A DNA stretch of 64,000 nt from Acidobacteriota bacterium (GTDB lineage Bacteria > Acidobacteriota > Vicinamibacteria > Vicinamibacterales > CAVVIG01). The position numbers and the translations under genes are program-made. The stretch spans positions 1 through 64,000 of the forward strand of contig JAOBWF010000245.1 in assembly GCA_025463215.1 (NCBI GenBank), written 5' to 3'. The notes below the pieces were generated by a model, which worked only from the letters and a program-made list of their open reading frames with translations, made no database searches and was not told the origin of the DNA. This document shows positions 1 to 64,000 of the stretch, piece after piece (position 1 is the first letter of the stretch; each line of letters opens with the position of its first letter).

Positions 1-317
1 GCGGCTGGTCGCGCCGGCGCGGTCCTCGCCGGCTGCTGCGTCGACGTCGCCGCGACGCCGCGCAACCGCGGCGACGGAGCGGCGGCGCGGTAGAACATGT
101 AGCCGGCGGCGATGACGCCGGCGATGGCGATGCCGATCTTGATGGCGTGGTCGCCGCTCGCATCCGGCGGCGGCTCGAGGCGCGGCCGCACCGACACCGC
201 CGTCAGCCGAACGCCGTCGACCGATTTGCCACAGCGGCACGACACCGCCGGCGGCGCCACGTGGCGCCCGCACGCCGGGCAGACACGGCTCATCGTCGTG
301 GATTGTGGGGCAGCCAT
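1..317 (-). CDS. Zinc-ribbon membrane protein, partial (C-terminus beyond the left edge)
   Basis: The reading frame is open from an ATG at 317 to the window edge, about 105 codons. The N-terminus has two cysteine pairs (CPACG and, about 15 residues on, CRCG), as in a small zinc ribbon. A hydrophobic stretch (IKIGIAIAGVIAAGYMFY) near residues 60-77 would be one membrane span, followed by an Ala/Pro-rich tail. The start follows directly on the stop of the glycosyltransferase before it, so it is probably the last visible gene of that operon; an internal ATG at 293 is an alternative start. Function unknown. Confidence 0.55.
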   Translation of the reverse strand, partial: MAAPQSTTMSRVCPACGRHVAPPAVSCRCGKSVDGVRLTAVSVRPRLEPPPDASGDHAIKIGIAIAGVIAAGYMFYRAAAPSPRLRGVAATSTQQPARTAPARPA

Positions 318-1097
318 CTACCGGAAGATCCTGACATAAAGCCTGAGCAGCGGCGCCCATCGCGGATGATGTTTTTCGTAGAAGGCCAGCTGGCTGCGGC
401 GGTAGTGGTCGCGGGTCGCACCCGGCGCGGATGCCGCCGAGCGGCCGCGCAGGTGCACGATCTCGACGTCCGGCGTGAACAGGACCCGCCGTCCACGCGC
501 GCGGATCGAGGCGCAGAAGTCGACGTCCTCCGTATACATGAAGAAGCGCTCGTCGAGGCCGCCGACCGCTTCCGCATCCCGCCGCCGGACGAGCAGGCAG
601 GCGCCGCTGACCCAATCCGGGTAGTGGCGCTGCCGGGTGATCGCGTCCACCTCGCGGCTGCGCGCCAGCCGCTGCTGCCGGAGTTCGTTGAGCGGTCCAA
701 TCATCCGGCCGAACGACAGTTCGGCGCGTCCATCGCCGTCGACGAGGCGCGGTCCGACGACGGCGACCGCCGCGTCGCGATCGAGCTCGCCGAGCAGCCG
801 ATCGATCGCGCCGGCGGGGACGATCGTGTCGCCGTTCAGCAACAGGACGTTCGCCCCGGTGCTCGCGCGAATGCCGATGTTGTTGGCGCGTGTGAACCCC
901 ACGTTGGCGCCGGTTTCAATCACCGTCACCGCCGGTCGGCGGCGCGCCGCGTCCGCGCTGCCGTCAGCGGATCCGTTGTCGACGACGAGGATCTCGTGCG
1001 GCGCGGCCGGAGGCGCGTCCTGCAGCGAGTCGAGGCAGCGCTCGAGATCACCGCGCGCGTTGAACGACACGATGATGATGGACAGCACCGGCGTCAT
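318..1097 (-). CDS. Glycosyltransferase family 2
   Basis: A GT-A fold transferase of 259 residues that moves a sugar from a nucleotide-sugar donor onto a growing glycan. The N-terminus (LSIIIVSFNARGDLERCL) is the typical GT2 start. VVDNGSADGS follows, then the acidic LLNGDT near residue 95 in the DxD position, and MYTEDVDFC in the acceptor/base region, resembling rhamnosyltransferase-type members. The ATG at 1097 overlaps the previous gene's stop by four bases (ATGA), which decides the start; the open frame runs much further upstream but without family similarity. Part of a four-gene operon with two GT4 enzymes. Donor and acceptor cannot be read from sequence. Confidence 0.9.
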   Translation of the reverse strand: MTPVLSIIIVSFNARGDLERCLDSLQDAPPAAPHEILVVDNGSADGSADAARRRPAVTVIETGANVGFTRANNIGIRASTGANVLLLNGDTIVPAGAIDRLLGELDRDAAVAVVGPRLVDGDGRAELSFGRMIGPLNELRQQRLARSREVDAITRQRHYPDWVSGACLLVRRRDAEAVGGLDERFFMYTEDVDFCASIRARGRRVLFTPDVEIVHLRGRSAASAPGATRDHYRRSQLAFYEKHHPRWAPLLRLYVRIFR

Positions 1098-2224
1098 GTC
1101 GCGTACGCCTGCAGGCCTGCCTGTTCGATCACCGCCAACGTGTCGCGCGCGGCCCTGGGCCAGCTGTACTTCGCCAGTTCCGCGGGCGCAGCGTCCAGGA
1201 TCCGCCGGCGCGCGCGTTCGTCGAACAGCATCGACTCGAGCGCCCGGGTGATGGCGGGCAGGTCGTCGACCGGCACGTACACCGCGGCGAGGCCGCAGCT
1301 CTCGCGGGCCACTGCCGTGTCGAGCAGCACCGGCGGGATGCCCGCGGCCAGCGCTTCGAGCGGCGTAAGGCCCAGCCCTTCGTACTCGGACAGGAACGCA
1401 AAGGCGCCGGCGCCCGCGTAGAGTGCCGCGAGCTGCTCGTCGCTGACGTACTCGTGCCACCGCACCTGCGCCTCGACCTCTTCACCGGCAATCGTCCGCC
1501 GCAGATCTTCGCGAGGGTAGCTGCGATTGTCGCCGACGATGTCGAGCGAGGCGCCGGGACGAGCGCGCGCGATTGGCGCGAACGCGCGGATCAAATCGGT
1601 GACGTGCCGGCGGTTGAACACGGAGCCGACGAACAACACATGGCAGGAGCTGGGTGCTGGGTGCGGCGTGCTGGCAGGCAGCGTAGACCGGCCGGCGCCG
1701 AGCGCCGAACCGCCAGCACCTATCCCCGGCGGAATGACGTGAATCTTGCCGGCGGGGATGTCGAGGCGATCGATCAGCTCGCGCCTCGAAAACTCGGAAA
1801 TCGTGATCACCGATGCGGCCCGGTGCGCGGACCGGCTGGTCAGCCAGCGGCGGCGCGCGCCTTCTCGGGGCCGGAACCACTCGGGGTGCGCGACGAACGA
1901 CAGATCGTGGATCGCGACGATGGTCGGGATCGGGATCCGCAGCGGGGCGGTGTACGCGGGGGCGAACCAGACGTCGAGATGATCGGAGGCCGCCGCCCGC
2001 GGCAGCTGCATCTGCTCCCACCAGGTGCCGCCGGCGCCCGGGATGGTTCGCGTCGCGAACCGGCGGGCGTCCAGCGGCATCGCGATCGGATGCGGCGCGT
2101 AAAGCACGAACTCGTGCGCGCGCGCGCGGCCATTGGCTGCCCACTCCCGCAGCAAGCCGCCGAGATAACGGCCGACGCCGGTCGCCCGGCCGCCCAACTC
2201 GCGCGCGTCGATGCCGATGCGCAT
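1094..2224 (-). CDS. Glycosyltransferase family 4 (GT-B)
   Basis: A 376-residue GT-B enzyme. The start MRIGIDARELGG with GVGRYL is the N-terminal domain loop of mannosyl-/rhamnosyltransferase-like GT4 proteins. VAIHDLSFV sits in the middle, and the C-terminal domain has FLSEYEGLGLTPLEAL, containing the E-x7-E motif that binds the donor nucleotide sugar. The ATG at 2224 was chosen because the frame upstream shows no GT similarity and overlaps the neighbouring GT gene. A low-complexity Ser/Pro/Ala insertion (about residues 180-200) lies between the two domains. It is translationally coupled to the GT2 gene downstream. Confidence 0.9.
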   Translation of the reverse strand: MRIGIDARELGGRATGVGRYLGGLLREWAANGRARAHEFVLYAPHPIAMPLDARRFATRTIPGAGGTWWEQMQLPRAAASDHLDVWFAPAYTAPLRIPIPTIVAIHDLSFVAHPEWFRPREGARRRWLTSRSAHRAASVITISEFSRRELIDRLDIPAGKIHVIPPGIGAGGSALGAGRSTLPASTPHPAPSSCHVLFVGSVFNRRHVTDLIRAFAPIARARPGASLDIVGDNRSYPREDLRRTIAGEEVEAQVRWHEYVSDEQLAALYAGAGAFAFLSEYEGLGLTPLEALAAGIPPVLLDTAVARESCGLAAVYVPVDDLPAITRALESMLFDERARRRILDAAPAELAKYSWPRAARDTLAVIEQAGLQAYAT

Positions 2225-2228
2225 GGGT

Positions 2229-3374
2229 TTACCCGCGGCGGGCGATCCGCGCCCGCCGTTCGATCGCCTGCCGGTAGGCGTCGTAGACGCGATGTGCGGT
2301 GTCGCTCCACCGGAAGGCGTGCGCCCGTGCGATTCCCTTTGCCGCGCATTCCGCCGCCAGCCCGTCGTCGTCGACCATGCGGGCGATCGCGTCCGCGATG
2401 TCGCCGGGCCGATCCGGATCGACCAGCAGCCCCGCGCCACCGAGCACCTCGGGCAGCGAGCCGCGATTGGCCGCAACCACGGGAACGCCGAGCGTCATCG
2501 CTTCGAGGACCGGCAGGCCGAAACCTTCGTCGAAGGACGGCTGCACCAGGACACGCGCCCCGGCGTACAGCGCGCGGCGGGCGTTGGCGTCGATGTAGCC
2601 GAGATGGCGAACCTTGCCCGACAACGGCGGCCGGCCGATCCGATCCAGCCATGATCTCGCCTCGGCGGTTGCCCGTCCCGCAAGCACGAGCTCAGGCACG
2701 GGGCGGCGGGCGGCGCTGGCCGCCAGCTGCTCGTAAGCGTCGAGCAGTCCGCCGACGTTCTTGCGCGGCTCGAGCGTGCCGAAGAACAACACATAGCCGT
2801 TTGTCGGCGCGGCGCCGCGCGGCGTCCAGTCGGGCGCGCCGGGTGGACAGACCGCCATGCGATCGCGGGGCAGGCCGAGAGTCCGTTCGACTTCGCTTGC
2901 GGTGTACGCGGACGGCACCAGGACCGCGTCCGCGCGGTGCGCGTGTTCGCGGGCCAGCGCCGGATAGTCGCGCCGGATTTCGGCCCGGGTCCGCTCCGGA
3001 TGAGTCAAAAAGTTCACATCGTGAATGGTGATCACTTGCGCCGCCGCGCGCGCGGGCATCAGCAGCGGATGCAGCGAATGCACGACGTCGTAGGCGCCGC
3101 CGGCCAACGTCTCGGCGGCGGGCCAGGCGAGCCGATGCCACGCGAAATTGAGCACGCGCACCGGCACCCGGCAATCGACGCACGCCGCCCCGGCGAGATC
3201 CGGCGGCTCGGCCAGGCGATCCTTCCACGAGCTCGAGAACAACGTCAGCTCCAGGGCGCGCGGGGTCCCGTTGGGCGGATACGCGGCCAGCAGGGCCGCC
3301 GCCAACTGGTGCGTGTACTCGCCTATTCCGCTGCGTTCGCGGAGCGCCGGCCGGTAATCGATTAGGACCCGCAC
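2229..3374 (-). CDS. Glycosyltransferase family 4 (GT-B), first gene of the operon
   Basis: A 381-residue GT-B transferase starting MRVLIDYRPALRERSGIGEYT, with ITIHDVNFLTHPE in the N-terminal domain and PSFDEGFGLPVLEAM (E-x7-E) in the C-terminal donor-binding domain. It ends four bases before the next GT gene. It begins only 37 bp from ugd on the other strand, so the polysaccharide transferases and the enzyme making UDP-glucuronate share a divergent control region. Probably builds an exopolysaccharide or O-antigen-like glycan at the cytoplasmic face of the inner membrane. Confidence 0.9.
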   Translation of the reverse strand: MRVLIDYRPALRERSGIGEYTHQLAAALLAAYPPNGTPRALELTLFSSSWKDRLAEPPDLAGAACVDCRVPVRVLNFAWHRLAWPAAETLAGGAYDVVHSLHPLLMPARAAAQVITIHDVNFLTHPERTRAEIRRDYPALAREHAHRADAVLVPSAYTASEVERTLGLPRDRMAVCPPGAPDWTPRGAAPTNGYVLFFGTLEPRKNVGGLLDAYEQLAASAARRPVPELVLAGRATAEARSWLDRIGRPPLSGKVRHLGYIDANARRALYAGARVLVQPSFDEGFGLPVLEAMTLGVPVVAANRGSLPEVLGGAGLLVDPDRPGDIADAIARMVDDDGLAAECAAKGIARAHAFRWSDTAHRVYDAYRQAIERRARIARRG

Positions 3375-3403
3375 TTGTTTAAGTCGTTTCGAGACAGTAT
3401 CTT
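3375..3403 (+). promoter_or_regulatory. Sigma-70-like promoter for ugd, near-leaderless
   Basis: TTGTTT (3375-3380), a 17-bp spacer, then TATCTT (3398-3403). Transcription would start near 3410, two bases before the ATG at 3412, so the mRNA would be leaderless or nearly so. No Shine-Dalgarno sequence is visible ahead of ugd, which agrees with this. Confidence 0.45.
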
Positions 3404-3411
3404 ATTGTGAA

Positions 3412-4713
3412 ATGAAGATTGCTGTCGTCGGGTCGGGTTATGTCGGACTTGTGCTCGGTGCGTGCCTCGCTGAAAACGGCAATACCGTCGCATGCGTCGA
3501 TAAGGACGAGTCGAAAGTCGCCACGCTCAAGGCCGGCCGGATGCCCATCTACGAGCCCGGGCTCGAAGAAATGGTCGTCCGCAACCAGCATGAAGAGCGG
3601 TTGACCTTCACCACCGACCTGGCGACATCGATACGCGCGTCGGCGATCGTCTTCATCGCGGTCGGCACGCCGCAAGGCGAGGACGGCGCCGCCGATCTTC
3701 AGCACGTGCTCGCCGTCGCCAAGGCGATCGGCCGGGCGATGAACAAGTACACCGTCGTCGTCGACAAGAGCACGGTCCCGGTCGGCACCGCCAAGCGGGT
3801 GCGCGACACGATCGCGGCCGAGACGACGCAGCCGTTCAGCGTGGTCAGCAACCCGGAGTTCCTGAAGCAAGGCGCGGCGATTGAAGACTTCATGAAGCCG
3901 GATCGCGTCGTCATCGGCATCGAAGAGCGCGATGAGCGCGCGGCGGTCCTGATGAAGGAGCTCTACGGACCGTTCACCCGCACCGGCGCGCCGATCCTGA
4001 CGATGAGCACGGAGAGCGCCGAGCTGTGCAAGTACGCCGCGAACTCGATTCTGGCGACGCGGATCTCGTTCATGAACGAGATCGCGAACGTCTGCGAGCT
4101 GGTCGGCGCCGACGTCGATCACGTGCGCAAGGCGATCGGATCCGATCGGCGCATCGGCACGTCGTTTCTGTTTCCCGGCGTCGGCTACGGCGGCAGCTGC
4201 TTTCCCAAAGACACGCAGGCGTTGCTCAAGTCGGCCGAGGACAAGGGCTACGACTTCAAGATTCTGCGCGCGGTCGAAGAGGTCAACGACCGCCAGAAGG
4301 AGCGGATGGTCGACAAGATCGCGGCGCATTTCCCCGATCTGCGCGGCCGGACGATGGCGATCTGGGGCCTGGCGTTCAAGCCGCGTACTGACGACATGCG
4401 CGAGGCCCCGGCGATCCCGATCATCGAACGGCTGCTGGCGTGCGGTGTCACGGTGAAGGCGTACGACCCGGCGGCGGGACCGGTGGCGCGCGGCATCTTC
4501 GGCGATCGCATCGCCCTCTGTGAGAAGAGCTACGACGCGCTTGCCGGTGCCGACGCCCTCGCCGTCGTCACCGAGTGGAACGAGTTCCGCGAGCCGGACT
4601 TTGCCAAGATGCAGTCACTGATGAAGTCACCGGTCGTCTTCGACGGCCGCAACATCTATTCGCCCGAGCACATGCGCGCGCTCGGCTTCACCTATTTTTC
4701 CATTGGCCGCTAA
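3412..4713 (+). CDS. ugd: UDP-glucose 6-dehydrogenase
   Basis: Oxidises UDP-glucose to UDP-glucuronate with two NAD+, supplying acidic sugar for polysaccharides. The 433 residues match the usual length. The Rossmann motif VVGSGYVGL is at the N-terminus, STVPVGT lies in the NAD domain, and the catalytic cysteine is in GYGGSCFPKD near residue 263. The C-terminal UDP-binding domain contains GLAFKPRTDDMREAP. It is divergent from the GT operon and overlaps the galE start by 11 bases, so the two are probably co-expressed. Confidence 0.96.
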   Translation: MKIAVVGSGYVGLVLGACLAENGNTVACVDKDESKVATLKAGRMPIYEPGLEEMVVRNQHEERLTFTTDLATSIRASAIVFIAVGTPQGEDGAADLQHVLAVAKAIGRAMNKYTVVVDKSTVPVGTAKRVRDTIAAETTQPFSVVSNPEFLKQGAAIEDFMKPDRVVIGIEERDERAAVLMKELYGPFTRTGAPILTMSTESAELCKYAANSILATRISFMNEIANVCELVGADVDHVRKAIGSDRRIGTSFLFPGVGYGGSCFPKDTQALLKSAEDKGYDFKILRAVEEVNDRQKERMVDKIAAHFPDLRGRTMAIWGLAFKPRTDDMREAPAIPIIERLLACGVTVKAYDPAAGPVARGIFGDRIALCEKSYDALAGADALAVVTEWNEFREPDFAKMQSLMKSPVVFDGRNIYSPEHMRALGFTYFSIGR

Positions 4714-5704
4714 TCCACGTGCCGTTCTGGTGACCGGCGGGGCCGGGTACATCGGCAGCCATGCGGCGAAAGGCCTGCAGCGCGCCGGCTACCGCGTCGT
4801 CGTGCTCGACAATCTGCAGGCCGGCCACCGCGCCGCGGCGAAGTTCGGCGAACTGGTCGAAGCCGATATCACCGACACCGCGGCGGTGCGTGAGGCCTTG
4901 CGCCGCCACGAGATCTTCGGGGTCATGCACTTCGCGGCGTTCCTCGACGTCGGCGAGTCGGTGCGCGAGCCCGCGAAGTACTACCGCAATAACGTCGGCG
5001 GCGCGCTCAGCGTGCTCGAGGCGATGGCGGCCGAGTCGGTCAAGCACTTCGTGTTCTCGTCGACCTGCGCGACCTACGGCGAGCCGCTCGAAACGCCGAT
5101 CGCCGAAACGCACCCGCAGAATCCGATCAACAGCTACGGCGAATCGAAGCTGGCGGTCGAGCGTGCGCTGCCGCACTTCGCGACCGCCTACGGGCTGCGC
5201 TACGTCGCGCTGCGCTACTTCAATGCGTCGGGCGCCGATCCCGACGGCGAGATCGGCGAGGATCATTCGCCGGAGATCCATCTCATCCCGCGGGCGATCG
5301 AAGCGGCGACCGGCGGCCGCGGCCTGCAGGTGTTCGGCGACGACTATCCGACCCCGGACGGCACCTGCCTGCGCGACTACATTCACGTCACGGATCTCGC
5401 CGACGCGCACGTCAAGGCGCTGGAGTCGATCGCGAGCGATGGACCGTCCACGGCGTACAACCTTGGCACCGGGCGGCCGCATTCGGTGCGCGAAGTGATC
5501 GACACGGTCGCGCGGGTCACGGGGCGGCCGGTGCCGTGGACGCTGGCGCCGCGGCGGCCCGGCGATCCCGCCGTGCTCTACGCCGCGCCCGACAAGGCGC
5601 GGCGCGCGCTGCAGTGGACGCCGAAGCTCGGCGACCTCGAGACGATCGTTCGCACCGCCTGGGACTGGCACCGCACCCATCCCAACGGCTATGACCGCAA
5701 GTAG
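4703..5704 (+). CDS. galE: UDP-glucose 4-epimerase
   Basis: Interconverts UDP-glucose and UDP-galactose (or the uronates). An extended SDR of 333 residues: NAD motif TGGAGYIGSH, substrate loop SSTCATYG, catalytic YGESK and the RYFNASGADPDGEIGE block. The start is taken as a TTG at 4703, inside the end of ugd. The next in-frame candidate (GTG 4730) would cut into the first beta strand. With ugd and the transferases it forms a nucleotide-sugar supply unit. Confidence 0.95.
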   Translation: MAANPRAVLVTGGAGYIGSHAAKGLQRAGYRVVVLDNLQAGHRAAAKFGELVEADITDTAAVREALRRHEIFGVMHFAAFLDVGESVREPAKYYRNNVGGALSVLEAMAAESVKHFVFSSTCATYGEPLETPIAETHPQNPINSYGESKLAVERALPHFATAYGLRYVALRYFNASGADPDGEIGEDHSPEIHLIPRAIEAATGGRGLQVFGDDYPTPDGTCLRDYIHVTDLADAHVKALESIASDGPSTAYNLGTGRPHSVREVIDTVARVTGRPVPWTLAPRRPGDPAVLYAAPDKARRALQWTPKLGDLETIVRTAWDWHRTHPNGYDRK

Positions 5705-5715
5705 GGCCGCCTAGC

Positions 5716-7497
5716 GTGGCGGTCGTGGTCCAGCAGCGTCACACGCTGAAGCGCCTGTTCGGCTACGCGACGCCGTACCGCACGCGCATGGCGTGGGCGG
5801 TGCTCGGCATGATCGTGTACGCGATCGGATCGGCCGGGCTCGCGTACCTGATCAAGCCGATCTTCGACAGCGTCCTGCCGAAGCAGCAGGAAGTCGCGTT
5901 CATCGCGTGGGCGATCGTCGGCGTCTACCTGCTCAAGGGCGTCGGCTCGTATGTCTCGTCCTACCTGATGGCCGACGTCGGGCAGCGCGTCGTCATGGAC
6001 CTGCGCAACGCGCTGTATCGACACATCCTCGATCAGTCCGCGGGATTCTTCGCGCATGGCGCCACCGGACGATTGCTGTCGCGGATCAACAACGACGTCG
6101 GACAGGTGCAGCAGGCGGTATCGGAAACCGCCGGCGACCTGGCGCGCGAATCGCTGGCGCTGGTCGGCTATGCGGCGCTGTTGTTCTACTACGACGCGCG
6201 GCTGACGATCGTCTGCTTCACCGGGGCGCCGCTGATCGTGTATCCGCTGATCCGCCTCGGGCAGCGGGTGCGCCGCACCACGCGGCGCAGCCAGGAGGCG
6301 ATCGAGCAGCTGTCGCACTTGAGTACCGAGGCGTTCACCGGCCACCGCATCGTCAAGGCGTTTGCGACCGAGAGGCACGAAGCCGACAAGTTCAATCGCG
6401 CCGGCTACCACCTCTTCCGCACCAACATGAAGGTGACCGCGGCGCTCTCGAGCCTGCCGCCGCTGATGGAACTGATCGGCGGCTTCGGCATGGCCGGGGC
6501 GCTCGTCTACGGCAGCAGGCAGATTGCCGCGAACAACCTGACCCCCGGCCAGTTCGTACTCTTCATCGGCACGCTGCTGCTGATGTATGGCCCCGCCAAA
6601 AAGCTGAGCCGGGTCAACGCCGACCTGCAGCAGGCCATCGCCGCGTCCGAGCGCATCTTCGAGATGATGGACACGCACACCGAGGTGGTGGAGGAGCCGG
6701 GTGCCGCGCCGCTGGCGCCGTTCCGCGGCACCATCGAGTTCCGCGAGGTCGGGTTCGGCTACGACGATGCCGCCAGCCGGATTCTGCGCAACGTGTCGCT
6801 GACCGTCCGCGCCGGCGAGATGGTGGCGATTGTCGGCCGCAGCGGCGCCGGCAAGACGACGCTGGTCAACCTGCTGCCGCGGTTCTACGACGTCAGCGCG
6901 GGCGCGATCCTGATTGACGGGCTCGACATCCGTCAGACGACCGTGGCGTCGCTGCGGCGGCAGATCGGCATCGTGACCCAGGATACCGTGCTGTTCGACG
7001 ACTCGATCGGGCGCAACATCGCCTACGGATCGCCGGACGCGACGCGGCAACAGATCGAATCGGCGGCGCGGGCCGCCAATGCGCACGACTTCGTCGCCGC
7101 CATGCCGCACGGCTACGACACGATGATCGGCGAGCGCGGCCAGCGGTTGTCGGGCGGGCAGCGGCAGCGCATCGCCATCGCGCGCGCGATTCTCAAGGAC
7201 GCGCCGATTCTCGTGCTCGACGAAGCGACCTCGGCGCTCGACACCGAGTCGGAGCTGCTGGTGCAGGAAGCGCTCGCCAACCTGATGAAAAACCGGACCT
7301 CGTTCGTGATCGCGCACCGCCTCTCCACCATCCGGCGCGCCGACGCCATCGTCGTGCTCGAACGCGGCCGCATCGTCGAAGTCGGCCGCCACGACGAGCT
7401 GCTGGCCAAACCCGACGGCGCCTACGCGTCGCTGTATCAGCTGCAGCTGCTCGAAGGACGCCGGGCGGAACGCGGCACGAGGATGGTGCCGTCGTGA
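5716..7497 (+). CDS. ABC exporter, MsbA-like lipid/glycolipid flippase
   Basis: A half-transporter of 593 residues. The N-terminal exporter membrane domain (about residues 15-320) has several hydrophobic helices. The C-terminal nucleotide-binding domain has Walker A GRSGAGKTT, signature LSGGQRQR, Walker B ILVLDEATSALD and the H-loop IAHRLS. Closest in layout to MsbA and related lipid A-core or glycolipid flippases. Its place after ugd and galE fits export of a lipid-linked glycan, but the substrate is inferred. Start GTG at 5716. Confidence 0.88.
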   Translation: MAVVVQQRHTLKRLFGYATPYRTRMAWAVLGMIVYAIGSAGLAYLIKPIFDSVLPKQQEVAFIAWAIVGVYLLKGVGSYVSSYLMADVGQRVVMDLRNALYRHILDQSAGFFAHGATGRLLSRINNDVGQVQQAVSETAGDLARESLALVGYAALLFYYDARLTIVCFTGAPLIVYPLIRLGQRVRRTTRRSQEAIEQLSHLSTEAFTGHRIVKAFATERHEADKFNRAGYHLFRTNMKVTAALSSLPPLMELIGGFGMAGALVYGSRQIAANNLTPGQFVLFIGTLLLMYGPAKKLSRVNADLQQAIAASERIFEMMDTHTEVVEEPGAAPLAPFRGTIEFREVGFGYDDAASRILRNVSLTVRAGEMVAIVGRSGAGKTTLVNLLPRFYDVSAGAILIDGLDIRQTTVASLRRQIGIVTQDTVLFDDSIGRNIAYGSPDATRQQIESAARAANAHDFVAAMPHGYDTMIGERGQRLSGGQRQRIAIARAILKDAPILVLDEATSALDTESELLVQEALANLMKNRTSFVIAHRLSTIRRADAIVVLERGRIVEVGRHDELLAKPDGAYASLYQLQLLEGRRAERGTRMVPS

Positions 7498-7552
7498 ACC
7501 GCTGGGCAGGTCGCGTGCGTCAGCTAGGTCGACCGGGGGCGGCGGGGTCGCG

Positions 7553-8446
7553 ATGATCAAGAGCATGACCGGGTTTGCGGCGCTGTCGCGGGAAGACGAG
7601 CGGGCGACGATCTCGGTGACGATTCGTGCGGTCAATCATCGCCATCTCGATCTCGCGCTGCGGAGCCCGCAGTCGCTGGCGTCGATCGAAGGCGAACTGC
7701 GCGCGCTCGTCGCGAAGCATGTCGCGCGCGGCCGCGTCGAGCTCAGCGTGTCGCTGCAGCTGCGGCAGACGCCGGGGGTCGACGTCGAGTTCAACGAGGA
7801 ATTCGCGCGCGCGCTGGAGATCGCGCTCGACAAGGCGCGGGAGCGCGGCCTGGTCGCCGGCGCGCTGACGCCGGGCGATCTGCTGAAGATGCCGCAGGCG
7901 ATCACCATCCGTGAGCGGCAGCCGGAGGACGACGAAGCGGCGCGGAGCGCGGTCGCGGCGCAGGCGCGTGCCGCGGTCGAGCAGGCGCTGATCGATCTCG
8001 ACTCGATGCGATCGCGCGAAGGCGATTCGCTGCGCGGCGATCTCGACAGCCGCCGCACCGCGGTCGCCGTTCTGGTCGAACGCATCGCGGGCGCCGCCGA
8101 CGAGGGGCGGGCGGCGTTGGAGCAGCGCGTCACCGATCGCGTCCGCGAGCTGCGCACGGAGCTGCAGGCCGACGAGACGGCGGTGGCGCAGGAGATCGTG
8201 AGGATGGCGGCGCGCTCCGATATCACCGAAGAGCTCGAGCGGTTCCGGGGGCACGTGTCGCACTGGGGGGCGCTCGCCGACGCGCCGGAGCCGTGCGGGC
8301 GCAAGCTCGATTTCCTGCTCCAGGAGATGAACCGCGAGGTCAACACGATGGGCTCGAAGGCTGATGGCCTGCGCGTGTCCGAGCTCATCATCGCGGCGAA
8401 GGCGGAGCTCGAGAAGATGCGCGAGCAGGTGCAGAATGTCGAGTAG
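7553..8446 (+). CDS. yicC: YicC-family endoribonuclease
   Basis: 297 residues with the family's N-terminal signature MIKSMTGFA and VNHRHLDL, and the C-terminal FLLQEMNREVNTMGSKA. YicC proteins are endoribonucleases implicated in RNA turnover. The neighbourhood yicC-gmk-rpoZ is a widespread bacterial arrangement. The C-terminus overlaps the gmk start by 11 bases. A GGCGGGG stretch sits ahead of the ATG. Confidence 0.94.
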   Translation: MIKSMTGFAALSREDERATISVTIRAVNHRHLDLALRSPQSLASIEGELRALVAKHVARGRVELSVSLQLRQTPGVDVEFNEEFARALEIALDKARERGLVAGALTPGDLLKMPQAITIRERQPEDDEAARSAVAAQARAAVEQALIDLDSMRSREGDSLRGDLDSRRTAVAVLVERIAGAADEGRAALEQRVTDRVRELRTELQADETAVAQEIVRMAARSDITEELERFRGHVSHWGALADAPEPCGRKLDFLLQEMNREVNTMGSKADGLRVSELIIAAKAELEKMREQVQNVE

Positions 8447-9074
8447 CCCGGCGACGGGGGCGGGGCAGGCGCGGGGCCTGCTGTTCATCGTCTCGGCGCC
8501 CTCGGGCGCCGGCAAGACGACGCTGGTGGAGCGGCTGGTCGAGCAGTTGCCGCATCTCAGAATGTCGCGCTCGTACACGTCGCGCGCGGCGCGGCAGGGT
8601 GAAACGGACGGCGTGGACTATAATTTCGTGACACGCGATCGGTTCGAAACCATGGCCGCGGCCGGCGAGTTCCTCGAGTGGGCCGACGTGTTCGGCAACC
8701 TGTACGGCACGTGCGCCGCCGACACCGACAGCATGCTCATGGCGGGAGAGGACGTGGTGCTGGTGATCGATGTGCAGGGCGCGCGCAAAGTGCGGGCGCG
8801 GGGCCTGCAGACCCAGGCGGTGTTCGTGATGCCGCCGTCCTTCGCGGTGCTCGAGCAGCGGCTGCGCGGGCGCAGCAAGGACAGCGAAGCGGCGATCCAG
8901 ATGCGGCTGCAGGTGTCGCGCCAGGAAGTGGCCGCCTTTACCGAGTACGATTTCGTGGTCGTGAACGATGAACTCTCGGCCGCGGTCGATCGGCTCAGAG
9001 GGGTCGTCGTCAGCGAACGCGCCCGTCTGGCGCGGATGCAGGCCGAGGCCGAAACCATAGTCAGGACATTCTGA
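8436..9074 (+). CDS. gmk: Guanylate kinase
   Basis: Phosphorylates GMP to GDP. 212 residues. P-loop APSGAGKTT near residue 21; GMP-binding block SRSYTSRAARQGETDGVDYNF; VIDVQGARKVR matches the Walker B region. Start ATG 8436, inside the end of yicC; the open frame extends upstream but has no kinase similarity there. The stop overlaps the rpoZ start (TGATG), so the genes are translationally coupled. Confidence 0.95.
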   Translation: MSSSPATGAGQARGLLFIVSAPSGAGKTTLVERLVEQLPHLRMSRSYTSRAARQGETDGVDYNFVTRDRFETMAAAGEFLEWADVFGNLYGTCAADTDSMLMAGEDVVLVIDVQGARKVRARGLQTQAVFVMPPSFAVLEQRLRGRSKDSEAAIQMRLQVSRQEVAAFTEYDFVVVNDELSAAVDRLRGVVVSERARLARMQAEAETIVRTF

Positions 9075-9265
9075 TGATTGACCGTTCCAAGCTCCCCAAC
9101 TCGTTCGAGTTCGTCGTGACCGCGGGCGCGCGTGCCCGTCAGCTTCTGGCCGGGTCGACGCCGCGGGTCGCGGTCGGCGAGCACAAGAAGACGACGATCG
9201 CGGCGCAGGAAGTGATCACGAAGCAGGTCGAGGCGATCGCGCGCGCCGAGACGCCGGTCGAATAA
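9074..9265 (+). CDS. rpoZ: RNA polymerase omega subunit
   Basis: A 63-residue protein with the omega core: an N-terminal start like MIDRSKLPNSFEFV, the helix TAGARARQLLAGS and TTIAAQEV near residue 43. Omega binds the beta-prime subunit and helps RNA polymerase assembly; in many bacteria it carries part of a ppGpp site. The gmk-rpoZ-coaBC order and the one-base overlap with gmk support the call. Confidence 0.92.
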   Translation: MIDRSKLPNSFEFVVTAGARARQLLAGSTPRVAVGEHKKTTIAAQEVITKQVEAIARAETPVE

Positions 9266-9302
9266 TCGCTCAGTGGGTAGTCGAGTCATCGGGTAATCGA
9301 TT

Positions 9303-10514
9303 ATGGGATTGGTCGCGCTCGGCGTCACCGGCGGGATCGGCGCGTACAAGGCCGTCGAGGTCGCGCGCGGGCTGCAGAAGCGCGGCCACGAGGTCGTCGC
9401 GGTCATGACGCACTCGGCGACGCGTTTCGTCGGCGCCGTCACCTTCGAGGCGATCACGCGGCGGCGCGTCATCACCGATCAGTTCGAGGACGGCATGAAC
9501 GCCGACATCGAGCACATCGCGCTGGCGTCGACGATCGATCTGCTGCTCATCGCTCCGGCGACCGCCAACATCATCGGCAAGCTCGCCAACGGCATCGCCG
9601 ATGATTTCCTGTCGACGCTCTACACCGCGACGCGGGCGCCGCTGCTCATCGCGCCGGCGATGAACACCCAGATGTTCGCGCACGAGGCGGTGCGCAGGAA
9701 CCTCGACACGCTCGCCGCGCGCGGGGCGCGCTTCGTCGAGCCGGGCGAGGGGTATCTCGCGTGCGGCTGGATCGGCAAGGGGCGGCTCGCCGAGCCCGAC
9801 GAGATCGTTGCCGCCGCCGACGCGATCCTCCGGCCCGAGGGGCCGTTGCGCGGCCAGCGCGTGCTGGTCGCCGCCGGTCCGACCTACGAGGACTTCGATC
9901 CCGTCCGCTACATCGGCAACCGCTCGAGCGGGCGCATGGGCTACGCCATCGCGGCAGAAGCGGCGCGGCGCGGCGCCGCGGTGACCCTCGTCACCGGACC
10001 GACGACGATCGAGGCGCCGGCGGTACGCGAGGTCGTCAAGGTGCGCGGCGCCGGCGAGATGCATCAGGCCGTCATGGCGCGGGCCGGCGGCATGGACGTC
10101 GTCGTCATGGCCGCGGCCGTCGCCGATTACACGCCGGTCAATCGCGCCGCGCAAAAGGTCGCGAAGGACGCGGATACTCTGACGCTCGTCCTCAAGAAGA
10201 CGCCGGACATCCTCGGTGAACTGGGGCAGCGGCGGCTCGCCGCGGGATCGGGGCCGGTGCTGGTCGGCTTCGCCGCCGAAACCGAGGACGTCATCGCCCA
10301 CGCGAGCGCGAAGCGCGAGCGAAAGCACGCCGACCTCATCATTGCCAACGACGTATCGCGCACCGATGCCGGGTTCGACGTCGACACCAACGCGGTCACC
10401 ATCGTCGCCGCGTCCGGCGCGGAAAGCCTGCCGCTGCAGTCGAAAGCGCGGGTCGCAGCGGCGATCCTCGACCGCGTCGAGCGGCTGCTGACGTCGCGCG
10501 CGATCAAGGCGTAA
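9303..10514 (+). CDS. coaBC: Bifunctional phosphopantothenoylcysteine decarboxylase / phosphopantothenate-cysteine ligase
   Basis: Two consecutive steps of coenzyme A synthesis. The N-terminal CoaC flavoprotein domain (to about residue 180) has GVTGGIGAYK, the PAMNTQMF block and ACGWIGKGRLAEPDEI. The C-terminal CoaB ligase domain starts near residue 185 with VLVAAGPTYEDFDPVRYIGN, followed by SSGRMGYAIA. The total of 403 residues is normal. The next gene starts directly after the TAA. Confidence 0.95.
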   Translation: MGLVALGVTGGIGAYKAVEVARGLQKRGHEVVAVMTHSATRFVGAVTFEAITRRRVITDQFEDGMNADIEHIALASTIDLLLIAPATANIIGKLANGIADDFLSTLYTATRAPLLIAPAMNTQMFAHEAVRRNLDTLAARGARFVEPGEGYLACGWIGKGRLAEPDEIVAAADAILRPEGPLRGQRVLVAAGPTYEDFDPVRYIGNRSSGRMGYAIAAEAARRGAAVTLVTGPTTIEAPAVREVVKVRGAGEMHQAVMARAGGMDVVVMAAAVADYTPVNRAAQKVAKDADTLTLVLKKTPDILGELGQRRLAAGSGPVLVGFAAETEDVIAHASAKRERKHADLIIANDVSRTDAGFDVDTNAVTIVAASGAESLPLQSKARVAAAILDRVERLLTSRAIKA

Positions 10515-11255
10515 GTGGATCGCGATCAGCTCGCGGAACATTTGAAATTCGCGGCGGAGCTCGGCGTCGCCGGCGTCAGCCGCGACCCGGCCTGGCGCTC
10601 GCGCGCGCAGCCTGATGTCACGCCTGGATCAGATGCCGGTCCGATCTCGAGCCCGCAGAGTCAGCCGACGACGGCGCCGGTGACGTTCTTGAAAAATGCA
10701 GGCGAGGCGCTCGTCGCGATCCGCGAGGATATCGGCGACTGCACGCGCTGTAAGCTGCACACGCTCGGCCGTACGCAGGTCGTGTTCGGGGTCGGTAATG
10801 CCGACGCGGACCTGATGTTCGTCGGCGAGGCCCCGGGGGCGGACGAAGACGCGCAGGGTATTCCGTTCATCGGCCGGGCCGGTCAGCTGCTGACGAAGAT
10901 CATCGAAGCGATCGACCTGACGCGCGATGAGGTCTACATCGCGAACATCATCAAGTGCCGGCCGCCGCAGAACCGCAATCCGGAGAACGACGAAGTCGAG
11001 TCGTGTGAGCCGTTCCTTTTCCGGCAGATCGAGGTGATCAGGCCGAAGGTGATCGTGGCGCTCGGCAAGTATGCGGCGCAGACGCTGCTGAAGAGCGACA
11101 CGCCGATTTCGCGGCTGCGCGGGCAGGTGCTCGACTATCGCGGCGCGAAGCTGGTGCCGACGTTTCATCCTGCGTACCTGCTGCGCAACCCGTCCTCGAA
11201 GCGCGAGGTATGGGAAGATATGAAACTGGTCAAACGACTGCTGACTGAGAGTTGA
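10515..11255 (+). CDS. Family 4 uracil-DNA glycosylase (Fe-S)
   Basis: Removes uracil from DNA at the start of base-excision repair. The 246 residues carry four cysteines for a 4Fe-4S cluster: CTRC, then KCRPP and ESCEP. The active-site motif [20 protein letters not shown] is present, and the DNA-binding motif HPAYLLRNP is near the C-terminus. The first 60 residues are a low-complexity N-terminal extension. GTG start immediately after the coaBC stop. Confidence 0.93.
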
Positions 11256-11261
11256 CGACTC

Positions 11262-11393
11262 AGAACTCAAAACTCAGAACTCAAAACTGGGAACTCGAAC
11301 CGGAGTTTCCGAGTGTCAGTTGTGAGTTTTGAGTTCTGAGTTCTGACTTCTGAGTTCTGACTTCTGAGTTCTGAGTTCTGAGTTCTGAGTTCT
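11262..11393 (+). repeat. Opposing heptamer arrays between udg and priA
   Basis: The left arm (11262-11297) holds about five copies of AGAACTC or AAAACTC. The right arm (11324-11393) holds ten perfect-register 7-mers, mostly GAGTTCT with GAGTTTT and GACTTCT variants. The arms are complementary, so the RNA or single strand could fold into a long hairpin with a 26-base centre. The array stops seven bases before the priA start codon. Not CRISPR: there are no spacers. Confidence 0.9.
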
Positions 11394-11400
11394 CTGTGTT

Positions 11401-13689
11401 TTGCTGATAAGCGTAGCCGTCCCCGTTCCCAATCTCGACCTGCTGACTTATGCGGTGCCCGACGGTGTCGCGGTGCCGTGCGTCGGCGCGCGCGTCGTCG
11501 TGCCGCTCGGCACCCGGGTGGTCACCGGGATCGTCGTCGAGGTGAACGTCGAGCCGGGAACGGCAGCGGCGAAACCGATCCGCGAAGTGCTCGATGCGGC
11601 CGCATTCGTGCCGGCCGACGTCGTCAGCCTGGCGCGCTGGACCGCGGAGTATTACGCGGCCGGCGTCGGCGATACGATCCCGGCGCTGCTGCCGCCGATG
11701 GCGCGCGGCGGCCGCGCCGATGCTCACAAGACCGCGCGGATGGCGGCGATCACGGCGATGGGGCACGAAGCGCTCAGCGGCGACGAGAAGTTGACCGCGA
11801 AACAACGTGAGGCGCTCGAGCTTCTGGCCGGCACGCCGACAGGCCTGGCGACCGCCGTCATGGCGACCCGCGGCATTGCCGCGGATGCAATCTCCCGCCT
11901 CGCCAAACGTGGCTATATCAGCCTCCGTCAGGAGCGCATCGACCGCGATCCCTTCGATCGGGGTCAGGTTGGGGTCGGGGTAGGGTCAGGTTGGGGTCAG
12001 GTTGGGGTCGGATTAGGGTCTGACCCCAACCTGACCCCTGTTGCGGCTGTGGCGAGCCTGTCGGAGGCTGGGCGTCAGCTGACGATGGAGCAGGGGGACG
12101 CCCTGGTGCGGCTCGAGCGGCTCGCGGCGGCGCGCGCGTTCAAGGTCGCGCTGCTGCACGGCGTCACCGGCAGCGGCAAAACCGAGGTCTACATCCGGCT
12201 CTCCGCCGCCGTCCGCGCCTCCGGCCGCCGCGTCCTGATGCTGGTCCCAGAAATCGCCCTGACGCCGGCCGCCGCCGCCCTCTTCCGCCAGGCGTTCGGC
12301 GAGCGCGTCGCCGTCCAGCACAGCGGCCTCTCCGACGGCGAGCGCCACGATCAATGGCAGCGCATCCGCCGCGGCGACATCGACATCGTCGTCGGCACCC
12401 GATCCGCCGTGTTCGCGCCGCTCGAGCAGGTCGGCCTGATCGTCGTCGACGAGGAGCACGACGGCTCCTACAAACAGGAGGAGAGCCCACGCTACAACGG
12501 CCGCGACGTCGCGATCGTCCGCGCCCAGCGCGCCGGCGCCCTCGTCGTCCTCGGATCCGCGACGCCGTCGATGGAGAGCTATCACAACGCGATGACCGGC
12601 AAGTACGAGCGCGTCGTGCTCGAACGCCGCGTGCTCGATCGGCCGCTGGCGTCGGTGAGCGTCGTCGACATGCGCGAGGAGTACGCCGCGGAAGGCCCCG
12701 ACGTGATCCTCAGCCGCGCGCTGCGCGACGGGATGCAGGCGCGGCTCGAGCGCAAGGAACAGTCGCTCGTCCTCCTCAACCGGCGCGGCTTCGCGACGGC
12801 GGTGTTCTGCCGCCAGTGCGCCGGCACGATCGATTGTCCGAACTGCAGCGTGTCGCTGGTCGTCCATGGCGAGGGCAACGCCCGCCGCGCCCGCTGCCAC
12901 TACTGCAACTACACGTCGCGCGTGCCGCCGGCGTGCCCGCTCTGCGCCGGACCGTACCTCGAACAGGCGGGCTTCGGCACCGAACGGGTGGAGGCTGAAG
13001 TGAAGAAGGCGTGCCCCGAGGCGCGCGTCGCCCGGCTCGATCGCGACTCGATCCGCAGGAAAGGATCGCTCGCGTCGCTGCTGTCGCGGTTCCGCGACGG
13101 TGCGATCGACGTCCTCGTCGGCACCCAGATGATCGCGAAGGGACACGACTTCCCGCGCGTGACCCTGGTCGGCGTCGTGTCCGCTGACGTCGGTCTCGGC
13201 CTCGCCGACTTCCGCGCGTCGGAGCGCACGTTCCAGCTGCTGACGCAGGTCGCCGGCCGCGCCGGACGCGGCGAGGTGCTCGGCGAAGCGATCGTGCAGA
13301 CGCTGTATCCGGATCACTACAGCATCCAGCTCGCGTGCCGCCAGGATTTTCCCGCCTTCTACGACCGCGAGATGAAGTTCCGCACCGCGATGCGCTACCC
13401 GCCGATGATCTCGCTGGTCAATGCCGTCGTCCGCTCGCGCACCTTCGCCGGGGCGATGGACGATGCGGCGGACATCGTCGACAAAGTGCGGCTGGCCGAT
13501 CGCGGACTGCGGATTCTCGGCCCCGCACCGGCGCCGCTCGGCAAGCTGCGCGGCGAATATCGCGCCCAGCTGCTGATCAAGGGCATGAACCGGAAGAAAA
13601 TTCGCGAAGCGATCCAGTCGGCGCTCGCCGCACGGCCCGAGCTTCAGCGCCGCGTGGTCGTCGACGTCGACCCGTTATCGGTCCTGTGA
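11401..13689 (+). CDS. priA: Primosomal replication restart helicase PriA
   Basis: Restarts stalled replication forks: a 3'-5' helicase that loads the primosome. 762 residues. The N-terminal DNA-binding domain begins ISVAVPVPNLDLLTYAVP; helicase motifs GVTGSGKTEVY (about residue 253) and VDEEHD follow, then eight cysteines in four pairs (CRQC, CPNC, CHYC, CPLC) for the two zinc sites. TTG start at 11401. About residues 187-213 are encoded by an inverted GGGGTC-type repeat and are rich in Gly/Val; this insertion lies just ahead of the helicase domain. Confidence 0.95.
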   Translation: MLISVAVPVPNLDLLTYAVPDGVAVPCVGARVVVPLGTRVVTGIVVEVNVEPGTAAAKPIREVLDAAAFVPADVVSLARWTAEYYAAGVGDTIPALLPPMARGGRADAHKTARMAAITAMGHEALSGDEKLTAKQREALELLAGTPTGLATAVMATRGIAADAISRLAKRGYISLRQERIDRDPFDRGQVGVGVGSGWGQVGVGLGSDPNLTPVAAVASLSEAGRQLTMEQGDALVRLERLAAARAFKVALLHGVTGSGKTEVYIRLSAAVRASGRRVLMLVPEIALTPAAAALFRQAFGERVAVQHSGLSDGERHDQWQRIRRGDIDIVVGTRSAVFAPLEQVGLIVVDEEHDGSYKQEESPRYNGRDVAIVRAQRAGALVVLGSATPSMESYHNAMTGKYERVVLERRVLDRPLASVSVVDMREEYAAEGPDVILSRALRDGMQARLERKEQSLVLLNRRGFATAVFCRQCAGTIDCPNCSVSLVVHGEGNARRARCHYCNYTSRVPPACPLCAGPYLEQAGFGTERVEAEVKKACPEARVARLDRDSIRRKGSLASLLSRFRDGAIDVLVGTQMIAKGHDFPRVTLVGVVSADVGLGLADFRASERTFQLLTQVAGRAGRGEVLGEAIVQTLYPDHYSIQLACRQDFPAFYDREMKFRTAMRYPPMISLVNAVVRSRTFAGAMDDAADIVDKVRLADRGLRILGPAPAPLGKLRGEYRAQLLIKGMNRKKIREAIQSALAARPELQRRVVVDVDPLSVL
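11960..12038 (+). repeat. In-frame inverted repeat of GGGGTC units inside priA
   Basis: Several copies of GGGGTCAGGTTGGGGTC-like units run from 11960 to about 12020 and are answered by TGACCCCAACCTGACCCC at 12021-12038, giving an inverted repeat. The length keeps the priA frame open and adds a Gly/Val-rich linker. It looks like an interspersed palindromic repeat that inserted without breaking the gene. Confidence 0.85.
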
Positions 13690-13768
13690 GATTTCAGAGG
13701 GTAGATGTCAGCGTTCAGACTGGGATTGCAGATGAACGTGAAATCTGAATCGACCATCTGAAATATTC

Positions 13769-14710
13769 CTATCGCCCGATGAGCTCCATCGGACGGATCG
13801 GCGCCGGCGTGAAGCAGAGGGCGAACATGATCACCGCGAACAGCGCGAGCAGCAGGCGGCCGCGGCTGAGCGGGACCTCTTCGTCGAACACCCGCGGATG
13901 CCGCGGGCCGAAGAAATACAGCATCGCGACGATCATCATGGTCCACACGATCCAGCTGTAGGTGAACAAGGCGAGCACGATCGCGCCGCTCACCATCGCG
14001 TAGGTCACATACGTCGACCAGCGCGGTCCGAGCACCGAGTACGAGATGTGGCCGCCGTCAAGCTGGCCGATCGGGAACAGATTGAGGGCGGTCGCCAGCA
14101 TGCCGAACCACGCGGCGAAGGCCATCGGATGCATGTTCAGCGAATAGCCGTCCGGCTGCGTTCCCCAGATCACCCACGATGCGAACTTGAACAGCAGCGG
14201 CTCGCCGAGCTCGAGCATGTCACCGGAGCTTGCCGGCAGCTTGACGACGTGCGACATCGCCAGGCCGATGAACAACGCCGGCACCGCGATCACGAACCCG
14301 GCGATCGGCCCCGCGATGCCGATGTCGAACAGCATTTTCTTGCTCGGGATCGGCTCGCGGATGCGGATGAACGCCCCCATGGTGCCGGTCAGGAAAGGCG
14401 GCGGCACCGGAATGAAAAACGGCAGCGACGCATCGACGTCATAATAGCGGCACGCGAAATAGTGGCCGAGCTCGTGGCAACCGAGGATCCCGAGGATCGT
14501 CATGCTGTACCAGAGCCCGCGGATCGCCAGCGCGCCAACCGGCATGGGCAGCGCGGTCGAACCTCTGTAGTCGTCGAGGTAGCTGGCGTACTGCATCGTC
14601 CCGACCAGCGTGGTGCTTGCTATAGTCAGGGCGAACAACAGAACGTGCAGCCACACACGATCTTGGAACTTCGGCCTGGGCTGCCAGGCGAGCGGCGGAA
14701 AGGGGTCCAA
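13769..14710 (-). CDS. Site-2-type M50 metalloprotease
   Basis: An intramembrane zinc protease of 313 residues with about six hydrophobic segments. The zinc site HELGH is at residues 79-83, and the second conserved motif NLFPIGQLDGGH at about 210-221 supplies the third ligand. Proteins of this short type cleave membrane-bound regulators or clean up membrane remnants; no PDZ domain is visible. It starts one base after the HU stop and is probably transcribed with HU. Confidence 0.9.
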   Translation of the reverse strand: MDPFPPLAWQPRPKFQDRVWLHVLLFALTIASTTLVGTMQYASYLDDYRGSTALPMPVGALAIRGLWYSMTILGILGCHELGHYFACRYYDVDASLPFFIPVPPPFLTGTMGAFIRIREPIPSKKMLFDIGIAGPIAGFVIAVPALFIGLAMSHVVKLPASSGDMLELGEPLLFKFASWVIWGTQPDGYSLNMHPMAFAAWFGMLATALNLFPIGQLDGGHISYSVLGPRWSTYVTYAMVSGAIVLALFTYSWIVWTMMIVAMLYFFGPRHPRVFDEEVPLSRGRLLLALFAVIMFALCFTPAPIRPMELIGR

Positions 14711-14711
14711 G

Positions 14712-14981
14712 TTAGCCGATGTTCTGGAGGTCTTTGCCCGGCTTGAAGCGGATGGTGCGCCCCGGCGGGATGCGCACTTCCTTGCCGGTCCGGGGGTTGC
14801 GGCCGATGCCGCGCTTGCGCGGCTTCACCTGGAACACGCCGAAGCCGCGCAGCTCGATCCGTTCTCCGCGCTGCATCGAGGTCCGCATCGCGTCGAACAC
14901 CGCGTCGACGGCCACCTCGGCTTTGACCTTGGTGATGTCGGCGATCTTCGAAACTTCGTTGACGATGTCGACCTTGATCAT
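14712..14981 (-). CDS. HU/IHF-family DNA-bending protein
   Basis: An 89-residue nucleoid protein. It has the DNABII helices (KVDIVNEVSKIADITKVKAE), ELRGFGVFQVKPRKRG and the arm GRNPRTGKEVRIPPGRTIRFKPGK with the intercalating proline. HU and IHF cannot be separated safely from sequence alone. A strong promoter lies just upstream, and AGGAG is seen ahead of the ATG. Confidence 0.95.
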   Translation of the reverse strand: MIKVDIVNEVSKIADITKVKAEVAVDAVFDAMRTSMQRGERIELRGFGVFQVKPRKRGIGRNPRTGKEVRIPPGRTIRFKPGKDLQNIG

Positions 14982-15009
14982 GCTTAGGGACTCCTGACGG
15001 CTTGTAAAT

Positions 15010-15038
15010 ACTATAGATTGTGAGACTTACGCTGTCAA
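15010..15038 (-). promoter_or_regulatory. Canonical sigma-70 promoter for the HU-M50 operon
   Basis: Read on the minus strand, TTGACA at 15038-15033, a 17-bp spacer and TATAGT at 15015-15010. Consensus quality and spacing are near ideal, and it lies about 30 bp ahead of the HU start. Confidence 0.8.
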
Positions 15039-15063
15039 GGCTGAGGCTAAGTGAAAGTGGTGA

Positions 15064-16581
15064 ATGTCCCGTAAATCGCCCTCTGTCGTGCTCGTCGGCC
15101 GCCCCAACGTCGGCAAGTCCACCCTGTTCAACCGGATGACCGGCAGCCGCCGCGCGATCGTCAATCCGATGGCCGGTACCACGCGCGACGCGCTCGCCCG
15201 CCCGGTCGTCTGGCGCGGCACGTCCTTCCAACTGTTCGATACGGGAGGGTTATACGGCGAGAGTCAGGACCCTCTGCACGAGCTGGTCGTCACCCAGGGG
15301 CAGCGCGCCATCGTCGGCGCCGATCTGCTGGTGCTGCTCGTCGACGGCCGCGAGGGGCTGATCCCCGGCGACGAGCGGATTGCGCGCGAGCTGCGCGAAA
15401 CCGGCATCCCGGTGATCCTGGCGATCAACAAGACCGACGACAAGCGCTCGCAGAAGTCGGCGATGGAATTCTTTCAGCTCGGCTTTGACCCCGTGACCGA
15501 GATCTCCGCCGAGCACGGCGCCGGCGTCGCCGAGCTGCTCGACGAGATTGTGTCCCGCGTGAAGGGGACGGCCCCCGCCGAGGGCTCTGGGCTCAAGGCG
15601 CAGGACTCGGAAGAACGCGCTCAGGCCCCAGCCGTCAGCTCTGACGTGGCCGACGTCGAGACGCGGTTTGCGATCGTCGGTCGGCCGAATGTCGGCAAGT
15701 CTTCGCTGGTGAACCGGCTGCTGCGGACCGAGCGCGTGCTCGTCAGCGACATGCCGGGGACGACGCGCGATGCGATCGATTCGCCGCTGCTGTGGCACCG
15801 ACGTCATTTCCGGATCATCGACACCGCCGGCATGCGGCGGCCGGGGCGCGTCGCCGGCGGCGGCAAAGTCGAGATGGTCAGCGTCTCGCTCGCCAAGGAG
15901 TCGATCGCCAACGCCGACGTCGTCGCGCTCGTGATCGACGCGAGCACCGGCGCCTCGGATCAGGATGCGGCAATCGGCGGGGAAGCCGACCGCGCCGGGC
16001 GCGGCATCGTGATCATCGTCAACAAGTGGGATCTCGTGAAGACCGAGGATCACACCTTCGTCCAGCGCTTCGACGACAAGCTGCGCCAGGGGATGCGCTT
16101 CCTCGACTTCGCGCCGATCCTCCACATCTCCGCGCTCACCGGCGAGCGGACGACGAAGGTGCTCGAGACCATGGACAAGGTGGCGGCCGCGCGGCGGGTC
16201 CGCGTGCCGACGCCGGCGCTCAACAAGTTCATCGAGAAGGTGACCGCGGCAAACCCGCCCGTCAGCCCAGGACGCAAGCACGTGCGCATCATGTACGCCG
16301 CGCAGACCGGCGTCGCACCGCCGTCGTTCCTCTTTTTCACCAACGTCGCGACGACGTTCCATTTCTCGTACGAGCGGTTTCTGATCAACAAGCTGCGCGA
16401 GGAATTCGGGTTCCTCGGCTCGCCGATCCGCATCCAGGTGCGCCGCCGGGATCGGAACACGAACGTCGGCGGCACTCGCAAGTCGAAGCCGGTGCGCCAC
16501 GGGGCGAAGAAGAACACGGTGGCGAAGGAGCGCAAGGATCGCCGCGCCCGCAAGAACCGGCGCGACAAGAAAGAACGCTGA
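15064..16581 (+). CDS. der: Ribosome-assembly GTPase Der (EngA)
   Basis: A tandem GTPase for 50S subunit maturation, 505 residues. G domain 1: GRPNVGKST (12-20), DTGG, NKTD. G domain 2: GRPNVGKSS near residue 205, DTAGM, NKWD. A KH-like C-terminal domain follows and the protein ends in a long Lys/Arg-rich tail, expected for rRNA contact. The linker between the G domains is an unusually long polar stretch (about residues 170-200). Divergent from the HU gene. Confidence 0.95.
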   Translation: MSRKSPSVVLVGRPNVGKSTLFNRMTGSRRAIVNPMAGTTRDALARPVVWRGTSFQLFDTGGLYGESQDPLHELVVTQGQRAIVGADLLVLLVDGREGLIPGDERIARELRETGIPVILAINKTDDKRSQKSAMEFFQLGFDPVTEISAEHGAGVAELLDEIVSRVKGTAPAEGSGLKAQDSEERAQAPAVSSDVADVETRFAIVGRPNVGKSSLVNRLLRTERVLVSDMPGTTRDAIDSPLLWHRRHFRIIDTAGMRRPGRVAGGGKVEMVSVSLAKESIANADVVALVIDASTGASDQDAAIGGEADRAGRGIVIIVNKWDLVKTEDHTFVQRFDDKLRQGMRFLDFAPILHISALTGERTTKVLETMDKVAAARRVRVPTPALNKFIEKVTAANPPVSPGRKHVRIMYAAQTGVAPPSFLFFTNVATTFHFSYERFLINKLREEFGFLGSPIRIQVRRRDRNTNVGGTRKSKPVRHGAKKNTVAKERKDRRARKNRRDKKER

Positions 16582-16605
16582 TATACTCGAAAACGCCCAA
16601 GTTCT

Positions 16606-16722
16606 GCGCCACTCGCAGGACGCGGGGGACCCAAGCACGTGGGGCGTAGCGAGATCGTCTCGCCGGACACTTCCGAGTCCGAGCCCGTCAGCTAACCCCG
16701 CCGGCGTCAGACGGAAGGCTCG
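16606..16722 (+). ncRNA. c-di-AMP riboswitch (ydaO-yuaA type)
   Basis: The 5' leader of the permease gene contains the conserved blocks of this class in order: GGGGGACCCA (16624-16633), TGGGGCG, CCGGACAC, GAGCCCGTCAGCTAACCCCG (16681-16700), then GGCGTC. Known members bind c-di-AMP and turn expression off, typically ahead of potassium or osmolyte transport genes. Boundaries are approximate, and no separate terminator hairpin is obvious, so control may act on translation. Confidence 0.88.
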
Positions 16723-16724
16723 TT

Positions 16725-18929
16725 GTGTCCACCACGCCGCTCGCTCGCGACGGACGCGTCCGCGTTGTCGTCGCCACCACGGTTCTCCTCTCGTTCATCT
16801 CGTTCTGGCGCGCGGCCGCCATCGTGCTCGCGGATCTCGGATCCACCGCGTTCTACGTCGGCGGCATCGTCGAGCAGGCGGTGGGCAAGTCGGCGCCGTG
16901 GTTCATTCTCGGCGTGATGATCTTCTCCTACGCGGTGCGCGCGCTCTACATCGAGAGCTCGGCGATGTTCGTGCGCGGCGGCGTCTACCGCGTCGTCAAA
17001 GAGGCGATGGGCGGCACGCTGGCGAAGCTCTCGGTCTCGGCGCTGCTGTTCGACTACATCCTGACCGGGCCGATCAGCGGCGTGTCGGCCGGCAGCTACA
17101 TCGCCGGCCTGATCAACGACATCCTGACCCGCGCCGGCACCTCGGCGCGGATTCCGACCGCGGCGACCGCGGCGTTCATCGCGATTCTCATCACCGGCTA
17201 TTTCTGGTGGCGCAACACGCGCGGCATCCACGAGAGCAGCGACGATGCGATGACGATCATGAAGATCGCGACGGTCATGGTCGTCCTGCTGATCGGCTGG
17301 TGCACGCTGACGCTGGTGCACCGCGGCGGCACGCTGCCGCCGCTCCCGAGCCTCGGCACGATCCGGTTCTCGGACGAGTCCCTCGGGTGGTTGAAGGGCA
17401 CGGTGTGGCCGACGTTCACCGCGATCGCGATCCTGGTCGGCTTCGGGCACTCGATCCTGGCGATGAGCGGCGAGGAATCGCTGGCGCAGGTCTACCGTGA
17501 GATCGAGGTGCCGAAGGTCAAGAACCTGCAGCGCGCCGGCATGGTGATCTTCATCTACAGCCTGGTGTTCACCGGGCTGGTCAGCTTCTTCGCCGTGGCG
17601 ATCATTCCGGACGCGGTGCGGCCGCAGTATTACGACAACCTGATTTCGGGGCTGGCCATGCACGTCGTCGGACCGATCTCGGTGCGGCTGGTGTTTCAGG
17701 CCGTCGTCGTGATTGTCGGGTTCCTGATGCTGGCGGGCGCGGTCAACACCGCGATCGTCGGCTCGAACGGCGTGCTGAACCGCGTCTCTGAAGACGGCGT
17801 CCTGACCGAGTGGTTCCGCAAGCCGCATCGCCGCTTCGGCACCACCTACCGCCTGATCAACATGATCGCGATCCTGCAGATCGCGACGATCGTGATCAGC
17901 CGCGGCAATGTGATCGTGCTCGGCGAGGCGTACGCCTTCGGCGTGGTGTGGAGCTTCGCGTTCAACGCGCTCGCGGTGCTGGTGCTGCGCTACAAGCGGC
18001 CGGACATCGAGCGCGGCTGGAAGGTGCCGTTGAACGTCCGCATCGGCGGCCGCGAGCTGCCGATCGGCGTCGGGCTGATCGCGGTCGTGCTGTTCACGTG
18101 CGCGGTGATCAACCTGTTCACGAAGGAGACCGCGACGATCTCGGGCCTGCTGTTCACCGGCGGCTTCTTCGTGATCTTCGTGGTGTCGGAGCGGATCACG
18201 GCGCGGCAGAAGGCGTCGGGATCAGGAAAGCTGGATCAGTTCCAGCTGACGGCGGAGCCGGAAGTCGGCATCGCCGCGTTGAACAGCCGGCCGGGCGCGG
18301 TGCTGGTGCCGGTGCGCGACTACAACACCCTGGCGCAGCTGGACTGGGTCGTCGGCCATACGCCGCCGGGACGCGACGTCGTCGTCCTCACGATCCGGCT
18401 GCTGCGCGGGCCCGACGGCAGCTCGCACGGTCTCGAGGCGGACGAGCTGTTCACCGATTACGAGCAGACGCTGTTCACGAAGGTGGTGGCGATCGCGGAG
18501 CGTCACGGGCGGGGCGTCAAGCTGCTGGTGCTGCCGGCGACCAATATCTTCGACGCGGTGGCGCAGACGGCGGTCACCCTCGAGGCGAGCGAGATCGTCG
18601 TCGGCGCATCCGCGGTGATCACGGCCGAGGAGCAGGCGCACCAGATGGGGGATGCCTGGGACCGGACGCCGCACGAGCGCTCGCTGGCCACGCAGTTCGT
18701 GATCCATTCGGCCGACCGCCAGGTGCAGACATTCGCGCTGGGCGCGCACGCGCCGAACCTGCGGGCGGAGGACGTCGAGCGGATCCACGCGCTGTGGGTC
18801 GAAGCGGTGAAGGCCGCCGGCCCGCAGGTCCATCACCGCGATGTCGTCGTCGCCGCGCTCGACAGTCTCGAAGGAGAGCTGCGCGATCATCGCGACAAGG
18901 CGATCGCGCGCTTTCCGCGCGCGGTGTAG
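16725..18929 (+). CDS. KimA-like APC-superfamily permease with C-terminal USP-like domain
   Basis: Probable potassium (or amino acid) importer of 734 residues. About 12 hydrophobic helices occupy residues 15-500, with the APC-type early helix LLSFISFWRAAAIVLADLG and YILTGPISGVSAGSYIAG. A soluble domain follows from about residue 515 (AVLVPVRDYN ... EASEIVVGAS), resembling the universal stress fold. The c-di-AMP riboswitch in its leader is the same control as B. subtilis kimA (ydaO), which favours K+ uptake. GTG start at 16725, right behind the aptamer. The substrate is inferred from the riboswitch. Confidence 0.85.
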   Translation: MSTTPLARDGRVRVVVATTVLLSFISFWRAAAIVLADLGSTAFYVGGIVEQAVGKSAPWFILGVMIFSYAVRALYIESSAMFVRGGVYRVVKEAMGGTLAKLSVSALLFDYILTGPISGVSAGSYIAGLINDILTRAGTSARIPTAATAAFIAILITGYFWWRNTRGIHESSDDAMTIMKIATVMVVLLIGWCTLTLVHRGGTLPPLPSLGTIRFSDESLGWLKGTVWPTFTAIAILVGFGHSILAMSGEESLAQVYREIEVPKVKNLQRAGMVIFIYSLVFTGLVSFFAVAIIPDAVRPQYYDNLISGLAMHVVGPISVRLVFQAVVVIVGFLMLAGAVNTAIVGSNGVLNRVSEDGVLTEWFRKPHRRFGTTYRLINMIAILQIATIVISRGNVIVLGEAYAFGVVWSFAFNALAVLVLRYKRPDIERGWKVPLNVRIGGRELPIGVGLIAVVLFTCAVINLFTKETATISGLLFTGGFFVIFVVSERITARQKASGSGKLDQFQLTAEPEVGIAALNSRPGAVLVPVRDYNTLAQLDWVVGHTPPGRDVVVLTIRLLRGPDGSSHGLEADELFTDYEQTLFTKVVAIAERHGRGVKLLVLPATNIFDAVAQTAVTLEASEIVVGASAVITAEEQAHQMGDAWDRTPHERSLATQFVIHSADRQVQTFALGAHAPNLRAEDVERIHALWVEAVKAAGPQVHHRDVVVAALDSLEGELRDHRDKAIARFPRAV

Positions 18930-18949
18930 GGCCGGCCTTCAGGCCGGCC
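18930..18949 (+). terminator. Hairpin after the permease gene
   Basis: GGCCGGCC TTCA GGCCGGCC: an 8-bp perfect stem with a four-base loop starting at the base after the stop. There is no U-tract, so it is either a weak terminator or a small interspersed palindrome; dut follows within 20 bp. Confidence 0.5.
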
Positions 18950-18967
18950 TTGCGGTACCATGCGACG

Positions 18968-19420
18968 GTGCCTATTCCGCTCACGCTGCAGATTCGCCGG
19001 CTCGCCTCCGCCGAGGGGCTGGCGTTGCCGAGATACATGACGCCGGGCGCCGCCGGCATGGACCTTCATGCCGCGACGGGGGAGGACGTTGTGATCGAGC
19101 CGGGTGCGATCGTGCTGGTGCCGACCGGGCTGGAGGTCGCGATCCCCGAGGGGTACGAAGGGCAGGTGCGGCCGCGATCGGGGCTCGCGGTGAAGCACGG
19201 GATCAGTCTGCCGAATACGCCGGCGACGATCGACTCCGATTACCGCGGCGAGATCCGGGTGCCGCTGATCAATCTCGGGCGCGAGGCGTTCGTCGTCTCG
19301 CGCGGCATGCGCATCGCGCAGTTCGTGGTGGCGCCGGTGGCGCGGGTCACGTGGGAGGAGGTCGAGCACCTGCCGTCGACCGATCGGGGCGGCAAAGGGT
19401 TCGGCCACTCCGGCGTCTAG
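18968..19420 (+). CDS. dut: dUTP diphosphatase
   Basis: Hydrolyses dUTP to dUMP, keeping uracil out of DNA. 150 residues, a trimeric-type dUTPase with all five motifs: AAGMDLHA, RSGLAVKHG, TIDSDYRGEI, RGMRIAQFVV and the C-terminal DRGGKGFGHSG. The GTG at 18968 gives the normal N-terminal length; the much longer frame upstream is a shadow of the permease. Confidence 0.95.
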   Translation: MPIPLTLQIRRLASAEGLALPRYMTPGAAGMDLHAATGEDVVIEPGAIVLVPTGLEVAIPEGYEGQVRPRSGLAVKHGISLPNTPATIDSDYRGEIRVPLINLGREAFVVSRGMRIAQFVVAPVARVTWEEVEHLPSTDRGGKGFGHSGV

Positions 19421-19464
19421 CGCGGCCATTCGGCGGGCGACCTGCTATACTTTTTGAGCTTCAG

Positions 19465-20007
19465 ATGATGGACACCCCCGCTCAGGTCGAGATTCCCAAG
19501 CGCGCGCTGTTCAAGGCGGCCGAGGTGTGCGATCTGGCGAAGGTGCAGCCCTACGTGCTGCGCTCGTGGGAGGCGGAATTTCCGCAGCTGGGCGTCGCCA
19601 AGACGGCGGGCGGGCCGCGCGTCTACCGCCGATCGGATGTCGAGCGGGTGCTCAAGATCAAGCATCTGCTGCTGGTCGACGGCCTCACGCTCGCCGGGGC
19701 GCGCCGCAAGCTCGACGAGGAATCGGCGCCGGTCGAGGCCGACGCCCTGGAGATCGAAGCGTTGATCGGCGAGAACGCGCGTGAGCGGCTGACCGCCGTC
19801 AAGCGCGGGCTGCAGTCGATTCTCGAGTTGCTGACGACCACGACCGGAGGGGACGAGTTCCGTCTCGCGCCCTCCTCGTCAGCGATGGCCGCCGCGCGGG
19901 TCCGGCCGCTGCCGGCGGCGCGGTTGAAGGCGTCACGCGGCAAGGTAGCCGCGTCGCGCAGCGGATCGGCGCGCTCTCCCCAAGCGCGCCGCAAGCGTTC
20001 GGCGTAA
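19465..20007 (+). CDS. MerR-family transcriptional regulator
   Basis: 180 residues. The N-terminal MerR winged helix has LFKAAEVCDLAKVQPYVLRSWE, then the wing with PRVYRRSDVERVLKIKHLL. The middle predicts helices (residues 80-125), and the tail is Ala/Arg/Ser-rich and basic. There are no cysteine metal-binding motifs, so it is not a classical metal sensor. Start at tandem ATGs at 19465 or 19468, with GAGCTTCAG just before. Ligand unknown. Confidence 0.82.
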   Translation: MMDTPAQVEIPKRALFKAAEVCDLAKVQPYVLRSWEAEFPQLGVAKTAGGPRVYRRSDVERVLKIKHLLLVDGLTLAGARRKLDEESAPVEADALEIEALIGENARERLTAVKRGLQSILELLTTTTGGDEFRLAPSSSAMAAARVRPLPAARLKASRGKVAASRSGSARSPQARRKRSA

Positions 20008-20019
20008 GATCGTCCGAGT

Positions 20020-20097
20020 CGGGACGTAGCGTAGCCTGGTTATCGCGCTTGACTGGGGGTCAAGAGATCGGGAGTTCGAATCTCCCCGTCCCGACCA
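20020..20097 (+). tRNA. tRNA-Pro (anticodon GGG)
   Basis: Folds as a full cloverleaf. Acceptor arm CGGGACG pairs with CGTCCCG; anticodon stem CTTGA/TCAAG closes a 7-base loop CTGGGGG with GGG at 34-36; the T-arm contains GTTCGAATC; discriminator A is followed by an encoded CCA. It lies 12 bp after the MerR gene, and everything downstream looks like accessory DNA. Confidence 0.96.
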
Positions 20098-20399
20098 TTT
20101 TTCACTTCTGGGGTAACACCAGGGTAACAACCAAGCCCGTTTCGCGTCGGACTTGATTCATCGCCTGCCAATGGGCAGCGGAGAATCTGAAGCGGGTCGA
20201 GCAGGCCTGCCTCGACTTTGACGAGAGGGCCAAGAGCCGCCTAGATGGACGCAGGCTCGGTGACGGTCAATCAGACGCAGACGGCTGGGACACGTCGCGC
20301 GGTAAAAGTGTACCGGGACGACCCACATGCGATGTTACGGGATCCCATCGCAGTGGTCGAACGGCGCGATTGGGGTTGATGTCGTATCGCGTCCTTGCG
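20098..20399 (+). other. Non-coding stretch after the tRNA; possible transposase scrap
   Basis: No convincing gene. One short frame (about 20150-20215) reads HRLPMGSGESE, which resembles a motif of some transposases, but it ends in a stop after about 25 codons. No integrase and no second copy of the tRNA 3' end were found by eye. Confidence 0.3.
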
Positions 20400-21257
20400 T
20401 CAGAGTTGGCCCTCGTTCTGTAACCGTTGCTGGATTTCCCTAAGTCGGTGTTCAGCGGTCCGCAGCGTTGCAGCGCTCGTATGCACTGATGACTGTCCGA
20501 GCACGAGATCGTAGCCGTGTGGAACCGCAGACCCAAGAACGAAGTCGGAATCGGTGTCCGCGTGGAAGTCGATAGCGTCCGTCGACGACTCGAAGATCGC
20601 AAGCTCGCCGGCTTCCACATTTTCGGGGACACGAAGGCGTCCGGTGCTCACCGAGACCCAGCCGACGGTATGGTCGACGGCCGGGCGGTAACGCCACGAT
20701 TGGCCGGCCAGCAGGCGCACGGCCAGGTAGTTCAGCGAGGCCGGGGCATTAATCGAGCTGGTCGCTCCGCCGTGAGTGCCGACCAGCACACGCGCCGGAC
20801 CGTCGCGCGCGACGGCGTCAGGGGCCAGGCAGACGTTTTCCACCGGTCCGAGCTCGTGATCGGGCGGCAAGGCGAGCCAGAGTTGGAATCCACGGGCCCT
20901 CCCGGCGTCGCCGAGCCCACCGCCGTGCCAAGCTCCGTGACCGGCCTTGAACCATTCAACACCGCCCGCCGGCAGGACTCCGGTCGCGCCAGCCGAATCT
21001 TCGTACCGGGTGGCTCCTTCGAACAGATAGGACACTGTCGCGATGCCTGAGTGGGGATGCAGTCCCATCCCTTGGAACGTGGCATTCTGCATGTCGAAGA
21101 GGTCGAGGAAGACGAACGGCTTCAGCACCTGACCAAGGTCGCTGGGGCTCATTAGGCGCGTGATCGGACCGTGGCGGTTCCCTCTGGTCCGACGGGTGAT
21201 CTTGCGCGGCCGCGCTGCGAAAGCAGTGGGCCATGTGCGGGCGTGAGCTTCAGTCAT
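20400..21257 (-). CDS. Pirin family protein
   Basis: A double-cupin iron protein of 285 residues. Pirins include quercetinase-like dioxygenases and redox-sensing co-regulators. The N-terminal cupin has the metal site HPHSGIATVSY and a second-histidine region near WFKAGHGAWHG; DPxxHL-type features are altered. The C-terminal cupin (about residues 180-270) ends with a helical tail. The substrate cannot be predicted. It stands alone, facing back toward the tRNA. Confidence 0.85.
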   Translation of the reverse strand: MTEAHARTWPTAFAARPRKITRRTRGNRHGPITRLMSPSDLGQVLKPFVFLDLFDMQNATFQGMGLHPHSGIATVSYLFEGATRYEDSAGATGVLPAGGVEWFKAGHGAWHGGGLGDAGRARGFQLWLALPPDHELGPVENVCLAPDAVARDGPARVLVGTHGGATSSINAPASLNYLAVRLLAGQSWRYRPAVDHTVGWVSVSTGRLRVPENVEAGELAIFESSTDAIDFHADTDSDFVLGSAVPHGYDLVLGQSSVHTSAATLRTAEHRLREIQQRLQNEGQL

Positions 21258-21592
21258 GATGAACCCCCTGCTCAGGTACAGACGTTTACGAGCCGAGGAG
21301 CCGCGTCAATTCTGAACGCCGTCCCCCGCAATCAAAGCGGTCAAAGCAAAGAGGACCACAGGTGCGGTCGCCGCGGTGTGGAGCACGGTGGGGATCCATG
21401 CTTCACGCTTGGATACATCGGCACCGGTGATTACACGGCGGTGGGGCGACCATGAGGAACGCAGGCCTGGAAGGTCCCGTCCGTACACGACCGTGAGTGT
21501 TCCTCACCGCGTTCAAGCCGCTTCGAGACCGATGTGGCGCCGTCGATTGTCAGGCAGACCGGCGCGATGTGATTCGCGCCGGCCTTGCGATG
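21258..21592 (-). other. Intergenic region, possible 60-residue membrane peptide
   Basis: Between the pirin and hydrolase genes. One minus-strand frame (21488-21306) could encode a 60-residue peptide with one hydrophobic segment (TAATAPVVLFALTALIAG) near its C-terminus. There is no Shine-Dalgarno sequence, and similar frames occur by chance at this GC content, so it is not called as a gene. Confidence 0.3.
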
Positions 21593-22294
21593 TCAACGCG
21601 GAGCGCCTACTTGTGTCTGTGCCGCCGCGCGGGCTTCAGCCGCTCGAGCCTCAGCGGCTTTAGCGATCTCGGTACGAGGATAAATGTCCTCCTGCATCGC
21701 AATCTCAGCGAGAAACGGGATGATGAGCTTTCGCGCAGCTGGCGCAAGCGGTCCCGCCCAATCACGGAACCATTCCGTGATCGTCGCCACCGTCGTGTTG
21801 GGAACGGCGCCTGCCTGAATCATCCGCAGGACGGCGACATCGTGCGATTCCCTCGTCGCACCGCCTGCGGCGTCGGTCACGATGCAGACCTCGTAGCCGT
21901 CCCTCAACGCCGCCACGGTCGGATACGCCAGACAGACCTCTGTCAGGATTCCGGACATCACCAGCCGCTTCCGCCCCGTTTTCTTGACCGCGTCAACGAA
22001 CCCCTTGTCGCCCCACGAGTCCATCGACGACCGATCGATTTCGGGCACCTGTGGAATCTCGGCGCGAAGCGACGCAATCGTGGGTTGATTGACGCCCAAC
22101 TGGACGCCCACTGTGCTGAGGATGATGGGAATGTCAAAAGCGAGCGCCGCCTTCGCGAGATAGCGGGCGTTGAGTTCGGCGGCCTTGGGATCTTGCGATC
22201 GAATGTAGCTCATGACTCCGGGCTGATAGTCGATCAGCACGAGTACGCATTCCTTTGAGTCCCAGACGCCGCTCGACCTGTAGTTCTCCGGCAT
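21593..22294 (-). CDS. Isochorismatase-fold cysteine hydrolase (YcaC-like)
   Basis: Hydrolase of the isochorismatase superfamily, 233 residues from the ATG. The triad candidates are Asp in LVLIDYQPG, Lys in DKGFVDAV and Cys in GILTEVCLAYP, the pattern of YcaC-type amidases. The C-terminal 40 residues are Ala/Glu-rich with repeated KAAEARAAEARA and probably helical. ATG 22294 is preferred over the TTG two codons upstream because GGAGG lies eight bases before it. A bipartite element (22467-22509) points at this gene. Confidence 0.85.
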   Translation of the reverse strand: MPENYRSSGVWDSKECVLVLIDYQPGVMSYIRSQDPKAAELNARYLAKAALAFDIPIILSTVGVQLGVNQPTIASLRAEIPQVPEIDRSSMDSWGDKGFVDAVKKTGRKRLVMSGILTEVCLAYPTVAALRDGYEVCIVTDAAGGATRESHDVAVLRMIQAGAVPNTTVATITEWFRDWAGPLAPAARKLIIPFLAEIAMQEDIYPRTEIAKAAEARAAEARAAAQTQVGAPR

Positions 22295-22466
22295 AAGCAA
22301 TTCCTCCCCTTCCGTCTCTGGTTGGTTGTTTCCGGTGTCAGTGTCGGCAAGCCGGCGCCTGGCGAGTTGCCCACCTTCAGCGATCGAGATCTCTTACACG
22401 GCAATGGCTCTGGGGCGCCTGACGTCCCTTTGGGTTGAGCCGCTTCAAGGCATCGATCACGAAGCC

Positions 22467-22509
22467 AGCGTAAAACGCTTTGGGTCGCGGCGATATTACG
22501 TGTTTCCAT
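22467..22509 (-). promoter_or_regulatory. Bipartite promoter-like element, copy A
   Basis: Minus strand: ATGGAAACACGTAATATCGC beginning at 22509, then TACGCT at 22472-22467, exactly 37 bases after the first block begins. It lies 173 bp ahead of the hydrolase ATG and in the same orientation. The bases just upstream (CCGTCCATC, and TAACGCC further back) also match copy B. Confidence 0.75.
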
Positions 22510-22667
22510 GATGGACGGTGGATCGCACTGGCGTTAGCCCGTGAGCGAGGCCCAGAGCCTGCGACGGCATGGTGAGAGGGCCCGGATTCCGGACGTCGAT
22601 GCCGCGTGCAACAATGTCGCGATCAGTTCGCCCCAGAACACCAATGGGCTCACATGACTCAATCGTC

Positions 22668-22867
22668 TATGTTGTTGACGATGCCATTCGCGTACGTGAA
22701 GCGTTGCATCGAGCTGTTCACCTCGCTTGACCTGTCGTCCGTCACATTCGGATCGGTCGCTGCGTACGTCGCGTAGACGAAGCCCGATCTGCCAGCCTGC
22801 CTCATCCTGGACGTGCAACTGCCGGACGTCAGCCGCCTGGATTGTCAACGACAGCTTGGCGACGCCT
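22668..22867 (+). pseudogene. Remnant of a FixJ-type response regulator receiver
   Basis: The + strand reads YVVDDAIRVREAL from 22668. After a one-base frameshift it reads LFTSLDLSSVTFGSVAAYVA, stop, TKPDLPACLILDVQLPDV, LDCQRQLGDAY. This tracks the intact FixJ-like protein at 28493-29131 (YVVDDDAIVREAL ... LPACLVLDVELPDI ... DFQRQLATGY) through about 65 residues, then ends. The rest of the receiver and the LuxR domain are missing. It contains at least one frameshift and one stop. Confidence 0.8.
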
Positions 22868-23044
22868 ATTCTGGGGCCCGAACAACCACACCTCCACGAG
22901 AGTCGCGCCCCGAAGCGAGAGCGCAACGAGGCCGACGACCCCCGCAAGACCATCGAGGAAGCGATCGGCGTTGTGTAGCGGAGAACTTTGTGAAATAAAG
23001 CAGTCACATCTGTCTATGATAAGCATCGTCTCGAGGAAGTTCCG

Positions 23045-23340
23045 ATGCGCTTACGACTGCTGACGTTGTCAGCCGCCTTGCTGGCCGCCTCTTGCGGCCG
23101 CGACGAGGTCATCAGCATCGGCCAGAGCATTCATCACGACCACTTTGAATATTCGGTCCAGAGCGTGGAGAGGAAGGACCGCATCGGTAACCTCCACGCC
23201 AAGGGCCTGTTCTACGTCGTCACGTTCCAGGTTCGGAATGGCGGAAAAACAGGTCGAACACAAGTGGTCGAACGGTATCGCCTATGTGATCGATCGGCAG
23301 CTACGAGCGTTCCGCGCTCTTAGCTTTCGCGGTCGCGGCA
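23045..23340 (+). pseudogene. Frameshifted DUF4352-like lipoprotein
   Basis: Begins MRLRLLTLSAALLAASCGRDE, a lipoprotein signal with a lipobox cysteine. Then YSVQSVERKDRIG and FYVVTFQVRNGG follow, like the beta-sandwich of extracellular DUF4352-type domains. The matching continuation (EHKWSNGIAYVIDRQLRAF) is in another frame from about 23250, so the gene is broken after about 65 residues. AGGAAG precedes the ATG. The call rests on pattern resemblance only. Confidence 0.55.
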
Positions 23341-24131
23341 TCTTGCGCGCTCGACCGGCTCCGGCACGTGCGGCATGGCCTGCCGCCATGCTCGCGCTCA
23401 CTAGCGCGAAAGGATCGGGAGTGGATAGCTCCAAATCAGCCCAAGCGGTCCGTCGGCTTTATCGAACATGTCCTTGCTATGACGATTGACGGATACACGT
23501 TGCAGAGGCGGCTCAGCGAGACAGCTCTTGCGTGAACACACGGATCTGCGTGTGGCCAGGCACTCGACGCACTTCTCGGCGCTGGACGGACGCCGCGATC
23601 CGCTGTAAGTGTTTGACGGCAGGGCGGCCATCCATCCCGTATGGTTGTGGCCGGCCGCTTGCTTCCCCTAGCGCATCAACGAGTGGTAGCGCGCAAGCAC
23701 GCCGCGAATCGAGGCCGGGACATCCAAATGAAGAATCCGCCGTTGTCGATGCTCTCCGCCGAGGGCGCGTTCAACACGATTTGCACACCCTGGTGGCGGC
23801 CCACTTTCCCCGCCGATTCGGCGTGTCTGGATGGAATGGGTGATCGACAACAACGGCGGTCGCGCTCGCGCTCTGGGCCGGCCAATTGAGACGTGTCAAC
23901 GGTCCTAGCTCCACGTGGCGGTCGCGCGGTGTTCTGGCGCCATTCCGGATCGATGTCTCCAAGGAACCGCCCGGGTTTACACCGGCGGGCGGCCGCCGCG
24001 GATCACGCGGGACGAGTTGCTGGTGACCGTGCGTCCTGAGTGGCATCACTCGATCGCCGCGGCGCGCACCAGCACGCCGCCGGCACGTGCTCGCATGTTC
24101 AAGATGGTGGCGGTGTGACGTGCGAGTACGA
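23341..24131. other. Decayed region without an intact gene
   Basis: About 800 bp with only short overlapping frames on both strands, none with a start signal or a recognisable family. Together with the FixJ remnant and the broken lipoprotein it forms a roughly 1.7-kb zone of gene decay. Confidence 0.5.
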
Positions 24132-24359
24132 ATGGTTCAGTGGCGGCGCCGGTCGGCGTTGTTCTGGACCATAGCCTGCTTCGTCGCGTCCTTCAGCATC
24201 CTGTGGGCGTTGCGACGATTCAGCGGCCGGCGTGAATCGGTCGCGATCGAGGAGTATGGCTGGACCATCGCTCCGCTGATCGCGTTTGCGCTGTTATGGC
24301 TGTTGGTCGACTCGGTGCAGCGGCCGAAATCATGGCTGGGTTGGCATCGGTCGCGTTAA
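24132..24359 (+). CDS. Small two-span membrane protein, hypothetical
   Basis: 75 residues from the ATG at 24132. Two hydrophobic segments (ALFWTIACFVASFSILWAL and TIAPLIAFALLWLLV) are joined by a polar loop with several Arg and Glu residues, and both ends are basic. No family recognised. No clear Shine-Dalgarno sequence, so the call is tentative. It ends 27 bp before the flavin reductase gene. Confidence 0.4.
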   Translation: MVQWRRRSALFWTIACFVASFSILWALRRFSGRRESVAIEEYGWTIAPLIAFALLWLLVDSVQRPKSWLGWHRSR

Positions 24360-24386
24360 ATGGGTGTCTAGATTCCAGGAGGTTCG

Positions 24387-25022
24387 ATGGCCGTCAAGAT
24401 CGTCGCGCTCGCAGGGTCGCTCGCCGAACAATCGACCAGCCTTGCCGCCGCTCGCATTGCACTGGAAGGCGCGGCTCAAGCCGGGGCCGACACCGAGGTG
24501 TACGACATCCGTCAGCTCGATCTGCCGATGTACGTTCCGGGTACGTCGACGGTACCCGACGCGGCTCGAGCGCTGTGTGACTCGATCTACCGGTGCCACG
24601 GCATGCTGTGGAGCAGTCCGCTGTATCACGGCACGATCAGCGGTTCGTTCAAGAACGCGCTCGACTGGCTGCAGCTCCTCAGCGATCGCCAGCCGGCGTA
24701 TCTCACGGACAAGGTGATTGGCTTGATCAGCACGGCCGGCGGCACGCAGGGTCTGCAGGCGGTCAACACGATGGAATTTGTCGTCCGCGCCTTGCGTGGG
24801 TGGTCGGTGCCGCTCGTGATCCCAATTCCCCAGGCGTGGCGCGCGTTCCAGGACGGCCACGTGTTGAACGAGAGCCTCGCCGCCCAACTGCGCACTCTGG
24901 GTGCGGAAGTCGCCCGTGCGGCGGGGCATTTCGCGTCGGGTCGCCTCACGACGCCAGACGCCAGCCGCGTGGAAGCGGCGTTGCAGCCGGTCAGCGACGC
25001 CGAAGTGCGACGTGCACCGTAA
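24387..25022 (+). CDS. NADPH-dependent FMN reductase family protein
   Basis: A flavodoxin-fold reductase of 211 residues. The FMN phosphate loop is GSLAEQSTS near residue 10, and SSPLYHGTISGSFKNALDW (about 76-94) is the family's second flavin-binding signature. Such proteins reduce quinones, azo dyes, chromate or free flavin. AGGAGG five bases before the ATG marks the start well. Electron acceptor unknown. Confidence 0.9.
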   Translation: MAVKIVALAGSLAEQSTSLAAARIALEGAAQAGADTEVYDIRQLDLPMYVPGTSTVPDAARALCDSIYRCHGMLWSSPLYHGTISGSFKNALDWLQLLSDRQPAYLTDKVIGLISTAGGTQGLQAVNTMEFVVRALRGWSVPLVIPIPQAWRAFQDGHVLNESLAAQLRTLGAEVARAAGHFASGRLTTPDASRVEAALQPVSDAEVRRAP

Positions 25023-25441
25023 CCGAGAGACGATGATGGGGACCGTCCGGCCGCGATGTCGCCTTCCGTAAGACCGATGCGGCGCAGGCTGAAAGTGCGC
25101 CTGCCACGAGACGCAGCGCGGTCCTCACCACCGATTCTCTGCCTTTCCGCAGCAGCCGTTGTTCAGTCGCAATAATGGGTGCTGTCACACTTCTGCCAGG
25201 TGCGCAGGTGTACTCCCGTCGCGCCGATCTTCACGCACTCGTCGCACTCGCCCTCGCCTGCACTGTTTCACGCTGTTGATGGCGTCGATCTGCGCGCAGC
25301 CTCGATGTGGCATTGACGCGGAGAGTCACAAGAGGGCGGACGATAGCAATTACGGGTTTCTATAGTGTGGTGCCGGTTCGCGACCGCCGTATGATGAGAC
25401 CTCAGGGGATGACGCGCGGCCGCGTTGGCGGTTTCTAGCGA
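25023..25441 (+). other. Non-coding leader ahead of the PAS kinase
   Basis: 419 bp without a credible gene. The last 100 bp are relatively AT-rich (ATAGCAATTACGGGTTTCTATAG, 25345-25367) and probably hold the kinase promoter, but no clear -35/-10 pair or bipartite element was found. Confidence 0.35.
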
Positions 25442-25447
25442 GTGCCT

Positions 25448-28099
25448 ATGGCCTCAGAAGAGCTCACGTTTCGGCAGATCGTTGACGGCATCTCGGCCCT
25501 CGTTGCCTGCCTGGCACCTGACGGGGCGCTCGAGTTCGTCAACCACCAGGTTCTCGACTACTTCGGCAAGACGCTCGAAGAACTGAAAGGGTGGGCGAGC
25601 AGCGATGCCATTCATCCCGACGACCTTCCGAACGCGATGGCGGTGTCGAGCCGGTCATTCCAGTGCGGGGAACCCTACCACGTCGAGGTACGCCAACGGC
25701 GCGCGGATGGCGTCTACCGCTGGTTTCACGTGCAGGGGCTACCAGTCCGAGACCCGGAAGGGCGCATCCTCCGGTGGTGCGTTCTGCAGACGGACATGCA
25801 CGAGCGGAAGTGTGCTGAGGCGGCGCTCACGAGCGCATTTGAAACCATCGCCAAGTCCGAAGCGGAATTGCGTACCATCATCGACGCGATACCGCAGCTC
25901 ATCGTCGCCCTCGGGTCAGACGGGCACTTTCTGTCCGCGAATCAGGCGGTCCTGGACTACACCGGGTTGACGAAAGAAGAGGTGAGTGCGCATCAGTTTG
26001 GCGACGTCTTCCATCGCGGCGACTCCGAGCGACTGCACGCCCAGCGCGCGCTGGCCCTCTCGAGCAAGCACCCCTTCGAGTACGAACGGCGAGTGCGCCG
26101 CAAGGACGGTCGGTATCGCTGGTTTCTGATTCAGCACAACCCGCTGCTGGACGAGCGAGGGGGAGTCGTTCGATGGTACGCGACGGGCACTGACATCGAC
26201 GAGCGGAAGCGTGCCGAGGATGTCCTGCGGTCGAATGAGCAGAGCCTCCGTCTGGCCATCGACAGCATTCCCGGTTTTGTCTCCACCGCCAATGCCGCGG
26301 GCGAACTTGAATTTATCAGCCGCCCGGTCTTGGAATATTTCGGCAAGACGGCTGACGAGATGAGGCACTGGGCGCTCGCCGATATGCACCATCCGGACGA
26401 TCTGTCTCGCGTGGTTGAGGCGTATCGGCGATCCATCGAAACAGGCGAGCCACTTGATGTGGAGACTCGTAACCGCCGCGCCGATGGTGTGTACCGTTGG
26501 TTCCACGTGCGTGGCCGCGCGCAGCGTGACGTCGACGGGCGCATCGTACGTTGGTACAACCTGGTGACGGACATCGACGAGCGTAAGCGCGCGGAGGACG
26601 CACTGCGAGAGAGCGAGCGCGAACTCCGGCAGCTGGTCGACAGCGTTCCGGCCATGATTGCGGTGGCGAATTCAAAGGGCGAGAGCGAATACGTCAACAA
26701 GCGCGCCGTGGACTATCTGGACACGAGTGCTGAGGAGTTCGGCGGTCGGCCGATGCACACCGTTCACCCGGAAGACCAGGAATTGCTGCGCAACGCGTGG
26801 CTGCAGTCCAATGCACTCGGACAACCGATGGACTTTGATCATCGCGTCAGGCGCTTCGATGGCGTCTACCGGTGGGTGCATGTCAGGGGTGAGCCCCTCC
26901 GCGACGTTCATGGCGCCATTCTCCGATGGTATTACGTGTTCACGGACATCGACGATCAGCGGAAGGCGGAAGAGGCCCTTCGTCACAGCGAGCATCACCT
27001 CGAACTTCTGGTGGAGACGATCCCTGCCCATGTCGCGCGCACGACAGCCGATGGCGCGCTGGACTATGTCAACCGGCGCGTCGTCGACTACTTCGGCCAG
27101 GAGATAGGGCAGATCGGCTGGCACGTCATCCATCCTGACGATCGACATACGCACGTGCGGAAGTGGCGTGTCGCCATCGAAACCGGAGAGCCGTGGGAAC
27201 AGACCTGTCGCCTGCGTCGGACGGACGGAGAGTACCGGTGGTTTTATCAGAGAAACGAACCGTTGCTCGATCACCACGGTCGCGTGGTCTGTTGGTATTC
27301 GGTGGGCTTTGACATCAATGACAGCAAGGAGATGGAGGAGATGCTGCGCAGCACCAGACGGAAGCTGTCCGCCGCCAGGCAGATCGCGACTGTCGCAGAA
27401 CTATCTGCGTCGATTGCTCATGAGATCAACCAGCCGTTGGCGTCGGTCGTCACCAACGCCCACGCGTGTCAAACGTGGCTGTCGCACGATCCACCGAATC
27501 TCGAACGGGCGCAGACGACGCTCGAGCGGATCATCCGGGACGGACATTCCGCCGCCGACGTGGTCCGGAGAATTCGCGCCCTGTTCAAGGAGGCCGCCCC
27601 GGCCAAGGTTCTCCTGAGCATGAATGAGGTTATCGCCGAGGTGATGCGCGTGCTCGCGGACGAACTTCGTGAGAACAACATCCTCGCCGAAACCGACCTG
27701 CAGGCCGACGTGCCGATGGTTGAGGCGGACCAGGTGCAGATTCAACAAACGCTCATCAACCTCGTCCACAATGCCATCGAGGCGATGGCCGCCGCGACGG
27801 GTGGCGCGAAATCTCTCATGGTCAGCTCACGTCGCCAGGGAGACGACCTACTGATTCAGGTCCGCGATCGAGGGGTCGGCATCGAAGGCGACCCGGCGTT
27901 GCGCTTTGAACCGTTCTTCACGACCAAAGAGTCCGGGATGGGGATGGGTCTGTCCATCTGCCGCTCCATTGTCGAGGCGCACGGCGGCCGCATCCGGGCC
28001 GTGGCGAATGACGACGGCGCCGGGATGACACTCGGTTTCACCCTCCCGTTGAGGCCGGACGGCGTGAGTCCGGGCGTAGAGGCCGGAACCACCGATTAG
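25448..28099 (+). CDS. Soluble sensor histidine kinase with five tandem PAS domains (FixL-like)
   Basis: About 883 residues and no transmembrane segment, so a cytoplasmic sensor. Five PAS/PAC units run from residue 5 to about 630; each ends with a variant of DGVYRWFHVRG followed by a W(Y)xxTDIDERK helix. The kinase core has the phospho-acceptor in ASIAHEINQPL (His near 658), the N-box LVHNAIEAM, and the G boxes DRGVGI and GMGMGLSICRSI. No heme-ligand motif could be confirmed, so the signal is unknown. Start GTG 25442 or ATG 25448. It ends overlapping the convergent receiver gene by four bases and is the obvious partner of the FixJ-type regulator. Confidence 0.92.
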   Translation: MASEELTFRQIVDGISALVACLAPDGALEFVNHQVLDYFGKTLEELKGWASSDAIHPDDLPNAMAVSSRSFQCGEPYHVEVRQRRADGVYRWFHVQGLPVRDPEGRILRWCVLQTDMHERKCAEAALTSAFETIAKSEAELRTIIDAIPQLIVALGSDGHFLSANQAVLDYTGLTKEEVSAHQFGDVFHRGDSERLHAQRALALSSKHPFEYERRVRRKDGRYRWFLIQHNPLLDERGGVVRWYATGTDIDERKRAEDVLRSNEQSLRLAIDSIPGFVSTANAAGELEFISRPVLEYFGKTADEMRHWALADMHHPDDLSRVVEAYRRSIETGEPLDVETRNRRADGVYRWFHVRGRAQRDVDGRIVRWYNLVTDIDERKRAEDALRESERELRQLVDSVPAMIAVANSKGESEYVNKRAVDYLDTSAEEFGGRPMHTVHPEDQELLRNAWLQSNALGQPMDFDHRVRRFDGVYRWVHVRGEPLRDVHGAILRWYYVFTDIDDQRKAEEALRHSEHHLELLVETIPAHVARTTADGALDYVNRRVVDYFGQEIGQIGWHVIHPDDRHTHVRKWRVAIETGEPWEQTCRLRRTDGEYRWFYQRNEPLLDHHGRVVCWYSVGFDINDSKEMEEMLRSTRRKLSAARQIATVAELSASIAHEINQPLASVVTNAHACQTWLSHDPPNLERAQTTLERIIRDGHSAADVVRRIRALFKEAAPAKVLLSMNEVIAEVMRVLADELRENNILAETDLQADVPMVEADQVQIQQTLINLVHNAIEAMAAATGGAKSLMVSSRRQGDDLLIQVRDRGVGIEGDPALRFEPFFTTKESGMGMGLSICRSIVEAHGGRIRAVANDDGAGMTLGFTLPLRPDGVSPGVEAGTTD

Positions 28100-28491
28100 G
28101 CGCGGCCCCCCGGGCGCGCGCCTCCGAGGGCCGCACGGATCGCGGCGAGTAGCTGCTGGCCGTCGAACGGCTTTTCAAAGTACCGATCGGGTTCGATGCT
28201 GGAGACGTGTTGCAGCCGAAATTCCGGACGGCCCGTGATCAGAATGACCGGCAGCTCCGGCCGCACCGTCAGCGCCAGTCGCCGCAGTTCGAATCCGCTC
28301 ATATCGGGCATGCCGACGTCGGAGATCAGACAGTCGATTTCGGACCATCGGCCATGATGCCAGGCCCGCAGCGCCGATGAGTACAGGCGGACGCCGTAGC
28401 CGGCGGCCTCCAGCAGATCGGCCAGGGACTCGAGCGTCCGGCTGTCGTCGTCGACGACAGCCACCACGAACTTGCTGGTGGGTTCGACCAT
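28096..28491 (-). CDS. Single-domain response regulator (receiver only)
   Basis: 131 residues. Acidic pocket VVDDDS, phospho-Asp in CLISDVGMPDMSG, Thr in ILITGRPE and Lys in YFEKPFD. There is no output domain, so it could be a phosphate sink, a relay intermediate or an adaptor. It follows the FixJ-type gene after one base and is probably co-transcribed. Its 3' end overlaps the kinase gene tail to tail. Confidence 0.9.
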   Translation of the reverse strand: MVEPTSKFVVAVVDDDSRTLESLADLLEAAGYGVRLYSSALRAWHHGRWSEIDCLISDVGMPDMSGFELRRLALTVRPELPVILITGRPEFRLQHVSSIEPDRYFEKPFDGQQLLAAIRAALGGARPGGRA

Positions 28492-28492
28492 G

Positions 28493-29131
28493 TCATTGCT
28501 GCCTCCGCTGGAGCGCGATATCCAACTGTCCGGCCGAGCGGACGAGATCGGCGAACGACGCCGCCTGCATCTTCTGCATGATCCGGCTGCGATGTAGTTG
28601 GAGCGTGACTTCGCTGATGCCGAGCTGCGCCGCCGACTGCTTGTTCAGCAGACCACTGACGACCAACGGCAGCACGTCCCGCTCGCGCGGCGTCAGCGTC
28701 GCGTAGCGTTGCTGGAGGCGGGTGCGTTCCGCCGTCTCCACCCGCGCCTGCCGGTCGCGAGCGACGGCCGCCTCGATCGCCGTCATCAGGCCCTGCTGGC
28801 TGAATGGTTTCACCAAAAAGTCGACGGCGCCGTCCTTCATTGCCCTCACCGACGACGGGATGTCGCCGTGGCCAGTGATGAAAACGATGGGAGGGTGATA
28901 TCCGGTCGCAAGCTGCCGTTGGAAGTCCAGGCCGTTGATGTCCGGCAGCTCGACGTCCAGGACGAGACAGGCCGGCAGATCCTGCTTCGGGTGGTCGATG
29001 TATTCGCCGACCGACGCGAATGTGGCCGACGTCACATCCAGCGACGCGAACAGCTCGCGCAGCGCTTCGCGCACAATGGCGTCATCGTCGACGACATACA
29101 CGACGTAATCCTCTGAGGCCATCGCCATCAA
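28493..29131 (-). CDS. FixJ-family response regulator (receiver plus LuxR HTH)
   Basis: 212 residues. The receiver (1-125) has VVDDDAIVREAL, phospho-Asp in CLVLDVELPDING, ITGHGD and LVKPF. The LuxR-type helix-turn-helix (145-205) reads LTPRERDVLPLVVSGLLNKQSAAQLGISEVTLQLHR. The longest frame starts at a TTG; ATGs at 29128 and 29122 are equally possible. Expected to be phosphorylated by the neighbouring PAS kinase. A decayed partial copy lies at 22668-22867. Confidence 0.93.
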   Translation of the reverse strand: MMAMASEDYVVYVVDDDAIVREALRELFASLDVTSATFASVGEYIDHPKQDLPACLVLDVELPDINGLDFQRQLATGYHPPIVFITGHGDIPSSVRAMKDGAVDFLVKPFSQQGLMTAIEAAVARDRQARVETAERTRLQQRYATLTPRERDVLPLVVSGLLNKQSAAQLGISEVTLQLHRSRIMQKMQAASFADLVRSAGQLDIALQRRQQ

Positions 29132-29220
29132 GATGCCGGACGGATCGACCGCGACACTTCGCGCCCGCTCGATCCTGCCACGGACTGAAGGTTAACGCCT
29201 CTGTCCGCGTGCCGTCCATC

Positions 29221-29263
29221 ATGGAAATACGTGATATCCCCTGGGCGTAAAGACACCTACGCT
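29221..29263 (+). promoter_or_regulatory. Bipartite promoter-like element, copy B
   Basis: ATGGAAATACGTGATATCCC from 29221 and TACGCT at 29258-29263, with a block-start distance of 37. It lies 48 bp ahead of the NarL-type regulator ATG, in the same orientation, in the intergenic space divergent from the FixJ-type gene. Preceded by CCGTCCATC as in copy A. Confidence 0.75.
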
Positions 29264-29311
29264 ATCGTCTGTGGACGACGCTCCTGGCCGTACTGCGCCC
29301 ATTGAGGCCGT

Positions 29312-29938
29312 ATGACCGCGCCACCGATTCGGGTGCTGTGTATCGACGATCACGCGCTTGTCCGTGAGGGCATCGCGGCGCTGATCAACCGTCAGCCCGA
29401 CATGCAGGTGATCGCCGAGGCGTCGTCGGGTGCCGACGGCGTCGAGCAGTTCCGAAGCCATCAACCGGACGTCGCGCTCGTCGATCTGCGTCTGCCGGAC
29501 ATCAGCGGTATCGAGGTGATCGCGAGGATCCTCGGTGACGCGCCGAATGCACGCCTGGTCGTCGTCTCCTCCTTCGAAGGGGATGTCGACATTCTGCGCG
29601 CCCTGACGGCGGGCGCGATGGGCTACCTGCTTAAGGGCATGCCGATTGAGGGGCTGCTCAACGCGGTTCGCGAGGTGCACCGCGGCGGCAAGGCGATTCC
29701 GCCGGAAGTGGCGGCCGCCGTGGCGAAGCACCTGACGGACGAACCGCTGACGCTGCGGGAAATCGAGGTTCTGATCGTTGTCGCGACCGGCGCGCGCAAC
29801 CGGCAGATTGCCGGCACGTTGGGCATCTCCGAAGACACTGTCAAGATGCACGTCAAGAACATCACGGCAAAGCTCGGTGCCGCGGATCGGACCGAGGCCG
29901 TCACCACGGCGCTCAAGCGCGGCGTCATCCACCTGTAA
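29312..29938 (+). CDS. NarL-family response regulator (receiver plus LuxR HTH)
   Basis: 208 residues. The receiver has VLCIDDHALVREGI, phospho-Asp in VALVDLRLPDISG, VVSSFEGD and LLKGMP. The C-terminal helix-turn-helix is LTLREIEVLIVVATGARNRQIAGTLGISEDTVKMHVKNI. The propeller kinase at 30384 (HisKA_3 type) is the likely partner because such kinases normally pair with NarL regulators. The promoter contains element copy B, so autoregulation is possible. Confidence 0.93.
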   Translation: MTAPPIRVLCIDDHALVREGIAALINRQPDMQVIAEASSGADGVEQFRSHQPDVALVDLRLPDISGIEVIARILGDAPNARLVVVSSFEGDVDILRALTAGAMGYLLKGMPIEGLLNAVREVHRGGKAIPPEVAAAVAKHLTDEPLTLREIEVLIVVATGARNRQIAGTLGISEDTVKMHVKNITAKLGAADRTEAVTTALKRGVIHL

Positions 29939-30015
29939 ATTCAACCCGAAATGGGTATGCCGCACCTGCCCGTCCCGGTGTTTCGTCGGTTTGCGCTGCC
30001 ACCTACACTCGGCCC

Positions 30016-30387
30016 GTGGATCGGCTGTTCCCGGTATTCCCGAGCGGCTGGTCGGGCGTTGGCCTGTTCTGCCTGCGGGTGGCAGTGCTGGTGACCTTGA
30101 CCTCCGGTGTCGCGTCGACCCTGCCGATCCGGCTGGCGCTGGCGGGCGCCGGCGTCCTCGTGCTGCTGGGATGTCTGACGCCGGTGATCTGCAGCATCAT
30201 CGCCGGCACGGCGCTGGCAACCGCAGGATGGTCGATGGTCAGCGCGTCGCCACTCTGGTTCGAGAGCCTCCGTGTGCACGGACTGGTGGCGGCGATCGCG
30301 ACCGCGCTGGTGATGCTCGGTCCGGGTGCCTACTCGATTGACGCACGCCTGTTCGGGTGGCGCGAGCTTCGAGTGCCCGATTCATGA
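30016..30387 (+). CDS. DoxX-like membrane protein
   Basis: 123 residues with four hydrophobic helices and the C-terminal signature LGPGAYSIDARLFGWREL, seen in DoxX-like proteins. GTG start at 30016. The stop overlaps the propeller-kinase start (ATGA), so the two are translationally coupled. Function unknown; the coupling suggests a role in the membrane signal of that kinase. Confidence 0.65.
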   Translation: MDRLFPVFPSGWSGVGLFCLRVAVLVTLTSGVASTLPIRLALAGAGVLVLLGCLTPVICSIIAGTALATAGWSMVSASPLWFESLRVHGLVAAIATALVMLGPGAYSIDARLFGWRELRVPDS

Positions 30388-33383
30388 GAGGAGCCCGACA
30401 GCACATGCTGGTGGCGCCAGGTCGGGCAGCCGCGGTCGCGATCATGCTTCTCTGGTCAGCGATTCGGGCCGACGCCCTCGACCCCCGCAAAGCGATCAAC
30501 GAATACAGCCACACCACCTGGAACCAGCGTGAGGGTCTACCCTGGGGACCGATTTACGCCCTCGCCCAGACGCGCGACGGCTATCTCTGGCTGCCCAGCG
30601 CCACGGGACTCCTGCGATTCGATGGCTCCCGATTTACACGGTGGCAGCCGGTCGGAGCCGAGGTGATTCCGGGCGCATACGCCACGGCACTACATACGGC
30701 TCAGGACGGCAGCCTGTGGGTTGGGTTCATCGATGGGCGCATCAGTCGCATTCGCGACGGTCATGTCGTCAACTACGCGACGCTCGTATCCCGACGCGTA
30801 CGCACGATCCTGGACACGCCGGACGGCGCGGTCTGGGTGTCGTACGACCCGTCCGGATTGAGCCTGTTCCGTGAAGGCGTGTGGCGGCACATGCGCAACG
30901 ACGACGGCAATGAAACCGCGGATCACTGTCTCTTTCAAGACAGCCGGCACCGCGTCTGGACCTGTGCGCACGGTGCCGCCGTCTGGCGCCCACAGCAACA
31001 ACGATTCGCTCCGGTGGGGCTCTCGATCGACATCTGGAGCCTCGCCGAAGACACCCACGGGCGTATCGTCGGGATCTCGATCGATGGCTCGATGAGCGTC
31101 GTCGACGGCGCGCCGACCAATTTGTACGACAACGTGCGCGGGCTGCCGTTGCCTCGCACGATCGAGGTGGATCACCAGGGAAATGTGTGGATTGTCACCG
31201 CGGAGAATGGTCTCTACCGCATCCGCAATAACCACTTGCCGGGGCCCGCGCCGCTCGAGCATTTCGGGAAACCGCAAGGCCTGTCCTCGGACGCCGTGCT
31301 CTCGTTCCATGAAGATCGCGACGGCAACGTATGGATCGGTACCTCGAACGGTCTCAATCGCTTCCGCGAGAGCAAACTGCGTTCGATTTCCGCATTGACG
31401 ACGCGCACCAGCGTGCTCGGTCTTGCGGTGACGGCCACGCCGGATGGATCGGTGTGGGTCGGAACGGCGCGGGGCCTCACGCGATTCGAAACCGACGGCG
31501 ACCGGCACGTCGAGCGTGAGACCGTGTTGGCGGATCGACTGGTGCTCTCCCTTCGTTACGACATCGCGGACGATGCGCTCTGGGTTGGCACATCGAAGGG
31601 GCTGTTCGTGCTGACGCCGCACCGATCGTTACTGCCGCGGGTGCTGCCGGTCCCGACGCTCGAGTATCCACGAGCGATTGCGCGGGACCGCGAGGGGCCG
31701 TTCTGGTTCGCCGATTCGGCGCGCGGCGTGATCCGGTGGGATCCGGCGGACCCCACCGCCCCGGTGGAAGTCGAGCGCGGTTCGGGAGCGTTCATTGATT
31801 TCGTTGATCGACAGCACCGGGTCTGGATCGGCTACGACGATGGCCACGTGCGCCGGTTTTCAGGTGGGCGCGCGCGCGTGTACGCCTCCAGCGAAGGCCT
31901 CAGCGGAGCGCCGGTCAAGGCCTTTCACGAGGATCGATTCGGTACGCTCTGGGTGGGTACCGACCGTGGGCTCAGCCGGCTCGACGGAGATCGCTTCACC
32001 ACGTTTACCGTCGCCCAGGGTCTTCCCGCCGACTTCGTCAGTGAGATCGTCGAGGACGACACCGGGATGTTCTGGCTCGGCACCGGGGCAGGCATCGCCA
32101 GAATCGATCCTCGTGAATTCGAGAAGAGCACCGCCGATCCGATGCATCGCATCGAGCACACGCTCTACGACGGCAGCGATGGCCTTCGCGGCATGCCCGC
32201 CCATTTTGGCAACCCCGGTGCGACCCGGACGCGCGACGGCCGGCTCTGGTTTCTCACCCAGAACGGCATCGCCATCGTCGATGCGACGCCGATGGGAGAG
32301 AGAAGGCCGCCGCCGCCGGTCCATATCGAGCGCATCAGTGCCAACGACCGGGCGATGGATCTGTCGACGACCGTGGAACTGCCGCCGCGAACGAACACCG
32401 TCACCGTCGATTACACGGCGCCCGATCTGTCGGTGCCGGAGAAGGTGCGGTTCAAGTACCGGCTCGAGGGCTTGGACGACGCGTGGCGCGATGTCGGATC
32501 GCGCCGTCAAGCCTTCTACAACAGCCTTCGGCCAGGCACGTACCGGTTCCGGGTGATCGCATGCAACGGCGATGGCGTGTGGAACGAAACCGGAGCCGCC
32601 GTGCAGCTTCGCGTCCTGCCGGCGTTCTATCAAACGCGATGGTTTCGGGCGCTCTCGACCTGTGCGCTGCTGCTGACCGGGTGGGGCGCCCATCGCGCGC
32701 GCCTCTGGCAGATCGCGCGGCGCCTCCGCGCGCAGTTCGAAACCCGCATGGCCGAGCGCGAGCGGATCGCCGCGCAGTTGCACGACACGTTGATCCAGGA
32801 CCTCGCCGCGTTGAGTCTTCAAGCCGAGATCGTCGACGATCAACTGCCGCAGGAACCGGACGCGGCGAAAGACACGTTGGTCGTATTGCGGACCGGGATG
32901 CAGCGGGTCGTCACCGACGGACGCCGCGGGCTGACGGAACTGCACGCGGGCGTGATCGGGAGCGACGAGCTCGCCGATGCCCTCACGCGCGCCGCACAGG
33001 AACTTCGCGGTTCGAACGGGCCTTCATTTCATGTCGTGGTCGAGGGGCATACGCGCGCCCTGCATCCGCTCGTCGGCGACGAGGTGTATCGCATTGCGCG
33101 TGAGGCGATCGCCAATGCGTTTCGTCATGCGGCGGCACACCGCATCCAGATCGAGGTGTCACTGACGAGCGACGAGCTCCGGGTACGCGTGCAGGATGAC
33201 GGCCATGGCATTGCCGAACAGGTCGTGCAGGCGGGACGTCCCGGGCATTTCGGACTGGAGGGCATGCGCACGCGTGCCGCCCACATCGGCGCCTCGCTGA
33301 AAGTCTGGAGCCGCGTCGACGTCGGCACCGAGGTCGCGCTGATCGTCCCGGCGCGGTCGGCGTTCCAGCCGCCATATGAGTAG
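30384..33383 (+). CDS. Two-component propeller sensor histidine kinase
   Basis: 999 residues. An N-terminal signal/hydrophobic segment is followed by repeated periplasmic propeller blades (short repeats such as DGYLWLPSATGLLRFDG and GTLWVGTDRGLSRLDGD) over about residues 40-640. A Y_Y_Y domain follows (FKYRLEGLDDAWRDVGSRRQ), then one membrane span near 765. The HisKA_3 dimerisation domain carries the acceptor in AAQLHDTLIQDL (His near 800), and a HATPase ends the protein. This architecture usually senses extracellular ligands such as glycans. The start is chosen at ATG 30384, overlapping the DoxX-like gene. No receiver is fused. Confidence 0.93.
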   Translation: MRGARQHMLVAPGRAAAVAIMLLWSAIRADALDPRKAINEYSHTTWNQREGLPWGPIYALAQTRDGYLWLPSATGLLRFDGSRFTRWQPVGAEVIPGAYATALHTAQDGSLWVGFIDGRISRIRDGHVVNYATLVSRRVRTILDTPDGAVWVSYDPSGLSLFREGVWRHMRNDDGNETADHCLFQDSRHRVWTCAHGAAVWRPQQQRFAPVGLSIDIWSLAEDTHGRIVGISIDGSMSVVDGAPTNLYDNVRGLPLPRTIEVDHQGNVWIVTAENGLYRIRNNHLPGPAPLEHFGKPQGLSSDAVLSFHEDRDGNVWIGTSNGLNRFRESKLRSISALTTRTSVLGLAVTATPDGSVWVGTARGLTRFETDGDRHVERETVLADRLVLSLRYDIADDALWVGTSKGLFVLTPHRSLLPRVLPVPTLEYPRAIARDREGPFWFADSARGVIRWDPADPTAPVEVERGSGAFIDFVDRQHRVWIGYDDGHVRRFSGGRARVYASSEGLSGAPVKAFHEDRFGTLWVGTDRGLSRLDGDRFTTFTVAQGLPADFVSEIVEDDTGMFWLGTGAGIARIDPREFEKSTADPMHRIEHTLYDGSDGLRGMPAHFGNPGATRTRDGRLWFLTQNGIAIVDATPMGERRPPPPVHIERISANDRAMDLSTTVELPPRTNTVTVDYTAPDLSVPEKVRFKYRLEGLDDAWRDVGSRRQAFYNSLRPGTYRFRVIACNGDGVWNETGAAVQLRVLPAFYQTRWFRALSTCALLLTGWGAHRARLWQIARRLRAQFETRMAERERIAAQLHDTLIQDLAALSLQAEIVDDQLPQEPDAAKDTLVVLRTGMQRVVTDGRRGLTELHAGVIGSDELADALTRAAQELRGSNGPSFHVVVEGHTRALHPLVGDEVYRIAREAIANAFRHAAAHRIQIEVSLTSDELRVRVQDDGHGIAEQVVQAGRPGHFGLEGMRTRAAHIGASLKVWSRVDVGTEVALIVPARSAFQPPYE

Positions 33384-33529
33384 CACACAGATCACGCGAC
33401 GGCCACACTCGTTCGGGTGATCGCGCCGGTGCCCTTCCAGGTGAGAAGCGGGTTGTCCGATCGCGTGATGCGCGAGAGGGCGCGTTGTGAGAGAGTCGCG
33501 AGCTGGCGGTGCGTAGAGGATCGCGCACC

Positions 33530-33572
33530 ATGGAAACACATGATATTGCGCGAACATCAAACCCCGTATCCT
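33530..33572 (+). promoter_or_regulatory. Bipartite promoter-like element, copy C
   Basis: ATGGAAACACATGATATTGC from 33530 and TATCCT at 33567-33572, again 37 bases between block starts. It lies 57 bp ahead of the sigma-54 activator ATG at 33630. The most divergent of the four copies, but it keeps the T-A-n-n-n-T pattern of a -10 box. Confidence 0.7.
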
Positions 33573-33629
33573 GCAGTGGTCGGCGACGCTGTAAACGCCG
33601 ACCATCAGGTGAGCGAAGGACCGACTGCC

Positions 33630-34691
33630 ATGACCATCTCAGCGATCCGCTCCACGAGTGACCCCGTCGATTGTCGCCCCGCAGCGGTGGCGGTCGACGC
33701 GCCACTCCACGGCGACGACTTCGCCAACCGGATCCGAAGCCTGATCAGGGCCGGCGACGAGCACGCATCGCCGTTCCGGATGATTGGGCAATCACTCGAA
33801 TGGCGTCAGGTGTTGAAGAAAGCCACCCAGGTCGCCTCGACGGACACGACCGTGTTCCTCCAGGGGGAATCGGGGACGGGCAAGGAAGTGATCGCCCGCT
33901 TCGTTCACCGCGAATCGCCGAGGAAAAACGGCCCGTTCGTCGCCATCAATTGCGCCGCGCTGCCAGAGCAGTTGTTTGAATCGGAGCTGTTCGGCTACGA
34001 ACGGGGCGCCTTCACGGGCGCGCAGCAGATGAAGGCCGGCCAGATCGAGCTGGCGTCGGGCGGCGTGCTGTTCCTCGACGAGGTGAGTGAGATCAGCCCG
34101 ATGGTCCAGGCCAAGCTGCTTCGCGTCCTGCAGGAACGCGAGTTCCGGCGGCTCGGCGGCACGCGGTTGATCAAGGCCAACGTTCGCGTCGTGGCGGCGA
34201 GCAACCGCGACCTGCAGCAGGCCGTCGCCGACGGTCGGTTCCGTGAGGATCTCTTTTACCGTCTGCAGGTCTTCGACATTCGCATTCCACCCTTGCGCGA
34301 GCGCCGCACCGACGTCCCGTTGCTGGCCGACGGGTTCCTGCAGGAGTTCGCGCGAACGACGGGATGCGCGTCAGCGGGGCTCACGCCAGACGCGCTCGCA
34401 GTCCTGCTCGGACACGAGTGGCCCGGCAACGTGCGCGAACTGCACAACGCGCTCGAGCGCGCGGCGATCCTGTGTGAAGGAGGGCTGATCACCGCGGAAC
34501 ATCTCTCGCTGCAGGTGTCGAGAATCGTGACGCCGCGGCGGGCGCCTCGCTTGTCCGACGTTGAACGCCGCACCATCGAGCAGGTCTTACGCGAGACCGA
34601 CGGGAACAAGTCGCGGGCGGCGCGCCGGTTAGGGATCACCCGGACACAACTCTACGGTCGGCTGCGCAAGTACGGACTCGCACCGGCCTGA
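33630..34691 (+). CDS. Sigma-54-dependent transcriptional activator without receiver
   Basis: 353 residues. A short N-terminal region (1-50) has no receiver or GAF domain. The AAA+ domain has Walker A GESGTGKE near residue 80, the sigma-54 contact motif GAFTGA near 127, Walker [12 protein letters not shown] and the arginine-finger region [10 protein letters not shown]. The Fis-type HTH at the C-terminus reads [24 protein letters not shown]. The ATG at 33630 is preferred (GAAGGA before it; element C upstream). Such PspF-like activators lack phospho-control and need a partner or simple abundance control. A likely target is the operon at 37012. Confidence 0.92.
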
Positions 34692-34758
34692 ACGCCGCGA
34701 AGAACGTTGCCCTCGCTCGGGACAACGATCTTCGTGGCGCGGCGGCCGTAGGCGCCGC

Positions 34759-36405
34759 TCATTTGATGACCGGACTGGTCGAGCTGCCATTGATGACTGA
34801 ATCGATGCCACAAATTGATTTGCCGACCGCCGCGTGGTTCCCCGCATACGCATTGGCCTTAAGTGTCGCGGACGACGCATCGAGATAGATGGCGCCACCG
34901 TCGCCTTCGGCGGAGTCATCTTTGAAATACGACGAGATGACGGAGAGGGTCGTATTCGCCACCGTCCTGTCCGGGATGCTGAACATCAGGCCAGGCAGAG
35001 AAGCAATCGCACCGCCGTTGCCCGTCACAGCCTTGTTGCCGACAAAGGTGCTACCGACGACGATTGTCCCAACGTCGAAAGCATCTGCGCCTGAGGACAA
35101 TAGGTTTTGTGCCTCGGATCGGCCGTTCAGGATGGCGCCCCCGTCACCGTGTTCGGCGATGTTGTCGCGAAACCGCGAATCGACGACATTGAGATAGCCG
35201 TTCATGTAGGCGACCAGGGCGCCTCCGCCCAGGGCGAAATTGATCCCCGCTGCAAGCCCGCCCTGCAGCCCGTCGTGCGTCACCTGATCACCCTGAGCCA
35301 CGTTGTGGTTGAACTCACAGTGGGTAATCGTGGTGGCGAACTTCGTGAATACATGGCTCCGACCGAAGAACGCCGCGTTCACAATCGTATCAACCGCATT
35401 CGTGGTCGCCAGGACTCCCGCATTTATCACAGCCACGTTGCTTTCGAAGCGGCTGTTGCGGACGGTAGTCGTCTGGCTATCGAACACGATCGCGCCTCCC
35501 TCGGCGGCGGTGTTGCGTTCGAACGTGCTCTCATCGATCTCCAGGCTCGAGTTCTCGTGTGGAAACGTGCCCTCGCCTACGATCGCACCACCAAACACTT
35601 GAGCGCTGTTATCCTCGAACACACTCCGTGCAATCCGTGCCAAGTGGGCCTTGGTTTCATACGTGTTGAACACTTCAAGCGCGCCGGCGCGCAAGACGGC
35701 CACGTTGTGCGAAAAATGCGAATCCGTGACGTTCAGCGCCGAATTGATCGAGAACAGGCCGCCGCCATCTCCGCCCGCCGCATTGTCACGGAAATCGACG
35801 TCGTTGATGTCGATCATCGAGTCAAAGGCTGCGTAAAGGCCCCCACCCAGGTTGTGGCCGTAGCGAAAGGGCGCAAACAGCAGATCTCCGGCCGGCCCCT
35901 GAGCATTGCCGTCACGTATCGTCAGGCCATCCAGCGTCCCCCGGACGCCCGTCTGAGCGACATCGTTGCCGGCGGTCACCACATGCCAACTGACGCCGCC
36001 ACCGCTGAGAACCGTTCGATGTGAGTGCGATGAGCGGTGGGCCCGCGACTGTTCCTCACCGGAAAAACCACCATAGATGGCGACACGATCGGGAAGATTA
36101 AAGGTCTTGAGATGCGCCGTCTGCAGACCGGACGCCCCGCCGACGATGCCGTTGGGCGCGTAGATCTTCGTCGGCACGTACGTCCCCTCGGCCACCCAGA
36201 TTTCGTCCGCCCCGGTGGACCTCGCCGCCGTCTCCAAGGCGGTCTCCAAACTGGCAAACGCAGTCTTCCAGGAGGCGCCATCCTGCGCGGCGCTCCCTTT
36301 CGCTCGCGCATTGACGTAGATGGTCGCCGCATCAGCCTTCCGCGCCCCGATGTGCAGGGCCGCAGCCAGCAGGAGCAGCAGCGTACCAAGTGTGAAGGTC
36401 CTCAT
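34759..36405 (-). CDS. Secreted beta-helix repeat protein (polymorphic outer-membrane-protein-like repeats)
   Basis: 548 residues. A clear signal peptide (FTLGTLLLLLAAALHIGA), then TIYVNARAKGSAAQDGASW, the N-terminal cap of right-handed beta-helix proteins. From about residue 170 on there are many short repeats of the GGAI and FxxN types (GGGLF, GGAIV, GGAIL, FRDN, FERN), as in parallel beta-helices of surface adhesins. No autotransporter barrel or sorting tail is present, so it is probably released or loosely surface-bound. ATG 36405 with GGAGAA before it. Possible glycan-binding or adhesin role. Confidence 0.8.
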   Translation of the reverse strand: MRTFTLGTLLLLLAAALHIGARKADAATIYVNARAKGSAAQDGASWKTAFASLETALETAARSTGADEIWVAEGTYVPTKIYAPNGIVGGASGLQTAHLKTFNLPDRVAIYGGFSGEEQSRAHRSSHSHRTVLSGGGVSWHVVTAGNDVAQTGVRGTLDGLTIRDGNAQGPAGDLLFAPFRYGHNLGGGLYAAFDSMIDINDVDFRDNAAGGDGGGLFSINSALNVTDSHFSHNVAVLRAGALEVFNTYETKAHLARIARSVFEDNSAQVFGGAIVGEGTFPHENSSLEIDESTFERNTAAEGGAIVFDSQTTTVRNSRFESNVAVINAGVLATTNAVDTIVNAAFFGRSHVFTKFATTITHCEFNHNVAQGDQVTHDGLQGGLAAGINFALGGGALVAYMNGYLNVVDSRFRDNIAEHGDGGAILNGRSEAQNLLSSGADAFDVGTIVVGSTFVGNKAVTGNGGAIASLPGLMFSIPDRTVANTTLSVISSYFKDDSAEGDGGAIYLDASSATLKANAYAGNHAAVGKSICGIDSVINGSSTSPVIK

Positions 36406-36940
36406 TGCGCATTCTCCATTGAGTTGGGCATCGATTAACGACGCTTGGGTTGCAGACGACAGGACGGCATCGACCAGCCGACGGCGCAAGTCGAGGGCCA
36501 CGAGGCCGAATGCCGAAACGTCAGAAAGTGGCGTGAACCGGTGCGCGACCGAGCGGATCGTCAGAGAGTGACTGTGCCGTCCCGGCAGAGTTGTGTGCTG
36601 CCACGCTCCCGCCGCACGTTCCGTTGGGCGGCTACAGTAGCCATCAACTGCAGTCACCTTGGACATATCAGACGATAGACATTGCAGCGCTCGCCGGGTT
36701 GCGCGCAGGCTCGGTGTGAGACGGGCACAACTGGCGAATGCGCTGCGCAAGAACGTGCTCGCCGGTCCAACTGATTCCCGGATGCGGCGCTGTCGAGGCG
36801 CGGGTGCGCGTCGTACACACAACACTGTCCGCCACAACCCAACCACGCAATCGAGCACACCGGAAATGTCGGCGGCGTCAGGACGCTAAGTCGGTCTCCG
36901 CTTGACGGATACCGACGTCCCCTCGACGCGCGCGGCCGCG
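36406..36940. other. Intergenic region with a decayed Fis-type HTH fragment
   Basis: No intact gene. At about 36680-36775 the + strand reads ARRVARRLGVRRAQLANALRKNVLAGP, close to the C-terminal Fis helix-turn-helix of the activator at 34691 ([25 protein letters not shown]). No AAA+ domain precedes it, so it is a scrap of a second sigma-54 activator. Confidence 0.55.
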
Positions 36941-36955
36941 TGGCGTTCGCCTTGC
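36941..36955 (+). promoter_or_regulatory. Sigma-54-like promoter for the cytochrome/efflux operon
   Basis: TGGCGTTCGCCTTGC: GG and GC are separated by ten bases, with TGGC and TTGC elements as in -24/-12 promoters (consensus TGGCAC-N5-TTGC). It sits 56 bp ahead of the first operon ATG (37012). A sigma-54 activator gene lies 2.3 kb upstream. Two consensus positions differ (GT for AC). Confidence 0.45.
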
Positions 36956-37011
36956 CTCAGAGATGTGACGTGATGCCGAACACCGTGCCACCACTCGGCT
37001 GGGAGATGCGC

Positions 37012-38310
37012 ATGCGACGCACCGTGGCTCTGTCGCTCTGGATCGTCACCATGGTTGTGGCGATGCCACGCCCCGCGGCGGCGGTGCCGGCCTTCGCCCG
37101 TAAGTACGGCGTCCGCTGCACCGTATGTCATGAAGCCTGGCCGGTGCTCAACGACTTCGGTCGTGCGTTCAGAGACAACGGGTATCGCATGAACCTTGGC
37201 AAGGACGAGCCGACCGTTGCTGACCCCGCGTACTGGCCGATTTACGCGGTAGCGCAGCCGCACTATGGGTTCGACCTCGTGAAATCGCACCAGGCCACCA
37301 GCGACACGACTCTCCAGAAGAACGGACAGTTTCAAACCGGGTTAGGCGTCCTGGGTGCCATCGGCACGCTCGGCGAACACGCCTCATACCTCGTCATCCC
37401 TGTGGCTGCGGTCAACGGCTTCACGCTGGGATTTCCGACCGCCGAGTTCCGCTTCAACGACCTTCTTGCGAGCTCGTGGCTGAACGTGAGGCTCGGCAAC
37501 TCCGAGCCTGATGTGCCTGTCTCGCGCGTTCGAGATCTGGACCTCACCGGTGCCGGGCTGAGCGCGTACACCTACCACACGCCCGGCTCGCTCTCGACAT
37601 TTGACATGGGCGGCAATCAGCTCGGCGTGGAGTTTATGGGCCACGACCGAGGCAGCCGCACGCGTTACTCCGTATCGGTATTCAACGTCACCGGCTCGCC
37701 TGAGAAAGACCACGCATTCAACACGCCAGGCGTATCCGGCCATGTGAGCTACAAATTCATAATGAACCAGGGATCGTTGACTGGCATCGAGGTCGGCGGG
37801 TTCGCGTCGTATGCGACGTGGGCGATCGGCGCGCCAGGCGTCCCGACCGCATCGAGCGGCGCCGGCGTCCCAGGACCCACCGACCGGACGGCGGCGACGA
37901 AGTACGGCGGTGAAGTGCACGGGTGGTTCGGTCCGGATGCGCTGCCGGTGCACGCGATCTTGACGTTCGTGCAAGGTCGCGACGACAAGGCGCTCTTTCC
38001 AGGCGGCGTGAGGGACGGCGTGTTCAACGGCGGCTTTCTCGAAGTCATCGCCAACCCGTCGCTACCGGTCGTCATCTTCGGCCGCGTCGATTTGGTCAGG
38101 AACCGGGACCAGGCGCTGCCGACGCACGCCCGCGATTTCAACGACCTGACGTCTTATAGTCTCGGCCTCAAGCACACGTTCGAGTACACCACGCGGGCCG
38201 AGTACGCGCTCGTCGTGAACTATTCCCTGAGTCAGACGAAACAAGGCGCGCCGGATGGCTCGGACATGACCCGTCACTCGCTGTGGACGGGGATCATGCT
38301 CGCGTTCTGA
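37012..38310 (+). CDS. Outer-membrane porin-like protein with an N-terminal c-type heme motif
   Basis: 432 residues. A signal peptide (VALSLWIVTMVVAMPRPAAA) is followed directly by FARKYGVRCTVCHEAWPVLNDFGRAFRDNGY, one CxxCH heme site close to the mature N-terminus. The remainder alternates hydrophobic/polar strands rich in Gly and aromatics and ends in IMLAF, a barrel-type terminus. Proteins of this plan occur in metal-reducing and soil bacteria; an electron-transfer porin is a reasonable inference. ATG 37012 follows GGGAG with six bases spacing. First gene of a six-gene operon. Confidence 0.75.
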   Translation: MRRTVALSLWIVTMVVAMPRPAAAVPAFARKYGVRCTVCHEAWPVLNDFGRAFRDNGYRMNLGKDEPTVADPAYWPIYAVAQPHYGFDLVKSHQATSDTTLQKNGQFQTGLGVLGAIGTLGEHASYLVIPVAAVNGFTLGFPTAEFRFNDLLASSWLNVRLGNSEPDVPVSRVRDLDLTGAGLSAYTYHTPGSLSTFDMGGNQLGVEFMGHDRGSRTRYSVSVFNVTGSPEKDHAFNTPGVSGHVSYKFIMNQGSLTGIEVGGFASYATWAIGAPGVPTASSGAGVPGPTDRTAATKYGGEVHGWFGPDALPVHAILTFVQGRDDKALFPGGVRDGVFNGGFLEVIANPSLPVVIFGRVDLVRNRDQALPTHARDFNDLTSYSLGLKHTFEYTTRAEYALVVNYSLSQTKQGAPDGSDMTRHSLWTGIMLAF

Positions 38311-38330
38311 CGCATTGGTGTGAGGGTCTC

Positions 38331-39110
38331 ATGTCTTCTGCACCGTTGAAGAACGTCTCGGTTGGGTGGCTGTTATTCATCGTCGTGTGGGCCGTGCCCG
38401 CATCAGCGGCCGACGAGCAGCCCGGCAACCCGCAACGGGGCGCCGAGGTGTACCGGCGGTATTGCGTGACGTGCCACGGAGACCGCGGCGACGGTATCGG
38501 CGAGTTCGCCCCGTACACGACGCCGAAACCGCGCGACTTCAGGCAGGGCACGTTCAAATGGCGATCAACCCCCTCGGGCTCGCTGCCGCTGGTCTCGGAT
38601 CTCGAACGCACGATTCGCGACGGAATCTACTGGACCGCGATGCCCTCGTTCTTTCCGTTGCGGGAGCGAGCACGCCGCGACGTGATCGCCTACATCCAGA
38701 CCTTCTCACCGCGCTGGACGAGTGACCAGCCGGGCGCGGCCCTGCAGATCGCCCCCGAGCCCGCACACACACCCGTCTCGGTGGCGAACGGGCGCGCGGT
38801 CTACGAGAAACAAAACTGCGCCCAATGTCACGGTGACCGCGGCGCCGGCGACGGCCAGGCCGCCAAGACGCTTACCGATGACTGGGGCAATCCCACGGTG
38901 CCGTTCGACTTGACGAAGGGGCACATGAAGGGCGGCACCACGGGCGCGGACTTGTATCGCGTATTCATGACCGGCTTGAACGGAACACCGATGCCGTCAT
39001 TTGTCGAAAGCATCGCCCCCGACGAGGCGTGGGATCTCGTTCATTACATTCAAAGTCTCGCGACGCCGCGCCGCAGCGCGAGGGTGTTGCCGCAGGAGAA
39101 GAAGCCATGA
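38331..39110 (+). CDS. Diheme cytochrome c
   Basis: 259 residues with a signal peptide (LLFIVVWAVPASA). Two class I cytochrome domains: heme sites CVTCHGDRGDG and CAQCHGDRGAGDG, with methionine ligands likely in AMPSFFP and PMPSFVE. A periplasmic electron carrier. The stop overlaps the next gene's start (ATGA). It follows the porin-cytochrome by 20 bp, so both are expected to act in one electron path. Confidence 0.9.
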   Translation: MSSAPLKNVSVGWLLFIVVWAVPASAADEQPGNPQRGAEVYRRYCVTCHGDRGDGIGEFAPYTTPKPRDFRQGTFKWRSTPSGSLPLVSDLERTIRDGIYWTAMPSFFPLRERARRDVIAYIQTFSPRWTSDQPGAALQIAPEPAHTPVSVANGRAVYEKQNCAQCHGDRGAGDGQAAKTLTDDWGNPTVPFDLTKGHMKGGTTGADLYRVFMTGLNGTPMPSFVESIAPDEAWDLVHYIQSLATPRRSARVLPQEKKP

Positions 39111-39853
39111 CGCGATGGTCAGTCCTCGCCGTGTTCACAACGGCCGCAGTGATCTCTGCGTACGGCACCAGCGTCGGCACGACAGCCGCCGCAACGCAGG
39201 CACCAGGCGGCGGCGGTCGAATCATGGTGAAGGTGGTCCTCAGCGGGTCGGCGCCCGCGCCGGCGAAGGTTCAGACCGGCGCCGATCCGTTCTGCGCGAA
39301 GGCGCATCAGACCGCGCCGCTGCTCAGCCAGGTCGTTCAAGTCGGAGCCGACGGCGCGCTCGTCGACGCGCTCGTCTTCGTCAAGGACGGTGTCACTGGA
39401 ACCTACTCGGCGCCGCAGACCCCGGTGACGCTCGATCAGCGGGGCTGCGTCTACACCCCCCACGTTATCGGCATGATGGCGGGGCAGCCGCTGCAGATTC
39501 TCAACAGCGATCCGACGCTCCACAACATCCATCCGCTCCCGGCAATCAATCCCGGATTCAACATCGGGATGCCGATTCAGGGGATGAAGCAGACCCGCGT
39601 CTTCCCGAAGCCAGAGCCGGCATTCCACGTCAAATGCGACGTCCATCCGTGGATGTCCGCGTACATCGCCACCTTCGCGCATCCCTTCTTCGGCGTCTCG
39701 AACGCGCAGGGGACCGTCGAACTCGCCAATTTGCCCGCCGGCACCTTCCAGCTGCAGGCGTGGCACGAAAAGTACGGCGTCCAGACGCAGACGATCTCGG
39801 TTGCGGCCGGCGAAACGAAGCAGGTGACGTTCACCTACAAAGGGGGTGTGTGA
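39107..39853 (+). CDS. Cupredoxin-like periplasmic protein
   Basis: 248 residues with a signal peptide. The plastocyanin-like region has LQILNSDPTLHNIHPLP (His) and then FHVKCDVHPWMSAYIATFAHPFFGVS, which offers the Cys, His and Met ligands of a blue-copper-like site. The C-terminus (about 205-248) resembles a carboxypeptidase-regulatory beta-sandwich. Similar proteins accompany c-type cytochromes. Overlaps both neighbours (ATGA in front, GTGA behind), so it is made in step with the cytochrome and the adaptor. Confidence 0.8.
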   Translation: MTRWSVLAVFTTAAVISAYGTSVGTTAAATQAPGGGGRIMVKVVLSGSAPAPAKVQTGADPFCAKAHQTAPLLSQVVQVGADGALVDALVFVKDGVTGTYSAPQTPVTLDQRGCVYTPHVIGMMAGQPLQILNSDPTLHNIHPLPAINPGFNIGMPIQGMKQTRVFPKPEPAFHVKCDVHPWMSAYIATFAHPFFGVSNAQGTVELANLPAGTFQLQAWHEKYGVQTQTISVAAGETKQVTFTYKGGV

Positions 39854-41001
39854 CGTTTGGCACATCGCCGCGGCCCGGCATTCGCCTCGCGGCGTCAGCC
39901 GTCTGCCTGCTGCTCGCCGGATGCAGCGGCGGCAAGGCGGCAGCCCCCGCGCCGCCGCCCCTCGAGGTCGAGGTCGCGACCGTGTCCGAACAGCGCGTGC
40001 CGATCGCCAACGAGTGGATGGCCACACTGGACGGTTACGTCAACGCGCAAATCCGCCCGCAGGTCAGCGGCTATCTCGTCAAGCGCACCTACCGCGAAGG
40101 ATCGCCGGTGCGCAAGGGAGCAGTGCTGTTCGAGATTGATGCTCGTCCGTTCAACGCGATGCTGTCACAGGCGAAGGCGCAGGTCGCCCAGGCAGAGGCG
40201 CAACTGGCCAAGAGCGCTCGCGATGTCGAACGCGACACGCCGCTCGCGGACCAACAGGCCATCGCGCGCAGCCAGCTCGATGCGGAAATTCAGGCGCACC
40301 GCGCCGCACAGGCCAACGCGCAATCCCTCAAGGCCGCCGTCGAAGCCGCGGAGCTGAACGTCGAATTCACCAGGGTGACGTCGCTGGTCGACGGCGTGGC
40401 GGCGATCGCGACCGCGCAGGTCGGGGACCTGGTCGGACCGGCCACGCTGCTGACGACCGTGTCGCAGGTGTCGCCGATTAAGGCCTACTTCTCGGTGAGC
40501 GAGTCGGAATATCTGGGGATGGCGCAGTCGATTAACGGGCCGCATCGCGACCGCGCCCAGCCGTGGGATGCGCGCGCAGGCCTCTCGCTCACGCTCAGTG
40601 ATGGGAGCCGCTACCCGCATCAAGGCCGATTCGTCGCGGCCGACCGGGAAGTCGACCGCGGCACCGGCACCATTCGATTGGTGGCGGCATTCGCGAATCC
40701 AGGAAACGTACTTCGGCCGGGCCAGTACGGCCGCGTCCGCGCGGTCACCGGCACTGACGATCGCGCGCTGGTCGTGCCGCAGCGCGCCATCGCCGACCTT
40801 CAGGGCGGCCATCAGGTGAAGATCCTCGGCCCTGACAATCGTGTCGACGTTCGCGCGGTCGTGATCGGCGAGCGCGTCGGCAACCTGCAGATCGTCAAGA
40901 GCGGCGTCAAGGCCGGCGAGCAGGTGATCGTCGCTGCGCCAGCCGCGGTCAGGGGCGGCAGCGTCGTGTCGCCGAAGCCGTTCCAACAGTTGAAGGGCTG
41001 A
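39850..41001 (+). CDS. RND efflux periplasmic adaptor (membrane fusion protein)
   Basis: 383 residues. A lipoprotein signal with lipobox LLLAGC; then VSGYLVKRTYREGSPVRKG (lipoyl half), a helical hairpin rich in Ala/Gln (about residues 100-170), and the beta-barrel and membrane-proximal domains (LRPGQYGRVRAV). It links the inner-membrane pump with the outer-membrane channel. The GTG at 39850 overlaps the stop of the copper-protein gene. Confidence 0.93.
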   Translation: MTFGTSPRPGIRLAASAVCLLLAGCSGGKAAAPAPPPLEVEVATVSEQRVPIANEWMATLDGYVNAQIRPQVSGYLVKRTYREGSPVRKGAVLFEIDARPFNAMLSQAKAQVAQAEAQLAKSARDVERDTPLADQQAIARSQLDAEIQAHRAAQANAQSLKAAVEAAELNVEFTRVTSLVDGVAAIATAQVGDLVGPATLLTTVSQVSPIKAYFSVSESEYLGMAQSINGPHRDRAQPWDARAGLSLTLSDGSRYPHQGRFVAADREVDRGTGTIRLVAAFANPGNVLRPGQYGRVRAVTGTDDRALVVPQRAIADLQGGHQVKILGPDNRVDVRAVVIGERVGNLQIVKSGVKAGEQVIVAAPAAVRGGSVVSPKPFQQLKG

Positions 41002-41005
41002 TCCC

Positions 41006-44000
41006 GTGGTCACGTTCTTCATCGACCGGCCGATCGTCGCGATGGTCATCGCCATCATGACGGTCATCGTCGGCCTGCTCTCGATCGGCGGCCTCCCCCG
41101 GGCGCAGTTCCCGGACATCGTGCCGCCGCAAATCATCGTCACCACGACCTACCCGGGCGCTGACGCCATGACGATGGAACAAGCGGTTGCCAGCCCGATC
41201 GAACAGCAGATGAATGGCGTCGACAACATGTTGTACATGCAGTCGACGAACGCCAACGACAACACGACGCAGCTGACCATCACCTTCGATGCGGACACCG
41301 ACGTCAATACCGACCAGGTCAACGTCCAGAACCGGCTGGCCGAGGCGCAGGCCAACCTGCCGCCCGAGGTCAATCAGTTCGGCTCGACGATCAGGCAATC
41401 GACCGGTCTGCCGCTCCTCGCCGTCGCGCTCTTCTCGCCGAAGCACTCGCACGACGCGCTCTTTCTGGCCAACTACGCGCGAATCGGTATGGTCGACTCG
41501 CTGCTGCGGGTGCCGGGTGTAGGTCAGGTGGTCATCTTCGGCGCCGCCGACTACGCGATGCGGATCTGGGTCAAGCCGGATCTGCTCGCCAAGCTGGGCC
41601 TGACGGTTACCGATCTCTCGAACGCGATCAGACAGCAGAGCGCCGTCAATCCCGCCGGCCAACTCGGTGCGTCGCCGGCGCCGTCGACACAAGAAACCAC
41701 CTTGACGGTACGCACGCAAGGACGGTTGGAAACCGCGGACGAGTTCGGACGTATCGTCGTGCGCTCGACTTCCGATGGTTCGGTGGTGCGTCTGCAGGAC
41801 GTCGCTCGCCTCGAGTTAGGGGGAGCGAACTACCGCCAGATCGGGCGATACAACGGCCAGCCAGGCTGCATCCTCGCCATATTCCAGACACCGGGCTCGA
41901 ACGCCGTCGCCGTGGCCGATGCGATCAAGCGGGTGATGGCCAGCGAGAAGGCTGTCTTGCCCGACGATGTCGAGTACGCCTACGCGTTTGACACGAGCAT
42001 TCCGGTCACCGAGGGCATCCGCGAGATCGTCAAGACCCTCGCCGAGGCGATTGTGCTCGTGATGCTGGTCGTATTCCTCTTCCTGCAAAGCTGGCGCGCG
42101 ACCCTGATTCCGATGCTTGCGGTGCCGGTCTCGCTGATCGGCACGTTCGCGGCGTTTCCGCTGCTCGGATTTTCCATCAACACCCTGTCGCTCTTTGGTC
42201 TGGTCCTCGCGGTCGGGTTGGTCGTCGACGATGCGATCGTGGTCGTCGAGGCGGTTCAGCATCACATCGAGCTCGGGCTGTCGCCGCGGGATGCGACGAT
42301 TCAGGCGATGCGCGAAGTGTCCGGCCCGGTCGTAAGCATTGCGCTGATCCTTGCGGCGGTGTTCGTCCCGGTTGGACTGATGGGCGGCATTCAAGGGCGG
42401 CTCAACAAGCAATTCGCCGTCACGATCGCGGTCGCGATGCTGGTGTCCGCCTTCAATGCGTTGACGCTGACGCCGGCGCTCTCGGCGATGCTGCTGCGGC
42501 CGAGCGACGGCGGATCGGGCGCCGTGCGCCGGTTGTACGCGTGGTTCAACCGCGGCGTGAACGCTGCCACGAGCGGCTACGTGCGCGTGAGCCATGCGCT
42601 CGTGCGAAAGAGCGTGGTCGGCATCGCCGCGCTCCTGCTGTTCGGCCTCGCCGACTACGTGCTGCTGAAGAAGCTGCCGACCGGCTTCGTCCCCGAGGAG
42701 GATTACGGCTACTTCTTCCTCAATGTTCAGCTGCCGCCTGCCGCGTCGCTGGCGCGAACCGACGAGATCTGCCGGCGCATCGAACAGATGCTGGCGCAGA
42801 ACCGCAGCATCGAGGGGACGACCACCATTGCCGGCTTCAGTCTGATCTCCCGCGTCGCGGCCGACAACACTGCCTTTTACTTCATCTCGCTGAAGCCGTG
42901 GGACGAGCGACGCGATGCCGCGCAAAGCGCCCGATCGCTTGTCGATCGGCTCAACGGCCGGCTGATGACCGAGATCCCGGACGCGTTCGCATTCGCGTTC
43001 CTGCCACCGGCGATTCCCGGACTCGGTAACTCCGGCGGCTTTTCGTTCTGGCTGCAGGACCGCGGCGGACGGTCGGTTGAATTCCTCGACCGGAACGTGC
43101 AGACCTTCATGGAAGCGGCACGGAAGCGGCCGGAACTGGCCGGCGTCGGGACCATCTTCTCGGCGTCGGATCCCCAGGTCTACGCGAACGTCGATCGCGA
43201 CAAGGCCTTGAAGCAAGGCGTACCGGTCGGAGAGATTTACCAGACCCTGCAGGCGTATCTCGGCGGCCTGTACGTGAACCAGTTCAACCGCTTCGGCCGT
43301 CAGTGGCGCGTGTTCCTGCAGGCGGACAGCGAGGCGCGGATGCGGGCGGAGGATGTCGGACGCTTCTACGTACGCAACGGCGACCGCGTCATGGTACCGC
43401 TGTCCGCGCTGGTGACGCTGAGCAAGGTGTACGGTCCAACCTACACGACGCGATTCAATTTGTATCGCGCGGTCCAGCTGCTCGGCGGTGCGGCACCGGG
43501 GTACAGCTCCGGCCAGGCGTTGAACGCGCTCGAGGAAGTCGCGCGGGCCACGCTGCCGCCTGACATGGGATACGACTTCGCGGACCTGTCCTATCAGGAA
43601 CGGAAGGCGTCGGGCGGACTGGCCACCACGTTCGGTCTGTCGTTGGCGTTCGTGTTCCTGATACTCGCGGGTCTGTACGAGAGCTGGTCGCTGCCGTTCG
43701 CGGTCCTGCTGTCGGTTCCGATTGCGTTGTCCGGCGCCTTCTTTGGACTGTTCCTGCGCCGCTACGACCTCGACGTGTTCGCGCAAATCGGGCTCGTCCT
43801 GTTGATTGGGCTCGCGGCGAAAAACGCGATCCTGATCGTCGAATTCTCGAGGGATCGGCTCGAGGCTGGTAGCACGCTGGTCGAAGCCGCGCTCGAAGGC
43901 GCCCGAGTGCGGCTGCGGCCGATTCTGATGACGTCGTTCGCCTTCATCCTGGGCACGGTGCCGCTCTGGACCGCGACCGGGTCGGGCGGCGCTTCGCGGC

Positions 44001-44161
44001 GGGTGTTGGGAACCGTGGTCATCACCGGCATGCTGGCCGCCACCGCGATCGCGATCTTCGTGATCCCGATGCTGTTCGTGCTGATGCAGCGGTTGGCGAT
44101 CCGGTTGGGAACGCGGCCGCGCGTCGTCAGCGCGCCCGCCCCGAGCGAAGGCAGCGCGTGA
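41006..44161 (+). CDS. RND multidrug efflux transporter (HAE-1 family)
   Basis: 1051 residues, normal for AcrB-type pumps. It starts FFIDRPIVAMVIAIMTVIVGL. Twelve helices are arranged around two large periplasmic loops. The proton-relay aspartates are seen in GLVVDDAIVVVEAV (TM4), and the C-half has GLAAKNAILIVEFS with the conserved Lys of TM10. No heavy-metal (CusA-type) methionine pattern was noted, so the substrates are probably organic compounds. GTG start four bases after the adaptor gene. Confidence 0.95.
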   Translation: MVTFFIDRPIVAMVIAIMTVIVGLLSIGGLPRAQFPDIVPPQIIVTTTYPGADAMTMEQAVASPIEQQMNGVDNMLYMQSTNANDNTTQLTITFDADTDVNTDQVNVQNRLAEAQANLPPEVNQFGSTIRQSTGLPLLAVALFSPKHSHDALFLANYARIGMVDSLLRVPGVGQVVIFGAADYAMRIWVKPDLLAKLGLTVTDLSNAIRQQSAVNPAGQLGASPAPSTQETTLTVRTQGRLETADEFGRIVVRSTSDGSVVRLQDVARLELGGANYRQIGRYNGQPGCILAIFQTPGSNAVAVADAIKRVMASEKAVLPDDVEYAYAFDTSIPVTEGIREIVKTLAEAIVLVMLVVFLFLQSWRATLIPMLAVPVSLIGTFAAFPLLGFSINTLSLFGLVLAVGLVVDDAIVVVEAVQHHIELGLSPRDATIQAMREVSGPVVSIALILAAVFVPVGLMGGIQGRLNKQFAVTIAVAMLVSAFNALTLTPALSAMLLRPSDGGSGAVRRLYAWFNRGVNAATSGYVRVSHALVRKSVVGIAALLLFGLADYVLLKKLPTGFVPEEDYGYFFLNVQLPPAASLARTDEICRRIEQMLAQNRSIEGTTTIAGFSLISRVAADNTAFYFISLKPWDERRDAAQSARSLVDRLNGRLMTEIPDAFAFAFLPPAIPGLGNSGGFSFWLQDRGGRSVEFLDRNVQTFMEAARKRPELAGVGTIFSASDPQVYANVDRDKALKQGVPVGEIYQTLQAYLGGLYVNQFNRFGRQWRVFLQADSEARMRAEDVGRFYVRNGDRVMVPLSALVTLSKVYGPTYTTRFNLYRAVQLLGGAAPGYSSGQALNALEEVARATLPPDMGYDFADLSYQERKASGGLATTFGLSLAFVFLILAGLYESWSLPFAVLLSVPIALSGAFFGLFLRRYDLDVFAQIGLVLLIGLAAKNAILIVEFSRDRLEAGSTLVEAALEGARVRLRPILMTSFAFILGTVPLWTATGSGGASRRVLGTVVITGMLAATAIAIFVIPMLFVLMQRLAIRLGTRPRVVSAPAPSEGSA

Positions 44162-44162
44162 G

Positions 44163-45560
<1,398 letters not shown>

Positions 45561-45570
45561 GCCCATCATC

Positions 45571-45613
45571 ATGGAAACACGTGATATCGCCGGAGGTCGG
45601 AATTCCTTACGCT
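45571..45613 (+). promoter_or_regulatory. Bipartite promoter-like element, copy D
   Basis: ATGGAAACACGTGATATCGC from 45571 and TACGCT at 45608-45613; the block-start distance is again 37. It lies 87 bp ahead of the SnoaL-like ATG at 45701 and points to it. The run of genes 45701-47553 (and perhaps on to 49497) could be expressed from it. Confidence 0.75.
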
Positions 45614-45700
45614 GACACGTCTCGCGACCGTCGACGGAACCCAACAAGTAAGGGAGCACTGCAGAGTGCTGGCCGATGACCAATGCAAAAGGAGAGCACG

Positions 45701-46138
45701 ATGGCTTCCAACGAAGAGATTATCCGCAATCTGTACGCGGTCGCAGAGAAGAAACCCAAGACGTTTAGGTCACTGTTCACCAAGGACGGCTACTGGTGGG
45801 ACGTCCCTGCCGGCGTCAAATATAGCGGCGACGACGTCGCTCGCGCGGCCGACATCTACTCGGCTGCATTTCCGGACATGCACCGCGAACTCTCCCACTT
45901 GTACTTCGACGGTGACGTCGTCGTCGTTGAGCTGTCGCTGAACGGAACCCACCTGGGTGACCTTCCCATGGGCCTGGGAACGCTTCCCGCTACCGGTAAG
46001 GAATTCCACATCCCGTGCATCGATGTCTTCCATGTTGAGGGCGGGAAGGTGAGCGCGTTCGACTGCCACTACGCCGGAACCATCATGCTCGCCCAGCTCG
46101 GTGTGCTGGGCAACCTTGAGGCTTCACTCAGGAATTAA
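45701..46138 (+). CDS. SnoaL/NTF2-like protein
   Basis: 145 residues of the cone-shaped NTF2 fold: an N-terminal helix (EEIIRNLYAVAE), FTKDGYWWDVP, an AFPDMHRELSHLYFDGDVVVVE sheet and the CIDVFHVEGGKVSAFDCHYAG end. SnoaL-like members include ester cyclases and dehydratases, but many have no assigned reaction. ATG 45701 is preferred over the ATG at 45683 because GGAG sits six bases before it. It lies under bipartite element D. Confidence 0.8.
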   Translation: MASNEEIIRNLYAVAEKKPKTFRSLFTKDGYWWDVPAGVKYSGDDVARAADIYSAAFPDMHRELSHLYFDGDVVVVELSLNGTHLGDLPMGLGTLPATGKEFHIPCIDVFHVEGGKVSAFDCHYAGTIMLAQLGVLGNLEASLRN

Positions 46139-46163
46139 AGGCTACCGCTTGGCAGGTGATGAA

Positions 46164-46547
46164 ATGGTCGAAAAAATTGCGGTGCGTCGGAAAAGTACTG
46201 TCGCCGCGTCGTGGCTGCTCCGGGTACTGGTGGGTCTTGCGTTCCTGGCAGCCGGCGGCGCCAAGCTGATGGCCGCGCCGGCGATGGACGCGATGTTCGC
46301 GGCGATAGGTGTCGGACAGTGGCTCCGCATCCTCACCGGCTTACTCGAGGTCACAGGCGCGATTGGCCTGTTCGTTCCTGGCGTCACGGTTTACGCCGCG
46401 CTTCTCCTGATGGCGGTCATGGTTGGCGCGATCATCGCGCACCTGGCCATTCTCGGGGGCAGTCCGATCCCTGCAGCCGTGCTCCTGCTTCTTTCCGGCG
46501 GCATTGTGTGGGTGACGAGAGAAGGCACCGATGCAAGTCGGCATTGA
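46164..46547 (+). CDS. DoxX family membrane protein
   Basis: 127 residues, four hydrophobic helices. RVLVGLAFLAAGGAKLMAAP near the N-terminus is the DoxX signature, with EVTGAIGLFVPG in helix 2. DoxX-like proteins occur with oxidative-stress and thiol-redox genes in some bacteria. It overlaps the next gene (start 46531) by 17 bases. Start ATG 46164, 25 bp after the SnoaL-like gene. Confidence 0.85.
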   Translation: MVEKIAVRRKSTVAASWLLRVLVGLAFLAAGGAKLMAAPAMDAMFAAIGVGQWLRILTGLLEVTGAIGLFVPGVTVYAALLLMAVMVGAIIAHLAILGGSPIPAAVLLLLSGGIVWVTREGTDASRH

Positions 46548-47553
46548 CAGTTTCGCCGCGGCGTACCTCGAATCCAGCCGCGCCGTCAGTACCTCGGACC
46601 GGCTGCTCCAGCTGGTCGAACAGATCGAGCACGCCGATCAGGCCGGCCTGGACGCCTTCGGGATCGGGGAACACCATCGTCAGGAGTATCTCGACTCTGC
46701 GCCGGCGATCATTCTAGCCGCTGCCGCCTCTCGAACGCGGCGGATCCGTCTCACCAGTGCGGTCACCGTCCTGAGCGCGGCCGATCCGGTCCGCGTCTTT
46801 CAGCAGTTCGCCACCCTCGATCTGCTGTCGCAGGGCCGCGCCGAAATGGTGGTCGGCCGCGGGTCGTCGATCGAGGCATTTCCGCTCTTTGGCTTTCGGC
46901 TGGAGGACTATGACGCGCTGTTCGCCGAGAAGCTCGATCTGCTCCTGAAGATCCGCGACAACGAACACGTGCACTGGTCCGGGCGCTTTCGGGCGCCGCT
47001 CACTGGGCAGGGCGTCTATCCGCGGCCGCTGCAGAATCCGCTGCCGATCTGGCTGGGCGTTGGCGGGACGCCGCAATCGTTCGCGCGCGCCGGCGCACTG
47101 GGGCTGCCGCTGATGGTCGCGATCATCGGTGGCGAGCCGAGGCGGTTCCGCCCGTTGATCGACCTCTATCGAGAAACGGGTCAGCGCCACGGCCACGGCC
47201 CCGATCGATTGAAGGTCGGAGTCCACGCGCTGGGCTACGTCGCCGCGACAACGCAGAAGGCCGCCGACGAGTTCTTTCCCGGCTACGCGCGTGCTGTCAC
47301 GGATGCCGGTAAGGAACGCGGATGGCCCGCCGTTACCCGGGAGGGGTTCGACGCGCAGCGGGGTCCGCACGGTGCGTTAATGATCGGCAGCGCCGACGAG
47401 GTGGTCGAAAAGATCACTCGCCACAGCGAGGCGCTGGGCGGCATCTCGCGGATCACGTTTCAGATGAACGCGGCATCGCTGGCTCAGGACAAATTGATGA
47501 CGGCGATCGAGACGATCGGCGCACGCGTGGTGCCTTTCCTCCGAGACGTCTGA
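46531..47553 (+). CDS. LLM-class flavin-dependent oxidoreductase (luciferase-like)
   Basis: A TIM-barrel F420/FMN-dependent monooxygenase-type protein of 340 residues. It has LDAFGIGEHHRQEYLDSAPAI (N-terminal His pair), RIRLTSAVTVLSAADPVRVFQQFATLDLLSQGRAEMVVGRGS and LPIWLGVGGTPQSFARAG, the typical bacterial luciferase-fold blocks. The substrate is not predictable. An overlapping start with the DoxX gene indicates one transcript. Confidence 0.92.
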   Translation: MQVGIDSFAAAYLESSRAVSTSDRLLQLVEQIEHADQAGLDAFGIGEHHRQEYLDSAPAIILAAAASRTRRIRLTSAVTVLSAADPVRVFQQFATLDLLSQGRAEMVVGRGSSIEAFPLFGFRLEDYDALFAEKLDLLLKIRDNEHVHWSGRFRAPLTGQGVYPRPLQNPLPIWLGVGGTPQSFARAGALGLPLMVAIIGGEPRRFRPLIDLYRETGQRHGHGPDRLKVGVHALGYVAATTQKAADEFFPGYARAVTDAGKERGWPAVTREGFDAQRGPHGALMIGSADEVVEKITRHSEALGGISRITFQMNAASLAQDKLMTAIETIGARVVPFLRDV

Positions 47554-47566
47554 CCTGGACGGCCTT

Positions 47567-49240
47567 GTGAACACTTCCGATCCGCATCCGGGCACGCCGA
47601 CGGCCGACCCGCGCATCTTCCCGACGCTCACGGCGGAGCAGATCGCGCGAGTGGCGGCGCACGGACGCCGCCGGCCGATCGCACGCGGCGAGATCCTCGT
47701 CGAGGCCGGCGACAAGGCCGTGCCCTTCTTCGTCCTGGTGCGAGGTGAGCTCGAGGTGCTGTGGCCGTCGGACGCAACCGAGGCGCCCATCGTCACGCAC
47801 CGGCCCGGCCAGTTCTCGGGCGAGGGCAACTTGATCGTCGGGCGTCGCGCGCTGGGGCGCTTGCGTGCCAGTCAACCGGGCGAGGTCATCGAACTCGACC
47901 GAGAACACTTGCGCGACCTTCTTCACGCCGACGCCGAATTGAGCGAAATTCTGATGCGGGCGTTTATCCTCCGGCGCGTCGAATTGATTGCCGGCGGCTT
48001 TGGCGACGTCGTCCTGATCGGTTCGGCGCACAATGCCGGCACGCTGCGGGTCAAAGAGTTTCTGACCCGCAACGGCCATCCGTATCAATACGTCGATCTC
48101 GATCGCGACGCCGACGCGCAGGAAATGCTCGACCGCTTCGCGGTGACGGTCGCGGACGTACCGGTCGTAATCTGCGGCGGAGACCGCGTGCTGCGCAATC
48201 CGGCCAACGCGCAAATCGCGGCGTGCCTTGGCTTCAACGACGCCATCGACTCGACACAGCGCCGCGATCTGGTGATCGTCGGCGCCGGCCCGGCCGGTCT
48301 CGCGGCGGCCGTCTACGGTGCATCCGAGGGGCTGGATGTGCTCGTCATCGAGGCGAACTCGCCTGGCGGTCAAGCCGGCTCGAGCTCACGGATCGAAAAC
48401 TATCTGGGGTTCCCGACCGGGATTTCTGGGCTCGAGCTGACCGGGCGCGCGTACGCGCAAGCGGAGAAATTCGGAGCGCAGGTCCTGATCGCCAAGGGCG
48501 CCACCAAGCTGTCGTGCGATCGCCCGCTCTGTGCCGTGGAGATGGACGACGGGACGCGTCTCACTGCCCGGGCGCTGATCATCGCCACCGGGGCCGAGTA
48601 CCGCAAGCTCGGGCTCGACAACCTCGCACGGTTCGAGGGCGCGGGCGTCTACTATGGCGCCACGCCGATGGAGGCGCAGCTGTGCGTCGGCGAGGAGGTG
48701 ATTGTCGTCGGCGGCGGCAACTCCGCGGGTCAGGCGGCGGTGTTTCTCGCGGCCGGCGCCAAACGGGTGCAGATCCTCATCCGTGGGGGAGGGTTAGCGG
48801 AGACGATGTCGCGCTACCTCGTGCGCCGAATCGAGGACGACCCGACGATAGTGCTGCGTCCACGCACCGAGATCGTCGCCCTTGAGGGAGACAACCATCT
48901 CGCACGGGTCCGATGGCGCGATAACCGGACCGGCCGAATCGATGGCGGCGACATTGGACACGTTTTCGTGATGACCGGCGGCGCGCCCAACACCAAGTGG
49001 CTCGACCAGTGTGTCGCGCTCGACGAGCACGGCTTCATCAAGACGGGACCGCAGCTATCTCCTGACGATCTCGTCGACGCACATTGGCCGCTGCAGCGGC
49101 CGCCCCATCTGCTCGAGACCAGCCGTCCTGGTGTGTTCGCGGTCGGGGATGTGCGGTCTGGCAACACCAAGCGGGTCGCCTCCGCCGTCGGGGAAGGATC
49201 GATCGCCGTCGCCTTCGTTCATCAGGTGCTCAACGAGTAA
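47567..49240 (+). CDS. cNMP-binding-domain thioredoxin-reductase-like flavoprotein
   Basis: 557 residues in three parts. A cyclic-nucleotide-binding fold (about 15-135) has ARGEILVEAGDKAVPFFVLVRGELEV. A glutaredoxin-like segment (145-210) follows, then a TrxR-like FAD/NAD(P) reductase starting VIVGAGPAGLAAAVYGASEG with NADPH motif VVGGGNSAGQAAVF and FAD-site PGVFAVGDVRSG. The redox CxxC of true thioredoxin reductases is absent: the equivalent stretch reads YYGATPMEAQLC. It is therefore unlikely to reduce thioredoxin itself. GTG start 47567, 13 bp after the oxidoreductase. Confidence 0.88.
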   Translation: MNTSDPHPGTPTADPRIFPTLTAEQIARVAAHGRRRPIARGEILVEAGDKAVPFFVLVRGELEVLWPSDATEAPIVTHRPGQFSGEGNLIVGRRALGRLRASQPGEVIELDREHLRDLLHADAELSEILMRAFILRRVELIAGGFGDVVLIGSAHNAGTLRVKEFLTRNGHPYQYVDLDRDADAQEMLDRFAVTVADVPVVICGGDRVLRNPANAQIAACLGFNDAIDSTQRRDLVIVGAGPAGLAAAVYGASEGLDVLVIEANSPGGQAGSSSRIENYLGFPTGISGLELTGRAYAQAEKFGAQVLIAKGATKLSCDRPLCAVEMDDGTRLTARALIIATGAEYRKLGLDNLARFEGAGVYYGATPMEAQLCVGEEVIVVGGGNSAGQAAVFLAAGAKRVQILIRGGGLAETMSRYLVRRIEDDPTIVLRPRTEIVALEGDNHLARVRWRDNRTGRIDGGDIGHVFVMTGGAPNTKWLDQCVALDEHGFIKTGPQLSPDDLVDAHWPLQRPPHLLETSRPGVFAVGDVRSGNTKRVASAVGEGSIAVAFVHQVLNE

Positions 49241-49251
49241 ACGAGGGGTCG

Positions 49252-49497
49252 ATGCGGTCCAGACGGCTGACAAGGCCGAGCGAGCCGCCGCCTCATGAAT
49301 CGCTGGTCGCTCGCGTGCGAGGCGAGTACTTCGAGATGCCCGGGCTGCGATTGACTCTCGAGCAGGCGTGTCGGCTTCGGCAACTTGACACGACGACCTA
49401 CAAGAAGCTGCTGTGCCACCTGGTGCGAAGCGGTTTCCTCTGCAGGACCGGCAGCGGCTTCTATATCGCGTCATCCGGCACGCGCGCACGCAGTTGA
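49252..49497 (+). CDS. Small winged-helix-like protein, hypothetical
   Basis: 81 residues. The core FEMPGLRLTLEQACRLRQLDTTTYKKLLCHLVRSGFLCRTGSGFYIAS reads as helix-turn-helix followed by a wing, so DNA or protein binding is plausible. It begins 11 bp after the flavoprotein and may close that operon. No named family recognised. Confidence 0.6.
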   Translation: MRSRRLTRPSEPPPHESLVARVRGEYFEMPGLRLTLEQACRLRQLDTTTYKKLLCHLVRSGFLCRTGSGFYIASSGTRARS

Positions 49498-49500
49498 GAG

Positions 49501-49515
49501 GCCGGCGAAGCCGGC
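49501..49515 (+). terminator. Short GC hairpin
   Basis: GCCGGC GAA GCCGGC: a six-base perfect stem with a three-base loop directly behind the winged-helix-like gene. It has no U-tract and may be a weak terminator. Confidence 0.35.
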
Positions 49516-49542
49516 GCAGTGTCGTCAGGGAGCAAAGGTGTC

Positions 49543-50448
49543 ATGGTCGGAAAAAAAGTGATCGCGGTTGTCGGCGCGACAGGGCAGCAGGGCGGCGGCG
49601 TTGTCAGTGCCTTGAAGACGGCGGGGCGTTTCCATGTGCGCGCTCTCACTCGCGATCCAGAGAAGCATCGCGACCTGGGAGACGAAGTCGTGGAAGCCGA
49701 TCTCAATCGCCCGGACACCCTCGCTTCGGCCTTCCGCGGCGCCCATGGCGTCTTTCTCGTCACCAACTATTGGGAGCCAGGGACCGACGAGGCAAAGCAG
49801 GCCACCGCCGCGGTGAGGGCGGCCGAGGTCGCAGGTACCGAACACTTCATCTGGTCGACGCTGCCTGATGTGGAGACGATCAGCGGCGGCAGATTCAACG
49901 TGCCCCACTTTACGAGTAAGGCGAACGTTGACCGGATCGTCAGCAACGCCGGCTTTATGCATCACACATTTGTCATCGCACCGTTTTATTACGAGAACCT
50001 CGTCGGCGCCCTCGCGCCGCAGAAGCAGGCCGATGGATCGGTCGGCTGGGCCCTTTCGCTCGATCCCGCCGTACGTTGCATGCACATGGGGGACATTCGA
50101 GAGCTCGGCGGCATCGTCGCGGGGGCATTCGCGTACCCGGACGAAGTGGGCCGCGGCGAATACCTGCCGTTGGTCGGCGACTTCATGAGTTTCAATGACA
50201 TTGTCGACACGCTCAATCGACAGGGCCACGCCTTTTCGTTTAGTCAGGTCCCGACCGAGATATTCGCGACGCAGTTTCCCGGAGCCGACCACATGGCGGA
50301 GACGTTCGGCTATTTCGAGGCTCACACCTACCTGGGTCTGCCTTCGCATGACCGGATTGCGCTCGCGAACAGAATCGCCGGCAGACGACCGACTGCGTTT
50401 GCGGCGTGGGCACGCGTGAATCTCTCTGTGCAGGCGCGGCGTGCTTGA
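49543..50448 (+). CDS. NmrA-family NAD(P)-binding protein
   Basis: 301 residues. Rossmann start VIAVVGATGQQGGGVVSAL, then RALTRDPEKH (NADP-type arginine) and HFIWSTLPDVETISGGRFNVPHFTSKANVD, where a lysine replaces the Tyr-x3-Lys arrangement as usual in NmrA-like proteins. Possibly a redox-sensing regulator or an atypical reductase. Start ATG 49543 with AAAGGTG ahead. Convergent with the PAP2 gene. Confidence 0.88.
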   Translation: MVGKKVIAVVGATGQQGGGVVSALKTAGRFHVRALTRDPEKHRDLGDEVVEADLNRPDTLASAFRGAHGVFLVTNYWEPGTDEAKQATAAVRAAEVAGTEHFIWSTLPDVETISGGRFNVPHFTSKANVDRIVSNAGFMHHTFVIAPFYYENLVGALAPQKQADGSVGWALSLDPAVRCMHMGDIRELGGIVAGAFAYPDEVGRGEYLPLVGDFMSFNDIVDTLNRQGHAFSFSQVPTEIFATQFPGADHMAETFGYFEAHTYLGLPSHDRIALANRIAGRRPTAFAAWARVNLSVQARRA

Positions 50449-50473
50449 GGCGCCGAGGGAGCCCGACTGCATT

Positions 50474-51316
50474 TCAATCGTAGTGTCGCTTCGAGAACAT
50501 CACCGCAGCGCCGCCGGGCAGCAACGCGATGTCGACGGGATACGGTCCGTGACCCTGGCGCGTGACCGTGCGACCGGAGATGATGCCGACGGTGGCGCCG
50601 AAGACGACGTCGCTCAAGAAGTGACGGTTCTCGTGCAGGCGTGACGCCGCGACGTACGACGAGAAGATGTAGGCCGGCACGGCACCGCGCCAGCCGAGAT
50701 GCCGCTCGAGCGCAGTGGCGAAGGCGAAGGTGTCGGCGGCATGTCCCGAAGGGAAGGAGTTGCGTCCGCTCTGATCGGGGCGCTCGCGCCGCACCGTGTA
50801 TTTCAGCGCTTGTGTCAGCCCCTCGGCGATCGCCAGCGCACGGATCAGGTCCATGCCGACGTGAGAAACCCTGGGTTCGTCTTTGATGCGACCGACCGCA
50901 TAGACGGTGGCCGCGGTCCCAAACAGTGTCGGTAGCGCGCCCATGAGTCGGCCAGGGCGGAACACGTCAGCGGGTCCGCCTCCGATCAGGTGCTGATTGA
51001 CGTTGTCGTCCGCGGGATGGACGGCAAGCGACAGTCCGGATCCGACACCAACCCACAATAGATTCTCACGAGACGGCAGGTGCTCGACGTCGGTGGCGAG
51101 GCCCTTCAGCATCGCTTTGATGCCGGTGTGCCGCGGAGTCGGTGGCGGCCCGGCTGGTTGCCCGACGATCTGCTCGGAGAGCGGCGGCACAGACGACGCG
51201 AGAGCGACCGCCCGATCCTGCGCGTGCACGTCCGAGCGCAGGCACACGATGTAGACAACGAGGATCATGAACACGGTGTTGAGTCTCGGCATCCAGATCG
51301 AATCAGCAACCGCCAT
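50474..51316 (-). CDS. PAP2-superfamily phosphatase
   Basis: 280 residues; an N-terminal signal or anchor (VFMILVVYIVCLRSDVHA). The three phosphatase signatures are present: KYTVRRERPD, SFPSGHAAD and ASRLHENRHFLSDV. Such enzymes dephosphorylate lipid phosphates (undecaprenyl-PP, phosphatidate) at the periplasmic face. The start may also be the ATG at 51292, which fits the signal peptide better. Divergent from the Omp85 gene across a palindromic intergenic region. Confidence 0.9.
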   Translation of the reverse strand: MAVADSIWMPRLNTVFMILVVYIVCLRSDVHAQDRAVALASSVPPLSEQIVGQPAGPPPTPRHTGIKAMLKGLATDVEHLPSRENLLWVGVGSGLSLAVHPADDNVNQHLIGGGPADVFRPGRLMGALPTLFGTAATVYAVGRIKDEPRVSHVGMDLIRALAIAEGLTQALKYTVRRERPDQSGRNSFPSGHAADTFAFATALERHLGWRGAVPAYIFSSYVAASRLHENRHFLSDVVFGATVGIISGRTVTRQGHGPYPVDIALLPGGAAVMFSKRHYD

Positions 51317-51401
51317 TCCGCCGGTGAGTCGCCCGCTCTTTCTCGGTGCAGGCCCTCATCTGACGCGCGGCCGGCGGCTGTCTGCGCGTGACCGTCCGTT
51401 T

Positions 51402-51442
51402 CTGTGTGTTAGAACACAGTGCACGCACGGCGCGCCGTGCGT
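51402..51442. promoter_or_regulatory. Two adjacent palindromes in the PAP2/Omp85 divergent region
   Basis: CTGTGT GTTAGA ACACAG (51402-51419), then four bases on a perfect 20-bp palindrome, ACGCACGGCGCGCCGTGCGT (51423-51442). Position between two divergent genes suggests an operator for a dimeric regulator or a bidirectional stem-loop. Confidence 0.6.
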
Positions 51443-51515
51443 CGCCGCCGCCGGTGAGACCGCGAAGGCCGTTCGTTGACAAAGGGATCCGACTCCGCGA
51501 TGTCGCGCTCCGCGC

Positions 51516-52841
51516 GTGGCCTCGCCGTTGCTCTCACCGGTGACCGTGACAACCGATCGCGCACCCGGCCGTCGCAGCCTGGTGCTTTCTTTCTCCATCG
51601 CGCTGATGCTCGCGCCGCGCCTGGCGGCGCCGGCGCAGGACGCGCAAGCGGCCGGTGTGCCGCCCGGCTGGATCACGCCGACGCCGCGCGGTCTCGTTGC
51701 CGAGCCCGCGTTGCTCACCAAACTCGGTCGCGTTTCCGAGAGCGCTGCCAGCGACGACCGGGAGGCAACCGACGGTGTCTACGTCGAAACGGGCAACATG
51801 ATCACGGGAGAGGGCTGGATTTCCGCGGGGCCTGGCTACCGAAGACACGCGCTCAACGACCGCCTCCTGCTCGACGCGTCAGCGTCGGTGTCGTGGAATC
51901 TCTACAACGTGATGCAGGCGAGCATCGAAGTACCGCACCTCGCACACGATCGGCTGACCGTGGGTGTTCAGGTGATGCGTCAGGACGTGCTGCAGGTCAA
52001 GTACTTCGGCCTGGGCGAGGCGGCGCGTGCGTCCGATCAGAGCGGCTATCGCTTCCGCAGCACTGACATCATCGGATATGCCACCGTCCGGCCGGCGCGC
52101 CGCCTCTCAGTGAGTGGACGGTTCGGCGCCATGCCGCGGCCGAGTCTCTCGGCCGCGGCCGGTGCGCACGTGGCCGTCCCCAGCACGATTGACATGTTTT
52201 CAGAGGCGTCGGCGCCGGGAATCGCATCGCAGCCGTCATTTCTCCACGCCGACGTGCTAGTCGCAGCCGATCTGCGCGATCACAGAGGCCATCCGACCGG
52301 GGGCGGCCTGTATCAGTTCGTGGTCGCCGTCTATTCAGACCGCGACACCGGCAGGTACAGCTTCCGGAGGTATGAGGTCGAGGGCGCGCAGTTCGTACCG
52401 CTCTTCACGAAACGGTGGATTCTCGCGCTGCATGCGCGCGAGGTGTTCTCCGACACGTCGACTGGTAGCGTGGTGCCGTTCTATTTGATGCCGAGTCTGG
52501 GTGGCAAGAACACCCTCCGCGGGTACGACGACTACCGGTTTCACGACGACCATATGCAGGCGTTCAGCGTGGAGTCCCGGTGGCCCCTGTTCACCCACCT
52601 CGACGCCGCGGTGTTCGGCGACGCCGGCAAGGTCGCGTCACGCGTCGCGGACCTGGACCTCCGGCGCCTCAGGACCTCGTACGGCGCCGGCCTTCGCCTC
52701 CACAACGCGACCGCGACGCTCCTTCGATTCGACGTAGGCCACAGCACGGAAGGCTGGCACGCTTTCATCAAGATCAGCGACCCGTTCAAGCGGTCGATGC
52801 CGATCTCCGGTCGCTCCGCTGTCGTTCCGTTCGTGCCCTGA
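51516..52841 (+). CDS. Omp85/BamA-type outer-membrane beta-barrel without POTRA domains
   Basis: 441 residues. A signal peptide (SLVLSFSIALMLAPRLAAPAQA-type) and then alternating strands of an outer-membrane barrel. The C-terminal third has SLGGKNTLRGYDDYRFHD, which contains the conserved RGY motif of Omp85 lid loops, and the end has AGLRLHNATATLLRFDVGHS as in surface-antigen D15 domains. There is no room for POTRA domains. GTG start at 51516 (another at 51540). The next gene begins 15 bp later. Confidence 0.82.
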   Translation: MASPLLSPVTVTTDRAPGRRSLVLSFSIALMLAPRLAAPAQDAQAAGVPPGWITPTPRGLVAEPALLTKLGRVSESAASDDREATDGVYVETGNMITGEGWISAGPGYRRHALNDRLLLDASASVSWNLYNVMQASIEVPHLAHDRLTVGVQVMRQDVLQVKYFGLGEAARASDQSGYRFRSTDIIGYATVRPARRLSVSGRFGAMPRPSLSAAAGAHVAVPSTIDMFSEASAPGIASQPSFLHADVLVAADLRDHRGHPTGGGLYQFVVAVYSDRDTGRYSFRRYEVEGAQFVPLFTKRWILALHAREVFSDTSTGSVVPFYLMPSLGGKNTLRGYDDYRFHDDHMQAFSVESRWPLFTHLDAAVFGDAGKVASRVADLDLRRLRTSYGAGLRLHNATATLLRFDVGHSTEGWHAFIKISDPFKRSMPISGRSAVVPFVP

Positions 52842-52855
52842 AAGGACAGCGACAG

Positions 52856-53869
52856 GTGAATCGCACGTCGATGTACGTGTTTCCGCTGCTGATCGCGCTC
52901 TATTACCCGTTCTGCACGGCCAAGATGCAACCGACGATGCCGCCGTGGGATGCGCCGCTGGCGGAGTTGTGGCGGCGCCCCGCCGACGTTGCCAGCCGCA
53001 ATCTGTTCGATGGACCGTGGGGCGGCGAGCGGGCACCCGACCCGGATGCCGTCTACGGCTTCGTGCGCCGCAAGCAGCAGGGGACCAACCCCGGCGTGAC
53101 GGTGGAGGATCCGCTCGGTCGGGAGTGGCACGTCAAGCAGCCGCCTCGCAGCGATCAGGGGGCTGAAGGACCGATCGAAGTGACGCTCTCGCGCGTGCTG
53201 TCCGCGGTCGGCTATCACCAGCCGCCGGTGTACTTCCTGCCACGGCTGTCCATCAAGGACGTCAGGGGCGCGCACATCGAACCCGGCGGCCGGTTTCGTC
53301 TCGTCGAGAAGTCGATCCGGCACACCGGCTCCTGGTCGTGGCAGCAGAACCCGTTCGTCGGGATGCGGCCGTACCAGGGCCTGCTCGTGATCCTGATGAT
53401 GTTCAACAGTTCCGACATCAAGAATGAAAACAACGCGCTCTACGAGGTCAAGCTGCGCGGCGGGAAAGTCGAGCAGTGGTATGTGGTCCGCGATCTCGGC
53501 ACCGCATTGGGCGAAACCGGACGCCTCGCGCCGAAGCGCGGCGACCCGGACATCTTCGAGCGCGAGCCCTTCATCGCTGGTATGAAAAATGGCGTGGTCC
53601 AATTCAACTATCACGGGTGGCATCAGGAGCTTCTCAACGGGATCTCGGCCGATGATGTCGTGTGGGCGAGTGAGCTGCTCGGGCAGCTGAGCGCGCAGCA
53701 GTGGAGCGACGCCTTTCGCGCCGGCGGGTACGCACCGACGCTCGCTGACCGGTTCATCGGCCGTCTGCGGCAGAAGATCGCCGAAGGCCGCCGCCTTGGC
53801 GAATCCGGTTGGTCGACGGGCGTCGGTGCGCCAATCGTGTCACGTCGCCTGGCGCTTGGTTCCAGCTGA
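52856..53869 (+). CDS. Exported protein with kinase-like motifs, uncharacterised
   Basis: 337 residues, no named family recognised. The N-terminus is hydrophobic (YVFPLLIALYYPFCTA), suggesting export or an anchor. A kinase-like order of motifs is visible: WHVKQPP (candidate ATP lysine), GPIEVTLSRVL (candidate helix C Glu), MMFNSSDIKNENNALYE (D-x-K-x-x-N-like catalytic loop) and VVRDLGTALGETG (DLG, like DFG). HipA, PI3/4-kinase-like and Fam20-like folds share this plan. Start GTG 52856 with AAAGGA upstream. Its stop overlaps the next start (TGATG). Confidence 0.65.
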   Translation: MNRTSMYVFPLLIALYYPFCTAKMQPTMPPWDAPLAELWRRPADVASRNLFDGPWGGERAPDPDAVYGFVRRKQQGTNPGVTVEDPLGREWHVKQPPRSDQGAEGPIEVTLSRVLSAVGYHQPPVYFLPRLSIKDVRGAHIEPGGRFRLVEKSIRHTGSWSWQQNPFVGMRPYQGLLVILMMFNSSDIKNENNALYEVKLRGGKVEQWYVVRDLGTALGETGRLAPKRGDPDIFEREPFIAGMKNGVVQFNYHGWHQELLNGISADDVVWASELLGQLSAQQWSDAFRAGGYAPTLADRFIGRLRQKIAEGRRLGESGWSTGVGAPIVSRRLALGSS

Positions 53870-54522
53870 TGATTCAGGGGCTGCCGGATCAACTGGCCTC
53901 GTTCAAGCACGCGCTGCTCATGCTGCCTATCGCGGCGCTCCTGGGTGGGGCGCTTGGCGTGATCCGGCCGATCCGCCGTTCGCTGGTCTCGCGATCGTCT
54001 CATGTGATCCAGACCCAGGTCCTGCTCGCCATCGTCGGCGCGGTGGTCATGATCATCGTCGCCGACAGCCTCGCGCGGGCATTTGCGATCGCCGGCGCCG
54101 CCGGCCTCGTTCGCTATCGCGCCCAGATCGACGATCCTAAGGAGGCGGGCGTGCTGCTGGTATCTCTGGCGGCCGGCCTGGCATCCGGCTCCGGTCTGTT
54201 TGCGGTCGCCGTGGCGCTGTGCGTGTTCGTCATTCTCGTCCTCTGGATCCTCGAATCATTCGAGCCGCCCGATCGCGCGCAGTTCGATCTCGTGATCGCG
54301 TCGCAAGAGTCTTTGAAGATCCGGCAGCAGGTCGAACATGCCTTCCGCGGCAAAGGCGTTCACTACCAGCTGTGGGCCTCGTCGCCGGAGGAGCTGCGCT
54401 ACGAAGTCTCGGTCCCATTCGACCAGGACATCAGGAAGCTGGCGAAGATCATCAAGCGGCTCGACGGTCGCGGCGCGTCGGTCGACTGGGAGATCAAGAA
54501 ATACAAGACGGTCCGGACATGA
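53869..54522 (+). CDS. DUF4956/MgtC-like membrane protein
   Basis: 217 residues. Four hydrophobic helices (20-145) contain SSHVIQTQVLLAIVGAVVMIIVADSLARAFAIAGAAGLVRYRAQIDDPKEAGVL-type blocks, the recognisable core of DUF4956 proteins. A soluble alpha/beta domain of about 80 residues follows (LVIASQESLKIRQQVEHAF ... VDWEIKKYK), similar to the cytosolic tail of MgtC-type proteins. DUF4956 genes are often seen near polyphosphate/VTC-type or CotH-type genes. Coupled to the kinase-like gene by a one-base overlap. Confidence 0.78.
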   Translation: MIQGLPDQLASFKHALLMLPIAALLGGALGVIRPIRRSLVSRSSHVIQTQVLLAIVGAVVMIIVADSLARAFAIAGAAGLVRYRAQIDDPKEAGVLLVSLAAGLASGSGLFAVAVALCVFVILVLWILESFEPPDRAQFDLVIASQESLKIRQQVEHAFRGKGVHYQLWASSPEELRYEVSVPFDQDIRKLAKIIKRLDGRGASVDWEIKKYKTVRT

Positions 54523-54609
54523 TGAGGCCGCCGCCGTCCGCGTCATCTGATCGATCCGAAGAAAGCTGTCGCAACAGAGGCGCGAAAGTGGGTATAACCG
54601 GATTTCCGC

Positions 54610-55476
54610 ATGAACAGCAAACGTGCTGCCCCGCTCCTGACGCCGCTATTCCTCGTCGCTATTGCGCTGGGCGTCACGGCGCAGGAGCTCAGCCTTCCCT
54701 CCACCCCCAGTTCGGTCAAGTTCGCCGCCATCGGCGATACCGGCTCTGGAGACAGGGAGCAATTTGAGGTCGCCAATCAGATGGCGGCGTTTCGCGCGAA
54801 ATTCCCGTTCGACTTCGTCATCATGCTGGGCGACAACATCTACGGCGAGCAGGGCGCGACGGACCTCGCCAGGAAGTTCTCGCAGCCGTACAAGGCGCTG
54901 CTCGACGCCGGCGTCAGGTTTTACGCCACACTCGGCAACCACGATGATCCCGTCAACCGTCAGTACCCGCTGTGGAACATGGGCGGACAGCTGTACTACA
55001 CCTATGCGACGAAGAACGTCCGGTTCTTCGCGCTCGACAGCAACAAGGTCGATCAGAAGGAGCTGGCGTGGCTCGAGAACGCGCTGAAGAGCGCGCAGGA
55101 GGACTGGAAGATCTGCTATTTCCATCACCCGCTGTATTCGGACGGGGCTACGCACGGATCCGCCGTCGACATCCGTGTGGTGCTCGAACCGCTGTTCGTC
55201 ACCTATGGCGTCAACGTCGTCTTTGCCGGTCACGACCACATCTATGAGCGCATCACGCCCCAGAAGGGGATTTATCACTTCGTCGAGGGCGCCTCAGGGC
55301 AGCTGCGAAAGGGCGATGCCAGGCGCTCGGCGATGAACGCGAAGTCCTTCGATCAGGACATGAGTTTCATGGTTGTGGAAATCGCCGCAGACCAGATGTC
55401 ATTCCAGGTCGTCTCCCGCATCGGAACGACGGTTGATTCAGGAGTCATTCAGCGCCAATCCCGGCCGGCGCGATGA
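54610..55476 (+). CDS. Calcineurin-like metallophosphoesterase (purple acid phosphatase type)
   Basis: 288 residues, exported (PLLTPLFLVAIALGVTAQ). The metal-binding motifs appear in order: AAIGDTGSGD, MLGDNIYG, TLGNHDD, CYFHHPLYS and VFAGHDHIYER. This order and length match periplasmic acid phosphatases of the tartrate-resistant group. Third gene of a run after the kinase-like and DUF4956 proteins, so a phosphate-transfer pathway in the envelope is conceivable. No clear Shine-Dalgarno sequence; the start is chosen at the signal peptide. Confidence 0.92.
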   Translation: MNSKRAAPLLTPLFLVAIALGVTAQELSLPSTPSSVKFAAIGDTGSGDREQFEVANQMAAFRAKFPFDFVIMLGDNIYGEQGATDLARKFSQPYKALLDAGVRFYATLGNHDDPVNRQYPLWNMGGQLYYTYATKNVRFFALDSNKVDQKELAWLENALKSAQEDWKICYFHHPLYSDGATHGSAVDIRVVLEPLFVTYGVNVVFAGHDHIYERITPQKGIYHFVEGASGQLRKGDARRSAMNAKSFDQDMSFMVVEIAADQMSFQVVSRIGTTVDSGVIQRQSRPAR

Positions 55477-55489
55477 GAAGCGTGTTCCG

Positions 55490-56641
55490 ATGAGTCACAC
55501 GGGAATGAAACCTGAGAAGCGACGGATGTCGGGACTGATCCTCGACTATTTGATCGCGCTGCCAGTTGGCTGCGTGGCGGCGCTGGTCTGGGCCAATACG
55601 TGGTCGGAGAGTTACTACCGATTCGCGCACGCCGCGGCCTTTGCCGTGAACGACGTCGGCATGGCATTCTTCTTTGCGCTGATCACCAAAGAAGTGGCGG
55701 AGGCCACCGTGCCGGGGGGAGCCCTTCACCCGTGGCGCCGTGCGGCGCTGCCCATCGCGGCCGCTATCGGCAGCGTGATCGCGTCGATCGCGATCTATCT
55801 GACCGTCGCCCACTATGTCGGTGAGCACATGCTCGAGGGCGGATGGGTCGCGGCCTGTGCGATTGATATCCCGGGCACGTACGTCATTGCCCGGTTGATC
55901 TTCGGGCGGCATGCGGCGGTGCCGTTTCTCCTCTTGCTGGCGATTTCCGCCGATGCGATCGGTCTGGCGGCCGTCGCCGTGCTTCACCCGGTTGGCGATG
56001 CGCATCCGGTGACCGGTGTCGCGCTGATGGCCGTCGCCGTCGGTGCCGCCGCGTCCTTGCGCTATCAGTGGCGCGTCAAGAATTTCTGGCTGTACCTGAT
56101 CGGTCCGGGCGTCGTGTCGTGGTGGGCGCTCTTCCTGGGCGGCGTTCATCCGGCGCTGGCGTTGGTGCCGATCGTTCCGTTCTTTCCGCATGGGAGACAC
56201 GACCGCGGCCTGATGGTCGAACCGGCGGCGCAGGCGCACGACACGATGACACTGTTCGAGCGCTGGTGGCAGCTGCCTGTTGAGGGGGTGCTCTTGCTGT
56301 TCGGGCTGGTCAACGCCGGCGTCCCGCTCCACGGACTCGAGGAAGGTATGTGGGCGATCCCGAGTGCGGCGCTCGGCCGGCCGGTCGGGATCGTTGTCGC
56401 TGCCGGGGTGGCGATCGCCGCGGGGCTCCACTTCCCGCAGCGCGTCGGCTGGCGGGAACTCGTGGTGATCGGATGCACGGCCACCATCGGCCTCGTCTTC
56501 GCGTTGTTCTTTGCAACGGCCGTGATGCCCTTGGGAGTGATCCTGCTGGAGCTGAAAATGGGCGCGCTCGTCACCGTCGCTGGAGCTGCGCTGGCGTTCG
56601 CTGCGGCTGCGGCGCTCAGGGTTGGACGATTCTCCCGCTGA
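55490..56641 (+). CDS. NhaA-family Na+/H+ antiporter homologue with altered DD motif
   Basis: 383 residues, the length of NhaA, with about 12 helices. It has ALVWANTWSESYYRF, FFFALITKEVAEATVPGGAL and HPWRRAALPI blocks typical of the family. TM4 keeps Asp in CAIDIPGTY. In TM5 the expected Asp pair (D163/D164 in E. coli, AIxDD) reads LLAISADAIG, so the first Asp is Ala. Both are important for transport in studied NhaA, so activity may be lost or changed. ATG 55490, 13 bp after the phosphoesterase. Confidence 0.85.
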   Translation: MSHTGMKPEKRRMSGLILDYLIALPVGCVAALVWANTWSESYYRFAHAAAFAVNDVGMAFFFALITKEVAEATVPGGALHPWRRAALPIAAAIGSVIASIAIYLTVAHYVGEHMLEGGWVAACAIDIPGTYVIARLIFGRHAAVPFLLLLAISADAIGLAAVAVLHPVGDAHPVTGVALMAVAVGAAASLRYQWRVKNFWLYLIGPGVVSWWALFLGGVHPALALVPIVPFFPHGRHDRGLMVEPAAQAHDTMTLFERWWQLPVEGVLLLFGLVNAGVPLHGLEEGMWAIPSAALGRPVGIVVAAGVAIAAGLHFPQRVGWRELVVIGCTATIGLVFALFFATAVMPLGVILLELKMGALVTVAGAALAFAAAAALRVGRFSR

Positions 56642-56660
56642 GGCCCGAAGATACAGCGGC

Positions 56661-57580
56661 TCACGCCACGGGCTGGGTCGGCAGCCCGGCCTCCTGCCAC
56701 GCCTGAAAACCCCCGTGCAGTGCCCGCACGCGTGTGAAGCCGCGGTCCAGAAGTACACGCGCCAAACTGGCGCTCGAGGCCTCGCTCGGTCACGTGCAAT
56801 AGAGAATGATCTCCGTATCGAGCGGCACCGTGTGGACATGGCTCTCGAATTCACCCGGTGGGATGCGCCGCGCCCCTGGGACCATTTGCGCCGACCCGCT
56901 GAACGCCTGCTCGCTTCGCAGGTCGATCACCAGGACCTCCGGTGGCTCTGAGGCGAGCAGTCTTTGCAGTTCGGCGATCTCGACGCGCGCGACGGAATCG
57001 TGGCGCACGAGCCGGCGCCTCTCGTACAGCTTCCACCAGACGAAGGCCAACACGGCGGCGGCTCCGAGCACCTCAAGAGCACGCTGCGTACGCATCACGT
57101 GCGGAAGCACACGTGTGCCGAACACGAGTCCGGACATGACGGCGGCTGCCGAGCAGGTCATCGACGCGGCGCCGTCGATCGCCGCAAATTGTACGGGAGA
57201 CATGCGGAGGATCCCGGCGAGCGGCGCCACCATCAGGCTGAGGCCTGGGATGAACTTAGCGGCGGCGACGGTCAGGGCCGGGCGCCGGCGGAAACGGCGC
57301 TCTGCCCGTCCGACGCACGCGTCTGGGTTGAGCGACAGGCGGCAGAGCAGTCCCAGCACCCGCCGACCCTGGATCCGCCCCACGGCATACCAGATCAGAT
57401 CCCCGATCCAGAAGCCGCACGCGCTTCAATCACGAACGGCACGGCGGAAAACCGATACTCGGCGGCGATGCTCCCCGCGAGCAACAACACAGGGAACGCC
57501 GGCACGGGCGCGCCGAGACTCTCGAGAAACGAAGCGGCGCATACAACAACGAGACCCCGAGTAAGCAGTAGGTTGAGCAC
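56661..57580 (-). pseudogene. Broken DedA-rhodanese fusion
   Basis: From GTG 57580 the frame reads a DedA N-terminus (SFLESLGAPVPAFPVLLLAG). It is lost near 57420 and resumes in another frame with CGFWIGDLIWYAVGRIQGRR, membrane helices and a rhodanese domain (PPEVLVIDLRSEQAFSG ... ARRIPPGEF). At 56789-56787 a TGA interrupts ILYCT-stop-PSEASSASLARVLL where relatives carry a second Cys. The frame then continues to RALHGGFQAWQEAGLPTQPVA and a stop at 56661. One frameshift plus one nonsense codon. Intact versions are DedA membrane proteins fused to a sulfurtransferase domain. Confidence 0.8.
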
Positions 57581-57889
57581 CCTTCACTATTTCTATTCAA
57601 GATGCCGGGCGGATCATAGACCAAGGGCCGTCACGACGCGCTCCGTGACCCAACGTGGCGCTTTCGCCAGGGCACCGTCTGGTGTTCAATGCGAGACAGC
57701 GCCCGGCGTCTCCATTCGCTACCTTGCGAAGGTGCTGAGCCGCCTTTCATATCCGACGGTGACATGCCGCGCGGAGCGCAATACTCTGCATCAGACACTC
57801 CGCGTCACCCCCGCAGTGGAGGCAGGCATCGCGGATCACGTCTGGTCGATTGAGGAAATTGTCGGACTGTTCGACTGACAAGAGGCAGT
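57581..57889 (+). pseudogene. Transposase C-terminal scrap (IS1-like)
   Basis: The last part of this stretch (about 57780-57878) reads NTLHQTLRVTPAVEAGIADHVWSIEEIVGLFD and stop, a C-terminus I associate with IS1-type transposases. Upstream pieces such as SIRYLAKVLSRLSYP are in the same frame but not continuous with a transposase core. GC content begins to fall here. Confidence 0.45.
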
Positions 57890-58102
57890 ATGACGAACTC
57901 TGCTACATCTCAGCGTTCTTCCAGGTCCCGTTATGGGTTCCAGTACTGGACGATTATTCTCGCTCTGAACCTGATAGCGGCCTTCAAGGGCGAGGAACTG
58001 GACAAGATCCTCTTCGTTGATGGCCTAATTGTCGCGGTATTCGGCACCGCCGCCATAGTGACGCGCATCTGGCCGAATCGGTTTCGCCGAGATTCACACT
58101 GA
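57890..58102 (+). CDS. Small membrane protein, hypothetical
   Basis: 70 residues. A polar Ser/Arg-rich start, then YWTIILALNLIAAFKG and ILFVDGLIVAVFGTAAIVTRIWP, two probable spans, and a basic tail. AGAGGCAG lies before the ATG. Family not recognised. Its 3' end is 45 bp from the insertion element. Confidence 0.5.
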   Translation: MTNSATSQRSSRSRYGFQYWTIILALNLIAAFKGEELDKILFVDGLIVAVFGTAAIVTRIWPNRFRRDSH

Positions 58103-58146
58103 CCCATTACCTCGGTTTGCCCCTCTTGTTCGCTCATTTCATTCCG

Positions 58147-58848
58147 ACGTCCCCCCGTCTTCAGTAGCAGATCGGTTTAGAGTCCGGCGGTGACTATACT
58201 CCGTGCCTGGCGATCGGCGAACGGCACCTTCTTGCGCCGCCGGCGCTTCACTTGGAGCCGCGCCTCGGCGTAGCGGCGATCGACGCGTTTGTGATTCGCT
58301 GGCTCGCCCGCCTGCCGTAGCTTCAAATAGATCATCCCGGCGCCGTAGCGGCGATGGCGGTGGGCGAGGGCGACGATCCGCGCGCGAAGCGTGGCATTCT
58401 GATCAGGCGCCGGGACGTACCGCAGCGACGAGGCGCTCATGCCGACGACCGTCAACGCCGAGCGCTCGCTCAACCCGCGCCTGACCCTCTCCCGCACCAC
58501 CTCGCGCCGGACTGGTGCGGTCACCATTTGTTTCGCAGGACCTCGCGGGTGACCTCGTGTTCCAACAGCGAGTCGGCCAGCAGCCGTTTCAGCCGACCAT
58601 TCTCGGTCTCGAGCTCCTTCAGGCGCTTCGCGTCCGAGGCGCTCATCCCGCCGTACTTGCTGCGCCAGAGCGTAATAGCTGCCGTCGGAGAACCCGTGTT
58701 TCCGGCAGAGGTCCTTGACCGGGATGCCCGCGTCAGCCTCTTTGAGGAACCCGACGATCTGCGCTTCGGTGAATCGTTTCTTCATCGTCCGACCCTTTCG
58801 CTAAGGCCGGACTCTAAAGCAGATCGCTACTCAAAACCGGGGGGACGT
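58147..58848 (-). mobile_element. Internally deleted IS3-family element with intact ends
   Basis: A 694-bp element (58151-58844) flanked by ACGT on both sides (58147-58150, 58845-58848), which fits a 4-bp target duplication as made by the IS407 group. The ends are imperfect inverted repeats of about 40 bp: CCCCCCG outermost and TTTAGAGTCCGGC inside, both present in the two arms. It carries orfA and the start of orfB but lacks the DDE catalytic domain, so it can move only if a related transposase acts in trans. Confidence 0.85.
58177..58785 (-). pseudogene. IS3 OrfA/OrfB remnant
   Basis: From 58785 the frame reads MKKRFTEAQIVGFLKEADAG and CRKHGFSDGSYYA, an IS3 OrfA helix-turn-helix. A one-base insertion then shifts the frame; the expected continuation (WRSKYGGMSASDAKRLKELE, then LLADSLLEHEVTREVL) is in the next frame. 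The N-terminal part of OrfB follows (RREVVRERVRRGLSERSALTVVG, HRRYGAGMIYLKLRQAG) and stops before the integrase core. Confidence 0.85.
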
Positions 58849-58892
58849 TGGGAGAACACGACGAGGACGGCTAGGAGTAGTACGCGCTTCAT
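58849..58892 (-). pseudogene. Start of a secreted protein cut by the IS
   Basis: ATG at 58892 gives MKRVLLLAVLVVFSQ, a signal-peptide-like start, and runs directly into the IS end. If the element and one ACGT are removed the frame stays open to 57931, but that stretch is antisense to the small membrane gene, so the original gene is uncertain. Confidence 0.35.
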
Positions 58893-58929
58893 CGAACCAT
58901 CCTTTTGATGCACGGACTCATCACCCTGC

Positions 58930-59436
58930 TTACTTAACCGACTTCTTAGCGTCGTCGTCTTGGTAGGTGACCTTTTTACCAGAGCGCGTCTCAACGATCG
59001 GGATGGTTGAACGCACGATGTCCTTGCCGAGTTCAATGACGGCGACCTGGTCTTTGTCGTCGCCATCCTTGAAGCCGATCGTGAGATAGTGATTTTTCTT
59101 TTTCGAGAACAGCGTGAGGAGTCCGAGAGGTCCGAGAAGAATCGAGTAACCGATCGCGGCGCCCACGCGTCGGCCGACTTTCTGCCCGAACTCCAAATCG
59201 ATAATCTTGTCGTACGGAATGGACATTGATTTGCCGACGAACGGCTTATCGTTTGCGGTGAACCCGAGTGCGGCGACGCTCGCCGTGTCCAGCTTGCCCT
59301 CGACCGGATCCTTGGCACCATTGAAGGCTTCGACCGTGCCCCCAAAATACGCGGCGTTCTTCGACCCGACCGAGGCGAGCGCAATTGACGGCGCGAGCAT
59401 GGTGGCGACAATAGCCGCGGCGATCACTCTTTTCAT
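58930..59436 (-). CDS. Secreted protein of unknown function
   Basis: 168 residues from ATG 59436 (GGAGAA seven bases before). Signal peptide VIAAAIVATMLAPSIALA. Mature region: KNAAYFGGTVEAF, FVGKSMSIPYDKIIDLEFGQKVGRRVGAAIG, a hydrophobic ILLGPLGLLTLFS, then KKKNHYLTIGFKDGDDKDQVAVIELGK. The layout suggests a PH- or Sm-like small beta-barrel with one membrane segment. I know similar hypothetical proteins from Acidobacteria, but no function. Confidence 0.75.
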   Translation of the reverse strand: MKRVIAAAIVATMLAPSIALASVGSKNAAYFGGTVEAFNGAKDPVEGKLDTASVAALGFTANDKPFVGKSMSIPYDKIIDLEFGQKVGRRVGAAIGYSILLGPLGLLTLFSKKKNHYLTIGFKDGDDKDQVAVIELGKDIVRSTIPIVETRSGKKVTYQDDDAKKSVK

Positions 59437-59871
59437 TTCGGGTTCTCCAGAGGAGCGCGGAGTCTGCACCCACCTCTGCAATAAGTCAATGTGCGATATT
59501 GGTCCTACTGTGCGTTTTTGACCCCGCAGCACGTTTGCGACCGCGGCGCGTGCGATCCACTGACGGGATCTTTGCCAGTTGGCCGGCACGCTCATGATCC
59601 ACGACCCAGTGACGGCTTGGGACGTTACATTGAAGTCGAATGTGCAGAGCGGACCGAGTATCCGACTAGACGGCGATCCGAGCGTCAGGGGCGAAGAGCC
59701 CGAATCCAAGAACGAATCGGCACGACATCACAGACCGCAAGACAGCCGTGAGAGGATCCAGATTGCCTGAGCACGCGACTACTATTCGGGCCAGCCAGTT
59801 GGTGGCTCGCTGACTCCACCAGAAATCGGTGAATGCTACCTCGAGTTGGCCATACTGACGTCAACAGGATT
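59437..59871. other. Intergenic region, no gene seen
   Basis: Divergent space between the secreted protein and the following small protein. Only short overlapping frames occur, none with a start signal. It must contain promoters for both flanking genes; none stands out. Confidence 0.4.
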
Positions 59872-60333
59872 ATGGGTGCTTTAATAAGCGTGAGAATTAT
59901 GATCGCATCTCTCGCCGCTGTTGCTTTCATTGCGCAACAGCCCGATGACGAGTGGCTTGCGTTGCGGAATGCCGCGAAAGGCGCGACGGTGGTCGTGCGC
60001 ACCGACAAGGGTGAAAGCGTGCAGGGACGGGTTGTCAGCGTGGATCAGAATCTCATAGTGATCGGCGATCCGCCTTTTCGGAGCTCCATTCCGAGAATCC
60101 AGGTCTGCCGCGTAACGTCCGGTTCGGTTGGCGGGCGGCTGAGTCGCGCCGGCCTGATCGCCGTGGTCGCGGGCGTGGGGTACTTTGTGGGCAAGCTGCT
60201 AGCTGGCGTCACCGACGATCCTCGCAATCACGCCGGAGGAATTATTGGAGGCGGACTGGGTGCCTTGATCGGTTCCGCGATTCCGCTGCGAGAACGCATG
60301 TTGTATGTGGCGCCAGGGTGCCCGACAACATGA
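59872..60333 (+). CDS. Secreted/membrane protein with glycine-zipper end, paralogue 1
   Basis: 153 residues from ATG 59872 (or 144 from ATG 59899, which fits the signal-like IASLAAVAFIAQQ better). A small beta region follows (GATVVVRTDKGESVQGRVVSVDQNLIVIG), then hydrophobic SRAGLIAVVAGVGYFVGKLLAG and a glycine-zipper GGIIGGGLGALIGSAIP. The arrangement resembles the next gene, so the two look like a duplicated pair. Function unknown. Confidence 0.6.
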   Translation: MGALISVRIMIASLAAVAFIAQQPDDEWLALRNAAKGATVVVRTDKGESVQGRVVSVDQNLIVIGDPPFRSSIPRIQVCRVTSGSVGGRLSRAGLIAVVAGVGYFVGKLLAGVTDDPRNHAGGIIGGGLGALIGSAIPLRERMLYVAPGCPTT

Positions 60334-60400
60334 GCCTGAAACGCAACGAACTCAAAGCGACAAGGTGTTCAGTGTCGGACGGAGCCAGAGGAATGCGCGA

Positions 60401-60925
60401 ATGCACCGCTTAGTGGTGATCTTCCTGATTACAAGCGTAACAGCGGAGCCCCTCGCCTTCGGTGATGAACTGCAGCGCCAGAGAGCATCGTTCAGCGACA
60501 CGGTCGGCGTTTCTGTGAGCCAGGGCAGCAACGAGGATTGGATGCGCCTTGATCGACTCTATGGATCTCCAGTTCGTGTTCGCCAGGTGTCCGGTTCGGA
60601 TGTAACGGGTCAGCTGACGTCCACCTCTTCTGACGCCCTTGTGATCGGGTCGAAAAAAGGGTCACGCTCGCTTCGAAAGGCCGACATTTGTAAAGTGACG
60701 ATCCGCGAACGGGATCAATCGAGAACGATCGGGTGGATCGTGGGGTTGACGCTCGTCGGCCTAGTCTTTGGTATCCTCAACACTCATGTTAATGAAGGTG
60801 CGCGGTCACCAGCTTTATTTGCCGTGATCGGCGCAGGCATCGGTGCGCTGGTGGGTGTGTCACCAAATCAACGGTCAGTCTACGAGAACGCCGCGCTCTG
60901 TACGTCACGGCAACATGCACCCTGA
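60401..60925 (+). CDS. Secreted/membrane protein with glycine-rich end, paralogue 2
   Basis: 174 residues from ATG 60401. Signal peptide LVVIFLITSVTAEPLAFG. Then SPVRVRQVSGSDVTGQLTSTSSDALVIGSKKGSRSLRKADICKV, comparable with the beta region of the preceding gene, followed by RTIGWIVGLTLVGLVFGIL and ALFAVIGAGIGALVGVSPNQR. Same plan and similar ending as the gene before it, 67 bp upstream. Function unknown. Confidence 0.6.
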   Translation: MHRLVVIFLITSVTAEPLAFGDELQRQRASFSDTVGVSVSQGSNEDWMRLDRLYGSPVRVRQVSGSDVTGQLTSTSSDALVIGSKKGSRSLRKADICKVTIRERDQSRTIGWIVGLTLVGLVFGILNTHVNEGARSPALFAVIGAGIGALVGVSPNQRSVYENAALCTSRQHAP

Positions 60926-61377
60926 CCGACGCAGGCCGCGCGGAAAGGGCCGTCGGCTGGGGGACAAATGCTTCTCGACCGGCACCGCCGCGCGGATTAC
61001 CAAGATACCCGGCAAGATCGCACGCCGATCGCCGTCGATGCAAGCGGAGGTCGACATCCTTCGCGCCCGCGCGCGACCACAAATTCAACCCGCTCGGCGT
61101 CCGTGGCAACCACGCCTGTAATCCGACGTTCACCGGTCTAACGTGCGAAGCGCGCGCCTGGGCGCGCCCGCAGGATGCGCCGTCGTCCAGACATTCGGTA
61201 TTTCCGCTTCGACCTAGTCTGCGGTGTTCTTGGGCGAACCACCGCGGAGTGGCCAATCCATTGGCCCGGGTACAATCTGCATAGACATTCGCCGCACTCA
61301 CTTGATTGCGACTCCCCGCATGCATCGTGTGCATGCGCGCGGAAAAGGTGGGCGGCAGGTGGGCAGGGTGCTGCTTG
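60926..61377. other. Gene-poor stretch
   Basis: 452 bp without a credible gene. Both strands carry Arg-rich overlapping frames without initiation signals. A GC-rich inverted segment (GCGCGCGCCTGGGCGCGCCC, 61149-61168) may act as a hairpin. Confidence 0.35.
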
Positions 61378-62640
61378 CTATGCGCTCGCTGGCTCTCGCA
61401 ATCGCAATGCCTCGAGGCCAACAACCTGGGTGATAGAGCCCACCACGAATATCCAACACAGGGCCGCCACCCATCCCACCAGGGCGGTAACAACGAACGC
61501 CCACAAAAAGTGTCCGGTTCGTTCGACAACCACCCCGGTGACCAGCGGGGCAAGAATGCCACCGAAACTTCCAACGAAAGCCTGCAAACTCGCCCACGTG
61601 CCAGCCAACTGTTGTCCGGCAAGGGTCTGAGAAACGGCCCAGTAGTGGGGGGTCGCCAGACCGAGGGTGACGCCGGAACCGAGAAGTAGCACCACACACG
61701 TTCGGTCGGCGGAGACCGCCGCAAGCACAAGCAAGACCCCGGCGCAGGTAAGGCCGACCCCGAGGAAGGTCTTGCGCACCAGCGTCGGTGTCGCCCCCGA
61801 CGCGATCCACCGGTCAGAGTATCGACCGGAGGTGAGGGAACTGATCGCTTTTAGGACAAAGAGAATGCCACCGATTTCCCCAGTCGCCACAAGAGAGAAG
61901 TGCCGCTCGTGTGCTAGATAGAATGGTAGCCAAGTTACCAGCAGATAAAGAATGTAGTTCGCTCCAAAAAGGCCGACGAAGGTGCCCCACGCGGAGCGGT
62001 GCCTTAGAACGCTTAGAATGCCCGATCTCGTTACGCGGTGCGCAGCGTCAATTTTGGCGTCGCGCGGCCGCCACCGTAACCAGAACGGTACCCATGCGAG
62101 GCTGATCAGACCAAGGAGCAAAAAGAACGGCCGCCAGCCGAATTGTGCAATCAGCATTCCTCCCGCGAATGTGGCGACCGCTGGTCCGCTCGCTTGTCCC
62201 GCGCCGATGATCGCGTTCGCTAAGCCACGGTGTTGCTCACGAAAATGAGCGGCGAGAATTTTGCTATACGCCGGATACGCAACGGACTCGCCAATCCCAA
62301 GAATCATCCGAGCGACCAGCAGCGCCGTGAACCCGTGCAGAACGCCGGTCACACTGGTCGCCGCAGACCACAGCACAAACCCGATTGCCAGAATCCACGT
62401 CACGTCAAACCGATCAATCAACCACCCCACTGGGAGTAGGCACAGCGTATTCGCCCAAAAAAACGAGGACAGCATGACCCCGAGCTGTGCCGCCGACAGA
62501 TGTATTTCCTCTTTGATCATGGGTGCAGCGATAGCAAGATTGCCGCGGTCAACAAAATTGATAAAGACCGAAATCGTTAGGAGCGCCAGAATCCGCCAAG
62601 GCGGTTTCGAAATCTGGGGGCTGACGCTTGGCAGGAACAT
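61378..62640 (-). CDS. MFS transporter (anion:cation symporter-like)
   Basis: 420 residues with 12 predicted helices. FINFVDRGNLAIAAPMIKEEIHLSAAQLGVMLSSFFWANTL-type motifs and VGWLIDRF (loop 2-3 MFS motif) place it with ACS-family carriers for sugar acids or organic anions. ARMILGIGESVAYPAYSKILAAHFREQHRG is the second conserved block. Substrate unknown. Isolated, in the lower-GC segment. Confidence 0.88.
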   Translation of the reverse strand: MFLPSVSPQISKPPWRILALLTISVFINFVDRGNLAIAAPMIKEEIHLSAAQLGVMLSSFFWANTLCLLPVGWLIDRFDVTWILAIGFVLWSAATSVTGVLHGFTALLVARMILGIGESVAYPAYSKILAAHFREQHRGLANAIIGAGQASGPAVATFAGGMLIAQFGWRPFFLLLGLISLAWVPFWLRWRPRDAKIDAAHRVTRSGILSVLRHRSAWGTFVGLFGANYILYLLVTWLPFYLAHERHFSLVATGEIGGILFVLKAISSLTSGRYSDRWIASGATPTLVRKTFLGVGLTCAGVLLVLAAVSADRTCVVLLLGSGVTLGLATPHYWAVSQTLAGQQLAGTWASLQAFVGSFGGILAPLVTGVVVERTGHFLWAFVVTALVGWVAALCWIFVVGSITQVVGLEALRLREPASA

Positions 62641-62756
62641 CGTGCGGAGTGTAGCACCGGCTGATAGGCGCGACGGCCGACGAACTTTCGTCCATATGCC
62701 GTCGTGGCCGCGGACCGCAGGTTAGTCGGTGCCTTCTGCGACTAGGTAATTTGTCT

Positions 62757-63011
62757 TCACAAACCCAAACGATGCGAGTTCCTTCTCAGCCCGACCGAGA
62801 TGCCAACAGTTGCGCCAAGCGGAATCCCAAGCACAAAGGCGATAGGGTTGTTGGACAGGATGCCGGTCGCCAGACTAACAACCACGGTTCCTAGACAGGC
62901 TCCAACGACCGCGCCAACCACAGCGTTAAAAGTGCGCGAGTGTTTCGGCGGCTGGCAAACATGCGACTCGCCATCGAGGTAGGCAATTCCGCACTCAGCG
63001 CACACAGGCAT
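62757..63011 (-). CDS. Small zinc-ribbon membrane protein
   Basis: 84 residues. The N-terminus MPVCAECGIAYLDGESHVC has two Cys pairs' worth of ligands (CAEC plus HVC), then NAVVGAVVGACLGTVVVSLA and PIAFVLGIPLGATVGISVGL, two glycine-rich spans. Function unknown. Confidence 0.6.
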   Translation of the reverse strand: MPVCAECGIAYLDGESHVCQPPKHSRTFNAVVGAVVGACLGTVVVSLATGILSNNPIAFVLGIPLGATVGISVGLRRNSHRLGL

Positions 63012-63215
63012 AACTTATCTCTAATGCTTCTTAGATGCTGGCATTTATGTCGTTCTGCGTTGATAGCACTGACGACTCGGACGAAGTCTAGCCGTCTTGC
63101 GGGGCACAGCGCGTTGACCATGCTAATGCTTTCGGGAGCCGCTGAAGATCTCACGCCTTCTGATCATCGCTATACGCTGGCGGTTCGACGCCGGCGCGTC
63201 ACCCGCCCCGCAAAA

Positions 63216-63495
63216 CTAGTACGGCGTAATAGTCACGAAGCGACATGCGATCTCGGTTTCCGTTCGGTCTTTCCGAGCTGCAGTTGACTCACGTGCGTCA
63301 CGTGAGTCCACCCCCATTGCGCCCACCGCAGCCGGCGTTCGATCCTGCAGGCTGCTGTGTGGGCGGACGTGATTGTAGTCCTGGCGCCAGGCGTCGAGCA
63401 CGCGCTGCGCTTCGGTCGTTGAGCCGAAGACGTGGGCATTCAGGCATTCATCGCGCAGCCGCCCATTGAAGCTCTCGATGAAGGCGTTCTCCACT
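63216..63495 (-). pseudogene. IS3 transposase OrfB C-terminal fragment
   Basis: Reads VENAFIESFNGRLRDECLNA, EAQRVLDAWRQDYNHVRPHSSL and DRTPAAVG, the end of an IS3 DDE transposase with its last catalytic Glu in the ESFNGR block. The upstream catalytic core is missing: the reading frame passes straight into a host membrane gene at about 63495. The C-terminal tail (to 63216) is longer than usual. Confidence 0.85.
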
Positions 63496-63634
63496 CGATC
63501 AGGGCCAATCCGATCAGCACCGCAGCCCACACGTAGTGGTGCAGGGCCCCGCTGACGGGAATCGCAACAATGCAGCTGGCGAAAAAGAACCAGATCGCCG
63601 TGTGCAGAAGCTTGATCTGTACCAGCCGTGTCAT
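63495..63634 (-). pseudogene. Membrane protein gene truncated by an IS fragment
   Basis: ATG 63634 gives LVQIKLLHTAIWFFFASCIVA, then VWAAVLIGLALIEW, after which the sequence becomes the transposase fragment. The start overlaps the stop of the gene before it (ATGA), so this was the second gene of an intact operon. About 46 residues remain. Confidence 0.7.
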
Positions 63635-64000
63635 CGACGCCCGTTGTACGTGATGTCGACGAGGTTGAATTCGCCGTACGTGAATTCCCCTCCTGGAAGC
63701 AGCCACCGCGCTTCGCCGAACGACATGAGCCGTACGGGGCCGAAATCGCGATAGTCGCGCACCGGGGTGGAGAATCGGCGCGGCGTAAACGTGCCATCTG
63801 ATTCAGAGCGCGCTCGATCGTCAGACTGAAAGTTCATCAACTCGCCGGTGCTGGCAAACAGCAGCGTGGCGGCAATCGTCTGGCCTCCGTGGGTGAAGCG
63901 GGCACGGGCGGTCGTCGGGTCAACGGCCTCCCACGCAATCTCGGGATCGATGAGGGTACCTGGGGCCAGCAGGCACATGTCGTTGAACAGCGTCACGGTC
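63631..64000 (-). CDS. DUF6544-like protein, partial (N-terminus beyond the right edge)
   Basis: The last 123 residues or so are visible. FNDMCLLAPGTLIDPEIAWE, FTHGGQTIAATLLF, FSTPVRDYRDFG, GEARWLLPGGEFTYGEFNLVDITYN match the C-terminal half of DUF6544-type proteins as I know them. The GTG at 63996 is probably internal. No function known. Overlaps the truncated membrane gene by four bases. Confidence 0.65.
   Translation of the reverse strand, partial: TVTLFNDMCLLAPGTLIDPEIAWEAVDPTTARARFTHGGQTIAATLLFASTGELMNFQSDDRARSESDGTFTPRRFSTPVRDYRDFGPVRLMSFGEARWLLPGGEFTYGEFNLVDITYNGRR

Follow-up and report, generated by a model that had tools for sequence, protein, structure and literature searches.

A predicted translational OFF switch for c-di-AMP before a KimA-related, probable potassium importer in an acidobacterium

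The window, a stretch of 64,000 nucleotides from an Acidobacteriota bacterium, is part of a genome of 5.8 Mb in 441 contigs with a completeness of 87.9 % and a contamination of 7.2 %. The locus of interest presented the following features:

15064 to 16581, + strand: der (EngA) GTPase gene, the upstream neighbour (open reading frame and Pfam); its stop lies 2 nt before the Rfam match.
16582 to 16587, + strand: possible -10 box TATACT, read by eye; the TGA before it, as in an extended -10, overlaps the end of der.
16584 to 16721, + strand: c-di-AMP riboswitch aptamer RF00379 including its 3' tail (75.9 bits, E 7.6e-16).
16670 to 16675, + strand: aptamer loop CUUCCG, 5' strand of a pseudoknot, pairing with 16712 to 16717 (covariation).
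16712 to 16717, + strand: tail CGGAAG, 3' strand of the pseudoknot and putative ribosome-binding site, 7 nt upstream of the start codon.
16725 to 18929, + strand: permease gene, 734 aa, GTG start (open reading frame, Pfam, predicted structure).
16797 to 18158, + strand: membrane domain AA_permease_2, residues 25-478 (Pfam), with invariant D37, Y44, S248, E251 and Y403.
18240 to 18926, + strand: C-terminal USP-like cytoplasmic domain, beginning near residue 506 (model secondary structure, structural alignment with KimA).

A consensus promoter scan of the leader yielded no promoter at the TATACT site; judged by its letters, the box weakly suggests a transcript whose 5' end may coincide approximately with that of helix P1. 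A tRNA gene was present at window positions 20020-20094 (63.5 bits), and a tRNA gene also occurred 3' of the permease in the related loci L038 and L036.

A c-di-AMP riboswitch in the leader had been proposed in a sequence-only reading, whose start at 16606 falls within the aptamer. The covariance search with the ydaO-yuaA model that was proposed with it confirmed the assignment: cmscan matched RF00379 over the full model (1-134 of 134) on the plus strand with a score above the gathering cut-off of 38 bits, and this was the single match in the whole, 87.9 % complete genome. On the strength of this match the element upstream of the permease is a genuine c-di-AMP riboswitch, and from its sequence we infer that the aptamer binds the ligand. 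When the leader alone was folded by energy, its stability was not significant (z -1.1), and the minimum-energy structure departed from the native fold. Ligand-dependent, pseudoknotted RNAs can fail to show their native fold in free-energy folding. A helix at the start codon in the minimum-energy fold was discarded as a candidate element, its bases not being kept in relatives when compared by eye. A literature search by title and abstract, with the gene lists of Nelson 2013 and Block 2010 outside its scope, retrieved nothing on the permease family of the window or on c-di-AMP riboswitches in Acidobacteria.

The aptamer loop CUUCCG and the tail CGGAAG form six Watson-Crick pairs. Covariation was tested with 71 aptamers, 66 from a phylum sample and 5 from named contigs, by re-pairing loops and tails across sequences. 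Loops with their own tails had a mean pairing score of 5.92 versus 4.90 (sd 0.11) for the re-paired sets, and none of 2000 permutations reached the observed value; with one sequence per distinct loop (n = 39) the result was unchanged. The complementarity search used narrow windows, since wide windows over whole leaders gave spurious partners, also for the leader studied here. Co-changing loop and tail pairs included CUUCCG/CGGAAG, CUUCUUCG/CGAAGAAG, CCUUCACC/GGUGAGGG and CUUUCAA/UUGAAAG, while about one in nine of the 71 aptamers fitted poorly, with a pairing score below 5. In the crystallised ydaO sequence, for which PMC5393176 names a pseudoknot, loop and tail are by our reading of the same complementary kind. 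The loop-tail pseudoknot belongs to the known aptamer.

The distance from the pseudoknot to the gene distinguished the order of the organism. It was determined automatically to the first start codon of an open reading frame of at least 150 aa after the pseudoknot strand, a rule that may have picked wrong genes in some other orders. Fourteen of the 16 riboswitches of the own order had the start codon 3-9 nt past the pseudoknot strand, versus 1 of 40 with such a reading frame in other orders, where 10 further riboswitches lacked one. The exceptions in the own order were G028 with 44 nt and G261 with 2 nt in one frame, though its 610-aa frame starts at 6 nt. Within the own taxonomic family, an in-frame start within 8 nt followed 20 of 21 riboswitches (18 of 27 genomes). 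A ribosome-binding site that serves as pseudoknot strand is thus typical of the own order and rare in the other sampled orders of the phylum.

At high c-di-AMP the loop CUUCCG of the folded aptamer would capture the tail CGGAAG; the captured hexamer would be the ribosome-binding site for the GTG 7 nt further on, and the permease would not be made. As the captured strand is itself the putative ribosome-binding site, translation could be repressed directly, with no further expression platform. A review (PMC10907184) counts ydaO with the riboswitches in which the aptamer, once it has bound its ligand, docks on the ribosome-binding site, thus the docking principle is already known. The leader resembles the ydaO/yuaA leaders of RF00379 in its match over the full model, the loop-tail pseudoknot, a potassium-type transporter as target and a diadenylate cyclase (DAC) in the genome; it differs in that the 3' strand of the pseudoknot itself is the ribosome-binding site, with the start codon 7 nt on. 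Control by transcription termination or RNA stability, bypassing the ribosome-binding site, has precedents in the kdp riboswitch of B. thuringiensis, which acts by termination according to PMC6488665, and in the long spacers behind riboswitches in other orders of the phylum. For the present leader it is distinctly unlikely: only 7 nt separate pseudoknot and start codon, and a scan of the sequence from aptamer to start codon revealed nothing resembling a terminator. Judged from the sequence, c-di-AMP most likely represses permease translation directly.

The sequence-only reading had also implied c-di-AMP signalling in the organism, and at the level of gene presence this was borne out. A domain search of the rest of the genome returned two DAC-domain proteins rather than none. 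CdaA (269 aa) comprised CdaA_N and a DAC domain of 135-137 bits, and the gene for YbbR/CdaR followed directly downstream. The cdaA-cdaR locus adjoins folP-like and ftsH-like genes, both recognised by eye. The second, weaker DAC protein carried a DACNK sensor domain and was located on a 7.9-kb contig (L111:3068-3817, G000:C407); it could be a contamination of the bin. By its gene content, the organism is equipped for making c-di-AMP. Across the phylum sample of 297 genomes, RF00379 riboswitches were present in 53 and DAC matches in 233. A DAC match was found in 51 of the 53 riboswitch genomes versus 182 of the 244 others (Fisher p 1.7e-4, kinship ignored); the two riboswitch genomes without a DAC match were G226 (77 % complete) and G285 (98 % complete).

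The permease was described beforehand as KimA-like. This description holds for the fold and for the residues of the potassium site, but not for close sequence kinship. Pfam assigned AA_permease_2 alone (183 bits, residues 25-478), NCBIfam added a weak match to TIGR00909 (63 bits, cut-off 556.8), and PF02705 (K_trans) was not matched at E<=1. In a phmmer search against the PDB no chain was obtained at E<=10, the KimA chains included, and a sequence profile of the permease matched solely amino-acid transporters in the PDB (E 0.0019). The profile-profile comparison of the window type of permease with the KimA type gave 98.1 % probability (E 8.8e-14, 459 columns). An AlphaFold2 model was built from 36 sequences (mean pLDDT 80.7, pTM 0.66). 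Its best structural matches were the KimA structures 8b71, 8b70 and 6s3k with Z scores of 42.1, 41.7 and 39.2 over 509-534 residues, and KimA also ranked first in Foldseek; amino-acid transporters came next (Z 30-37), matched essentially by their membrane domain. The rmsd of the whole KimA match was 16-17 A, thus the placement of the domains differs from KimA. For comparison, the KimA-type protein of the sister genome G116 matched 6s3k at 6e-166. Most named relatives of the permease came from metagenome assemblies of Acidobacteria, two with the label gp6; the organism is accordingly an Acidobacteriota, which we take to be Vicinamibacteria-like. The window permease is a cousin of KimA, not KimA itself, and its type constitutes an unnamed APC family that is presently matched only by an 'amino acid permease' model.

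KimA (YdaO), the K+/H+ symporter of B. subtilis, shares with the window permease the riboswitch control, the APC fold with a USP-like cytosolic domain and the potassium-site positions Asp, Tyr, Thr, Glu and Tyr. It differs by the absent phmmer match, by Thr230, which is a serine in the window permease, and by the c-di-AMP pocket residues, which the latter lacks; moreover, sister genomes also contain true KimA orthologues under a riboswitch of their own. In five family members the riboswitch slot is taken by Kup (K_trans), but the window protein has no PF02705 match. The eukaryotic cotransporters NKCC, NCC and KCC likewise combine an APC fold with a USP-like C-terminal domain and were, together with KimA, among the first Foldseek matches; their identity to the window permease is only 8-14 %, and chloride coupling is not indicated.

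Potassium uptake by KimA requires D36, Y43 and E233 according to PMC6994465; T121 and Y377 line the site. A global profile alignment placed D37 of the window permease on D36, Y44 on Y43, T114 on T121, E251 on E233 and Y403 on Y377; KimA T230 corresponded to S248; with this exchange of T for S, all six potassium and proton residues of KimA have a counterpart. D37, Y44, S248, E251 and Y403 were invariant in 36 of 36 relatives, D110 and T114 nearly so. In TM1 the global alignment is weak alone, and MAFFT addition did not place TM1 of KimA; the assignment of D37 and Y44 rests on the profile alignment together with equal spacing. The own genome had 13 APC matches, ten with loci, including the window permease and a window-type paralog on contig C340; eight others were read and three were not. 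None of these eight contained the set of potassium-site residues, which was present in the C340 paralog, and several of them had a glycine-rich TM1, which the window protein lacks.

The genes behind the riboswitches pointed in the same direction. Each of the 21 riboswitches of the own family stands before a window-type permease (9), KimA (7) or Kup (5); G116 and G311 possess the window type and KimA, each with its own riboswitch, and G269 the window type and Kup. A riboswitch slot filled only by these three argues for potassium uptake, as guilt by association. In other families of the phylum, the open reading frames after the riboswitch included non-transport genes, for D-Ala-D-Ala ligase and Band-7 proteins, and also genes for solute-binding proteins (L094, L106, L066, L062, L086, L079), thus the slot is not exclusively a potassium slot phylum-wide. 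KdpD-like DUF4118 kinases adjoined window-type permeases at 4 of 47 loci (L142, L045, L039, L033), a count that excludes L036, where only the kinase part matched, and that may miss more because many of the loci had a flank of 1.5 kb. KdpA was not found in the own genome (87.9 % complete).

Some glutamate and osmolyte transporters elsewhere are under c-di-AMP control. The permease might be a similar case, a transporter of amino acids or osmolytes under incidental control of this kind, in line with its Pfam label, the TIGR00909 match (63 of 556.8 bits) and the amino-acid transporters matched by its profile in the PDB. The invariance of the potassium-site residues in all 36 relatives, their absence as a set from the eight paralogs, the slot shared in the own family only with KimA and Kup, and the neighbouring KdpD-like kinases speak against it and make it improbable. 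On the same sequence evidence, potassium is the substrate that the permease most likely imports.

An extra USP-like domain at the C-terminus had been noticed from the sequence, with the suggestion that it adds a second level of nucleotide sensing on the protein. The tail had no Pfam or NCBIfam match. In the AlphaFold2 model strands and helices alternate from residue 506, with pLDDT values mostly of 80-90 in the tail blocks, and KimA structures align to the model through residues 31-666, thus the USP-like description holds at the fold level, as far as the model goes. A second c-di-AMP sensor did not find such support. The cytosolic domain of KimA, the best structural match, binds c-di-AMP in a pocket with Arg337 and His579-Asn580-Gln581-Ser582, as given in PMC10284832. 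The HNQ(S/T) motif occurred in none of 36 members of the window-type family and HNQ in all eight KimA-type proteins of Acidobacteriota; the position of Arg337 is D, E, S or P in window-type relatives. The c-di-AMP motifs of KdpD, SxS-x20-FTAxY and (A/G/C)xSxSx2N taken from PMC8214093, were each present in 0 of 36, and the ATP-binding USP motif G-x2-G-x9-G(S/T) likewise in 0 of 36 relatives. The profile alignment of the tail with the KimA tail was not significant (probability 0.6 %).

An evolutionary comparison provided the stronger test. The window-type permease was present in 49 of 297 genomes; 21 of these 49 had no DAC match, including 19 of 25 in family f17. Conservation of the tail was compared for the 27 of 36 aligned rows with a genome handle, 6 sequences from genomes without and 21 from genomes with a DAC match. 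Tail identities were 0.643 versus 0.607 at a membrane-domain identity of 0.7-0.8 and 0.804 versus 0.795 at 0.8-0.9, values from few pairs with kinship ignored. The tail is thus equally constrained without DAC and serves a function for which DAC-made c-di-AMP is dispensable; a c-di-AMP source other than DAC is possible in the genomes without a match. A KimA-like inhibition of the transporter by c-di-AMP bound to the tail, as a layer added to that of the riboswitch, would be suggested by the binding to the KimA domain, by the invariant G627, which we read as a possible equivalent of the ribose-contacting glycine of USPs described in PMC8214093, and by KupB, which according to PMC10284832 is inhibited by c-di-AMP without an Arg337, so that missing contacts do not exclude binding. 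With the motifs absent and the tail constrained also without DAC, the data do not support that the protein itself carries a second sensor for c-di-AMP: the tail is unlikely, on its sequence, to bind c-di-AMP, and inhibition in the manner of KimA has a low probability. The tail may bind another nucleotide or ligand.

In characterised bacteria c-di-AMP signals ample potassium. The riboswitch, about 135 nt between der and the permease gene, would act as a translational OFF switch, and the permease, a divergent KimA relative, would most likely import potassium; since the signal reports ample potassium and the switch represses an importer, c-di-AMP repression would close a negative feedback loop. 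Which way the switch acts, that it does so at translation and that the cargo is potassium are deductions. As a whole, a translational OFF switch before a KimA-related probable potassium importer is the explanation we hold with good confidence, on the sequence data presented.

The presence of the riboswitch varied among close relatives, as if by gain and loss. In L038 the permease is 90 % identical and der is again the neighbour, the stop of der is directly followed by the permease start, and there is no riboswitch; its genome lacks any RF00379 match and has kept DAC. The riboswitch was also absent from G305 of the same genus, which may be the same assembly as L038, and from L034 (permease 80 % identical). 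In L033 two permeases stand in tandem with a riboswitch before the second only, and a BRC1 genome (L042) had a riboswitch of 84.2 bits upstream of a window-type permease. Phylum-wide, no association of riboswitch and permease was observed (9 of 49 permease genomes with a riboswitch versus 44 of 248 others), thus the link is lineage-specific. In a further, joint reading two nucleotides would control one potassium importer, c-di-AMP on the RNA and some other ligand, possibly ATP or ADP by analogy with KCC cotransporters, on the tail. Of the two layers that of the tail would be the older, as it persists in Acidobacteriota that lack a recognised diadenylate cyclase, and the riboswitch would have been gained and lost on top of it. 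We regard this joint reading, which includes a new APC potassium family, as tentative and rather doubtful; if true, the window type would stand next to KimA and Kup as a separate APC family of potassium transporters.

Related architectures were encountered in the same survey. The C340 paralog (L142:3453-7031, G000:C340:22952-26530) is a single open reading frame of 1192 aa with an APC permease (147 bits), a USP-like part and a BBP2 outer-membrane beta-barrel (140 bits); a signal-peptide-like stretch lies between the parts and a KdpD-like kinase adjoins, and the frame is either a fusion or the result of a missing stop. In L143:2881-6384 and L144:1802-5332 (1167 and 1176 aa) a divergent permease with a USP-like part is joined in one protein with an entire MgtE-type transporter (MgtE_N, CBS, MgtE); the potassium-site residues of TM1 were not recognisable in these fusions. 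L043 contains a split permease behind a riboswitch, with a membrane frame of 525 aa (2472-4046) and a tail frame of 256 aa (4066-4833), by frameshift or as separate genes. Riboswitch-controlled membrane-type proteins with the motifs SSCYGPDEA and GVDYFSTL (L091:811-2778, L083:803-2764 and relatives) had no Pfam or NCBIfam match and are possibly more unnamed APC potassium transporters.

The RNA is of a known class, with a lineage-typical, very compact arrangement for the predicted repression, and its target is a distinct and probable potassium importer. An APC family labelled 'amino acid permease' is now pointed to as probable potassium importers. The compactness of the switch makes the mechanism testable by one compensatory pair of mutations, and the relative without riboswitch, together with the genomes without a recognised cyclase, offers a natural experiment on the reason for the RNA layer. 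Vicinamibacteria-like Acidobacteriota are abundant in soil and have seen little experimental work; the predicted switch would extend the control of potassium by c-di-AMP to this group.
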